Positions 1 to 64,000 of a DNA stretch of 64,000 nt are shown here, piece after piece. The stretch comes from Heliocidaris erythrogramma (lineage: Eukaryota; Echinodermata; Echinoidea; Camarodonta; Echinometridae), in NCBI GenBank assembly GCA_025617745.1, contig CM046853.1:33364625-33428624 (forward strand), written 5' to 3'. Numbering within the stretch: position 1 is the first letter of the stretch; every line of letters starts with the position of its first letter. The notes under the pieces were generated by a model that did not search any database, was not told the DNA's origin, and saw only the letters and a list, made by a program, of their open reading frames with translations. The position numbers and the translations under genes were made by a program.

Positions 1-1072
1 AGAGAGAGAGAGAGGAGTGGAAAAGTGAAGGAAGCCATGAAGTTGAACGTTTAATATCTCCTTTTTTTTCTGTTAAGAAAGCAAAAGGGGAAAATCCCAA
101 GTTAAAAAAGACACCCTTCATCCGAGAGGACATCCCCGAAGCTTTAAGACTTAAGTGACAGCCATGCAAGATATGACCTAAAATAACTTTTTAACTTCTC
201 CTTAATTCTCTCAATGTTTGGCAATAAACATCGCCTAAACACCATGACCTTTTAAGAACCAAAGCATGGTATAGGTAAAGAGCATTCGGAGATGCAACTC
301 CGTCCCAGATAGGCACGGCCGAACAATGCCCCGCTCCCTCGAGTAGAAATGTCACTAGAACACACTCAATAGCTTCAAATGTCATTCATTGTGCCACCAA
401 TGCCCTTTCATCTCTAAACCAAACGTCAAGTTTCTATATATTTCAAGAAGAAGAAAGCATCACGTGTCTCTCGCCAGCGAGAACGATATCCCCTTCCCTC
501 AATCTTTGAAAAGGTGAGATGATATAATTTGGAGCAAGAATTTATCCTCTTTTCTTTCTCTTTTTCGTTGGTCACGAGGGTAATATTCAAATGACATTAA
601 CTAAACTGCCCTTTTAATCTTCCGGTTACTGAAGCGAAAGGGATGGATCATAACGGCGACAGAATCAACTGCTTTAACCATGAATTATTTAAGGAACTCC
701 TTGTTCACGAGCTTTGGAAACAACTGATGAAATTAGAATATTCTCACTTATCACTCTGACATCATTTTCTTCTGAAGAATGATAAATCTCAACAGAGAAG
801 TTGTAATGTCTTGAAATTGAACAAGGTAGGAAACAGCGAGAAAAGAAAGAACTCAAAGAGAACACATACAAACATAATGCTTTCAAAAAATTGGAATGAT
901 TATGCTGGTCAATTTATCCCTATGAGTATGAATACCATATTACCTGTTGAGTGCTAGAAAGGCATTACACTCATATATTTAAAAATGAGTTTATTTTATG
1001 CCCTTCTGACTCTCAATCAGACGATATTGATTTGGTCCTTCTTTAATCCATCAGACAAACTCTTGACCAAAC

Positions 1073-1320
1073 TTAACCCCTTCCATGCCACCAGACTTTT
1101 GAGAAAATGTAAAAAATGAATTTTCAATTGTTAAATATTACCTTTCAAAGAGTATTTCAAAGAGCAAACTGGGCAAAGTTAATATTGCATAAGAATAAAC
1201 ATACTGATGGCACAGGTTTCTGTATGAGGAAGAAATTTCAAGCCATTCAGAGGCTAAACAAAATGTTCAACACTCAAAATTTTGGGCGGGATTTGCCACC
1301 CACGGCATGCTAGGGGTTAA
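1073..1320. mobile_element. TTAA-ended MITE, 248 bp
   Basis: Ends are inverted repeats: TTAACCCCTTCCATGCC on the left against GGCATGCTAGGGGTTAA on the right. TTAA at both ends fits piggyBac-type target duplication. No transposase; a non-autonomous element by structure. Confidence 0.7.
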
Positions 1321-1337
1321 GGAGGAAAGGGATTAAT

Positions 1338-1410
1338 CATCTGCTGAGACCCCAAGGGGTGTTAACTCACATTTTTACACCTCGTTAACACCCTTCTGGC
1401 TCTCAATAGG
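1338..1410. repeat. Palindromic GAGAGCCAGAAGGGTGTTAAC-type repeat
   Basis: CCAAGGGGTGTTAACTCAC ... GTTAACACCCTTCTGGCTCT. The best copy is at 54048-54130. Fragments occur at about 982-1030, 10083-10195, 26883-26925 and 37798-37870. Confidence 0.6.
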
Positions 1411-2637
1411 CAACATGCATTTCAAAATTGTGATTTCTGAAAAAAAATCTAACTGTAGATATATATGAACACCTTCTCCATTTCCACCAGTCATGTTTTG
1501 GACATGCCTGAACTGAGGTCCTCATTTGGCAAAGTCCTTTATGTTTTTAAAATTGAACACCCCACATCTCATCAGATTTTTTAATCATCGCCCTCCCTTG
1601 CATATTTCAAAGAATGATATGGCAGTGTAAAAATCTCTTGGTGACATCAAAATCATTTTATAAATTGCTCAGTACTTAGCATCAGAGGAGAACTTCAAAA
1701 CAAACAGAATTATTCAGGTAGTATAATGGAAGATCGAATCTGATGACAGGAGAAATTAGAGAATACCACATCGCTACAACGTTTACCATATTCTTGCTAA
1801 CTCTGGAAGTTGGAACACTAACATATCTGTACAAAACATCTAGAAAAATATACACTCTATACACAAAATATTTCTACTTTTATATATAGAGAAAATCCTG
1901 GAATAAAAGTATATTTATCAAGGAATAGAATATCTAGAGATCCCTTTTTTTCTTGAGTTTGCTTACCAATGCAGTGGTCCCCTATACCTTGATAGAAAAT
2001 GGAAATTTCTTATTATGTTTAATCAAATTCATCAAAATCTACTAATCATTGAAACAAAGTATAAGAGGTAGTAGCAGCAATGCATGTATCATACTTGAAT
2101 GATCAGATGACTTAAATCCCAAAATGATGAAGATAGGTAAAACAATCTTTTCTGATTTTTTTTGTGTGAAATATAACAAAGAGTTAAAAAAGTAATTGGA
2201 TAGAGTGTCACGGTATCTATCTTTTTTTGCCTTCTTGAACAGCACAAGTTCATTCATGCGATGCATTGGGACTTATTGAATCTCAGCATCTGAATGGTAC
2301 AAACCGGAAATGTGAGTACACTCATATTGTGAGGAATGAATGAGAGAAATAAATCAATATTTGAGTGTTAACAGCAGTCCATTCATGGGGGACATTATAC
2401 CTTTGGAATGAAAAGAGGGCTCAAATATTCAGCTCACATGAAACATAGCAGGGGATCAGAAATGATACAGGAACAATAAGTCTGATGACTGACTTGCAAA
2501 CTTTTTTTTTTGTGCACACAAAATGTGCATCCCCGGTGTTTAGATCACTACCTAACTTAACTATAAAATAACATGTAGAGCAGTGGGAAACATAAAAATA
2601 ATTATCCACTCATTGATTGCCTACCGAATGCTGCTTA

Positions 2638-2689
2638 ATGATGCTACTGAAATTATAGTCATGCGTGACTATAATTTCAGTAACATCAT
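2638..2689. repeat. Near-perfect 24-bp hairpin
   Basis: Arms ATGATGCTACTGAAATTATA... pair with one mismatch around a TGCG loop (inner 17 bp perfect). A partial second copy of the arm follows at about 2690-2740. Confidence 0.8.
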
Positions 2690-3531
2690 GCTACTGAATG
2701 GTGCTTATGAGACACCCCTGTAATTATAGTCACGCATGTATTTCAGACGACTAACATTCAACCTACATGCTTAACACATGATTGCAAAGACCTCGAGAAA
2801 TTAACCAAAGTCGATTTCAAAATCCTTGTCCACCACCTTTGGAAAGTCACAATGGCATTATTACAAAATGCCAACATGATTTCTTGAAGACAAAATTGTA
2901 GGGGAATCAAATGGCCCTTGAGCTGGTTTTATTTTCAAAGTCTTAGCAGTTGTGTTCACGGTGCATTGCACTGATGAAGGAATTACAGTAATGACTATTC
3001 AACTCTAGAAGAATTTCGAATTACACTATCATAAAGTCACTACTAGATAGAGCTCGACTTTCTCTATAACTTCAGATAGATTTCGTTGAAAATTCACTTC
3101 TGATTTTCAGGAAAAATCCATTATTACAAACCTTTCTCGTGGCAGCCAATTAATAAATGAAAATTGTGACTGAGAATTACTATTCGATCCACTGAAAATA
3201 GCATTTATAGTATAGTCAAAAAGAAAAAAAAGAAAAAAAGTGGATTAATTTATCTGAAGTAATCCTTAATAGAAAGAGCCAGCTTTCCTCAATGGAATAA
3301 ATATGGACAATTGATATTTTTATTTTCTTGTCATTATTTGCTGATGAAGTTGTTATTGACCTAATTCTAAGAGAAAAATCAGTATATGGATATCAGGAAG
3401 TTAGTTCGGAAAGGATTTGTTTTCTACAAATTTTTAATGAAAATTGATATAACGTAGATTTCATTGATGCAGCTGGATAATTTGCATAATATTAAAGTCA
3501 CCCAATTAAAATATTTTGAATATTAAAGATA

Positions 3532-3917
3532 TAGAGTTCTGGTCATGCAATAACATTGTGAAAGAAACTGTCTCAAAGCATTGGGAAAGGTTGACCATGT
3601 TTACATAAGAAGTGTTTTATACTGTGTTGTTTTGGATTCATCTAAATAGATAAGAAATTGACCCAATCTCACTGAAGAGCATGTGTATACTGCACACAGA
3701 AATGGGTATATGGGACTACACACACAAGTGGCATGAATGTTCTGCCCGAACATTTCAGCTACTTCTAGTCGTATTTCGAATGTAAGAGCATTTGAAGAGC
3801 AATCATTTTCAGGGGATGTTTCTACTATGATGTTCTTCCAAACTGACATAAAAGGAATGAGAAAGCTCACAAATTATTTTTCACCTTTCCCAGAACTCAA
3901 GATTCCCTTTAAATTCC
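3532..3917. repeat. ~370-bp dispersed repeat, copy 1
   Basis: Starts AGAGTTCTGGTCATGC and ends near CCTTTCCCAGAACTCAAG. Shares long blocks (GAAAGAAACTGTCTCAAAGC, GCATTTGAAGAGCAATC) with copies in introns 14 and 15. Flanking sequence of the copies is unrelated, so it is a dispersed element; class unknown, no coding capacity. Confidence 0.8.
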
Positions 3918-3926
3918 AGTGCAGTC

Positions 3927-4006
3927 TTAACCCATTGCCCATGAGAAGTGGGTGGTCCCTGTATTAAGCCAATGGCAATAAGATAATTCAGTATTCAACA
4001 GGTTAA
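3927..4006. mobile_element. 80-bp TTAA...TTAA repeat, copy 1
   Basis: TTAACCCATTGCCCATGAG ... AACAGGTTAA. Four copies of this short family occur in the window, each about 80 bp with a conserved middle (GGTCCCTGTATTAAGCC and ATTCAGT). Confidence 0.65.
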
Positions 4007-4426
4007 GCTTTCTCAGACCACCTTCTTTCCTACATGCATGAAGTATATGGAGTATCAAATGGAGAACTCCTTCACAACAAAGAAATTCCAAACAAATATC
4101 ACTTGATATACTGCTAAGACCCTAGTAACACCTTAAAACCAACCCCCCAAAACAGATCGACTCGAAGCCATTTGTTGTAATTTAATATAAAAGACAAAAC
4201 TGCTTTAGGATTAACCATCTGTAAAGAAAAACCACAATTTTTTTTTGTATCCCATAAACGGAACTTTCCACTGATCAGCATAAATAAAGGAACCTGTACA
4301 TAAAGACCGCCTGCCAGTACAGACCGCTTTTTCCGTTTCCCTTGAGTGGTCTATATAGACAGGTTTCACAATATTTTATATGGTCTGTTTCCGGACTTGT
4401 TGGTGTGACTCAGGTATGGAGAAACT

Positions 4427-4566
4427 AGGGGAGTGTTTCATCAAGTGTTTTGTGAGTGATTTTTACCGACAAATTTGCTCTCAGCCAATCAGATGCAAGG
4501 ATTTCAGTAGCTTATAACAGTTGTCGGTAAAACTCACTGACAAAACACTTGATGAAATGCTCCCTA
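4427..4566. repeat. Foldback repeat family A
   Basis: AGGGGAGTGTTTCATCAAGT ... ACTTGATGAAATGCTCCCT. Arms of about 45 bp flank a core containing CAGCCAATCAGATGCAAGG and TTTCAGTAGCTTATAACAG. Further full copies at 37383-37521, 39213-39354 and 56320-56460. Confidence 0.8.
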
Positions 4567-5733
4567 GGTATTCAATTCCTTGCAGGTAATAGATCCAAGA
4601 AACAGGGTATTCCATTATATACCTATCATTTTTTTTGTTGATGGTGTCACCTTACATACTGCATTTCATTGCCCCAATGTTAGAGCAAATATTTTAAATC
4701 TATCAGTTTCATGGCAATTCTGTTCTCAGTGAACTTGCTGTAAAGGGAGGAGTAAATGCTTTTGAAAGTGAGTGATTTGGAAAGAAGATACCTGCACACA
4801 AACATTTGTCGGATGGAAACCACCCGTTAAATCTAAAGAAGAGAGTCCACGTAACATATGCGCAATACAGATACACTCATGTCCACACTCATCTAAAAAC
4901 GCTCAAATCATAACAAGAAAAAAATAGATTCTTAAAATCATGACACTGTCAATGAGAAGGTTCTTTCAATAATCAGTTCCACATTCAAAATGAATGAACT
5001 TCTAGGAGAAAACTGCTGCAGTTTGCAAATATTGTTGCTTTGTCATGCTACAAGATCTTTCTAAACATGCTGCTGTGTGCCTTTTAATACAGATTTTTGC
5101 CAACCCAGCAACAGGGGTTCCGGTGTTTAAAATATGAACTTGTCAAATCACAATTATTCTTTGCGGATGAAAATACGGTTTAAGAACCTCCTCAGAATAA
5201 AGTGTCTGGCAACAACTTTTTGTGAAATTTTATCAGCTGCGTGATTTCAACCTGAAGCTGATGCAGGTTTAATCTTGTAGGTGTACATATGCACAGACCC
5301 GCTTCCACATGTCACCTATGGTTAATGAGTTTGTTAGCATTCTAAAAGTTTAGTCCCAAACATTGAGCATGAGGATACCTGCATAAACTTGCAACACCAG
5401 ATTAATATCCCATACCAACAAGTTCTTAGGCTTTATAACGTTTTGAATAATAAATACTAAAATAATAATAAATGAAACTCAATGTTTAAAACAGATGGGA
5501 GGTACCCTTCAAAAATATTCCAATATTTTTTATTCTAGTCAAGATTTTGCTGTACATGATTATCAATAAGACTCATGAAGAAAATAGGTGATATAAGATA
5601 CCCAAACTAAAAAAAAACAACCAGTTGTCGAAAAGTCACAATGAATTCAAAAGATCAAGGTTTCTGAGAGAATCATTACCACATCAGTTGGAAACAGTGT
5701 AAAATAAAGCAAAAGTTCTTAGTATTACCATCA

Positions 5734-5880
5734 GGGCCCTGTTTCATAAAACTTGATATCTATGACAAATTACAATAACAGTATAAGCTACTGAAATAGT
5801 TGCATCTGATTGGCTGAGAGCAAATCTGTCATAGTTATGTGTCAGTTGTTATTGATAAGTTTTATGAAACTGGGCCCTGG
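5734..5880. repeat. Foldback repeat family B
   Basis: GGGCCCTGTTTCATAAAACT ... AGTTTTATGAAACTGGGCCC. The ends differ from family A but the core (AGCTACTGAAAT, ATTGGCTGAGAGCAAA) is the same. Another full copy lies at 39564-39714 and a half copy at about 60150-60249. Confidence 0.8.
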
Positions 5881-8389
5881 TGCCTTGTTTTTTCTGCACA
5901 CACAATTTTTTTTTTCTCTCTAAAGCTTTTCTCAGAAGAGGAAGACTACAGATAAAATACAAGATTCTTTTGAACTTTAACCCCTACAGTTTTTCTCTGG
6001 TAGTTCTTTCTATCATCACCAGCATAAAATTCATGGGCAGTGATTTGAAGAACAAAAAAAAGTATCCAAGGAATCCTGACTCTGAGATGAAAAGGATGAA
6101 TTTTTAACAAGTCATTTTGAAAAACAAATCCCAAGTACAATCATTGGCGTTCACGTATTCACAAGATAACATTCTGTTATCAACACTTTTTTTGCTTGGA
6201 GAAATAATGTGAGGTATACACCTTGTTCCTTTCATTTGTCACCTTAATATCACTGAATGAGACAGAGAGAGAGAGAGAGAGAGAGGGGGTAGCGAGAGTG
6301 GAGGGGAGAGAGATAGATAGATGGAGAGAGAGAGAGACTAATTGTGCCTAAACATTTCATAATAAAATGGCAGCAACCCACTAACTCCAGATAAAGATAT
6401 TGTTGTCTTGGAACGTGGAGGGTAAATGCAATGTATATTCATGCCTAACTTGAAATTATTTCAGTTTCCCTTAATATAGCCCAACACCAATGATACATAT
6501 CATACAGTATTAAAACAACAAATTATGGTACAATTAATTGCAGATGTTTAAAAATAGTTTTCATTAAAAACTTGTGGAAATATTTTATACCTGTTATAAA
6601 GAAAAACCAAAGTCGTACAAGGTGTTTTGAATTCCACTATATTAAAATTTACCTGCAAATTGTTACATATCTCAAACTCTTCAATGTATCTTAACCTAAA
6701 GATATACAAATAAAATTAAAACGTTCTTGTAAAGGCCATATATTTATATCTGAGTTTCTGAAATATTTTCTGAATAATACAAAATGTTACTTACTTAATA
6801 AAGGACAGTGATCTATACACAGATGTTTCTTACTTTTATATTTATATATTTATACACTACTACTACAGCTGCCAATATAATGGTATATAATTGCTTGCTG
6901 AAACCAGCTCAGACAAATGCTTAAATAATCCAAATAACGCTTTGAATTCGACAAAGCGAATAACTGATATCAGTTAAATAAAAATGGATATCATACAGAA
7001 AGCTCATAGTAACCAGTTATAATATAGCTAAATCAAAATACAACAATCATTACTCATTATTACTTTTTTTTTTCCTTTCATCATTAATGTTCCTTGTCGG
7101 CTTTGATTGCAAAAGAACTAGTCAATTCTGATAAAAAAATGCAGAACCTGGTGATGGAGATGTAATGAAAAGTTTTCCTAGATAAAATTTAAGAAATTGA
7201 TTCATCAAAATAAAAAAACTTTTCATGTAAACAAGGATTGTAATGGTTAGATAATTACAAAGGCCATTCATTAAAATCGAACTCATGATCATTGTTTCTT
7301 TATATTGACAAAAATAAACAATAGATGGAAACACGAGAACGTTGAGACCTGATCGTTCTACAGAACTGTCAACAGAAAGTGGCACCGAGAATCAAAAGGT
7401 GCATGTTTGTTTATCATGAATAAAACCACTCATACTTCAAAAAGTATCCAAGGTATTGTAAATCCTAATATTCAGTTTTATAAAATCTTATGAAATAATA
7501 AAAAAAGAAATATACATTTAATAATCATGGTATCAATGTGGATAAATATAAGTATAAAAAACCCCACTAACATAATTTCAAAAGGAAAATAAAGTACAAA
7601 CTGTACAACAGGGAACTTGTCAAATGTAATTGTGAATAGTATAAATGAGACTATATAAATATGGCTAACTTACCTCCACCTATGACCATATAGAAAATAA
7701 TATTTTCCTTCTTGATCAGCGATATCACAGCGCATTATTACTTCAAAATCATCACATGGCTTGTATTAGCAACAGGTAACAGGTAAAAGTAAGGAAACAT
7801 ACTGCACATATATATATAGTTCGAGCATAAAATATCATTGTTAAAATTAAAACACATTTACACCCCTTTTACCTATGGAAAGACAAGTGATACAGACATA
7901 TCTTACATAACTTCAAACTGCAATTACCTCCACCACCATAGTATATTCATACACAGAGATTAAATAAACATCTATCGTAATACAATTTACCATGATAAAA
8001 TCTTCTTATGTTATAATAGATATTGAAACAAAATAGAAAAGGCTGCAAAATTAGCATTGGAACTTGTGCACAGATGAATAAGAATTAAAAATCATAAAAA
8101 CTGGAATAGGAAAAACTTGTGGTCATCTTTGTCTTCATACATGTATTCTAACAAGCAGGGGGAAAAAAATGTTACAATTCCAATATCACTATATTTGTTG
8201 AATGCCGGATATGAGTTTATGTTGTTTTCTTCGCTCGTCTATATACCTGAAAATGCAATCTTCTATATGAAGTAAGTAAACGTAAACTTTTCCCAAATTC
8301 CACTTTCTTGAATGTTAATTCTACACTCATCCTTAGAGTAGTTTAAAAGGGTGGAATAAATCTTTGTTTTCCCCATTCATGGTGGTCAA

Positions 8390-8395
8390 TTTATT
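8390..8395 (-). terminator. Candidate poly(A) signal AATAAA
   Basis: First AATAAA on the minus strand found downstream of the stop codon, giving a 3' UTR of about 1.4 kb. An ATTAAA variant lies nearer at 8840-8845. Neither can be confirmed without transcript data. Confidence 0.25.
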
Positions 8396-9490
8396 GTTTG
8401 ACATGGAGTATTGAATTCTCTTTACGATGAAATGGTCTGTTCACAAATTCATTTGAATATTATACTAAAGGATATATTCTGCGCAGTAATTTATGTCCCG
8501 TCTGCATCATTTAGTTTGGAATCCATTGAAAAATGCTTCATATTATGGAACAAAATTTGGTATAATTAATACTAATTCAACCAAGATTTGGAACTAAATC
8601 TTGCAAAATAATTGACCACTGCTTTAGTACATGAAGTGATTCAAATCAAACTGATAATCCATATCATTTCTTTTCTTTACACATAGCAAGCACATTGTAT
8701 ACAAAATATTCAACAAAAGAAAAATAAAAACTTACTCGACAAAAATAAAAATAAAAAGTAACATGCATGATCATATAAACGCACGTAGGTCCTTTCACAC
8801 CCTAAAAAGTCTGTTGCAGAAGACTAGTTCAGATTATTATTTAATAACATATCATGCATGGAATGAACTCTCTTGACACTTTTAAAACCATCTGCGTTCA
8901 TCGTTTGCATTGCACCTTATATAAGATAAAATATCTGTACCCCTTATTCCAAACCTAATATCGTATCCTAGTGGAATTCCGAATAACTAATATGTTCTAC
9001 TTGCATCCATTTCTGGTGAGATTCTTTGATTTCTCGTTTTTTCCACCCATACCATATAATTATACCAACTATATGTACTGCCATATATTCTATCCTTGAA
9101 AATACCTATAGATGGTATAAAATTCATAAATCTGTGGCGCTCATCAGTATCTTATTCCAGGCTCTAATACAAATTCATCACATAGGAACAATCTCTTCTT
9201 TTTGACGAATAAGATTCCTCTTTCTCAGTATCATTCAAATTGACATCTCGAATGCAAAATTTTCATGAGTTCCATTGCATGCCTGATAGCACTATTAGAC
9301 TCCATCACCCAGACTCCACATCCTAAATGCTCCATGCTCTGGAATACTTCTCCTCCTGAATCATCGGCTGGAATGCAGATAGTCTCTCTTCCCCAGTCGT
9401 TTTGCTTAAGTATCTATAAACATAATTCTGCATATCTATACCTGTGTTGGCTCCACCACAAACTCTTGGTTTACTTTTATACAACTCTAC

Positions 9491-9525
<35 letters not shown>

Positions 9526-9579
9526 ACAGCATCATAATCATCATCATCTTCATCATCATTAATAGCATCAGCATCAGCC
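9491..9579. repeat. (CAT)n trinucleotide microsatellite in 3' UTR
   Basis: About twelve perfect CAT units followed by an interrupted CAT/CAG tract. It produces the poly-Ile, poly-Met and poly-Asp shadow reading frames here; none is a gene. In the sense transcript it would be an (AUG/GAU)n tract about 200 nt past the stop codon. Confidence 0.95.
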
Positions 9580-9784
9580 ATGAAGGTGCAGCCCCTTGCT
9601 CTGTGACTCTCCATCTCGGCCGGACCGCATCCCTTTTTATCTTGTGGTATCCTTGAACACACTCTCGCTCTCTCTCACACTCAGGAATGGAAGGCAATAA
9701 TTGAAAAGAGATCGGAGGAGGAAAACGTTGGGGAGGTTTCCCTCCAGAATCCAATCTTAAGTTTCTGCATCTCTGCGGCGGGTC

Positions 9785-9916
9785 TCATAGATGCACATCG
9801 CTACTCTCGTCCGCATCAATGCTCCCCTTGCCAAACAGTTTTCTGATGCCAGAGAAGCTTTTCTTAGGTGGAGGTCCCTTCTGCATAGGTGTGCTGTTCT
9901 TGTGTGTTATTGATAT
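9785..9916 (-). CDS. DGK exon 18: C terminus and stop
   Basis: Forty-three residues and TGA at 9785-9787. [19 protein letters not shown] matches the ITHKN...MGPPP block near the end of vertebrate DGKB. After that the tail is its own ([20 protein letters not shown] then DVHL), with a basic-hydrophobic stretch followed by an acidic one. Acceptor ctgcag|ATA. Confidence 0.96.
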   Translation of the reverse strand: MSITHKNSTPMQKGPPPKKSFSGIRKLFGKGSIDADESSDVHL

Positions 9917-12900
9917 CTGCAGGGAAAATCAAAGAGATAAATGTTTGTAATCCTCACCATCTCGAAATGATTTCTAATACTAGGAAAAAAGATGATTCTC
10001 AATTGCTCAAAGAATCTGTATAATCCACTCCTTATCAAGGGTGATATTCTAAAAAAAATGACTAACACATTTACTCATTAAATAGAGTGTTGATTTTCAT
10101 ATTGTCCTTTTGGAGCCGGAAGGGCATTAACTATGTGTTAAATATGTGTTAAAGTACCTGCCTAAAACCCTTCTGGTTCCAAACAGACAATATGTCTTGA
10201 TTGGTTAATTTAAAGGGAGTGGCAAGTCGTAATCCATGGGCCTGACCAGTTGGCCTGACTCGGGGAAATGTGGATACAATCAGGTCCAATCGTGCGCTAC
10301 CGAAGGAATGTTATTGCCGAATTCCTCGCGTGATCGTTAACTCGAATCCCTACATACGTAACCGACCAATGAGATTCAAATACTGGAATAAAGAACGCGC
10401 GATCTTGTTTACTCGAATTTGGGTCAATGTGCGAACTTTTATTAGCTGCGCACGATAAATTGAAGTCGCTTTGAACTTTGATCCAGAGAAAGGAGCAGCC
10501 AACTGTAAAACCGCCCATAGATTGCGACTTGTCGCTCCCTTTAATAAAGGCATATCCGGTTTTGATTATATTAATGATCTCAACCTGTATGCAATGGAGA
10601 CCTGAAGTTGTTATCAACCAAAGAGTTTTTTTTCTTCTGAGTCCAAATGAAGATTCTGGAGTCATATGATGCTCAGACTATATTCACTTTGCCTATCTCC
10701 AACCAAAATCTAAATGAGTTCGAATTCATGACAGCCTGTCTGGAGAAAACGTCATATTCTTTTGGGTATTCTACACAGATCATCAAAGCAGCAGGTACAG
10801 ACACTTTTCTGTCTCTCTGGATGGTCTTCATTAATGCCCTCATAACATATATTTACCTTGCCTGAAAAAGTTCTAGAACATTGTTATGATCATAACTAGG
10901 TTCCCTGAATTCCCAACTTAACCTAAAATCCAACTGCATTCCTAACCCTGACCTGATATCTTTGACAAAAAACCAGAAACACTCGGGACATGAAACTTCT
11001 GCGACATTACAAACGAAAGCCATTTTCACAGCAAAAAACTTCTGCGACTTGCAAAAATTTAGTGTTATGTCCATTACGATTTCATGATTTCACGGCATTA
11101 AACTTTGGCGAATATGAACCACTCACGAAATTCACAAACATTAAATAGGCGCGACAGTTTCTGGTTCCATAGTAAAGCCCGGAGCAGTTGTCGCCAGGCC
11201 AAATGCCGGGTCACCTTATTATGATCATTATCATTATCATTACTATTATACATTGTGTGCTACTAACCGTGCATGGAGGTTGAAGCCAAGGCTCTCCATC
11301 AATCTGCATGGGCACTCGTTTCCTGGTCCTGATGGTTACTGTCTGACACTGGGCTAACCTTCGACCCGACGACCTGATACCAGCCTTGACCTGACCTACA
11401 TGGAGTGAGCCCTCTAGGCCCACCACCTCCAACAGCTTGTCTCCTATTGCTACAAAAAGATAAAAACAAAGCAGTGAAATAAACGGTACATCTTTATCAG
11501 ATTAAACTCTATACACTCTGTGTGATACAGTGAAACCTGCTTTAGCGACCACCTGTATAGAAAAGACCACCTTTCTATAAACATCTCATTTTTTCTTTCC
11601 CTAGAAAGTTGTTTCTCATAAAAACCTATACTAAAGTAACCCTTGCATAAAGATCACTTAAATATAAAGAATGCATATTGTGCCCTTCATGAGTGGTCTG
11701 CAGGATTCACTGTAGTGTACAAAGGAATCGTCAAACAATTGTAATTCCAGAAATATTGATAGTCTTTTAAATCAGGAACCTCCCTTCATAGGTCTGCGTA
11801 ACTGCTGAACTTTGGACAAGAAAACTTGATGGACAGACAAGGTCACCGTTCCACAACGGGTAATATATATACAATATATAATTACGTATGCACCTTGATA
11901 ACAGTATAACCAGCAAGGATTACTTTGGCTAGTAAACTGATATAATTCATTCCCATTTAGAAAGGATACCTTGTACGACAAATAACATTTGCTTCATAAA
12001 TTCTACTCAATGTGTACCTTATCCATAACATCCCCAATTACAATTTAATTACATTGCATTTTACATGAAAACCTATTGTACTGAATGAAAGGTGCCTTTC
12101 TCATACGAAGATGAAGCTGACACTAGAGTTCAAGCTTGCCTGAATTTGCTTCGCTGGGTAAAACAAAGAATTAGAGTATCTCATCATATTTTCTATAAAG
12201 TTGCCTTGAACTGTGGCATTGAAAAAGACTTACATTGCCTTGCAAACATGAGGTCGATGTTTGACTGCGTAAGACCCACAGTGGAATGGCTTTCACCGTC
12301 TCGTTCCCTGTTCCTCTGGAGCTTCTTCTCCAGTTTGCGTTGCTTCTTCTTGCTGGGGGTGTCTCCCCAAAGGTTGGAGCCACCGTAGATACTGGGGATG
12401 TTGAGCACAGCAATGCCTTCTAGCGACGGTCCGCTGGCTAGGTCTAGGGATACACCATCACACTGTGTATTTGGAAATAAGCATAAAATCAACAACATTA
12501 ATTTCCTTCTATACTCCAAAAACGCAAGTTATTAAATATGAACTAAAGTCAATCGATTTACGTCATTCAGGAAGCACTCATAATGATTGCACCCCACAAC
12601 TGTCAATTTCAATTGTAAATGTTACTGGTACGCAGCGTTCAGTGCAAAATGGAGCAGAAATTAATCTCCATTTTCATCATATTACCCATATTTGTCATCA
12701 ATAATAAGTAAGGTACTAATAAAATTATTCAAAAACAAAAAATCATTAACCTGTCATGAAATTGTGCAACTGTGTCAAAGATAGGTCAAAGTTACAGGAA
12801 TACAACAATCAAAATAACCTAGTACTATGTCTGCATGAATACCCTCTTCGGCAAAATCATCACTGTCATCTTTAAAGATAGAGTTGAGTTCTGGTCATGA

Positions 12901-15900
12901 GATTGTATTGTGAAAGAAACTGTCTCAAAGCAATTGGGAAAGGTTGATTATATTGCACATGTATGCTGTAAGGTTTTGGAATCACCAAAATGATAAGAAA
13001 TTAACTAAATCCTGCTGAGATTCACATGCACAGCACACAGAAATACACACAAATGTTCGGCCCAAACATCTCAGCTCTTTCTTGTCATATTTTGAATGTG
13101 AGGGCATTTGAAGAGCAATCCTTTTCAGGGGACATATCTACTCAGATAATCTTCCAAACTAACATAATAATAATGAGGAAACTCACAAAATATTTTTTAC
13201 CTTTCCCAGAAAACAAGCTTCCCTTTAAGCCTTCCATACTCATCAAAGTTTGTACCAAAAAGCACATTGTAATTATAAAACAAAAATACTGCGACCCCCA
13301 ACTCACCATGATGTCTATGTCTTCATGTAGGTTCTTGCAGGTGGAGGCAAACGTCTCGGAGGTACCAAACTCAAAGTACCAGAGCTTGTTCTTCATTCGG
13401 CTGTTGAACTTCTCCGGATGCTTCTCCCTCATCGTGTGGAATCTGTGAGCAATCGATGCATCCTGTACAAGGAAAGACCAAGCATGAAAGATATTGATCA
13501 CTAAAATGGTAAGGAATTAACAGAAGACTAGTAAACAGATGAAAACATTGTATATTCAGTGTTTGTAATGTTAACATGATGATGATGATGGCTTCTTTTA
13601 TGGCACCAGTTGACAATAACTGGTCTGCTACATGTACATCTTGAGAACTTAATTGGTACATTATTCCTGCTAAGTATAATATCACATGTCACATGAGATA
13701 GGACTATTCCATATTATATATACATGTATAGTGCATGCTTTAGAGTTGAATATACCATAATATGTGCATCCATACTGATTTAGAATTTCTCAAGTGCATT
13801 ATATTTCAATATAAAGCATGAGAGAAAGTCTAAATCTATGGATTCACCTTTTATGGTATATTTGATGACAATGAGCATGTACTATATGTTACATAGGATG
13901 TGAAACTGCTTGTGGGAGCTCACCAAACTATTTTATTGCAACCTCCATCACACATAAAGTGCAAATTTGTAAATTCATTGTAATGTCACACACCCAGTCC
14001 AAAATAATGTGCAATAAATATGTTGCATTACATGCGCACTGATATAATTTACTTGTGCGCAGCGATACCGTATGTGCTAAGAAGTTATCGATACCGTGGC
14101 CTTATGGGATTTTGTATACAAATAAGCGTGCAAAAAGTGTTGTTATATACAATAGTCATGGCCATATAAGGAATTATGCAATGGCAAGAAGAGTGAATCT
14201 GACCAATCAGAAACTTCTTTTTATACATAACCCATCTTATATGATAGTAAAGTACATATAAACTAACAACTAACTATCTGCTGTTGGCAAAAGGAACTAT
14301 TTTTTAAAACTTTTTATACAAAAAGTGAGATCTCCTCAGGGGGAGTTTATTTTTTTTGTCCTTGTTGGGATTTTTAGTACAAAAATTAATTTATATACAC
14401 ATATTTTCCCCACATGTCCATGATTTTACCTTATCAAGTGTAGAAAAATTATTCTTAATCTACTACTCTGTAAAGCCTCGATATCATTCGGTAAAATGCC
14501 TAAAAAACTGCTGCGGTACAATGAAAATACATCAACATCATGCACTTCAGATTCAGATTCAGAGTCGGATTCAAACTACATTTATTTTATTCTCATAATC
14601 AAAATAAATATAAAAATGAAATGTTCATTCACAATAAAACATGGTGGAAGGAGGAGGTGAGGGCCCCTACATGTTTCTCTGTTTTATATTTGATAACACG
14701 CAGATAAGTGAGTATGCCTCGGGCCCTTTATTATGCACAGCTCCTTTTCTTTTACTCCCACTAGCCATTCATTTACATAAAAATTTTTTTATTGGGGCGC
14801 AGTAGGTAATTCTTTCACTGATTTATGTCCGAACAAGGCTTAAATATAAAGCTGAGTTCTGGTCATGCGATTACATTGTGAAAGAAACTGTCTCAAAGCA
14901 ATAGACCGCTTCTGTAATGTATACAAATTTATGCACATACATGTATATTCTCTGAGCACCTAGTGACGAGCTATTCCATGAACCTGCTTTTCATAAATGA
15001 GCCTCAATGCTTGGAATCCAGTTTGCATACATTATTTGTTGCTATGTCCGGCAAGCCTCCAGCAAGCTTTGTTTGAAATGTATGCATAAAATTTGCATAC
15101 ATTACCGAAGCAGTCTATTGGGAAAGGTTGGTCAAGTCTACATAAGAATTGGTATATTTTGTGAGGTTTCAGAATCATCACAATGATAACAAATTGACCC
15201 AATCTCGCTGTAAAGCACATGCACTGCACACAGAAATGGGTGTATGGGACTGCACACACAAATGGCATGAATGTTCGGCCCAAACATTTCAGCTATTTCT
15301 AGTCATATTTCGAATATGAGGGCATTCAAAGAGCAATCCTTTTCCCGGGGCATTTCTGGTATGATGTGTTTCCAAAGTGACATAAAAAGATTAAGAAAGC
15401 TTACAAATTATTTTTGACCTTTCCAAGAACTCAACCTTCTCTTTAAATCGGACCCTGATGGATCACTTACCACTCCTATTGAGAAGTAGTTGTTGATGAT
15501 GTTGTAAGGTACTGGATCTCCCTGTTCTCCTGTGTCTGTTGTGCTAAATTCTATATGCCATCTATCTAACTCGGTTGCGTCGGACACCTCAATATCCTTC
15601 AGGATCTTTGGTAGACTACCTCCATCGTAACCTGGTCAGCAAAACAGAAATCAGAAACATGCTTTAATAGATCATGATAACTGGAATCAAATGGACACGA
15701 TGCAATTTGGTGGCATAAATATCAAAGGTATTTAAAAAAAATTATCAACTTAATATTTAACATTTTGAAAAGAAAATTCTAAAATTTAACATAGTTCTGT
15801 AGCAAAATGTTTGAAAAAATGGAATGTGTCACAGAAAATTATCATCATTCAGTGGCTTTAAAGGGGAATTTGCTTCTTTTGTGTTGATTTGTTTTCTCAA

Positions 15901-16593
15901 TTTAAATTTTTTTTCAGGAATATAGTTCGTTTGCTTTTCTTGGATACATTTTGGACCAAAAGCCAAAAAATAAGTTGAGAAATAACTTTAAAGCCTTTAT
16001 TTAATCTTTTTCACATTTAAACTTTTGAATGGGTTGTGGTCTACAGTCATTTTGTTTTATCAGCAGGGGGTTTATATATACACATTAGGTACACATATTT
16101 TCCCTGAACTATATGGTGAAATTATGAAATATGTAGAAAAAAAAGAGAAGTAAAAAACATTACAATGCTATTATGGCATACATCCAGACTAACATGTCTG
16201 TAAAAGTAAAGCATATTTTAAACAGTGGCATCACTTGACTCGACTCGAGGAAGGAAGTAATCAAGTACGGAAATCAACCCCTTTCGTTGCAATATGGCAC
16301 GAAAAAGAGACATGATAACAAAGCTTTTCGACCTGCACTCATCAGGTTATCACGCAGGTATATAACAAATTACCTGAAATCAACTATATTATACTCGGTG
16401 AACCCGGACGCAACCTAGACGCCGTAATTTCAGAACAATCGCAAAGCTTGGACAAACTCCTTCATGTTGCATGAAATACCCATGGAGTAATGTCATTTCC
16501 ACTGATTTTCAATTAGGGACAATTTCAGAACTTGACAATCTGTCCCCTTGATTTCTTCATTGAAGGTATACTTGATAGAATGTACAATTTTCA

Positions 16594-16624
<31 letters not shown>

Positions 16625-19600
16625 TATGCATTGCTCAATGGGCACGTTTAACATACAGCATGATTATCTTCAGAACCTAAAGCAATACGTTATCAGAAGA
16701 GGAAGGAGGTGGATATCAAATACATCTGGAGAATCCATACAAAGTTTTAAAAAAAATATATATATATATGTTCATGATGTCATTTACATATTGGTAAATC
16801 ACATGATATGCCAAACACAGCTACAAAGCGTGTAATAGTAAGAGAAGGTAAAGAGATAGAGATAAGAGACAATTTCCTGCTTACAATCGGTAGAAATAAA
16901 AGAATTATACAAGGGAAATCAGGAAAGATGGAGAAGGAAGGTGACTTGCAGAGATAATGAGAATGAATATAAATAGAAAATTATGAAAGAAAAGTAAAAT
17001 ACATGACCCATTTTATAAACATACATTTTCAAATCCATCAGAGCTGCATGTACCCTTATATCTCTTATTTACGATGAATTTTTGAAACATGTATTGCAAC
17101 ATCATCACTCCATGGACCTGTCTTACGAACCGAGTTGTGATTAAATGCGATCTCAGTTGAAGTGGTGCAAAATTCAGATCAATTACAACTCTTTATTATA
17201 AGACTGGGGCCCTGATTGGAGATTGGAAGGACAGCTGTCTGTTTGTGACCAATCACAGATAAGATGAGGAAAAACTTACCTCCTCCCCAGTTGAGACACC
17301 TAGCTAGATCATTGCCTGTACCTAGGGGAAGGATTGCTACTGATGGTCTGGGATCTATCAACAGTTTATCTGAGAAACAAAGAAAAAGACAAGAAATAAA
17401 GTGATCAATGATGTCAAATGAATACTTCTGTATCAAATCATATTCAACTGGTGAAATCCACCAAATACCAATGAAAATTAGAATTTTATTTGTTTGCTTA
17501 TTAGAGAAACCAATTTCAATACTCATTTCATTATATAAAAAAGGATTTGAAGTCATATGTGTATAAGCTATTGACCATCCAGTGAAACATGACATAACAT
17601 ATTAGACAGATCCAGGATTAGGGTTAAAAACAAAAGGGGGGGGGGGGGGGGACAAAAGTTGCTGTGACAAGTTAAAAAAAGTGTCAGGGGCAAGGGGGGG
17701 GGGGGGGGGAGGTAGGGGTTGGCGCTTTTTGATGTACGTACTTATTAAAGTTACATGCACGCAAGATTGGGTTTAAAAGAGATGAGGGAGGGAGCACAGG
17801 CAGATGTGCTTCTTAAATCTCTGACTATAATAACTCATAGATTTTCAGGAAGGGGATTTCAAGAAAGTGTGACACTGGGAGGGTGGGGCACAGATATTAA
17901 AATTAGAGAGATAGCTTTCAAGCTGCAATATACTTACCTATACAATCTAACACCCATCCTACCGTACCATCACCACCACAACACAGGACTCGGAAGTTTG
18001 GGACATCTTTGAAGAACTTAAGCCTTAATAAATGAAGAAAAAAAGAAAACATTTTATTTTTATTTTATCTTGCCTCCTTCACCACCTTCATCTCCTGCCT
18101 AAGCTAGCCATTTCCAATTACACCTTTCTGCTCCTTGCTCGTTCTCTCCTTTCCCCCACCTCCTTTCCTTAATACTCTTTTCCCTTGCTTTTCCCCAGTA
18201 ATTAATAGGCATTTTTCTCTCATTCATTCTTGTTCTTCCCCTGTACATGTGCATATATTCACATGTGTCCAAGTCTTTTGGCCATTTCCCATCCCATTCC
18301 TTATGCTAAGAAATTTACCCTGGCATATCACGGTCCACATTTGCTTCAAAGCTAGTCATTTCTTATTCTCTCTTACCCTTAATTTGTTTCTATTTATTTA
18401 CATGTATCTTCTCTCTCTCTCTCCCTCCCTTTCCCTAAGCCTATCTTGAGAGCCTACCCTGGCATAGGTCCACCTTTGCTAAGATCATAGACCTGTCTTG
18501 GATTGAGAAGATACTGGAATTTCCTCATGATCCTCTCTCCTTGCCTGCCTCCACTCTTTGGATTCACAAACACTACAAGAGGATGAGAGCCCGGGAGAGG
18601 CGTGACCTATCATCAAGAAAACATACAAGATCTGGGTTAATCACCTTGAGTAAAGGTTTGACCTATATAATCAAGAAAAAACAAACGGATCTGGAGTAAT
18701 CCAAAAAAGGGAAAGGTGTGACCTACAATCAAGAATACATACAATATCTGTATTAATCACAGAATGGAAATGAAAATCTGTCCAATTCACTCTTCTCTCA
18801 CGTGGGTTGACTTGTGTAACACAACAGCCTGCTTTAGTTGACTTTTGTCTTAGATTCAACATTGATACAAATACTCTTTTAACACTTGGGCAGTCTCGGG
18901 ATTTAGTTTGTGGTGCACGAAGGGTTAAAGCTGATTTGGGCAAGGAAAAGGATACACTATCATGATAAGGGACTGGCTTTCAATCAATGAAGGCTTTTAA
19001 AATGTCGTTTACATATTCACTGCCGAAGAGGAAGAGTCTGGACTTAGTCCAGATCAATAGCTACCCACTCGAGCTGCACCTCGAAACATGCTACCTTTCA
19101 CATTTACAGCAGCGAGATCACATCACATCTGCTATATGCCTTTTGAAGTCCGCACCAAGTACGGATCGAGTGGTGCCGATAACGTTCATATCAGCTTTTT
19201 GGGTCTGGACTAAGTCTGGATTTAGTCTGGACTCACTCCTTCTCTAACCCTCCCCTAATAAGAAAAGGGTATAAGTAAATTTCAAGTACCGTATGCAAGA
19301 TTAATTGATGTAGACCTTTAACCCTGTCAAGACCAAAGTCAACAACACTATGTACAAACTGAATAGTATTTTAGTCTTGTGGTAATGAGACGGTTAAGCA
19401 GTACAAGCTACTGCTTCAATGCAAAGGTATTGTTTGCCTCACTCTTTAAAGTATGGCTTCTTCATTAGACCTCATATGAATTATCCAATCTGACTGCGGA
19501 TGCACCGTGACATACGCAACCAAAGAAGTTAGTGGTTCCCCTCCCCCCCCCCCCCCGACATTTTTAAATATAGCTCTGGAAATTTTTTGATGGAATTCGT

Positions 19601-22600
19601 TCATTCAAAAACCAAAGGAAGCAGAATGTTCTCACCCACATTCTGACTGGCTACTTTTCACAACCGATAATGTTTTCACAGTGACATTTTAGTTTTTACT
19701 GCAGTCAGTACGCAAACAAAAGTTGCACTTTGCGTTTCATGATATAATGCGGTGTGTACATGTATGTACTCTTTATCATTTCCCTTGTTCATGTACAGGT
19801 GCATAACTTGTATTACTCAAATTCATGAAGATTGAACACATGTAAACTCTGCATTACATTAGGAAACACAAAGAGCATTTTTTTTTTCTTGTACCAACTG
19901 CAATAAAAACTGTAATTTCTCTCAAGGACTATATAAAAAAAGAAGATATTGGATGACCTAAACTTGACCTTACCTGTAACCCTTGTCCCTCTATTGACAT
20001 GGAGTCTGTCCTGCAGACACCCCTACGTTGAGGACCTCCGTCTGAAACATCCTCTGAAGCGTTACTATCTTTAGGTGTTAACGTACTCCTTCTCTCCTGC
20101 AAAGCAAAGGGCAGAGACAGGACGGACAATGATAATTTAAACCAGCAACGATACAAATTTGTCATCTTCCCTGAATACGGCAGAGGAGATATATGGTACG
20201 TTTAGAACTCAAAGTTGATCTTAAATGAACTAAAGTTCCTTAACTAATCTCTGCCTAAAATATGAGCCATAATTTTCTAATATAGAGAAAAATATCAAAG
20301 AGAAGATAAAATTCCTCCCTGGAAAAAAAAGCATGAAATTTAAGAATGCCAACAAATCATTTCTCTTAGATTTGGAGTTTTCTGACCATCCCAATGATAA
20401 GACCCACTTTGCCGCTTGCTATGATTAAACTTCCCAATGTTGTCAAGAAATGAACCCCAAACCCCATATCTTTTATCCAACAAAAAAAATGAAATTATTA
20501 TTTGATAATAATTCACCAAGTATAATTCAAAGAAAACAAATGTTTTGCAGTGGCTCACGAGAGGGAGAAGAGAAATTGAGCTTGGATATGTTGCCAAAGA
20601 GGCTAGAGTGCTAGCTGTGAAGGACTCCCTCATACGTTTCACCAATGCACAGTTAACCCCTTTCAGGACAGGAATTATTCAAGGGCTAACTTGATCACAT
20701 TTTGTTCTTCAAATTCTTCAAATTGGCAACAATAATATTTTTCTTTTAGTGCTACATGGTTATAATACGGTGTCATGTCTTTCAAAACAATATACATGGT
20801 CACAAACTTTGTTCAAAAGTTGAAAAAATTGCCAATTTTGATAAAGACCACTGATTTTGAACCTCTCAATGTGTTGCCAATTTTCAAAGCTTATTCTTTT
20901 TTAAATTTCTGGCATCAAACACAATATGGTAATGCAACAAAAATAGACTTAGTTTGAGCAGAAATTTTTCCTCTTTCTACTCATGCATCTGGTATATTTT
21001 TTTAGAGCTCTGAATCAAAAGTTATTGAGCCGCACCACAAAATGTGGTCAATTGTCGAAAGGGTTAAGAAAGATAAGTACATCTACAAAGGTAAAGGATT
21101 GACAAGAAAAGACAAGTCCAAGAGAGCAGACAAAAAAACCCAAAACAAAAACATCACTTATATCTTCTTTGATTTACTTTAGAGGATCACATTCCTTCTT
21201 TCATTTCTCCTGTCGAACATTAAAATCACACACCCCAATTTTCATTTCAATTGAAAAAAAAAGAAAAAGAATAATATAATCTACAATAAAAGGGTGAGAA
21301 ATAAATTCAAAGGTGGGGTGAGGTAGGGGGAGATCAATGCAGGAGTGTAAAATGTGGTCGAATGGTCCAAATAAAACAAATTTCCAATTACTCAAATGAT
21401 CACTTCTGTGCTTATTCTTTTTGGTGAATTTGAAATTTTACGGATTGATTATCATAAAGTTCTTATTTGGCTCTTTGAATATCAGAAGCACAGCTTTCAT
21501 GAAAGGTCCAAGAAAACGGGTCTCTTGCACTGTCTATCTATTTACATAAAGAGCTTATTAATTAAAGCCAAATCAAATCATTTTGTGTTAACACTGTATA
21601 AGATTATACAGTCTATCTTCATCGCAATCATACAAATCATTCCTAATGCTGTTTTCTTTTCCTGATAAAGGACACTTGGAAAAGTCTATTTTAAACTATT
21701 TTTTGCTCGTTCGTTTGTTTGTTTGGTATAGCGACACACTTGCTTACCTCTATACCTGATGAAGGTTGTGGTTTACCATGCAATGATTTTCTGACGGAAT
21801 TGACTCTTCCCTGAACGGTGGTGATGAAGGGATGGTAAGATAGATGAACAGCAAGCAAACAGGCACACAGGCAGGCAGGCAGGCAGGCAAGATAGTAAGA
21901 AGGGTGGAAGAATGAAAGAGGAAGAGAAGGAGAAAGATTGGTGATGGTGGTGACGGTGGTATTGGTAGTGGTGGTAGCAACCATCATGAAGCAAGGAAAA
22001 GAAACACAGGTGGGCATGCAGAGTGGCATTCATCAGGATGGGGTAAGGTTGAAGGAGGGGGGGTGAAAAAGGGCGTGGTGGAGAGGTGGGTGAAAATAGG
22101 CGTGGAGGGGTGGGTAAAAAATGGCGTGGAGGGGTGGGTAAAAAAAGGCATGGTGGAGGGGTGGATGACAAAAAAGGGCATGGTGGAGGGGTGGGTATAA
22201 AAAGGGTATAAAAAGGGTGTGGTGGAGGGGTGGGTGAAAAAAGGGCGTGGTGGCGGGGTGGGTGAAAAAAAGGGGGGTAGTGCAGGAAGGGAAGGGGTGG
22301 GTTGGGTTGGAATTGTCAAGGGGTTCAAAATTGATTGTGAAGTAGGTCAAATTTATTTATCAGAGATAGAGAGAGTAAGTCATACTTAATTGAATCCAAA
22401 CCCAGTGTTTAAAATTTTATTCAGAGGCACAAAAAGATAAACAATTGGAAGAATTTAACACAGAATGATAGGGTATGAGTTGTTTTATAAATAAAAAAAA
22501 GTTTTCACATAATCAAAACAAATGGTTTGGGTAGAAAGGATTCAGAGTAAAGTTTTATAACCACAACAAAACAAAACATATTTGTGAACGTTCATTTGAA

Positions 22601-25600
22601 TTAAACAATACAGGACAGATGTAAAAACAGATTAGAATACAAACATTATTCAGGGGGAAAAAACAGTGAGGATATAAATATAATGATTTGTTCATATACA
22701 CAGTTTGAAAAGATGAGTAAAAGTAGAAGTTAATTGTTTATATATATCAGAAAAAGAGGCATTATTTTTGGATCAGGGTTGTAAAAAAAAAAAGCAGGAA
22801 TGATTAGACATTTGGAGAGGCATTCCGGGGTGGGTAAGTAGGTCATGGGAAGTAAAATTTAAAAAAATGGAGAAAGGTGGAGAAAAAGAAGAGAGAAATT
22901 ATCCAAATTAAATAAATGAGTGAGATAAGGTAGTTTCATAAACGATGGACAATTCTTGAAGTGGAACATGCAGAGTAGTGATCTGATATTAATTGGGTTT
23001 ATGAGTTGGAGTAGGGAATAGTAGAGGTTTTAATGTCTTCTTAACATTTGCTTTAAACCAATCGTGATCTATACACTTTATAACACTTCTACACTCTAGG
23101 TCTGTTTACGTTGCTACATTAATTCAGTGCGTCAGTGGGCTCGCACAAATCGTATTTGTGAAACTCTTAAGGGGCTGAGCACAAAAACCTCCTCCAAAAA
23201 AGTGTTAAATATAACATATAGCAGAGGAAATGTCCCCAATCAAATGGAGTAATGACGCTGTCTCTAAACTCCAAAAATTTACTACAGAAAAATAGAAAAT
23301 ACAAACATGAAAAAGTTCTCACACAAATAATAAACCAATACCATAGTAACTAAATCCATGGTTATCAATCTAAAAAAAATGACATGAGTAAAAGCCATCC
23401 TTGTGATAATCATTCAGTTCTAGTAAGTCAATAATTATAGTAACATACTATCCAACAAATCCACACAAAATCTATGTATTCTTCTTTTAATTACAAAGAA
23501 TTATATCATATATTTATGGCATACATATCCAGAAGCTTTAATATCTATAAACTATCTACACCAAAAATACCCTTTACTATACAAGACACATAACAGAGTA
23601 CTGGTCAAACTTGATATACTCAACGGGCACAGGTATGAAGCATATGGTTACTACACATAACAACTTCCTCAATGACTCGACTCAGATATTCTCATTCACA
23701 AATCCTTCCCCACCATATTAGGGCATTACATAATTACTGACTAATAATAGCTCGGCATGGACCTCTATTGATCGTTTCCTTTCTATCTTGTATTCTAAAG
23801 GTTCCTTTAATACACGGATATGTCAAGGAATACCATCACATAGCATGATGAAATCACAGTATGGACAAAACATCTTGAAAAATTTCGTACTTATGAGCAC
23901 TGAAACAAGAACTCATTAGTCCATCCAAAACAACCCTTCCAAACTTACACCAAACCACAAGCACTTGCCCACTTTTACCTGCAATAGTAGTCTAGTTCTG
24001 GACTCTTTTTATTGATTTTTTTTATTCGCCGACTATACGCGATAAGCCGAGTGATACCGAGAACCTGTTGGCCCGAAAAAGGAGAGTCCAGTGCAATTGC
24101 TCCACGCTAGAGGACTTTCCCTGAGATTTTTCAGGGAGAGCAATTAAAACTGGCCGCACCTCCCCAGCTAAAGCGCTAGTGAACCTTTGACCCCTGACGT
24201 CAGCGTGGAGCAATTGCACTGGACTCTTTTTTTTCCGGGGCCAACAGGTTCTCGGGATCGCGCGCGTATAGTCGGCGAATAAAAAAATCAATAAAAGAGT
24301 CCAGAACTAGACTACTGCAATAGCAGCAAGAGTACTGGGTCTATTCTGGGGGGGGGGGTGGCTTTATACTTGGGATTCTTGGTTGATTCCAAACTTAACT
24401 ACAAACATTTGCAAGCGTTATTGGGAGAAGTTATTTCAATCTGTTTAAAATCTAGCAAAATAGTCTTCAATCGACTATGATTTACTAAATAACATGAGTG
24501 TATATAATGGGTTGATAACCACATTAAATAAAGATGGGGAAACAAAAATTGAATCTCTTTGGGGTTTCCTGGGTGAGTGAGCATAATTTTACATTGTTTG
24601 GTCGAAACCAGGTTCCTTGGAATAAGAGTATAAATCAACATGCCCATCACATGGTGAAACCAAGAACTCTCAATTGTGAATCATGACCAGGTTGGTTTAG
24701 TCAATGAAACTATACTGTTGCAACACAGGAAACCTCTGTTTATGTCAATGTGGTCATGAGTTGGGCCTTTTCACTGAAAATTGTACGTGGTATACCACCT
24801 AGGCGGGACTGTGTAATGTCTTGCATTGTAAGCATGATGCAAAGTTGATAAATTATAATCCCAGTATAAATCAAGTTTGAAACTTTACAATGTTGAGTGT
24901 TGGAAAACAAACAAAATGATAAATAGTTTAGTTTATAAAAGAAGATTTTTATAAGTATTTCAAGATATGACTCTTTATTAAACAGACGGTGATTGCGACC
25001 AGTGTCTGGCAAAGGAAATGGACAATTCTTTATATTTGTTGTGATTATCTTCACATAAAAAGGCAGCGTACTAATTGGTTGTCTCTTTAATTTCCTGAAA
25101 CAAACTGAGATTTCTATTTTGGAACTTGCAAATCAAAAATTTGTATTGATCGATCTGGTTTTCACACCACAGTGTCACATATGCATGCATGCTTTATGAA
25201 TCAAGATCAAAACCAACAAACACAACCCAATCATAGTCATCAACTTTTGAGCACAAGATTACAGAGTAATAAAACATGAACCCGCTTTCTTTTTATATCT
25301 TTAATAGCCCAGGATATGAAGATTAATGAGGATGACATAAATGTAGGTCAATGAGAGTTATTCTGATTTGAAAATATACCACTGCTCATGGGCATAATCT
25401 CTTTATATCCCCAACTAATTATCCAGCTATTATCGTCCAACAGGTGATCCAAAAGAAGGCGGTCTGTAACCTCCATCTAACCTACTGGTATTTCTTTGCA
25501 ATAGCTTCATGAATAGAATCTAATTGTGATCTAAATCAATAGAGTACCGAAGTGATGACGTCACAAAAAGCTATTTTTTAATTTTGACATTTTTTATACC

Positions 25601-28600
25601 ATATCTCAAAGGAACATGATGAAAAACATCCAGAGCCCAAATTTTATGGCAAATGGCTCATTGGGACCCGAGACATGGCCGCATGAATACCTCCTTAGCC
25701 CCAATGAAGTCATTGTTAAATTGGCCTGGTTCTAAACTGTTAAGAACCAGGCCAATTTACACTGACTTCAATGGGGCTAATTAGATATTCATATAGCCAT
25801 ACCTAGGGCCACCATGAACTGATTCATGTCAAATTTGATGTGTGAACATTTTCCATCATGCTCTACCTAAAATATGGTCATAAAAATATCGAAATACAAA
25901 AATCAAAATTTGATGACGTCACACTTCGGTACTCTATCGTGACAAGTGACATGTATATATGCAGCTTATTGAATAATACTAATATCCTTTAAATAAAATT
26001 TATATCCTTCACCTCTGTCCCACAATAAATACACTCCATTTATATCTAATAAAAATAAATCCCATTCATCCTACAATCATTCCATTCGCATAACAAGATC
26101 ATTTAGATTCAGTTTATATTTGGGTGATAATTGGTGCGTGACGATTCCTGGCTGCAACTGCATGCCCCAAAGCTTGGCAATTTTGGCACTGGGCTATTAT
26201 TCCATTCATTACTTGGATTAATTAAGTCATTATTTTGCTTTAATAGCATTTAGCTTGGGCTCAGTAAAAATGATTTATTTAGATCACAAAAAGTATTTTA
26301 CAGCAAGCCACGTACTAATGGCTATTGTGATGTCACATAACCAATCCAAAATTTTACACATTAAAATGCATCGCATTATTAAACGTTGGGCATTTAATTT
26401 GCTTGTGCTCAGCTGAGAATGACCTGCAATATCATGCATGAAAACTACTGCCAGCATATCTCGGGTTTCAAATAATATGGCTTAAAGTCGGCTAGTCAGC
26501 TTTCTTACGCCAAGGGGAAGAAACTTAGCCCCCAAATTCAGATGAATACCAAGTTGGCAAAATATTTCATCCAAGACGAAAACTGAATGGAATACTAATA
26601 CTATTTCAGACATTAGTGTCTAATTGATTACTGGCCGTGGCCTCTATTGGTATTGGTTTCTAGTCCTACAAAGTGAACGTATAAAGTGAAACAAGGAAGC
26701 CAAAAGTTGTTGTTTGCTCCAACTTTGACTCACATTGCAAATAGTCTTATCAAATATCAAATAAAGCTTTATTATCCTTCTTAGAAGGAAGTAACATATA
26801 TTGACTTAATTTCATAATTACATGTATCAGGTTTTGGACAATGCTCAAGCTTGCCATGACATATCAAAGCATAGGAGTTAACTAATGCCCTTCTGGGTCC
26901 AGACGGACGATATTTAGTACTATTTCTGATGATGGAAGAAAGAAGGTGTGGATATTTATTTCTAATGAAAGAGAATGATAAATATCAAGAGAAAGAGAAA
27001 TAGAGAGAAAGAGACAGACAAAGAGACAGATAGAGACAGATAAGAGAGATAAATAGATAGAGAGAGAAAGAGAAAGAGAGAGAAAGAGAGAAAGAGAGAA
27101 AGAAACAAAGAGACAGATAGAGAGACAGATAAGAGAGATAAATAGAGAGAAATAGAGAGAAAAAGAGAAATAGAGAGAAAGAGACAAAGAGACAGAAAGA
27201 GAGAGAGAGACAGATAAGAGAGATAGATAGAAAGAGAGAGAAAGAGAAATAGAGAGAAAGAGACAAAGAGACAGATTGAGACAGATAAGAGAGATAAATA
27301 GATAGATAGAAAGAGAGAGAAAGAGATAATAGAGAGAAAGAGATAATAGAGAAAGAGAAGAAGCAAAAGCACAGGTAGATCAGTTTATGGTCATTTCAAT
27401 CGTCACCTTTTTCTAGTGCACGCGTGCGCATGCTGATCTGTACATCTCCACGAATTCTCCTTCCCCGTTCAGGCTCCGTGTCTGTACTTGCGTAATTTGT
27501 ACATAGCTAATGTGCCTATGTGAGCGGCGTCCGCATACATATGTCGCTGCATATAAGGCGAATATATTAGAGCAGTCCCGGCAGTGGTCTAAAGCACAGG
27601 TAGCAATGAAGTAACTTTTATTTACTTCCCCTCGAAATGGATATTATAAAATGCAGAAATATTTTTTTTTTCATTTTGAAGAAATCGGGTTATAAATGCC
27701 ATCACTGTCATGTCAAATCTCTTTTATGTTTTTTAAACGTTGAGTGTGAGTTTGAATGTTACTTTTTATGACTAACAATGACCATGAACTCTGTACATAC
27801 TCCGGCTCTATTTTATTCCAAGGAAACTGACATGAACTATCAGGAAAAGTGAATTTCATTATTTGACTTCAATGTTATATGGTCATGATTACATCCAGGA
27901 ATTCCTTCAAACACAGATATCCTGTTTTTGTTATTGCCCGCATCTACCGTCACATGAGATCTAATTATGATCTTTGACATTGTTTTTGAAGCAAGTTGTC
28001 TAAAAATAGAAAAAAACTTGGAGAAAACTTCCAACCATCAATTAGAAAGTGCACTGAAATCAGACTGATGGATGCCTTTCAGAGATGTTTCCTGCATTCA
28101 ATGATGAGCGGGGGAGGATAATCTCATTTATAAGAGACGTTCAAAACAGATTCGGGCAGGGGGGGGGGGGGGGGGAACAGGACATCACTATATCGGAGAA
28201 GACTTTACTACTACTCTGCCATTCACTTTTACAGAAGATGTATAAACAATCTTTATACCACAATGTCTTTCTTGGCAGAATTATCCATGTATATTTATTT
28301 ATATGTTTATTGTAAATCACTGATGCAATGTGAGATATAATCCAATTCATTAAATCATAAAAAAGCTGTTCATAAATAAAACTAAATGCATCCCATGTCT
28401 TGTAAAAGAGTAGTGATTAGAATTTTGATTGATAAAAATCGACCACAAGTCTTCCAATTAAACGAGAGTAAATATGACATATTTCTTTTAGAAGTTGCGA
28501 TTTTATACCAAACTATTTAACTCAAGCTGAGTTGCAATTGCTTTTTGTCAATGGCAAAGATCTCTTCATAAAACTACAATTGAAGAGAAAAATGTCAGCT

Positions 28601-31600
28601 ATTAATTTTCATTTTTTAGTCTTTTTCTTCTGTGTAAAACCCAACGAGTCTGAATAGAATTGCTTCTAACAACACTTTCATATTTTTCCATCCCAGGAAA
28701 GTTCAAATATGAGTCATATCATATTTTCATCACCGTTTCACAATAGGGATGATAGTAATGAAAACATACAATTCTATCTGTTTTTTTAAACTCTGCTGAT
28801 AAATATTTTGGTTTTTGAAAACCACTTCCTACATGTACAATAGTATTCCCCATCTTTAAAAAAAAAAAGTCAAATTGCCAATTGAATCATCCGAAAACGG
28901 TAACATACAGTACCACCACCGAAGAAATACCACTTTGAGTAATTCAGCACTTATACACCAGACAGGGTAGGAAACCACTCAGACAGCTAATATGAAGGGT
29001 GACCTCACAACTAATACTACAAAACCGAGCAAAACCTTGTGAAATTTCTGTTTAAAAAACATTTGAGACTGTACAGGCTTTCTCTTGTAGTGCTAGCTAG
29101 GGAAGGTAAAATTCTCCCTAATTTAAGACGTGTATTCCATCTCAAATATTCATCTGAAAATCTGAAAAAATATATTGAATTATGCCCCAAAATATAAGGG
29201 GAAATATCTACCCTAACAGAAGTGGTACAGGAACTTCATGTTGACAAAGTGTTTCATTAAAAGTAAAATATCAAATTGAGTAAAATATTGCACATTTTTG
29301 TGAGCGCTAACACTGATTTTCTTTAATGTGTAAACGAAGAGCTCATGTGTCTGTAGCCAGTGCAATAATGGAATATCCCACTAAAGAGTATCAGTATGAC
29401 AGCAGTTTACAATGACTTCACATTAAACATGAATGAGACAGAAGTCCCCCTCCCCCATCCAGTTCCCTTGCTTTTACTACAAAATTTCAAGCTCTGTGGG
29501 ACTTATTAATACACTGTAATAAAAAAAGTAGGAAATCAGATTTGAATGGGGGGAAAAAAATCTGCCAGTTTCAAAGAAGGCATCATTCAGAATTGTCAAT
29601 TATATATGCTATTTACCAATGAAAAAATACTCAAAAAATGATTACAGATTTGGATCTTGGTTAGTATAGCGCAGTGTACCTACTAGCCACTTGTCACCCT
29701 ACCCTCATAAATGGCACCCACAGAATCCTCTAAGAACAATGAAACTTACATCTCTTTGGACAAGACAAGTTGAGAGGGCGATATGAGGGGCCAGCTGAAC
29801 ATCGGAGGCACTCCACCTGCTGTTACCACGCTCACTAGCCCCACTGGGCAACTGGTTGCCCTCGCATGCAACCATCATACTGCTACCAAGAACCATTTGA
29901 AGCTGACTCTCGACACGCAACTCAAAGAGTTATAATTCTGAACGACTTGCAGACACGTTGTCCAGTTCTAAGTCAGTGTTCACAAGGTTTTATCCGGTAT
30001 TTATGCAATGCAGGAAAATCAGTTTCTTTGCTGGAGTGAATGCTCATTTGAAATTGCCATAACAATTAAATCCATTGCTGTTGTTTCCTTCTAGCTACGC
30101 TCATATAATCCTAAAGCAGAAATAGGGATTCCTTTTATACCCCATTTGCCGAGTTAAAAATAAATCAATTTAAGAACGTACAGTCCTTAAACATGCTCAG
30201 ATGAAGATGTCAGTGTCGGCTTATAAAAGAAAAGTGCAGTAATTAATATTCATATGTAAAGACTGATAAATGTCATAAGGAATTCCCAGAGAGACAATTC
30301 TGTTGACATGCAGTCAGTCCATCAGACCAGCTTGAAGTGGAGATACTGCAACACTTTCAGAAAGATCCTTGGTAGTTTGATATCCCAATCACCTTCTTTA
30401 TTTCATGACCTCGACACAGAATCTAGAATAGAAACTGTTCATGTCTGAGCACATCCGTTATTTGACGTGGTTTCTGAAACGATGACGATAGTGCTTATTT
30501 CATCAACAGACTGATGTCAATAGATAGACCTAGGAACACAATTATAGAAATGATCTTGTCCAAGATCTCTGGTGAAACAGACGATTATGTAATTCATTGT
30601 CTTCCAAATGGCATGTGTCATGTCTGAAACACTTCTTTCTCTCTTTTTGCCGAGGACAAGGCAGCAGAGTCATTCGTAACCATAATGTTTGGAAGCTTTC
30701 GAGCAGTACTGCCACCCAAAAGTGGAGTGTGAAGCGCCAGGGTTAGGCTCACACTGCAGACTTTACTCTGCAGAAACGGTTTGCCATGACCAAGAGAGAA
30801 CACAGATTTCCACCCTCCAAAAACCTTTCCAGAAGCTGCCACGACACGAAATCCTTCCAACATCAACACACCAGGAAAGGGCACAGTATTTCATTCCATA
30901 TTCTCACAAGAAGGTTTGAGATACATTCAATGATACAAACCCCAGTCTGTCAACTCAAGACTAATACAGGGAACAGGGCGGGTGAAAGTTTCCGAAGCCC
31001 TCCCTCTTGTTTGGAGGATAGAGTAAATTTCCTGTTGGGACCAATATCCCGGTTTTCATTGATTGTAAAGGAAACCAGTACCAACACCACGACTTCCTGA
31101 CCAGGCCCTAGTCTAGTCTCCAGACTTCAAAGGAGACACCACAACATACCTCCATACAAGTCATAGACCTCAGAGAAATTTTGACTTTAGGAAATGCATG
31201 TATTTCGGGTCAATTTCATGCATAGAAAGTTTTCTTGAGTACTACAGCAAGGCTCGACATTATCAGGTGCCCGAGACACAAGGGCACCCCCAATCGAAGT
31301 GTGGACCCCCAAAAATTTCAAAATTTTAAAGTGGGACTCGTGCATATGAACCCTAACATTTTCAATCTGGACCTTCTGTGAAAAATTCCTTGTGGAGCCC
31401 ATGTGTTCTGCTTTTCATATCAACTGCTTTCTTAGAAAAACAAACAATTGCGATAGAGATCCTAACTGTGTCTGGCAGAGGTGTTATATATAATCGTGAA
31501 TGGAGGTGACAAAGCCTAGCCCAGCCTCCCCCCCCCCCCTCCCCACACACACACACACCCTTGGTTCTCTGGTGGTGCCCTTGATTGGTGGGCAAATATC

Positions 31601-34600
31601 AGTGCACACACTAACGACAAAAGTCACAATAGTGAAGAAATGCAGCATTATCCTGTTCATATGTAGATACATTCTGAAAAGTCATTTCCTAAATCTGTTA
31701 TTTAGATTGACAAGAAGAATTAAAGGGTATCAATCACAACCCCCACAATAATTTGTGTATCATAAAAATACATAAAATTAACCCCACAAAAAAAAAAGGA
31801 AGGAAAAAAAACAAGTACTTATGAGTATACACAGATTTGTATACAATTGTATGATTTAGCGTTCTAGGCTTGTTCAAAGTCAGTTGGTATCACTGATGAA
31901 ATTTTCCTGTTTTATATTTTAAAAAAAAATCAGAGATTCAAATGAATGGAGATAATCTACCCACTATACCCAGACAATATAACTGGAAGAGATATGGGCA
32001 AGGAATATGAAAAATATGTAAAGAGGGCTGAAAATGTCACATAAATGGTTTAAACAAATGTTCTCAAATCCACATTTTATGTCAGCAAGCTCAAATACTA
32101 GATCACTCCCTCAAAACTAATCTAACAATACCTACAACAAACTGAAAGTAAGTCATATTCTTGCGAGACCAATAAGGGGATTTCCCTACTTTAGAAATTT
32201 ATAGACAAGCTGGTATCACTGACCAAGCAGCTTACTGAATTGATCTCCTTCCGTAAAAGCATGTATATTAAATTTGGATATGTACCCTTCAAAGCAGCTA
32301 AATTCATATGGGCTTTGGTTTCTGTTTCAACAGATTTTCACGTTTTCTTTTTCTATATTGAAAATCTCAGAATATGAAAAATCCCATATTCCTTCAAGAA
32401 ATTTTTGAGTAACACTTTGGAATGATCAAAATTATTGACTGTCTCCATTTAAGCCCGGCGCACACTGCACGATCTGACTATGATGCGATTTTGGGAAAAG
32501 TTGATATAACATTTGATATGAACCTTCAAATATGTAAAATCTTCGTGATCAAAGTTCTGAATAGTAGTATGAATACTAAAATCGAAATTCCGGGCTACTG
32601 CGAACCCCCCTGTAGGAATAAAAGCGAAGCCGATTTGGCGTTTACTCTAACCAGAAGAATTGCAGTTAACCAAAATTTTGATATTAGTATTTGTATCATT
32701 ATTCTGAACTTCAAATGAGATAATTTCACTTTTTTAAACTTTCACATTTAATGCAAACTGCAATTTTTTCGAAAATCTGGTCGCAGTCGGATCGTATAGT
32801 GTGCGCCGGGCTTTACATTTGATATGGAACTCTCAGTTTAACTCAAAATGATTCTCAATCATAAATCTAAAAGGAATATAGAAGAAACAGGACATTATAA
32901 AAAAAAAATGATCACATTTGGAGGACTCTAGTGCCTGACTAAAAAATTTCAATAGAAAATGGGCAAACTCTTGTCTGCTGATAAATATTAAAATCTTGAG
33001 AATATTGTAAATGCATATTGCTTAACCCATTGTCTATGAGAACAAGTTGGTCCCTGTATTTAACCCTATGGGAATTTAAGGATTCAGTAGCCAACGGTTA
33101 ATTGCTATTAAAGTTTTAATACCAAATATCAATCAAAACAAATATTTGACCAAGTGAAAAAAAAAAAAAATTTATACTCTCCCAGCAAGAAGACACGTTA
33201 TTTCTCACTCTGTATTTTCTATTTTGCATAATTTCATCTTGCTTGGGTTATAACCCTTTATGATACATGATTAATCATTTCTGATTGTAAATCGATAAAC
33301 ATGTAATTGCTGGCAATATATCTCTATTGATAATATCTTTATTTTTAAAATAGCAAAATCTAGACTACCTAGACTAAATATAAATAAATAATGACTGTAT
33401 ACTATGACTACTTCTCCCAATTAAGGTCAATCCTTTTCTATGACACAAAGAACCATATAACCGTCTTGTATGAAACTTATCAAACACTACAGTTCTATTA
33501 GTAATTCAAAAGCTGGTTCTAAAAATAACCCCCAAAACATCAACCCATATTTTCTTAGATGAAGTCAACAAAACAATCATGATGAAATGAGTTTGGAAAA
33601 TTTCGCAAGAACTGGAAAGTTTAAAGTTTCTAGGCCCCTTAAAAATATTGCAATCAAGAGGAAATGCTATAAAATAAAAGGGCAATGATTTAAATCTCAT
33701 AATTCAACTTGGCATTTCAAGACTATTATCACTGATCTAGTTGTTTAGTGCACTTTAGAAAGTGTATGAAAACACCTTTAATTGGTTACCAGTAATCTTA
33801 TTAATTATATACAACAACAACAACAGGAATGCAACTAGTTCAATTTCATGAAGTGTTACTTTCCATCAAATCAACTAGAGGTGGAGTTTGAAGTTTACAT
33901 TGTCTATGCAACGGCCGTGTATATTCCTGACCTGGGTCAGTGCTATTAGTACACACACAAGGGATAACGACTTCAAAATCTATGCAGTGTTACTATACGA
34001 TGTGTATCCAACTTTTTTCTATGTGAATTATATTCATTTACGTCAGTGTGGCTCTATAGAATTTGTAAACTGCATGCATGAGCAACTGAGCTCAAAAGCT
34101 TCCCTGCAGCCATCAACGTCTGCTCTGGCAAAAGTGAATACCATGTAATTTTGTAGAGGTACAATGGAATAATGAAATATTTTTAGAAGCTTCGATGGGG
34201 ACAATCAGGGATTCCAGATCAAAAGTTTGACTCCAGAAAGTCCCACGCTTACAATACCATACATGTACGTGCATATAGCCTCGGTGACAACAAGGGAGCC
34301 AATAAAATGGAAGATCACTGCTGCATATGCTTCTTTTTCTTCTTTATTACAAGTTTATATGTGTTTAAACAGCTTTCAACATTATGATCAGAATTTTCAA
34401 ATGGTTTTTCTCTGACATGGCCATCAATTCACTCTCCTCCACAGAACAGAATGAGAAAACTTTATATCATTATCATTGAAAATTTGTTCACTTTGTTATT
34501 TTATGGGGGAACCCTGGTTTAACGTGATGAGCTACAGAAATAGAGATAACTGGTATCACAAAATCAAAGAATACATACTGAACAAAGACATACTGAACCC

Positions 34601-37600
34601 CTTGTCTTGCACTCATCACAAACGGGAAAGAGAAAGGATAAATTAGGAACAACAAATTTATTATACATAGAGACAGGAAAGAATGAAAGGAAATTAAACC
34701 AACTCACCCACATGGCTAAGAATTTGCTGCTTTGCACAGCACAAATTACAAAAAGAAGGAAAAAAGTTTTACAAAACTCTTGGTAGATGAAAAGTCTAGC
34801 TTCTTAGGTGCATGACGTAAGATTTAGGAGTACTGTTTTTGGTGCCGAATGTCTACTGAGAAGTGGAATCCCCTAAAAAAAAAGGCACATCAAGTCACAG
34901 AAAATTTCTCGAGAAATCTCTCTCTGTCCGAAGTATCAATCAAAGATGAGACGCCACTTTGCAGAATCCTCCCAAGACAAAGATCACATATATCTTCCAA
35001 ATTTCTGAGATATGATATACACTTCCTCAATAGTAGACATCAAAACTTGCCCTCTTTTGGTAAATTCGGCTGGGGCAGTTAAGAGAGAGAGATGCCTCGA
35101 AAGATAACTTGCAGAGGCAATATTTGTTCAAACATCCCAAACCTGTTTGATACCAAAGTCCCTGTTTGGACAAGGTGATGTGGCGGCTAGTACAGGATCC
35201 ACAGGTATTTCTTAAAAGTTGATTCATAAAATTGTAAGGGTCCTTTCCAGCTTCCCAGTTTTGATTTAAAAAAAACTTAAACACATGCTTCAGAAGCTGT
35301 ACAAGATTACGAGAAATTAAAAATGTCATGCGCTTCACCGAAATGATTGAGCTAAACCTCCAAACGCTGTGGGTACGATTCAAGTTAGGAGAGCCCCCAA
35401 ATCTCATGCTATATACCGCTGAATATGTGGGCACGGTCCATCAAACAACCTCTTTTATTGTTGAGCACCCAAACCATCATTTCAAGTCCCAAAGTCCACA
35501 AACACAGACAACGGCACTGGACTGACGTCACGATTTGAACAAACAATTATTTTCCATCACAATGTCACCAAGGCCGTACGCAGAAATTTTTTCCTGGGGG
35601 GGGCAAGATGATCGCTTTTTATTATTGGATCATTTAAAAGTCTAAAACCCTATTAAAAAAAAGTATGATTTTGAAATTTCTGGGGGGGCAACTGCCCCCC
35701 CTGCCCCCCCGCTGCGTACGGCCTTGAATGTCACCGGTGAGAGAAACAAATACATCATCAAGATTCTGATGGAATCAGCTGGAGCTAGTGACTTATGAAC
35801 TTCTGTATTTCTAATTGCTATATCATTTCATTCTTCTACTTTTTCAATGACTCATGCTCAAATAAACAAAAGGAGAGAGGAAATCATCTAATATCTTGAT
35901 CAACACCTTCACTGATAACATATATATATATATACATTTTTTTCCTTGATTAGAATGATGCATATATGGCCCAGTTATACTTCTATTATACTCAAATATT
36001 AATTGATAATATTCTATTCTTGAACAGCCAAGTTATCTCATACCACTCACATGCAATAGTCCGAACGATTACAGTCTGTTCTACATAGCATTTTTAAAAT
36101 CAACTTTTTGATATTTAATCTTTAATGAGAAAAATTTGTTTCATTATGTGCAATATTCTATATTATATATCTTATTATGTACTGGGAGCAGCAAGCGTGG
36201 GGACGCATGCCTCTTGGCAACAGTGTTTATTTCACTTTTGTGCACCCTGACCCACTTGTTGTTCCCAATCCTTTTACATGTGCTTTTACATGATCTTCCG
36301 CATTCTTATTATATACTTGTCTCTTGCCTTGTTGTATTGTACCTGTGCTTATTTTTATGAATGGTCAAATAAATAATAATAATAATAATAATAATATGAA
36401 TTAAATCAAAAGAGTGAAAATCAAGTTTAGAACAATTGATTCTACTTGATTGCAACTTTATTCAAGATAAAAAAAAAAGAAAAAGAAAATTAGCTGGCGG
36501 CTATATACTATAATGCTTTACCAGGTGAAAGTCAGATAAGGAGGTGGGAAAGAGATTAATCTACGTCCCAATATGTGGCTTACATTTCAAATTGCTATCA
36601 AAACATGAGAGAGAGAAAGAGAGAGAGAGAGAGAAAGAGAGGGTTTGAGAGAGAACGAGATGCTTACAGAGAGTAGAGAGAGAGAGAGAGAGAGAGACAG
36701 TGAGTGAAATGCTTTATAGAGAAAATTAAATTTCATTAAATTCATATAAGAATTTCAATTGCCTTTTATAGTTTAGGAAACAAAAACAAAAAAAAACTCA
36801 ACAATTTTTTAAATTTTTTTTAAAGAGTACACTATTAAATTACTTTTCTGAAGAAATAAAGTCCCATAGAAACAGATAAAATAAAACAAAATGGAGGGTG
36901 ATCATTCATGCCATGACATATACAGGGGTTTAAAATGATGGGTTAAACTCACCAGAACTGCTGGGCAGATAGCCGTCGGAGGTAGAATGTGGTCACGGAA
37001 TTCCCCCATGTTACACTCCGGCTTGACATGGGAGGCACATTTGTTGTGGAGCTGTATTTCAGGAACAGAGAGACAGAGAGAGAAAGAGGTTGAAGAGGAA
37101 ACAATCGGTGCAAAAGTGATAAAAACCCGTCCACTGGCTTTTGGCCAGTTGTCTTTGCTATAAACAATTCATAGAGCGATTCTATCACATTACTTTTGGT
37201 GAATGCTAAATAACTCTTCAAGACAGCTGTTGATTTAAGAACAGAAACAGAAACTTGTCGCTTATGTACTCTATAGAAAGAAAAACTACATGTACTATTT
37301 AAATTTTAGCAAAATATAATAACCAGTTCACAAATGAGCATTAAATTTTCCCAACAATTTTGAACATTGTTTTTTGTAGTCCTGGGGAGCATTTCATCCA
37401 GTGTTTTGTCAGTGATTTTTACTTACAAATTTGCTCTCAGCCAATAAGATGCAAGAATTTCAGTAGCTTATAACAGTTGTCGGTAAATATCACTGACAAA
37501 ACGATTGATGAAACGCTCCCCTGATTGGCTGTGAGCAAATTTGTCAGTAAAAATCATGAAATGCTCCCGGAAGCGTAGGCCAATTGGTTCTCTCCAAACT

Positions 37601-40600
37601 CAAACAAATAAAGTCTGTACTAATTATTTGCTATATACGGCTCATTATGATTAAAATAGTATGTCAAATGAAGCATTACCTGGGAAAACCCAGTTTTAAC
37701 AATCCAATTACATATGTGAAAGGATCTATTGGCAAGATATCATTAAGGGAAAAAGACTGAGTATAGGGATGCTTAATTAACACCAGAAAAAGACCCCATA
37801 TCATCCGCTGAGAGCAAGAATGTAAACTCATATACATGTAAACCCAAAGTTTAATGCATTTTTGGCCCTCGACTATTCATTCATTCATTCATTCATTCAT
37901 TCATTCATTCATAATGGTATTTATTTTTTAAAAAAAATTATGCATCGCAACAAACGTTGAACTGTGCACAACTGAATAACAAACATCATAGAAAATGTAT
38001 TCAAAGGAATAATGTACAAGATTGGTAATTAAAAAACAACAGTGCATAATCATATAGCTTTAAAAATATTGTACGTAGAAACAAAAAACAATGATTATGA
38101 AACTATTAGAAAAGGATTAAAAATTGTTCTCAACATAGATGATAGTCTTCAAAACAAGGTGAATGTGACTGCGTTTCCTATGCCTCTTCTCCTATATGCC
38201 TGCATATAAATTCAGTTGATGGCTCAAATTGTTTTTGAAATATTGTGATAACCAGAATAAAAAGCCTACAATTACATGTTAATTGACCTCTTTGATATTT
38301 GACATTACTCCTTATAACCCAAACACTGTGGGGGGGGGGGGGGGGGGGAATAATTAAGCAGTTTACCTGTACATGCAACTTATTGAGCTATTAAATTTTA
38401 CTTGAATGAGGTGTAGGTACATGTATAAGTACATATATGGAACATTTCTATATTTAGGACTATCAAATAACAAATAAGGGAAGAAGAATCTAGTATCCAT
38501 TTTTTATTCCTCCAATCTTAATGCATAGCAAAAAAAATTCCCTGTGATATTCATATGAGGCAAATATTTTGTTAATAATGCTGAAAAGTGAAATGATTTA
38601 AATATATGATGAAAGAATTTTTTCACATTTAATGCAAATTGCATCAAATCAATCTATATGGCAAATGGGAGTCAACTGTTATCGGCAAAGGTCAAAGGTG
38701 ACCAAATTAATATGGCAAACTAATGCAAGAATACTAATTATACACATAAAAAAAAAGGAAGGTCGAAGAAGATGTACATTGAAATAATCCACAAAAATTC
38801 GACTCCAATTGCACCATTAGGTAGGGATATTAAACCTTTTCTCATGCCAAGCCTACATACGTCTGTTGTTACCTTCATAGCAGTTAAGAAAAACATTATC
38901 ATTTAAACCCAATAATTACTGTTGTTCCTAGTCATAAATCACTTTTAAAGATGTAATGTGCAAAAGCTGGCCTAGACCAACCTACAAAATCATCAAAAAA
39001 CATACATTCAACCAATACAAGAATATTGTTGATCAATGCCAACATAGGAGTAACTAAAACTTGTCAGCAATGACAAGTTGCAATAAATGTTATAAGATAT
39101 TGAAATACTTGCATCTGATTGGCTGAGAGCAAATTTGTCGGTACGAATCGCCGACACAAGACACTTGATGAAACAGGGCCTTGGTATTGAATACAGGAGT
39201 TTTTAATTGCAGCTGGGGAGCGTTTCATCAAGCGTTTGGTCAGTGACTTTTTACCGACAACTGTTATAAGCTACTGAAATCCTTGCATCTGATTGGTTGA
39301 GAGCAAATTTGTCAGTAAAAATCACCCACAAAATGCTTGATGAAACGCTCCCCTGTTACCTAATTAAAGGAAGACATGAATTGGAATACTGCAAAAGTAG
39401 AAAAGTTTTGCTCCATGAAACTTATAGCAATTGTTAATGATTGCTGCTTTGGTGGCAACAACTTCTGCAAATTACTTCCCATGTTGCCATTCAATTCAAG
39501 TCTCATAATTTCTCAAAGGAAGCTTGGGAATCTGGCTGGGCTCATCTGGTACTGTTATGGACCTGGGCCCTGTTTCATAAAACTTGTTAATAATAACAAC
39601 TGCCACACTTCTATGACAAATTTGCTCTCAGCCAATTAGATGTAAGGGTTTCAGTAGCTTCTAACAGTTATTGTAACTTGTTATTGATAACAAGTTTCAT
39701 GAAACGGGGGCCTGGTTACGTATTGCTCTGCTGTAAAATAGCGGTAACTTCCAATATTCCACTCAAAGGTAAAGGTTTATACATGTAGGCTGAAGGCAGC
39801 TATTAAATACAACTTTGATGGATACTTTCAAAAAGACCATTATGCTAGGTCTTTCTTGATAAAGCCTTCATGGTGGGCAGTTGACAAATGACATTCCCAA
39901 TGAGCTAACATCTATAAAACGTTATCAAAATTTTTTAACAATAGCTATGTTCACAAGGCGCTGTTGGAGTTTTAAACTTCAAGTTAATAGCGAAACCTCA
40001 TAGGTTTAGACAATGACCCGCTAACATTGAAACAATGGGTGCTTGAACTTTTAAACTACTAGCTGTCAGTTGTTGAAGTCAATCGTAACTACAAGCTAAG
40101 CTGGCAAAACCTCAAGAGTAATTGTGTCCACATGCCACATACATGTCACTCAGGTGAAGTCCCCCTCAGCATGTAGTTATCGCTCTAACCATAAGATCGC
40201 TTGTGGTTTAAAACTTTGCATTACTGAAATCATGAGCGCGTCTGCACAGTCCTTAACTATAAGACAACCTGGAAGTTTAAAACCATGAACTAAAAAAAGT
40301 TTCCAGACTTGTCCTGTGAACCTTGCTAATGTTTTGTATCTTACCGTTATTTTGCACCATCTACAGTGAAGGCCGGTTACACCATTATAGCTCTTTATCG
40401 ACTTCTTACACCGGTCACATTTACCTGGGCAGTTGCCTTCTACCCAGTGGTGGTTCATGATCTGTTAAAAGGACGTAAGAGGCAAATTGGTGGTTATGAG
40501 AACAAGGTGAGCTTCTACAGCAGTGGTATACTCACAAGCTGCAAGTAAACCGAGTCAGGAAGACAAAGATGAACATTAACAAGGAGGGATATGAAAAGGT

Positions 40601-43600
40601 AGAAGAGATATATTGCAAAGAAAGAGAATAGTGTATGATGGGGTGCCCTATGTCTGCGCACCTAAGATTTGACCTGAAAGTGAACAAGAATTTCTTTAAT
40701 ATTCTTCTAATACTTAATTCTATATCATTTATGATATTCTAAAGCGTAAGTGTGCAAAAAATCTCATCAAAATTAGAGCAAGAACAATGCCATTTTCACA
40801 AGAAACGGTGGCAGAGTCATTTTGACATTGAAAATACAATGGTGCCCATGTCCGCGCACTCATTTTGCACGCAGTTCAGGAGTTTTGACGTGAAAGACAA
40901 CATTTCAAGGCTTGTGAATAAAATGTCTGAAATCAGACCCTTTTCTAAATATTTTGAATCATTGTTTGCATGAATATCTATCGCGATAATAAAGAAATAT
41001 GTGTTCGTTGCGTGTTTTGTTTGATCAGAATCACGCAGTTATGCGTGTGAGTAGACAAGGGCACTATGCAGACTGGGCACTCTAGCGCCATACAGGAAAA
41101 GAAGAAAAGACAATGAACAGAGCTTCAGAAACTTTTTCTTCCAAAGGCAGCACTGGTACAATGGTTATTTGGCTTATACCTATTAAAGAGGACAACCAAA
41201 CATCCTTCTTTGACAAGCGAGATATTTTCAGTGGCATGGAGGGGGGCACATGCTCCCCCTCCCCAGATATGGCAATCATTATGTGTCAGTTTGAGAATCA
41301 AAACTGTAATTTGGAATGCCTAATATAAAAGAATGTATATTCCCATTGTATAATTCTTAATGAATTTCAGTAAGTACACCCTAACCCACATCCCTAAAAA
41401 CAAGTTGTTTTTTTTCTTCACAGAGTCAGTGTTATTCAACTTATTTCACACAATAAGATTCATCTCACATTCATATCATCACATGTACATGTATAACATC
41501 AAGAATAATCACACTGAAAGATCAACATGAATTTCACAAAGTAAAAATTAAAAAAAGACAATTTGACCAAAGTGCACATAAATCACAAAAACATATATCA
41601 CAAAAACATGAATAGGCATAGGCTAGTATACTATGCATAGATAGATAATGTGTAATAAAACTGCATGCCACACTCTTGTACAAAAAGAAAGAAGTAAAAT
41701 CCTAGCAACAATCGCAACAATTCTGATCCAATTATCATTAGATGGGAAGAGTAAACTCCATTGTTAAATTGACGAGAACTGTGAAGCAGCTAGCAGTGCT
41801 TCATGAACTCAACGTGAACCACGGATCATTGATTTCTTCCTCTTGAATTTATTTATTTATCTATTTATTTATTTTAATTTATTTCTGCATGGTACATGGC
41901 ATTACATAGTATGATCATTATGACAAAAATGAGAATAAGTATAAGTATATCCCTGATCTTCCCCTCTAATAAGTCTTAAAATAGGGCTTGTTACCTTATG
42001 AAAATACAACTAGTAACTACCCAAAAAAAAGAGAGAGAAAAAAGAAACAATTTGGAAACAATTATCAAATAGATACCAAATAGATACTGTCATGGTATAT
42101 ATCCTGTCAACATTTATTGCTCATTGGCTTTGTCTCCTATAAACAAAGCTCTGAATTGTGAAAGTAAAAAAAAAAATCTTTTGTCTCATATATGAATCGT
42201 ATTCCAAGGAAATTGTGAGGGAAATTCCAGATTGGAAAATAAAAATCATAAAATGAGACTTCCTTTCCTTTTTTAATATGGAGTTGTATGTGGACGAGAG
42301 GGAGCCCTTTTTACTGAACTGCTTGTATTTATAGCCTTATCTACTAGTAGTATATATCCTAGTAGTATATATCAACTTATATCAATAGTAGTACATGTAG
42401 CAATGCACAGCGCACATTGACTTGAGATCTAATACGGTATAGGTATTGAAGAGTGCACTGGGAATATTTAACCTCTGAAATTTTAGTGCCTATAAACTAA
42501 CTTTCCATATTTATTTTGGTTCTAACCGAGGCTTTTGCACTAGATGGACACATACCAACTCTATCAATAGGCTCTCTTAAACCAACTGGATAAAAATAGA
42601 TTTTGGTATAACACTAATACATATATCGTCCATATACACTCCATCCTTCAAGCTACGTGTATCTCGGGCTAAATATCTGACAAGCTATGCACCTTAAATA
42701 AATATGAAGGTATTTGCATAGGAAATAATTTCATGTACGGTAATTGCAGCATGCTCATAATATGATACAATTTCATGCAATTTCTCTGAAGAAGAATTTT
42801 AAAATTTGAACATGTACTAGTTTATGAATTGCTCTTTAAATCAAATGACTCTTGAGAAAAAGTTGGAAGTTAATAGCCTACACAGATAGAAGCAATGACT
42901 TTTCAAAACAGTGCCAAGTTGAAGGGGAGAATCAGCTTTTATGTCTTAGATAATTATACTTTAACCCATAGACTATGCGAACCGGGTGGCTCGTGTATTA
43001 AGCCTATGAGAGTTAAAGAATTCAGTGGTCAACGGTTTACAGGATCATACTTTTACTATAAAATATATCTCTTATTGCCTGTGGGCATTTTGTTCACTAT
43101 TTTCCAATCAAACTTTGCAGCTTTCACTGCTACATCATCCCCTGAGAGCTGGAAGGGTGTTAGGCCATATCATTTAACATAGTCTTAATGCCATTCTATC
43201 TCTTAGTAGATGATATATATGCCCTTTTATCTCGTAATCACAATATTTTTTTAGTAAGAGGGTAAGAAGGATGACCTATGTATAATCACATGCACATGTG
43301 CTTGGATCAGCACTACACAGATTATCAACATTGACATTTATACCAAGCATGCACACACAGATATACTGTAACATGAATACAAATTTAAAAGAATGAAAAC
43401 ACTGAATATATAAATAACAGACATTCACAGAAGTTACTGATAACAAATGTATATGCATAAAACCCAATATATATCTTCTTCTCTTACCTGCTCTTATATG
43501 TTACCATAAGACACAACAACAATAAAATGATCTGATCTCAAACAAAAATATTACAATTATTGAGGTTCATGATCACATGCAACTTTTCATCGTTTTATAT

Positions 43601-46600
43601 GCTGCCATGCCAGGTAAATTATCCTCTGACAATTTATCATTTGATAGAGAGCACGTTCTTCTATTTGACACTCTCATTTGAAAAAGATTTACTCTATAAC
43701 ACGATACTTGAAGAAGAACATCACTATCAAAGAAACACAACTTTACTAGATGATCATTAAGGAGACGTGCAAGCAAATCTAGAGCATACATGTATGTGAA
43801 CGGATCTATTGCTTTATGACTATGGATACCCGTACAAAAAAAACACAACTGAATCCACACAGACCTCACAAACAAGGAGATATCTCAAAACTTGGACCTA
43901 CCGGAACTTCGCCCCAAACCTCCGCATCCTTGCGTGACAGATTTTTGGGTTGCTATATTAGAGTATGAGAAGCAGAGCAGTGGTGAGGAGTGGTCGGGGA
44001 AGGAAAAAAGGAATGAAAGGAGAAAAGAGGAATGAAAGGAGAAAAGACAGAGGGATGGGAAACAAAAAGAGATGATTTGTGCATGAAAAGATCAACTACC
44101 GAAATGACTGACATCTAGCTAGGCAACAAAGCTAGATTTCTAAAGTTCCACTGCACACTTAACCATTGGTCTGCGATCCGATTTTGGAAGAAAATGTAAT
44201 TTAGCATTTGATATAAACATTTGAACACATAAAATATTTATGATCGAGGTTCTGAATAGTCATATGGATAGTAAAAATTGAAAATACGGCCTATTGCCAG
44301 CTTTCTAGTCGGAAGAAAGGCGGAATCAGCTCTGAGTTGTAGTGACATCATAGCAGTCCTACCGTTGTCTACGATTTGAAACTGATTTGGCCCTTATTTC
44401 GGTTACAAGGCTGGCAGCGCACCCAAACCCTATGTTTATTATTCATATTGTTCAGAACGTGAATCAGGTAGATTACATTTGTTAGAATGCCCATATTTAA
44501 TGCTATAGCGATTTATTTCCAAAAGTTGATTGAATAGTGTGCGGTGGGCTTAAGGCTGTCTTCTGAAATATCCCCCCCCCCAAGGGATTTACTACTCAGT
44601 TCATAAAATCTAGACAAAATGTTATACATCATTTTTTCCAGCTGCTGATTGTTCACTTTTTACTTCTTGCACTATATAGAATATTTTTTAGAGTTTTGGA
44701 TGTCAGAAGTATTTCTTGGTTTCTCTTGCATTACTATTCTACACAATTTTTCAGATTAAGCTAATCAAAACTGATTGTGCCTAAAATGTTCTAGTACAGA
44801 GATATAACTTTTTTATCACAAAAAAACAGATACTTTCGAAAAAATGAGAGAATCAATATAGTTTGAAAATACAAATCTTCAAAGCATACAGTTAATATGT
44901 CAACTCCTTTTTCTTAAAATATTGCAAATCGTGGCAAAATCTTTGGAAAGAAGACAAAAGCACTTAACCTGTAAATTGCCATTTGATCATCACTTATGTA
45001 ATACAAAACCATAAGGATGCATTCTCTCAAAATTAGTTTTTTTGTTCTAAAATAAAATGAATTTGTTTTATGAAATAACGAAACTTTCCCTTTCTTTCTC
45101 ATCACAATGCGAAAAAAGGGCATTTATTATCTGTTCAAAATCACATTATTAACAATTAAAAAAAAAAAATTATGTGCGGCATAAATGATATCAAGCAAGA
45201 GGTTAAAAGCACAGATTATACACAAGTATGATGATAAAGACATTTGTTATAATGATGGCTAGATTTGTGTATCATAAGCTGGATATTAAAAGGGCGCCAG
45301 TGATTAATTCGAATAAAACAATATAAATAAGCTATTAAACATCCTTCTGCTTCTGAACCGATGCATATAAATGTGTGTGTGAAAGGATGTTAGTACCCAA
45401 CTGGGCTTTGTTGAAAAGAAGATAGAGATAAACATATAATATGAGTTCAGATATTATTTTTGTTTTGTTTCGTAAGATGAAAATATGATATGGCACACTA
45501 AAGCCTCGTTCATAAATGATACTGTTAATCCCCGCAAAAAAAAAACTGCAGTGAAAAAAGTAAAATGAATAGCAAGTGAAGAAAACAAAAAGTAGGGGCA
45601 CAAAACAAGGCTCTTTGATAGCATACATTCTTATCCAGGGACATTGCTAGAACATTTTAAGTACGGGGGTTTCGGACCAAATTTGGTAGGTAAATCAGAT
45701 TTTCAAATTTGCTTATAGATGATCACATTTTTTCCCAATGTGCCCCCAAAAGGTCATCAATTTTGAGATTTGCTGACATAAAGCCTATGAAAATATTGCC
45801 AAAATATGGGGGGGGGGGGGAGGCGAGGTGAAGCACACCCACATCCCTTCTAGCAATGCTCCTGGGGGCATTTCATCAAGTGTCTTGTCAGTGATTTCCG
45901 ACTTTTATTTTTGCTGCAGCAGTTTTTTGAGGCAGTTTACTGTGTCAATTGTGAACGAGGCTATAAGATTCAGACGCGACATAAAACCAAGCATGCAGGT
46001 TAAGACAACAGAACGGATCACCATGTTAGGAACACAAATAATAATGGGTTAATTACCATGCAATCGTGTGCAATAACGATACGTGGAGATGATGGCGGAA
46101 ATCCATAACATGGAGACGGATGGGTGGGACTGTGATATAACAGCAGTAGGGTGCGTGTGTATATAAAAATTAAAAAATATAGTCATAAACAAAATAAACA
46201 AATAAATAAATGACAAGGGCAAAAAATATGTGCATTTATAGTCAAAGCATAAAAAGTAAGAACAAAGTGATGTGTCGACAAGGGACTTTGATTTAAAAAA
46301 AAAAAGAGACTGTACACTCTGAATCACTTTGAGATAGTCATAATGCCGTGTTGCGCTTTAATACAAAATAGCAAAAAATAAAAAAATGTTTACTGCAATA
46401 CCTTTATGAATTCATACGTACGTCTTTATTCTCATGCATTTGCTTTAAATTCTCATGCTTAATACCCATTCAGCATTTACAAAAAATATTAAAAATTATA
46501 AAATTATCTTTGTACTTCTTTCTCTTGTTTTATAAAGCATTTGTATTAATTAACCAGAGAAAAGGTTATTTGTTAGTGCACCATAAGAAATTCCCAAGAA

Positions 46601-49600
46601 ACTTAGGTTTTCCACTTGTACACTCCTATGATTAGCTATGGCATAAAGTTTAAAAGCAGCATAGTCGACTGGATTAGGTTTGCTCCCTATATCATACCTG
46701 TAAATCCCAACTTCCTATCAATGCAATCATAAAATTGTATTTATTCATGTCTAGACTAATTATCATTATTATGATTTTTTTTTTCTGGCAGGGGGAGGGG
46801 GGGGGGGGGAAGGGAGGATATCATCAGGATGAAATATTGTGGATGCCCTTATAATTTGATTTGAACATTTTATCTATATTATATCTAAAGGTCTTCATTC
46901 CTCATAATCTGATCTTACGACTTGGTTCATTTATTCTCCTAAGTAAAATTTATACCTAGCAAAATTCACAATTCTTTTTATTTTTATTTTAACTAACCCT
47001 GTCCCAATCTCTCTTGTAATGATGATTATTAATAGTGATATGATTACATAATTATGGTATTTGTTACCAGTGGCGGATCCAGGATTTTTGGAGGAAGGGA
47101 AGGGGCACAATATTCTGAAAATTTCTGACAAGCAAAAAAAACCACAAAAACCCCCCCAAAAAACAAAAAGGGTCAGAGTGTTTTTATGTGTCTTTTTTTT
47201 TTGCCAGGGGAGGGGGGGGCCCCCTGGAGCCGCCCCTGTTTATTAAAGCCAGATACATTATGGAACGCTGATTTATTCGCGATGATGTTAGTAAGGATCT
47301 AAACAAAACATCTACCTCCTCAATCAGCATGCTGCCACGATACTGTTTTTTTTTTGGGGGGGGGGGGGTGGAGGAAAGAAAGAGTGCACACAAGAAAACA
47401 AAGGTCATAAGAGTGCATTGGTATCGATTTTCTGCATTTAAAACAGTCAATGATGGGTTACCTGAAGTCTAAGCCTCATTTGAACTGTTCAACCGGTATT
47501 AAATTCATAATTTGTGCATTTAAATTATAAGTAAATAAATAAAAATATGTGAGATAAAGGAATTTATGGCAAATGTGGGAAAATGGGATAAGCCATCCAC
47601 CTTTTATTATAGGGATCAAGGAAGGGATCATGAGAGAGAGGAATGAAGTAAAAAGTTGGGTTGAAGGAGAAAGAAAGAGTCAGAGAGAGTGTGAGAGAGA
47701 GAGAGAGGGGGGGGGGGGAGATGGACAGCATTTGGGGGTTCTTATCTTTTACTTTTAATCCAGTTTGGTCATGTTGTACATTCAATAAAAATACAAACAC
47801 AAAATTGTATCATTTTCAATTCTGTTTTATGTTGGAAATCTCTGCCATGGTCCAGATATGTGTTGTTCTCTGAGATCCGAATCTAAATCGGTCAGGTTGA
47901 AATGTTACTCCAGACATACGGGGGATAAAAACTGTGACTGCACACAAATGAAAGAAGGAAGAACATGCATAACTAACTAACTCTTTTAATAATAAAGAGG
48001 TGCGTGCATTGTGCTTTTTATATTTTGGCATCATGCTGTCACTTCTTAACATGTGAAATATAGTTTAAACTTAAACACGTAAATCAGATTTTATTACTAT
48101 GTATTGAGTGCATATTTAGGGCTTACTATTATGAAAGCCAGCAAAGATTTTCGTCACTCTTAAATTTGAAAATTTTATAATTCAAGCTGCATTTATTTGG
48201 ACAAAAGAATACATGTACTTTTCACATGCTTTCAAATATTTCAGCATTTTTTGTTTTGATCAAAGAAAATGTAGTTTCGATTTCAAGATATCATCACCTT
48301 TTGAAGTAAAAGTATCTGATTCTAGAACTGACAAAAAACATCATGTGATTATGTGTGGATTACAAACATCATTAACATTTAAATTAAGGATAATTTCATA
48401 CTACCATTGAACATCACAACATATCAATATACCCCAAATACATTGAAAAACAACTGAAGAGCACTCTCAAGGAACGTGATTTTCAGATCCTTGTTGCTTG
48501 ACAGTATTTTACGTGAAATAAATCTAAATTCTGCTTTACTATTCAAAGTGAAGAATTTAAAAAAAATGACAAGTGAAGGTTGGTTCTATGTCAAATCACA
48601 TCAAATAAAACAGAAATATATATAAATATATATCATAAGATTCATATACATTTTTATAATTAACTGCATACGATGCTCCATCTCTCAGTTCAGTCCGGAA
48701 TTCATCCTATATATTTGTTATACATCTACTTCACAAGCGGTATTTTCATCCAAAACCATTCAGTCCAAAAAGTTATATATGTCTCATGAAATAAGGATTT
48801 AAATGACAGTAGCGAATATGGCATTAAGTCCGTGAAGTATAATTGGAAACTGCTCATCGGAACTCAAAATCCTGCAGAAGTTTCACAATTCAATTCTTGG
48901 TCACTGGATGCATTGACTGTACAAGATGAGCACACGGTGACTATAAATACCCCCTTTCACAAACCCGTAAAAAATGAACCTAGTGAGCATGTACGGGGTA
49001 TTAGACATACAATGTACACGTCTGTGAAATACAGGGTTTTGATGCAGGGGGGGGGGGGACAGGGGGGACAGAGGGTGATGTCATACATTTGAATACATAA
49101 CGTCAACCAATTTTTTGCCCTTTGTCTCATTCAACATGTAAAATATAGAGAAGAAAAAACATAACAAGCACACCCATTTCAATTCATGCTTTAAATTGTT
49201 TTACAAGCCAACACACACACAAAAATTCTTGCTACCAGGTTTTCTTCCATGCTCATGACTTCTTTGGTCTCTTTTCAAAGGATGCAGGTACAGATTTATA
49301 TTTTTTTAGACATTAAATTGTAACATGTGACAATTCGTAACCAACTTTTGTCGTTTCAAAACACCTAGATATGCAAGGTATGCAACAACTGAGATTTAAA
49401 TATGGCTGAAAAACCGGATAGTAACATTACTCTGTATACAGTTCAGTGACACGTTCTCCTATTTTCTCTAGAAAACAGTTAATTTCAGGACAATAACCCT
49501 GCTTGGAGCAAGACTATCCAATGTCTAAGAGGTTATTCAATGTGTTATTACAGTGAAACCTGTCTATAAAGACCACTCAAGAGAGACAAGAAAAGCAGTC

Positions 49601-52600
49601 TTTATGAGCAGGTGGTCTTTATGGACAGGGTCCTTTTATACACATTTCAATGAGAAACACTTTTTTTTAAAGGGAAACAAAAATTGTGGTCTTTATAGAC
49701 AGGTGGTCTTTCTATACAGGTGGTTGCTAAAACAGGTTTGACTGTATTATTATTCAATGTGTGTGTGAACACACTCCAGTAATACATTGATGTGAATTAT
49801 CTAGTGAACAAAGACAAGGTACATGTACAATATACCTTGAATATAATCTGTGCATGCAAAAAGATAAAACACATCATGCACTGGTAAGATTACATAGTTG
49901 AAAAACAATACACAAGGAAAAAAAAAAAGAAGTGATTCCTCAGAATAAATATTTCAGCTGAATAAGACATCATCATTGAAGTACAACAGTACAATAGTAT
50001 GAAATACATATAATTATATCACAGTTGGGTAAAAAAGTGTATATATGAATGTATGAATGTTATTGCACATAACTAAGTGAAATTTATCAATACTTCACCT
50101 TAACGATGAACTGATATGAGCTCATTTTTTAATTTCATGTTATTTTAAATGAGAGATCCGCAAATTTGATCTTATATCTATGTTTTTTCCCTACTCTATG
50201 TCAAATGTACAGAAACACAGGTTTTCGTTTGATAGGATAGTGCAATCTGTTCAACCCAGTAATGATTATTTCTCATTTTTTGCACTTAGATCAGCCCCAA
50301 CCCCCCTCAAAAAATACCCCCCAAAACCACCAAATGTTTTCTTCTAGATGAATTATTTTTTTAATATAATGATTGAGGTCTTTACTTGTCGAAGGATACC
50401 AATCACAGAATAACATAATTAGCATCTTGTCCGAACACTCGAAAGCCGTCTTCAAAAACTATACAAGACTTTCATAGTGTCAAAATACACAGAGCATAAT
50501 GGGAAAAATAATTTAGTTTTAAGCCCCGAAAGGAATTTAATTCAGAGTGAACCTCCATGCGTGCTAAATACTGCGTGTGTGCATTGACAAAACTACTCGT
50601 ATAGAAGTCATCTTTCTCCTTTCTTTTAGAGTGCAAATTTGGTATCTAAACAAGTAATATTCCTTAGTAAAAGTAATCTATTAGGTTATATTTTGAATAT
50701 AGGATGCCAACGTGGAAGCTTAAACATACAGAGCAAACAAATATCTGGAGCTTGGTCCCTTTTCATTTTTCCATTTCATATGTTACACCTTCATATCTAA
50801 ATGTTTCCTTGACTACCTGAACCTCTAGGGATATACTCACGTTTGTCGTTCGTTTTGACTTCACGTATGTACTAATGCAACAGGCTGGGGCACGCTGTAC
50901 GCATCGTTCATGAACCGTGTACTTGCAGACTGTGATAGCAACAAAAAACACGGTAGTACACACATAAATATGAAATGATTTCCTTTCATAATGGATTATT
51001 TCCTTGAGAGGTGTTCATGCAGTTTTTCTTTGTTTAATTGTTTAATTCCTTCTAATGATGCATGATTATAATTTACACATAAAGGCCTACCAGCTAAGGA
51101 TCAAGCTTAGGCGCATACATGTAACTCCCCCCCCCCCCCCCCCCCTCTTACACCCCCATTTATCAGCCTCCAACTGTACTATTATCAAAAAAGTGAATCA
51201 CATTTCAAATTGTAGGAAATATTTGTCTGTCAGGAGGTTACATTTCGGGTAAGAGCAAGGAAAAAAACACCAAAAACAAACCTCTGAAAAATTCCCCCAA
51301 TTTCTTTCCCCTCCAAAGGCACAGGATTCCACCCCACAGACATAATGATACCCCATAACCACCCCCCCCCTGTAAATGAATGATATGCCCTGATGGTATA
51401 ATAGCTACATATATCATTAATTTTGCAGACATATCCATATCAGGGGATGCTCAAGGCACATAAAATCTACTATTGTTACTCTGGCTTTAGCCTAGCTGCC
51501 CTAAGGGGCTGAAAGCATTTAAGGAATAACTTTCTACCACGTACCAATCTCCCTGGGTGGAGAATGGCAAATGCAGATTAATGTCTCACCAAAGGACAAG
51601 AGTGCCGTGGCTGGGACTTGAACTGTGAACAATGCGATCCAACAGTCCAGTGATGTATCCACTAGACCACAACACCTCGACATAAGGTCGTAAGTACTTA
51701 CATGTACACGATAGACCTTAGTGGTATAAGGTCGTATGTACTTACATGTACACGATAGACCTTAGTGGTATAAGGTCGTATGTACTTACATGTACACAAT
51801 AGACCTTAGTGGTATGAAGTCATAAGTACTTGCATGTCCAAGAGAGACCTTAGTGGTATGAAGTCGTAAGTACTTACATGTACACGATAGACCTTGTTTT
51901 CCGAATCCTACCAGGAGGTTGAGGCAAAGATTACAATAGGCTGGTTTATTGTAGTGTTTTAACCTCCATACATGACTGCCATCGTCTTTCACATTCTGTA
52001 CAAATGAAGAAAGAAAAATGTCAAAGATGATATAAGATGTTTAAGTAGAAGATCCAATATCAAGCAATGTCAGTAAATGACAAATTGTCTAAGAAAACAT
52101 CCTGTTAAAGATACTGTGAAATTAGCTCGGGAAAGTGCTTCGAAAGCGATTAGTATGCAATGTCGATAGTGTAGTGTAGGCTAACAGGCCCTAAACTAAA
52201 TCTTGTGCAAATGTTATCCATCGATCTGCTCTGACAGCTTGAGATTGTTGCAGGACTATTCTTGTTTTGAAATCCTCTCACAGTTGTTATGTCCATACAT
52301 ATAGGCTCTTGCTTTCCAAAACCAAAATTTACACAATTTTACACAATATACCAAACAACTTTTTTTTGTTACACAATATACCCAAATATAGAGACACTCA
52401 CTGATTATTCAACTTCAGAGTTACATGTACAAGATCAACATTTTCTATTTTGCTGGAATCATCACTAGGGATCTATTACCTGGTTAAATGAGGATATAAA
52501 CATATTTTTCCAGAAATCCTTCAAGAGTGCCTAACTTTAAAGTGATTTGGTAACTTAGTAGAGGCTTGAAAAAATCTGAGCTACCTGGCCTTACATGCTA

Positions 52601-55600
52601 TCAGTGTATGTAACATGGTGTATAAATGAAACCCGGGGGGGGGGGGGGGGGGGGGGGGGGCAAGCACTTCAAAATCATCATATCCTTCACAAAAGTAAAC
52701 ATATACAAGTGACCGGAAATGCCAGACTCATTTTCCCCCATAGACTCAGTGTTAGACTAAAGCGTATTTTATTAAATCAAGCCTCCACAAAGTTACCACA
52801 TCCCTTTAAGTGTAATCTTGGGTTCTGTTAATAACAGAATTTAAATTCTCACTGAATGAAATGTAACTTACACTGAATATTTACAACTACAAAATATATA
52901 TATATATATATATATATACCTGTGTCAAACGATTTTCGTAGAAAACACATAATACCAAAGTATTTGCAAATGAAGACAATGATATTAAACAAGAAGTTCA
53001 GGCTCTATTATATAACATACAGGGATTGCCTGCATGTGAACACTAGCTAGTACTTACTGATTCAAGGCCAAGAAGAACTAAGAGAGGAATGGTTGTCATG
53101 CCGCCACGGATCCATTCTTCTAACGATACCGTTCCGTCTGAATCAAAGTCAATCTCTATCATCATGTCTTGTAAGATCTGTTTGGAGAGAGAGAGAGAGA
53201 GGGGGGGAGGTGGGGAGAGGGAGATAGAGAGAGAGGGAAAGAGAGGGGGAAACGGAGAGTCACAGAGAGAGAAATACATTATAATATTAAAAAACAATAC
53301 GAAACCATCAGATAAAATTTGATTAAATTTCATTAAATAGTGTGATGCCATTGGATATGATTTGACTTTGGTGCAACACATATTTTCGAGTATTCTCGGG
53401 CTTATAGTCTTCAACGGGTTAATAAATGAAAAAATCATGAGGGGAAAATGAAGATAGGGACCCTATATGAATGTGGGAGATCTGGGCAGAAAAGGAAGGA
53501 ATTACTTCAACTGGAACCGCCTAATTTTCACAAGTTTACACATATATTCTTGAAAGAGGTCTATTATAATCTTTTACCAATACACAAGGCCAAACAACTA
53601 ACTTTTTTCCCATAGGGGTTCTGGATTGACATTTTTAGGGTATGTATGCGTGAGCCCTATATTAAAATTTTGATATTTTCGGGGGTCTGTCCTTAAACTT
53701 TAAGCACCCATGTTTCCTGGGCACCTGGTAGTGTTGATCCCTGCAATACAAACAAGATCTAAACGCATATTTGTGATAGATTTAAGCACTTCTGGGTAAC
53801 TTGGCCTTCATTTAAGAGTCCTTGTTGTCCACGAGTCAGACTCAACAGGTCCTAGAGCACATGACCTAGCTGCCCTTACCCCCCCCCCCCCACCCCAACT
53901 ACAAACTCTCTGTGGATTGTACTTACTGGTCTTAATTCAGTGACATCCCATCCTAGATACTCAGCTACATGCATCATCTGGTTTACTATACAATCCAGCT
54001 CCTGCAAACATTAAACACAAAATGGAGAGGCGGACATTAATTGATATATCGTCTGTTGAGAGCCAGAAGGGTGTTAACTCATATACATTAACACAGAGTT
54101 AACGCCCTTCTTGCTCTCAATTTTATCTAATACGCAATTTCTATGGGCAATAAGTATATTCATTACTTTTTATCTACAAGATAGTGCATTAAGCCAAATG
54201 CTAGACTAAAACAAAGAGAAAAAGAGAGAAATACATATATTTGTGATGAGAGAAAGAAAGAATATTATAATAACTAGTTATAATCACATGTAAGTATCTA
54301 AAAGAAAACAACAGCAACAACAATAACTAAGATGCATTTCAACTTACACTGCTGTCAAGGATACCATTGTCATCTGTGTCATAAAGCCGGAACATAACTG
54401 TGTATAGAAAAATAGTAAAGGGAGAAAATAAGGTGAGGGAGAAAATAAGGTGAGGGGAAAATATTGATTCATGGGGACAAATCTTCATATTGCTTCTAGG
54501 ATCAAATACTAAGGTCACACAGAAAATATGATTTTAAAAAATACAGTACATATTTGTATAAAACTTGGTCATATGACAGCACTTTTGGTAAACAGATTAA
54601 AATATGAATTTAAAAAAAGGAAATATCTCATTACCATAATATGATTATATTAATTCAGACTTTTCACTCATATCATGATCATACATTCCTGTCAATATAT
54701 GCAGAGGAGAATGCATTATATGAGCTTGTTCATTAGAAGGAAACTGTAAACAGAATGTATATTACTCTCCATGATGTGGGTCTTTTAAGAAAATTACAGG
54801 ACTGGGCGCTCAAATTTAACCATTCATGTCAACATAATTCACATGAGAATGCATTACATATGATTGTTTATTTCTTAGACAAGTCTGTACATGTCCAGCC
54901 CTGGAAAAAAATTATTAAACCAAGCTTCTGTAATAACGGTACTATAATATGCATACAAAATTATAAACTGATTTGTCTTTGTATTTCATTGAATGAATAA
55001 CAAATTCTAGCAATTGTACCTTGCTTTTATGATATTTTATTTCCTTGTTACCACAAAAATAACACTATCAGTAACCATTCTTGGTCTAATAATATTTTCC
55101 AGGGCTGTATTATGTTAAAAGATCACTCTCACATTCAATTCAATGTATTGGAACCTTATCATTAAGGGTCATAGGGGAAATCCTTCACATTACACAATAG
55201 TCAGGTTTACACAAAGGGAGCTAAACTTTAAGTTTTGCTTGTAGTTTCGAAACTTGTAGTTAACGCCAAAACCATGAGCAGCAAGGGGTCCTCCTCGTAG
55301 TTACAGACCGTGTGGACGGAATAAACTTTAAGTTTAGCAGTCTCATTGCCAACGATGACCTCTCTGCTCATGTTAAACGACTAATGCTGGACTTGTAGTC
55401 TCAGAATGAGCATCGTTGTTTTGGGCCCATGTGAACCCTCATCGTTGTTAGTGAGCCTTTGTTTTGTTAACTTAAAGATTCGCTAACTTTGAAGTTTCGA
55501 AACTAGAAGTCCCGTATGAACGTAGCTAATATCGTCAACACAGCACCATGGATATTTTTTTTTATATTCCATAATACCCATCCATCCAGACAGAGAATTA

Positions 55601-58600
55601 TTCTGACATTTGGGATGCATATGCCTTTGAAAGATTTCTTTTTCACCGAGAATATTTTGCTTATCCGTGCACAATTTCCAAGATCATGCCCAACTGGTCT
55701 TTTACGGCACGTTCAAAGTCATAAAGAATAATCTTCATCTTCACTCCCCCACACATTTATCTTATGCAGACTAGACTAAACATGTTCAGCATAACATGAG
55801 TGGGTGGATGCATAGCCACCAAATAAACATACCGACGATCAACATGACCCACAAAAAGCCCTTTTTTGTCATTCCCACTAATTCCCCTTCACTTTGGTAA
55901 GGCAGCCATACAAAGAAGATTTCAATTCGTAGATGGAATACAACACTGTGAGCTCTAATGTGTAAATGCTACTGACAAAAAAAGGTGTTGTAAATGTACA
56001 TATACAGCCCTGGAAAAAATTATTAGACCAAGCTTCTGTAATAAGGTTACTATAATATGCATACAAAATTATGAAAATGATTTGTCTTTGTACTTCATTG
56101 AATAAATACCAAATTCCAGCAATTATACCTTGCTTTTAAGATATTTTATTTCCTTGTTACCACAAAAATAACACTATCAGTAACCATTCTTGGTCTAATA
56201 ATTTTTTCCTTGGCTGTAGATGTATGTCCACATTTCCTTTTCAATAAAAATTTAGGATTTTTTTTGGTTAGTTTATGAGAGCAGACATCCTCCTCACTTT
56301 TTACTGCAGTCCAACCACCAGGGAAGCGTTTAATCAGGCATTTTGTCAGTGATTTTTACTGACAACTTTACTCTCAGCCAATCAGATGCAAGGATTTCAG
56401 TAGTTTATAATAGTTGTCGGTAAAAATCACTGACAAAATGCTTGATGAAACGCTCCCCAGTAATCATCAAAACATTGAAATCTGCACCTGCCTCTATCTC
56501 TGAAAGTTTCTTTTATTATGAGCAATGTTGAACATAACTTAACGTCCCAAGGTAGGTTTGAAGATAATTTTATCTTTAAAAACCTCTTTTCTTACATTCA
56601 CAGCCTTTAGCATTTCACTTCAGCAGTGATCCCTCCTAAAGTATCAACTCCCCCCCCCCCCCCCCCCACCCCCTCCCTTTCAGTTAATAGCACAATCAAT
56701 TTTGAAGCGGTAGTATAGCCATCTCATCCATAATATACCCTTCTTATTTCTACTTTCATTTTCTCTTGTTTTCTACCATAGGACCCACATGGCACCATGA
56801 CAAGCAAGGAGCAAGAAAAAAAGAGAAAATGGGTGAGATATGATGACCTAATCTGAAGCAGATGCCCTGGGTTTTGATAGCTAAATTCCAGGCAGGTCAC
56901 GGCTGATGAGGTCTCATACCAACCACGCATCCCAACAAGGAGAAAATAAAGATGGAGTGAGCGGTAGAAAGACAGAAAGAGCAATTATTTTCAGAGGTAA
57001 CGACCAATGATGCCTGAGTAATAGTGCTGAGATGATGGTTGCATTAAGAGCTAATAGGATCATACAGTAAAGATATGAAAATGGGATTCAAGATAATAGA
57101 CATGGCTTCATCAAAGCCATTAACCATAAAGACAAAGATATTTAGGATGTGAAATTAATGATGTGTGATAAAGGGATTTTTTTGATTTTTCATACAGTAG
57201 AAAATGCTTTTTAAAGGTATATATTTAAATTACGTTTATTATGCATAAACAGAGCCTAAAGGAGTGGAAAAGCAAGGGGGTTTAATTCAGTGATATACAC
57301 AAAAATTTGTGGACACTGGAATTTATTTTATTTGTTTTACATTTATTTGCTCTGGATTTTCATCTATCACATAATACAGACAGTAATGCAGCATCATATA
57401 CACTAAATATACTATGCACTACACCATAGCAACAAAGAGTAGATCTGAAATGTCTTAAGGACAATGAACAGAAACAGAAACAAGTATTTCTTAGTTCGTA
57501 AAGCAAATATTGAGCATCTGAAGCCTTGTAGGCCTTTGCAAGCAATATGCGTGTGCCACAAGGATCTATCATTGGACCTATACTATTTTTGTTAAAATAT
57601 CTTTGTACATACAACTTGAAAAAATATATACTTTTTTATTTTCTCAAATACCTAAGGAAAATGAATAAGGTAGCTAACATGGAAGGTAAATGTCCTGTGC
57701 CATATGACTCTGCACAATTTAAAAAATGCTTTAGTTTTAAATGGTTAAATAAAACCATCAGATTTTTCAGAAATATTAAACGGCCACAAAAATTAATATA
57801 TTATGATTCTGCCCTAGTTCCATTTTTAAATTGTTCATGTATATGACAATATGTAAAGATTGTTCCACGATATGCCCTTTTATAATTCATTAACCTACAT
57901 GTATTAATAATTTCAAGAAAGAAGACCAGCTTTTCTTAGTCTAAATATACTAGATATACAAAATTGGGGCATTAATTCAATCCATTGATGACAGTGAAAT
58001 TGTTAAAGAAGGGAGCACAATATGAGACCCTTTCCACACCCTTTCACTCTGTATATTAAGTCAATACATTTCACAAGTGGTTAAAAACAAGACAGACCTG
58101 AACTGCATGCACAGACTTTAGTTTCATGGCCAATGCAGATACTCTATACACTGCCTTTAATTCTCTTGGCGTCCAAGCTAGGCTAAATCAAATGAATATG
58201 TGGTTCCTCCAAAACAATTGCGTAGGATGGCAGACTAGATGCGTGGTGGATATATTAGGGTGATGGATGTCGAAAATAGATTGATGAGAAGGTTTACTAT
58301 TGATTATTATGTATCTCTCTCTTTTTGTCTATACCCTGGCGTCTACTTTTGGGATCTATTTGAGGGCCTGCTATTATCTTTTAAAAGCTCTACTGATAAT
58401 TCAAATTTCCCAAGATCAGGAGCAAGTAGGGAGATTTTGATGGATGGTACATGAGATACCAAATTTCAAACTTAGTTTGAAGTCCATTTCAATTTGATAA
58501 ACTACAACTTGAGTAGAGAAATAAAAATAATGTTACTGAAAAGTATTTTCACAAACATTATAAATGAAACAAAAAACAAAAAACAGGTGCTGCAAATCTT

Positions 58601-61454
58601 AAAGATAGCATTACATGTTTTTCCTAAACATTTTCTCCATGCTTGGAATATATGTGATCAATAAAAGAAAAGTTCTAAGAACAATCATTAGCATATCATT
58701 ACAGGAGTGCTAAAAGGGTCTTTTCTTCTTAGCAAACCATATGCAGTATTTAGAATAGTGGGTTGAACTGAAGAAAAGCAAGTGTTTATACAACTTGAAA
58801 TCTGTTATGCTAGAGAATCTAAAGAAACTTCATTATGAGTCTATTTCCAAAATCAACCTTCCACTGCCTTCCTATATTTGGCTCCTATATTGACTAATTC
58901 CAATCCCTCCCGAAAGGTAAACAAAAGGGACAGGACATCAATGATTGGTGGATAAATTTAAGAGAAGGAATTTGAAAACAGGATAGATGACATGCCCTGC
59001 TTTCCGAGCAGCAGTGTGTAGGTGTGACGTATGGAGCGCAGCGCTTCAATCAAGGCTGGCGGATTTGTCGCGACTTAAGCGGACTGAAAAACGAGTCAAT
59101 GTTGGATAGCATTACATCGGGCTGGATTTGGTTGGTGGGCTAATTTTGCTGTCATCAGCGTAATGAGGGGAGGAGACTGAGAAGAAGACGTGTAAGCAGG
59201 AACGGGAGATAGAGGAGCTGATTGGAAGAGATGCGCATGTGTATTGAGAGAGTGTGAGAGAGAAAGAGGGAGAGAGGGAGAGAGGGAGAGGGGAAAGGAC
59301 GAGAGGATGGGGTGGGCGACTAGTGAATACTGAAAGAGACGAGGATATTAGTGAGCTATAGAGAGTAAGAGGGGAAATGCTGGGGAGGGTTGGGGGTAAT
59401 GGGAAAAAATAGAGACTGAGGAAGATATTGGAAAAAGATGAGCAAGTGAGTTAGATGGGGAGAAAGAGAGAAAGAGAGGAAGAGAGCAGAGACAAGGGGA
59501 ATGAGAGAAAGGTAAAGAAACAGAGAGGAAGAGATAGTGAAAGGGACAGAGAGGAAGAGTGAAAGGGACAGAGAGGAAGAAAGAGAGGAAGAAAGAAAGG
59601 GAGGTGGTGGGAGACTGAGATCAAGGAAGTGATTGGAAAAGATGTACACATGTATAATGAAGAGCAACAGAGAAGAAGAGAGAGAGATGAAAGAGAAAGA
59701 GAGTGAAAGAAAGAGAGGGAGAGAGTGAGTGTGTGTAGAAGGCAAATAAAAAGAGAGAGGGGGGGGGCAAAGAAATTGTGTGGCAGAGGGGAAAAGGAGA
59801 AAGACAAGACAGACAAAGAAAGCACAGAAAGAGAGCTAAGCAGAGAGCTGGAGAGGGACGGTGAGAGACAGAAGGTGACAGGAAGGAGAGAGAGAGAGAC
59901 ATATAGTTGTAGGAACACCAAATACACAAGAGGAAGATGACAGATGCGAGACAGGAATTAAACAACGGTAAATTAAAGTTAAACAGGGGATGTAAGAGAT
60001 GATAAACAGAGATAATGAAATTGAAGAAATAATAAACAAGACATCATCCAAATGAAAGATAGTTTATAAAGAGTAATGTTAGGAAAATTAGATGAACTGA
60101 AAGGAGTTTGAAGAAATCTGAGACACTGCAACAATTGCAATAGATCAAAGACAAATTTGCTTTCAGCCAATCAAATTGTCTGATTTCAGTAGCTTATAAC
60201 TGTCATTGTGACTTGTTATTGATAACAAGTTTTTTGAAACAGGGCCCAGGAGAGGAAAGACACGATACAGACAGCAAGAACATTCTTTCACAAAATGTTG
60301 AATGCACTACAAATTCAACTATGAAGTGTTTCAAAACGTCCGCATGCATGGAGGGTACTGATCTCCAAAATTGAATTCTGTTTCCTGATGCTTCATTCAC
60401 ATACAACACAGTATACTCCCTCAAAACAAACAAACAAAACAAAACAAAAACACAGCAGCAACATTAATTTTTTTTAGATGTGAATGAATAGCAACAAAGG
60501 CTATGAAACGTTCTTCTTTATTATCTGTGTGTTGTAAGATGCAGAAATGAAGTGCACTGCGCTTGTGTCATTTTATCTTGCCACAGTAGGATTTTTGAGG
60601 CAGTTTACACACATTATGCGTGAACGAGGCTTGGGAGCCTGGATTAAGAATGTCATAGTAGCTGGTCAGAATGAAAAATAAAGCAACATCAAAAACTACT
60701 TATAATGCTCTATGGAATACTAATGACAAAATGTATGTCTTCTGTCAAATTAGCCGAGGAAACTTGACACGTGATCAAATATCTTTATGGGTTCAATTTT
60801 TTTAGAATGGCTTCTGTGCTAATGGGAGACTCGGGTTAACAAGAGCATACTTACATTCTAATTTATCCTCTGGTTTGCCGCCCTCCAGCAACGACAAGTA
60901 GCAGACGATGTCCTTCATGTAGACGACCTGATTGGTGACATCGGGGTGTGCCAGCGACCCCCGCGAGGAGGTCAGCGCACCTAGGGATTCTGTGTCTTTG
61001 GCATTCTTTTTACTCTTACGCACCTTGGTAAAGAGCGCCGTCTTTTTCCGTCTGTTGTTTTCCATGGATTTGCCTGGAAAGATTTTAAGGGGAAATGCCG
61101 GGATATAGTAAGTCAGAAAGGTATAAGAAATTAGCATCAGATAAATATAGTTTTAATAGTTTGCTTACGACACAATTACTGAAAAATTTTGAAAAAAATT
61201 ATTAAATGTTTCAATGTAAAAAAACTGTGATTAAGTACCCCGATCCTAAACTTTAATTTGTAAACTTAGAAAACCAGTTAACCTCTGACCTTTTTTCACA
61301 TCTCCATGATCATTTGTGGTCTGTTCTACCCTGAGTGCATCGGTGCGCATGGAATGACTTGAAGGGGTTCCGTTGGAGGCATTTGACTTCTTGGATGAAC
61401 TCCGCGACTGGGTAGGGCTCCCTCTCGTGACGACCCCAGACTCCTGCCCATGAC
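9785..61454 (-). CDS. Type I diacylglycerol kinase (DGK beta/gamma-like), 5'-partial, 18 exons
   Basis: Lipid kinase that converts diacylglycerol plus ATP to phosphatidic acid at membranes, ending DAG/PKC signalling. The joined exons (61454-61290, 61073-60855, 54397-54348, 54001-53927, 53177-53058, 51995-51878, 50929-50841, 40461-40345, 37051-36953, 20096-19974, 18606-18458, 18023-17938, 17369-17280, 15631-15471, 13462-13307, 12462-12234, 11449-11268, 9916-9785) encode 785 residues plus a stop; all junctions are GT-AG and in phase. Visible-protein landmarks: EF-hand loops 134-145 and 179-190, C1a 217-266, C1b 282-330, FVNPKSGG at 404-411, GGDGT at 457-461, [10 protein letters not shown] at 484-493, then the accessory domain to about 740. 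The type I order (EF, EF, C1, C1, kinase) excludes DGK delta, epsilon, zeta and theta types. Blocks such as [11 protein letters not shown] and [16 protein letters not shown] look most like vertebrate DGKB, but orthology among alpha, beta and gamma needs a tree. The recoverin-homology N terminus and start codon must lie beyond 64000. Confidence 0.96.
9917..11267 (-). other. Intron 17
   Basis: Holds a palindromic repeat fragment (10083-10195) and the TTAA MITE at 10210-10544. The rest is unremarkable. Confidence 0.9.
10210..10544. mobile_element. TTAA-ended MITE, 335 bp, in intron 17
   Basis: Roughly 32-bp terminal inverted repeats starting TTAAAGGGAGTGGCAAGTCG on the left and its imperfect complement (GTCGCTCCCTTTAA) on the right, bounded by TTAA. 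More CpG-rich than its surroundings. Short reading frames inside are shadows. Confidence 0.8.
11268..11449 (-). CDS. DGK exon 17: accessory domain end
   Basis: Sixty residues with [30 protein letters not shown] and [23 protein letters not shown] and QIDGEPW are family signatures. Acceptor ttttgtag|CA completes a Ser codon; donor CACG|GTTAGT. Confidence 0.98.
11450..12233 (-). other. Intron 16
   Basis: Contains the MITE at 11526-11713. Nothing else seen. Confidence 0.9.
11526..11713. mobile_element. MITE with TACAGTGAAACCTG ends, copy 2
   Basis: Begins TACAGTGAAACCTGCTTTAG and ends GCAGGATTCACTGTA in the intron after exon 16. Same family as 49548-49748; a more diverged copy lies at about 4283-4370. 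Confidence 0.65.
12234..12462 (-). CDS. DGK exon 16: accessory domain with basic insert
   Basis: Seventy-six residues. Conserved start CDGVSLDL and [20 protein letters not shown], then a variable Lys/Arg-rich segment ([20 protein letters not shown]), then the FARQ helix start. Acceptor acacag|TGT, donor CAAT|GTAAGT. The basic segment has counterparts of varied sequence in other type I DGKs. Confidence 0.97.
12463..13306 (-). other. Intron 15
   Basis: Nearly half is copy 2 of the ~370-bp dispersed repeat. Confidence 0.9.
12885..13232. repeat. ~370-bp dispersed repeat, copy 2
   Basis: Same element and orientation, in the intron after exon 15. Its right end lies about 75 bp from the exon 15 donor at 13307. 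Shadow frames here come from the repeat and from antisense of the exon. Confidence 0.8.
13307..13462 (-). CDS. DGK exon 15: accessory domain
   Basis: Fifty-two residues including [20 protein letters not shown] and [15 protein letters not shown], nearly identical to vertebrate DGKB. Phase 0 at both ends. Acceptor tgtacag|GAT, donor CATG|GTGAGT. Confidence 0.98.
14852..15448. repeat. ~370-bp dispersed repeat, copy 3, with nested insertion
   Basis: Same element, split after CTCAAAGCAA by a 216-bp inverted-repeat insert (14902-15117) and resuming TTGGGAAAGGTTGG. Its right end is about 24 bp from the exon 14 donor at 15471. Confidence 0.8.
14902..15117. mobile_element. Nested MITE with TA ends, 216 bp
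   Basis: Left end TAGACCGCTTCTGTAATGTA, right end complementary (ATTACCGAAGCAGTCTA): terminal inverted repeats of about 30 bp with few mismatches. TA at both ends suggests a Tc1/mariner-type target. Because it interrupts another repeat, its boundaries and younger age are clear. Confidence 0.8.
15471..15631 (-). CDS. DGK exon 14: catalytic/accessory junction
   Basis: Fifty-three residues beginning [14 protein letters not shown] and ending [17 protein letters not shown]. The latter opens the DGK accessory domain. Acceptor tgaccag|GT, donor AGTG|GTAAGT. A dispersed ~370-bp repeat ends about 24 bp into the following intron. Confidence 0.98.
15632..17279 (-). other. Intron 13
   Basis: AT-rich with (TA)n at about 16606-16627. 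No gene or element recognised. Confidence 0.9.
17280..17369 (-). CDS. DGK exon 13: [10 protein letters not shown] motif
   Basis: Ninety-nucleotide exon encoding [20 protein letters not shown] and [19 protein letters not shown] is the strongest DGK catalytic signature. Acceptor tttctcag|AT, donor GGAG|GTAAGT. Nothing is altered at key positions. Confidence 0.98.
17370..17937 (-). other. Intron 12
   Basis: Two poly(G) runs (17636-17651, 17694-17709), otherwise nothing. Confidence 0.9.
17938..18023 (-). CDS. DGK exon 12: ATP-binding GGDGT motif
   Basis: Twenty-eight residues, [20 protein letters not shown] then [13 protein letters not shown] (457-461) is the nucleotide-binding glycine motif essential for DGK catalysis and is intact. 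Acceptor tattaag|GC has a poor pyrimidine tract; donor ATAG|GTAAGT. Confidence 0.97.
18024..18457 (-). other. Intron 11
   Basis: Plus strand is pyrimidine-rich (CTCTCTCTCTCTCCCTCCC near 18406-18430), so the transcript is GA-rich here, opposite to most tracts in the gene. No element seen. Confidence 0.9.
18458..18606 (-). CDS. DGK exon 11: start of catalytic domain
   Basis: Residues 392-440. Contains [20 protein letters not shown], the first conserved strand and glycine loop of the DAGKc fold, then [15 protein letters not shown]. Acceptor gatag|GTC is the last of three tandem copies of this splice region; donor CAGG|GTAGGC. Confidence 0.97.
18597..18765. repeat. 56-60-bp tandem repeat covering the exon 11 acceptor
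   Basis: TGACCTAT...AATCAAGAA and TCTGG(G/A)(G/T)TAAT recur at 18603, 18659 and 18719. The first unit holds the real acceptor (minus strand TAG|GTCACG); units 2 and 3 hold TAG|GTCAAA and TAG|GTCACA. Confidence 0.85.
18607..19973 (-). other. Intron 10
   Basis: Begins, at its 3' end, with the acceptor repeat (18603-18765). A poly(C) run at about 19541-19556. A possible 80-bp TTAA-ended sequence at about 19319-19396 is too weak to call. Confidence 0.85.
19974..20096 (-). CDS. DGK exon 10: variable linker before kinase domain
   Basis: Forty-one residues from [10 protein letters not shown] to MSIEGQGLQ. The Ser/Asp-rich centre is the variable region; GQGLQ leads into the kinase domain. RTDSMSI keeps the basic-x-x-Ser arrangement seen at this point in DGKB, a possible phosphosite. 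Acceptor tttgcag|GAG, donor ACAG|GTAAGG, phase 0 at both ends. Confidence 0.95.
20653..21067. mobile_element. TTAA-ended MITE, 415 bp
   Basis: Begins TTAACCCCTTTCAGGAC and ends GTCGAAAGGGTTAA, giving inverted ends of about 12 bp. Lies in the large intron, about 560 bp past the exon 10 acceptor side. The interior is AT-rich and non-coding. Confidence 0.6.
22061..22277. repeat. G-rich minisatellite, ~8 units
   Basis: Units of about 27-32 bp, GTGGAGGGGTGGGTGAAAAA with GGC(G/A)TG, in the large intron; G-rich on the non-template side of other annotation but C-rich in the DGK transcript. A short (CAGG)n tract lies at 21867-21890. Pro/His-rich frames here are artefacts. Confidence 0.9.
23988..24314. 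mobile_element. Large palindromic foldback element, 327 bp
   Basis: Two ~125-bp arms read TAGTCTAGTTCTGGACTC... inward and are near-perfect inverted copies, separated by a ~75-bp centre. Flanked by the direct repeat CTGCAATAG (23979-23987 and 24315-24323). The arms end in a shared AGCGTGGAGCAATTGCACTG block. A 9-bp duplication would fit a Mutator-like origin; 7 bp is equally readable if one more base belongs to each arm. Non-autonomous. Confidence 0.85.
25539..25936. mobile_element. Foldback element, ~398 bp
   Basis: Ends ATAGAGTACCGAAGTG and CACTTCGGTACTCTAT are inverted repeats next to GATGACGTCA, and similarity continues inward on both sides. At the centre GGCCTGGTTCT and AGAACCAGGCC form a hairpin, so the whole unit is one long imperfect palindrome. 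TA at the ends suggests Tc1/mariner-type targeting; no coding capacity. Confidence 0.8.
26990..27365. repeat. GA-rich satellite with higher-order unit
   Basis: A block AGACAGATAAGAGAGATA recurs at 27034, 27123, 27208 and 27279 (spacing 89, 85, 71), embedded in GAGAAA runs. The poly-Ser/Leu frames on the minus strand are artefacts of it. Confidence 0.9.
29750..29896 (-). CDS. Candidate alternative first coding exon of the DGK gene
   Basis: Open from an ATG at 29894-29896, 49 codons ending TGTCTTGTCCAAAGAGAT followed by a strong donor GAT|GTAAGT. It ends in phase 0, matching exon 10, so splicing would give 49 new residues (starting [15 protein letters not shown], ending LVQRD) joined to ERRSTL and a kinase-only form of about 484 residues lacking EF hands and C1 domains. 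The frame is open upstream only to a TAA at about 29930, and no good acceptor precedes it, which favours a first exon over a cassette. No homology is recognised for the 49 residues. Confidence 0.4.
30019..30075 (-). CDS. Possible 18-codon upstream ORF
   Basis: Between the TATA box and the candidate exon the minus strand has ATG with G at -3 and G at +4, reading [18 protein letters not shown] then TGA. If the internal promoter is used this would be the first ORF on the transcript and could dampen translation of the short kinase form. Confidence 0.2.
   Translation of the reverse strand: MDLIVMAISNEHSLQQRN
30131..30140 (-). promoter_or_regulatory. TATA box of candidate internal promoter
   Basis: Minus strand reads GTATAAAAGG, a consensus TATA box, about 235 bp upstream of the ATG of the candidate alternative exon. 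Transcription would start near 30100-30110. No other core element is clear. The surrounding 29.9-31.1 kb is largely free of repeats, unlike the rest of this intron. Confidence 0.35.
32451..32813. mobile_element. MITE with AAGCCCGGCGCAC ends, 363 bp
   Basis: Left end AAGCCCGGCGCACACTGCAC, right end GTGTGCGCCGGGCTT; further inward, ATCTGACTATGATGCGATTTT faces AAAATCTGGTCGCAGTCGGAT. The 98-codon reading frame inside is not a recognised protein. A decayed relative lies at about 44150-44552. Confidence 0.8.
33022..33101. mobile_element. 80-bp TTAA...TTAA repeat, copy 2
   Basis: TTAACCCATTGTCTATGAG ... CCAACGGTTAA, with the shared core TTGGTCCCTGTATTTAA. Same orientation as copy 1. Confidence 0.65.
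35569..35726. mobile_element. hAT-like MITE, 158 bp, 8-bp target duplication
   Basis: Termini CAAGGCCGTACGCAG and CTGCGTACGGCCTTG are perfect 15-bp inverted repeats. AATGTCAC flanks both sides (35561-35568 and 35727-35734), the 8-bp duplication typical of hAT elements. The interior carries G and C runs. Confidence 0.88.
36606..36700. repeat. GA microsatellite
   Basis: GAGAGAGAAAGAGAG runs, purine-rich on the plus strand, 250 bp downstream of exon 9. Similar tracts: 1-14, 6260-6336 and 47636-47720. Confidence 0.9.
36953..37051 (-). CDS. DGK exon 9: C1b end and DHILPP linker
   Basis: Thirty-three residues, [20 protein letters not shown] then [13 protein letters not shown]. Completes C1b at C330 and contains the near-invariant DHILPP motif that precedes the kinase domain. 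Acceptor aatacag|CTC follows a CT-rich tract; donor TCTG|GTGAGT. Followed by the largest intron in the window. Confidence 0.97.
37383..37570. repeat. Foldback repeat family A with partial third arm
   Basis: A full inverted-repeat copy (37383-37521) followed at once by another partial arm pair ending CATGAAATGCTCCCGG, as if one element was partly duplicated. Confidence 0.75.
37874..37912. repeat. (ATTC)n microsatellite
   Basis: Nine or so ATTC units followed by ATAATGG. Simple repeat in the intron between exons 8 and 9. Confidence 0.95.
39213..39354. repeat. Foldback repeat family A, inverted core
   Basis: GGGGAGCGTTTCATCAAGCG ... GATGAAACGCTCCCC. The core (AAGCTACTGAAATCCTTGCA) is in the opposite orientation to the 4.4-kb copy. 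Confidence 0.8.
39564..39714. repeat. Foldback repeat family B
   Basis: GGGCCCTGTTTCATAAAACT ... AACAAGTTTCATGAAACGGGG. Only about 210 bp from the family A copy at 39213-39354, with a hybrid fragment at 39080-39182. Confidence 0.8.
40345..40461 (-). CDS. DGK exon 8: C1b, first part
   Basis: Thirty-nine residues containing [20 protein letters not shown] and [10 protein letters not shown]. Matches the second, atypical DGK C1 domain (H-x10-C-x2-C-x14-C-x2-C). Acceptor ttaacag|ATC, donor AACG|GTAAGA. The intron after exon 7 is 10.4 kb. Confidence 0.97.
42961..43039. mobile_element. 80-bp TTAA...TTTA repeat, copy 3
   Basis: TTAACCCATAGACTATGCG ... CAACGGTTTA. The right terminal TTAA has decayed to TTTA. 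Core CGTGTATTAAGCCTATG. Confidence 0.6.
44150..44552. mobile_element. Decayed relative of the 32.45-kb MITE
   Basis: Shares CACTGCACAC, TGCGATCCGATTTTGG and ATGATCGAGGTTCTGAATAGT with the element at 32451-32813, and ends GTGTGCGGTGGGCTTAA. Ends are eroded. Confidence 0.6.
47068..47238. mobile_element. hAT-like MITE with CAGTGGCGGATCCAGG ends
   Basis: Left end CAGTGGCGGATCCAGG, right end CCTGGAGCCGCCCCTG. Flanks TTTGTTAC and TTTATTAA could be a mutated 8-bp duplication. Ends of this kind are common in marine invertebrate genomes (established knowledge). Confidence 0.65.
49548..49748. mobile_element. MITE with TACAGTGAAACCTGTC ends, copy 1
   Basis: TACAGTGAAACCTGTCTATA on the left and TATACAGGTGGTTGCTAAAA then CAGGTTTGACTGTA on the right; internal GACCAC / GTGGTC units repeat as inverted motifs. 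TA termini. Confidence 0.7.
50841..50929 (-). CDS. DGK exon 7: C-terminal part of C1a
   Basis: Twenty-nine residues, [20 protein letters not shown] then YVKSKRTTN. Completes C1a (C-x2-C-x4-H-x2-C-x7-C, ending C266). Acceptor atcacag|TC completes a Phe codon; donor AAAC|GTGAGT. YVKSKR is the usual linker to C1b in this subfamily. Confidence 0.97.
50930..51877 (-). other. Intron 6
   Basis: Donor-proximal end is the 44-bp tandem array, then the SINE; a poly(C) run at 51127-51145 and C/G-rich stretches to 51370. Confidence 0.9.
51470..51681 (-). mobile_element. tRNA-derived SINE head
   Basis: On the minus strand, GTCGAGGTGTTG opens a tRNA-like head with a polymerase III A box TGGTCTAGTGG (51659-51669) and a B box GTTCAAGTCCC (51613-51623) at normal spacing, then an unrelated tail (TTAAATGCTTTCAGCCCC). 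The 5' end lies exactly at the start of the 44-bp tandem array. The 3' limit is uncertain. Confidence 0.75.
51682..51895. repeat. 44-bp tandem repeat covering the exon 6 donor site
   Basis: Units start at 51682, 51726, 51770, 51814 and 51858, all 44 bp except the last, which runs into exon 6. Unit sequence on the plus strand resembles ATAAGGTCGTAAGTACTTAC followed by ATGTACACGATAGACCTTAG. Each unit carries the last bases of exon 6 and the donor. GTAAGTACTTAC within the unit is a perfect 12-bp palindrome. Confidence 0.95.
51878..51995 (-). CDS. DGK exon 6: N-terminal part of C1a zinc finger
   Basis: Encodes [20 protein letters not shown] and [19 protein letters not shown]. It supplies His217 and the first zinc-binding Cys residues with canonical H-x12-C-x2-C-x13-C spacing. 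Acceptor tgtacag|AAT. Donor ACAT|GTAAGTAC lies in the last unit of a 44-bp tandem repeat, so near-identical donor sequences follow at 51834 (GC type), 51790, 51746 and 51702. Confidence 0.97.
51996..53057 (-). other. Intron 5
   Basis: Poly(G) at 52635-52660 and (TA)n at about 52892-52917. Nothing else recognised. Confidence 0.9.
52635..52660. repeat. Longest poly(G) run, 26 bases
   Basis: Uninterrupted G run in intron 5. Others of 14 or more: 17636-17651, 17694-17709, 28159-28175, 38330-38348; poly(C) at 51127-51145 and 56650-56667. Confidence 0.95.
53058..53177 (-). CDS. DGK exon 5: second EF hand
   Basis: Forty residues starting [22 protein letters not shown] loop 2 is canonical (D179, D181, D183, G184, V186, E190), so both hands should bind Ca2+. 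The tail [16 protein letters not shown] is a family signature. Acceptor caaacag|ATC sits directly downstream, on the sense strand, of a CT microsatellite. Donor ATCA|GTAAGT. Confidence 0.97.
53178..53271. repeat. GA/CT microsatellite fused to the exon 5 acceptor
   Basis: Plus strand GAGAGAGAGAGAGGGGGGGA...; in the sense transcript a ~90-nt CU tract that ends in CCAAACAG just before exon 5, so it acts as or extends the pyrimidine tract. Confidence 0.9.
53178..53926 (-). other. Intron 4
   Basis: CT/GA microsatellite at the acceptor, poly(C) at 53880-53891 next to the donor. Confidence 0.9.
53927..54001 (-). CDS. DGK exon 4: linker between EF hands
   Basis: Twenty-five residues, [20 protein letters not shown] and TELRP, forming the helix after EF loop 1 and the start of EF2. 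Closely resembles vertebrate DGKB. Acceptor gtttgcag|GAG, donor ACCA|GTAAGT, phase 0 at both ends. Confidence 0.97.
54002..54347 (-). other. Intron 3
   Basis: Contains the palindromic repeat at 54048-54130; otherwise nothing. Confidence 0.9.
54048..54130. repeat. Palindromic GAGAGCCAGAAGGGTGTTAAC-type repeat, best copy
   Basis: TTGAGAGCCAGAAGGGTGTT and AACGCCCTTCTTGCTCTCAA form inverted arms around a short spacer, 46 bp from exon 4 on its upstream side in the transcript. Confidence 0.65.
54348..54397 (-). CDS. DGK exon 3: first EF-hand loop (50-nt micro-exon)
   Basis: Encodes [16 protein letters not shown], the entering helix end and most of the first EF-hand loop. Loop ligand positions D134, D136, N138, G139, I140 and E145 are all intact; the last (E) comes from the next exon. 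Acceptor tatacacag|TT, donor CAGT|GTAAGT. Too short to appear as an ORF, but the family match and both splice phases are unambiguous. Confidence 0.97.
54895..55109. mobile_element. Tc1-like MITE, copy 1
   Basis: CCAGCCCTGGAAAAAAATTA ... TAATATTTTCCAGGGCTGTA. AGCCCTGGAAAAAATTATTAGACCA-type ends are typical of Tc1-family elements. About 95 percent like copy 2, judged by eye. Confidence 0.8.
56003..56218. mobile_element. Tc1-like MITE, copy 2
   Basis: TACAGCCCTGGAAAAAATTA ... TTTTTTCCTTGGCTGTA, with TA at both ends. Direct orientation to copy 1, about 1.1 kb apart in intron 2. Confidence 0.8.
56320..56460. repeat. Foldback repeat family A
   Basis: GGGAAGCGTTTAATCAGGCA ... GATGAAACGCTCCCC, arms of about 45 bp around the shared core. 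Confidence 0.8.
57547..58224 (+). pseudogene. Non-LTR retrotransposon reverse transcriptase relic
   Basis: Two fragments in the same frame. The first, 57547-57603, reads [14 protein letters not shown], the RT motif before the catalytic box. The second, 58117-58224, reads [17 protein letters not shown] then [10 protein letters not shown], corresponding to the (Y/F)ADD box and the WF..N motif. ADD is changed to NAD, a stop separates the parts, and about 510 bp of unrelated sequence lies between them where about 100 is usual. Dead element on the strand opposite the gene; clade not determinable. Confidence 0.6.
59236..59930. repeat. Long GA-rich tract in intron 2
   Basis: About 700 bp of GAGAGA/GGAAGA/GACAGAG sequence with irregular units. 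It yields the several Ser/Leu/Pro-rich shadow frames on the minus strand. Confidence 0.9.
60855..61073 (-). CDS. DGK exon 2: basic linker and entry to EF-hand region
   Basis: Visible residues 56-127. The first half is basic ([19 protein letters not shown]). The end, [20 protein letters not shown], matches the conserved lead-in to the EF-hand pair of DGK beta/gamma. Acceptor ctttccag|GC; donor GAAT|GTAAGT, giving the split Phe codon that starts the helix of the first EF hand. An internal ATG at 61065-61067 could begin a shorter product, but no promoter is evident. Confidence 0.95.
61290..61454 (-). CDS. DGK exon 1 of window: Ser-rich linker
   Basis: Encodes visible residues 1-54, a low-complexity Ser/Thr/Lys stretch ([16 protein letters not shown]). 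It corresponds to the variable linker between the recoverin-homology region and the EF hands. The acceptor is ctcccag|GT and the exon starts with the last two bases of a split codon, so another coding exon lies upstream. The donor G|GTCAGA is weak, but the phase with the next exon is exact. The sequence is not conserved enough to confirm by family alone; the call rests on phase, on the open frame and on position. Confidence 0.8.
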
Positions 61455-61636
61455 CTGGGAGAAAACGGCAAAATTTGATAAATTTAAACGTAATGTCAAT
61501 TGAAATCAAAATGGAAGATGGCTGAATCACTTGTGTGCTCCAACAAATCAATCAAAATTGAAATTACACACAAAATAGAGAGAAGGCATTGCAATATGAA
61601 AATCAACAATTCCAGATCTATGCGGCTTCCATTTCT

Positions 61637-61721
61637 TTAAACCTAGTTTTTGCTGATGGAAGCAGGTGGTCCCTGCATTTAAGCCTATGGAAATGAGAGA
61701 ATTCAGTAATCACAGGTTTAA
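61637..61721. mobile_element. 80-bp TTAA...TTAA repeat, copy 4
   Basis: TTAAACCTAG ... CACAGGTTTAA with core GGTGGTCCCTGCATTTAAGCC, between the right window edge and the first visible exon. Confidence 0.55.
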
Positions 61722-61942
61722 CATTAAAAAAAGTGGTTTGGAGGGACTATGTAATTTATCGATCTCAAACTGTATGGAGGGTAGCGGCTAACAGAAATCC
61801 TGATAATAAACCCTGTACTGAATGCAACAATGTGACATGGGATCCTTCTTTCCAATGTTATAATCTGCATTCTGCATATTTGGATCATTCTATTTAAATG
61901 TAGTTCAACCGGACACAACCAGATACAACCATATACAAGAAG

Positions 61943-62358
61943 AGAATTAAGCATATTCATCAAATGTACAGTAAAATCACACTCTCCCTGTATACCATAT
62001 TACAAACTCTGTCACTATTCTAACCCTCAACGGTTATAATTAGTTCATGCCATACGGAGGGTTTGTCTGCTTTTTTCAAAATTTTGTACACTCCATCTCT
62101 TCTGCATCGGCCCCTGGAAGCCAAGAGATGACGTTTAAAGGGTTAAAGGACAAGGAGAGAATTAAGTATATTCATCAAATGTACAGTAAAATCACATTCT
62201 CTCTGTATACCATATTACAAGCTCCGTCACTACTCTAAACCTCAATGGTTATAATTAGTTCACGGCATATACCGAGGGTGTGTCTACTTTTTTTCAATCT
62301 CCATCTCTTCTGCATCGGCCCCTAGCTGTAAGCCAAGAGCTGACGTTTAAAGGGTTAA
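61943..62358. repeat. Tandem duplication, period 215 bp
   Basis: GAATTAAGCATATTCATCAA... at 61943 is repeated from 62158, both ending TGACGTTTAAAGGGTTAAA. Copies differ by scattered substitutions and small indels. Confidence 0.85.
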
Positions 62359-64000
62359 AAGCATAGAAAATGGAAGGCATGTCACTACTCAAAGTCTATA
62401 TTCTGGTTTTTCCTCCTCTCCAAAGTCTTGTTCACACATGCAAGACACTGGCCTCAGAAATATAAAAAGACATTTTATGTGTAAATCTGATTTATTTGAT
62501 TTTAAAATTACCTCTTTCTTTCTTTCTTCAAATGGTATAATTATAACTTCTATTAATATGCCTTCCTTTGGTTGATCACTATAATGTCATTTATAATACA
62601 GAAAACTTTCATCGGTTGGGGGTAATCATACAACTGTAGTTTAATGTCAGTTATGTTATGGATCCCCCCCCCCCCCCCCCTTATCTCAAGCCACAGGCTT
62701 GTTGGGGTGTTAGATCCTCCATAATTCCTGATTCATATTTTTACTTCTTTGATATTTTTATGAAAATAAATTAATTGAAATTGGCCCCCTAAAAATTCTT
62801 CTTGAGCTTTTGCTTTGGACTTCTTTTTATCTTCCTGATGGTTCCACCTAGGCCCTTAAGGTGAAAGAAAATCCGATGTATGCAACAAACTATACTCAAC
62901 TTCTCTGTTATATGATAGAGCAATGTAAGAGCACTATGCTTATTATTTTTATGTCATTACATTTTCTGCAGCAGGCCGCCTTTTGGTTTATGTATGAACG
63001 GGGCTCCACGTTTCCCCAATCTTCCATCAAGGCTCTCAGCCAAAGCTGATGCCATCAAGAGGAGGACCAATATTACACACTCGTGGACGACAGTCAAATT
63101 CTGTGATCTTAAATTTGGGAGGCAAGGAGACAGGCAAGCACTGCGTGGGCTGCTGTTGCTAGCTTGGTCACTGTGCCATGTCTCTATAGTCCGTGCAGTG
63201 ATTGACTAAATGTCCCCCTTCCAAATGCCTGCTTGTCATCAATGTCCTGACGCCAGTGCATACAAGGAGATAATGGACTTTAAAGGTAAAAGCACAGTGA
63301 TCAAATCTATTGTAGGGAGGATGAATCCCCTAAGGGTTAATGGATAGGTACAGTGTTGTCTCAAGTTCTAAATAGAGAAGATGAAAGATTACATCCTATA
63401 TCGTCTCTGGAACACACAACTTTTATGGCTTTAGAAAGATGCTTCATTTTCCGAAAGAATGCTGATAATAATCACATATCATAAACTACATGTATTTATA
63501 CATTATAGATTGTATACAGTATGTGCTCAAAGCCAATTTCTAGTCCTCACATTGAATTTTCATTCCTTGAAAACATGTTTGAAAATAATTGCGAGTTGCT
63601 ACCTTGCGATTATGTGATAATTATATGTTGAGTTAAGATTACGCTAGCCAAATATACACTGAATAGTGAATGCTTGCTGAAAACAGCACACCATAAACCA
63701 TCACCAACATGTACAGGTGGGACAGTGTTGCATGTAGACGATATTGTATGGACTGGACCTAGCTAGAGAAAACATTTCTTGGAATGCTTTGTTTATTTTG
63801 CTTATGACTCAGCAATTAAATAATTTTATTTCAGAATTATTTGACAGATATATGGTTATGTGGTGATAAATTTGACGGGTTATTTTAGTTTTTATCATTA
63901 CCTTTTAGCATTAGGTTTTTTATCTTAAACTGAACATGAAACCAATCCAGAAGGAAAATGGAAAATGCTATGACTCACTCATGGAGGGGGGGGGGGGGTA

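Follow-up and report, generated by a model that had tools for sequence, protein, structure and literature searches.

A tandem array with a 44-bp period at the 3' end of an exon encoding the first half of a C1 domain multiplies the exon's 5' splice site within a kinase gene. In our best explanation, to which we assign a probability of roughly 0.78, the array is a boundary-spanning 'mirage' minisatellite in which the first donor is functional and the downstream donors are seldom-used spares. Several tandem duplications of a 44-bp boundary segment (18 nt of exon, 26 nt of intron), all towards the intron and probably by unequal exchange or slippage, would have built the array, and the most upstream, original donor would still be the functional one. 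We propose that the spare donors would rarely be chosen, the spliceosome settling on the first adequate site past the exon; the closest downstream spare may additionally be handicapped as a weak GC site, and its rare use, or that of the other spares, would yield a premature-stop mRNA that is probably degraded. That the first donor prevails is probably why the array is tolerated.

The array was found by TRF as the single 44-bp-period array at 51682-51895 of the window, by which we mean the whole 64,000-nucleotide stretch analysed (4.9 copies, 90% matches, 0% indels, score 344). When up to 3 mismatches were allowed, the 18-mer CATGTAAGTACTTACGAC had five matches in the window, 5/5 of them inside the array, against a shuffle mean of 0.03. 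The array is not a chance occurrence, and both measurements confirmed the original prediction of a 44-bp array multiplying the C1-exon donor at this location. Minus-strand units start at 51895, 51851, 51807, 51763 and 51719, the repeat being kept for 38 nt in the fifth. Each unit joins 18 nt like the end of the C1-domain coding exon to up to 26 nt like the start of the intron; the repeats cover the exon-intron boundary, 18 nt on the exon side and 26 nt on the intron side, and many units keep the splice signal, as GT in four of the five and as GC in the other.

All of these features lie on the minus strand. The C1-domain exon (51878-51995, previously numbered exon 6) is 118 nt long with a phase 1 end, and its acceptor reads TTTGTACAG/AATGTG, the slash marking the junction. 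Unit 1 (51852-51895) consists of the exon's last 18 nt and 26 intron nt and carries the putative real donor, CAT/GTAAGTAC, at 51878/51877. Unit 2 (51808-51851), the most divergent, has the GC donor CAT/GCAAGTAC at 51834. Intact donors are present at 51790 in unit 3 (51764-51807), at 51746 in unit 4 (51720-51763) and at 51702 in the 38-nt unit 5 (51682-51719); all five donors stand where they had been predicted, including the GC at 51834. The intron that follows the C1-domain exon is 948 nt long, and the next exon (50841-50929, previously exon 7; 89 nt, acceptor CTATCACAG/TCTGCAAG) encodes the second half of the C1 domain.

The host gene had been described simply as a kinase; Pfam matches correct this to a diacylglycerol (lipid) kinase. 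Hand-joined exon pieces matched DAG_kinase_N (1.7e-08), EF-hand_1 (2.8e-08), C1_1 (4.2e-16), DAGK_cat (1e-25) and DAGK_acc (6.6e-37), the C1_1 match coming from the C1-domain exon joined to the next exon. DAG_kinase_N, EF hands, C1, catalytic and accessory domains thus follow each other in the order of a type I diacylglycerol kinase on one strand, with minus-strand coordinates descending from ~61 kb to ~12 kb; a second C1 domain (40452, 37051) was recognised by motif alone. In a PDB sequence search the joined C1 domain had its nearest matches among the C1 domains of protein kinase C (28 distinct sequences, E <=0.001) and aligned to that of protein kinase C beta with no gap across the exon join. 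Judged from these predicted domains, the minus-strand host gene encodes a lipid kinase of the type I diacylglycerol kinase class.

The reading frame singles out the first donor. The C1 domain is open only with the donor at 51878, when exon 51995-51878 is joined to 50929-50841, and one of the five donors therefore gives the expected protein; the predicted real junction at 51878/51877 holds on this ground, and the real donor accordingly sits in the first, exon-proximal repeat. Use of 51834, 51790, 51746 or 51702 would add 44, 88, 132 or 176 nt, and all four spare donors lead to a stop: counted from the start of the exon, the frame stays open for 76, 75, 69 and 69 codons, respectively. With 51834 and 51790 the stop is met in the next exon, and with 51746 and 51702 it is the TAA of unit 3's donor; the 132 nt added by 51746 are a multiple of three, yet they include that TAA, which would also end the frame upon intron retention. 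The original prediction held that additions of 44 or 88 nt shift the frame and leave it open to the TAA of the 51790 donor. The added lengths and frame effects stood, but this TAA is removed when 51790 itself is used, and a TGA in the next exon is met first. The accompanying statement, that the gene must use the first donor strictly or make truncated products, is a fair wording of the choice, with stops after 4/4 spare donors. Messages that carry a premature stop with later exons downstream of it are expected to be degraded by nonsense-mediated decay. Further exons of the kinase gene do lie downstream of the array-bearing intron, and mis-spliced premature-stop mRNAs would therefore be expected to be degraded.

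Pairing with U1 does not distinguish the first donor from most of its copies. The U1 duplex energy over 11 nt was -6.9 kcal/mol for units 1, 3, 4 and 5 and -2.8 kcal/mol for the GC site of unit 2; three of the four spare donors equal the real donor in U1 pairing and the fourth is weaker. Among 14 other provisional donors in the gene, 12 pair more strongly than the real donor (-7.0 to -12.4) and two more weakly (-6.4 and -5.4); of all 3606 minus-strand GT sites in the window, 100 pair with U1 at least as well. Because units 1, 3, 4 and 5 pair equally and most other donors of the gene are stronger, U1 pairing cannot be what makes the first donor the one chosen. The weakness of the real donor for its gene counts against our best explanation, as it could let the equally strong spare donors 88, 132 and 176 nt downstream compete. 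If spare-donor use were regulated, the resulting premature-stop mRNAs would make the array a brake on the kinase level, tuned by unit number. Equal U1 pairing at three spare donors and stops after all four are what such a brake would need, but the precedent arrays are reported without disturbance of splicing, F7 uses only its first donor in the normal condition, and the nearest spare donor here is the weak GC site; we consider a brake unlikely. The downstream copies might instead aid the real donor, extra U1 snRNP just downstream strengthening exon recognition. A real donor outmatched by 12 of 14 others could profit from such help, and PMC5933811 describes human PAH exon 11, whose splicing is promoted by U1 bound downstream of the natural donor. 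However, the PAH variants are at +17 and +20 and the nearest strong copy here is 88 nt off, and for the kinase gene itself such help would be a proposal by analogy with PAH, to which we give very little credence.

The units also differ in predicted RNA structure. Cores of 36 nt from units 1-5 folded at -6.2, -5.7, -13.7, -11.8 and -9.1 kcal/mol, and 13.8%, 22.2%, 0.2%, 0.4% and 2.4% of 500 shuffles, respectively, folded equally well. A hairpin with AAGGTC/GACCTT arms is present in the cores of units 3-5 and in a weaker version in units 1 and 2; random substitutions in unit 1 gave folding energies as low as those of units 5, 4 and 3 in 121, 10 and 3 of 5000 trials each. Taken whole, the array is more stably folded than 200 shuffled versions (z -3.36), as is expected because the repeats carry a palindromic donor region, GTAAGTACTTAC. 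The 9-nt site was modelled by local folding to be open with probability 0.018, 0.021, 0.0017, 0.0007 and 0.008 in units 1-5, and the opening cost of the real donor was below that of spare donors 3-5 in four of five contexts. The fifth context, the array alone, gave 6.4 for the real donor against 5.9, 6.1 and 6.8 for spare donors 3-5, and the mean unpaired probability was higher at 51790 (0.52-0.63) than at the real donor (0.10-0.55) in each of the five contexts. Masking of the spare donors by RNA structure was rejected as the main reading, and is not established, because the array-alone costs and the unpaired probability of 51790 go the other way. The stronger modelled hairpins of units 3-5 relative to units 1 and 2 may give a post hoc hint of masking, from a test picked after the fold was seen and on units that share their changes by descent. 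It is quite improbable, on this modelling, that selection silences the spare donors in two ways, by a GC nearest the real donor and by the hairpin (AAGGTC ... GACCTT) enclosing the donors of units 3-5, the real donor being left as the GT with the weakest local hairpin; if it did, kinase output would be tuned by unit number and hairpin strength.

The copies had been called nearly identical, and their expansion recent or homogenised. This agrees with the single differences over the first 38 nt between units 3 and 4 and between units 4 and 5, but not with unit 2, which differs from the other four at 5-9 of 38 positions (five from unit 1, 7-9 from units 3-5). The remaining pairs differ at two (1/5 and 3/5), three (1/4) or four (1/3) positions; units 1, 4 and 5 have the same 18 exon-derived nt, and each pair among the five units shows 1 to 9 differences over 38 nt. 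The pattern fits local exchange among units 3-5 that may have left unit 2 diverging. The same differences bear on whether the assembly wrongly multiplied or collapsed copies. Such errors have a precedent in one amphioxus mirage that its describers, in a passage of PMC3087553, called aberrantly assembled in a draft genome; simple repeated-read error, however, would not yield pairs that differ at 1 to 9 of 38 nt, and we consider an artefact very unlikely. The array's length might differ between individuals, or its assembly might be faulty. Taken as a whole, the interpretation first offered for this array is partly supported; it mentions neither amphioxus mirages nor F7 intron 7, precedents whose arrays are reported to leave splicing normal.

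Sequence adjoining the array at about 51590-51681 (approximate ends, minus strand) is a possible tRNA-derived SINE head, with A-box- and B-box-like motifs picked out by eye against what we take to be their consensuses. In this stretch ARAGORN found no tRNA and Rfam no tRNA family at E up to 10; a 20-nt piece of it occurred just once in the window when up to 3 mismatches were allowed, and a 27-mer had 0 matches in prokaryote genome contigs. A microRNA candidate was rejected (Rfam mir-466, 20.4 bits vs a gathering score of 85, E 0.27). At its start (50919-50927), the exon that follows the array-bearing intron holds TGCAAGTAC, which resembles the donor T/GTAAGTAC; the donor consensus and the codons for Cys-Lys-Tyr can explain the likeness, and it could be a trace of intron origin. 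Other repeats in the window include two tandem copies ~212 bp apart at 61935-62359 (84% identity over 219 columns), where no exon was recognised, a direct repeat at 54886-55109 and 55995-56218 (225 columns, 92% identity, 1.1 kb apart), and a dispersed repeat at 3523-3914, 12872-13228 and 15117-15448 (alignments of 287-394 columns, 74-83% identity), with two copies between recognised kinase exons and one past the last recognised exon.

A second boundary-spanning array, this one at a 3' splice site, was found in the same gene at 18593-18770 (approximate ends, minus strand). Its three diverged units of 56-60 nt each have a 3' splice site, with AG/GTCA acceptors at 18723/18722, 18663/18662 and 18607/18606, spaced 60 and 56 nt apart. 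The first catalytic-domain exon presumably uses the last of these, 18607/18606; splicing to one of the two upstream would lengthen the message by 56 or 116 nt, and stops occur in all three frames. By BLAST, 44 of 52 positions agree between the outer copy and the real one, and the middle copy is weaker (16 of 31 ungapped around the junction; gapped alignment by MAFFT). This array was absent from the TRF output and from an ungapped repeat search at >=18 nt. When provisional splice boundaries were scanned for copies within 1.5 kb that matched at 22 or more of 30 nt, the same two arrays were found among 19 boundaries and then among 31. Boundary arrays were not significantly enriched in the kinase gene (2/31, P 0.10-0.16 vs the window background, the lower value being obtained with the two arrays roughly left out of that background). 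The presence of a 5' and a 3' boundary array in one gene, the 3' one being more diverged, suggests a process that both recurs and decays at a single locus.

No earlier report of the kinase array was found in the literature searched. Among the matches listed, the sole one with the term diacylglycerol kinase (PMC2796648) had 0 occurrences of 'tandem repeats' in the text available, and neither 'minisatellite' nor 'mirage' turned up in the passages searched from the amphioxus huntingtin paper (PMC2206037). Mirages are described, in passages of PMC3087553, as amphioxus tandem repeats over exon-intron boundaries, with units of 10-72 bp in Adh3 and ~150-160 bp in the globins BflGb6 and BflGb9; Adh3 data and globin RT-PCR there suggest regular splicing, and the BflGb6 mirage has 6 and 3 units on two haplotypes. 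Excerpts of PMC3902484 add the lancelet mirages of PGBD5 and TnC. The kinase array resembles these in that short boundary-spanning repeats multiply splice signals; by the same accounts, amphioxus mirages can affect 5' and 3' boundaries alike, and the kinase gene has one of each. The host gene, a diacylglycerol kinase, sets it apart from the amphioxus cases. We regard it as a sound further example of a known mirage-type structure, in a gene for which we found no earlier report; if the host is not a lancelet, the phenomenon would be extended to another lineage. Duplicated boundaries are also the raw material in a model of intron gain via duplicated proto-splice sites, outlined in PMC3087553, but here there is no new intron, the array lying inside an existing one. 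Natural arrays whose donors are near-identical offer a test of how the spliceosome chooses among equal sites, strength being constant while position and local structure vary. A parallel in donor use comes from human F7 intron 7, with 37-bp repeats of which, according to passages of PMC6627357, the most upstream donor alone is used in the normal condition. Both arrays have highly similar donor repeats with the real donor in the first; they differ in gene and in unit length (37 bp in F7 vs 44 bp here), and the likeness concerns the arrangement of repeats and donors. First-donor-only use, reported for F7 in those passages, would be shared by the kinase array under our best explanation.
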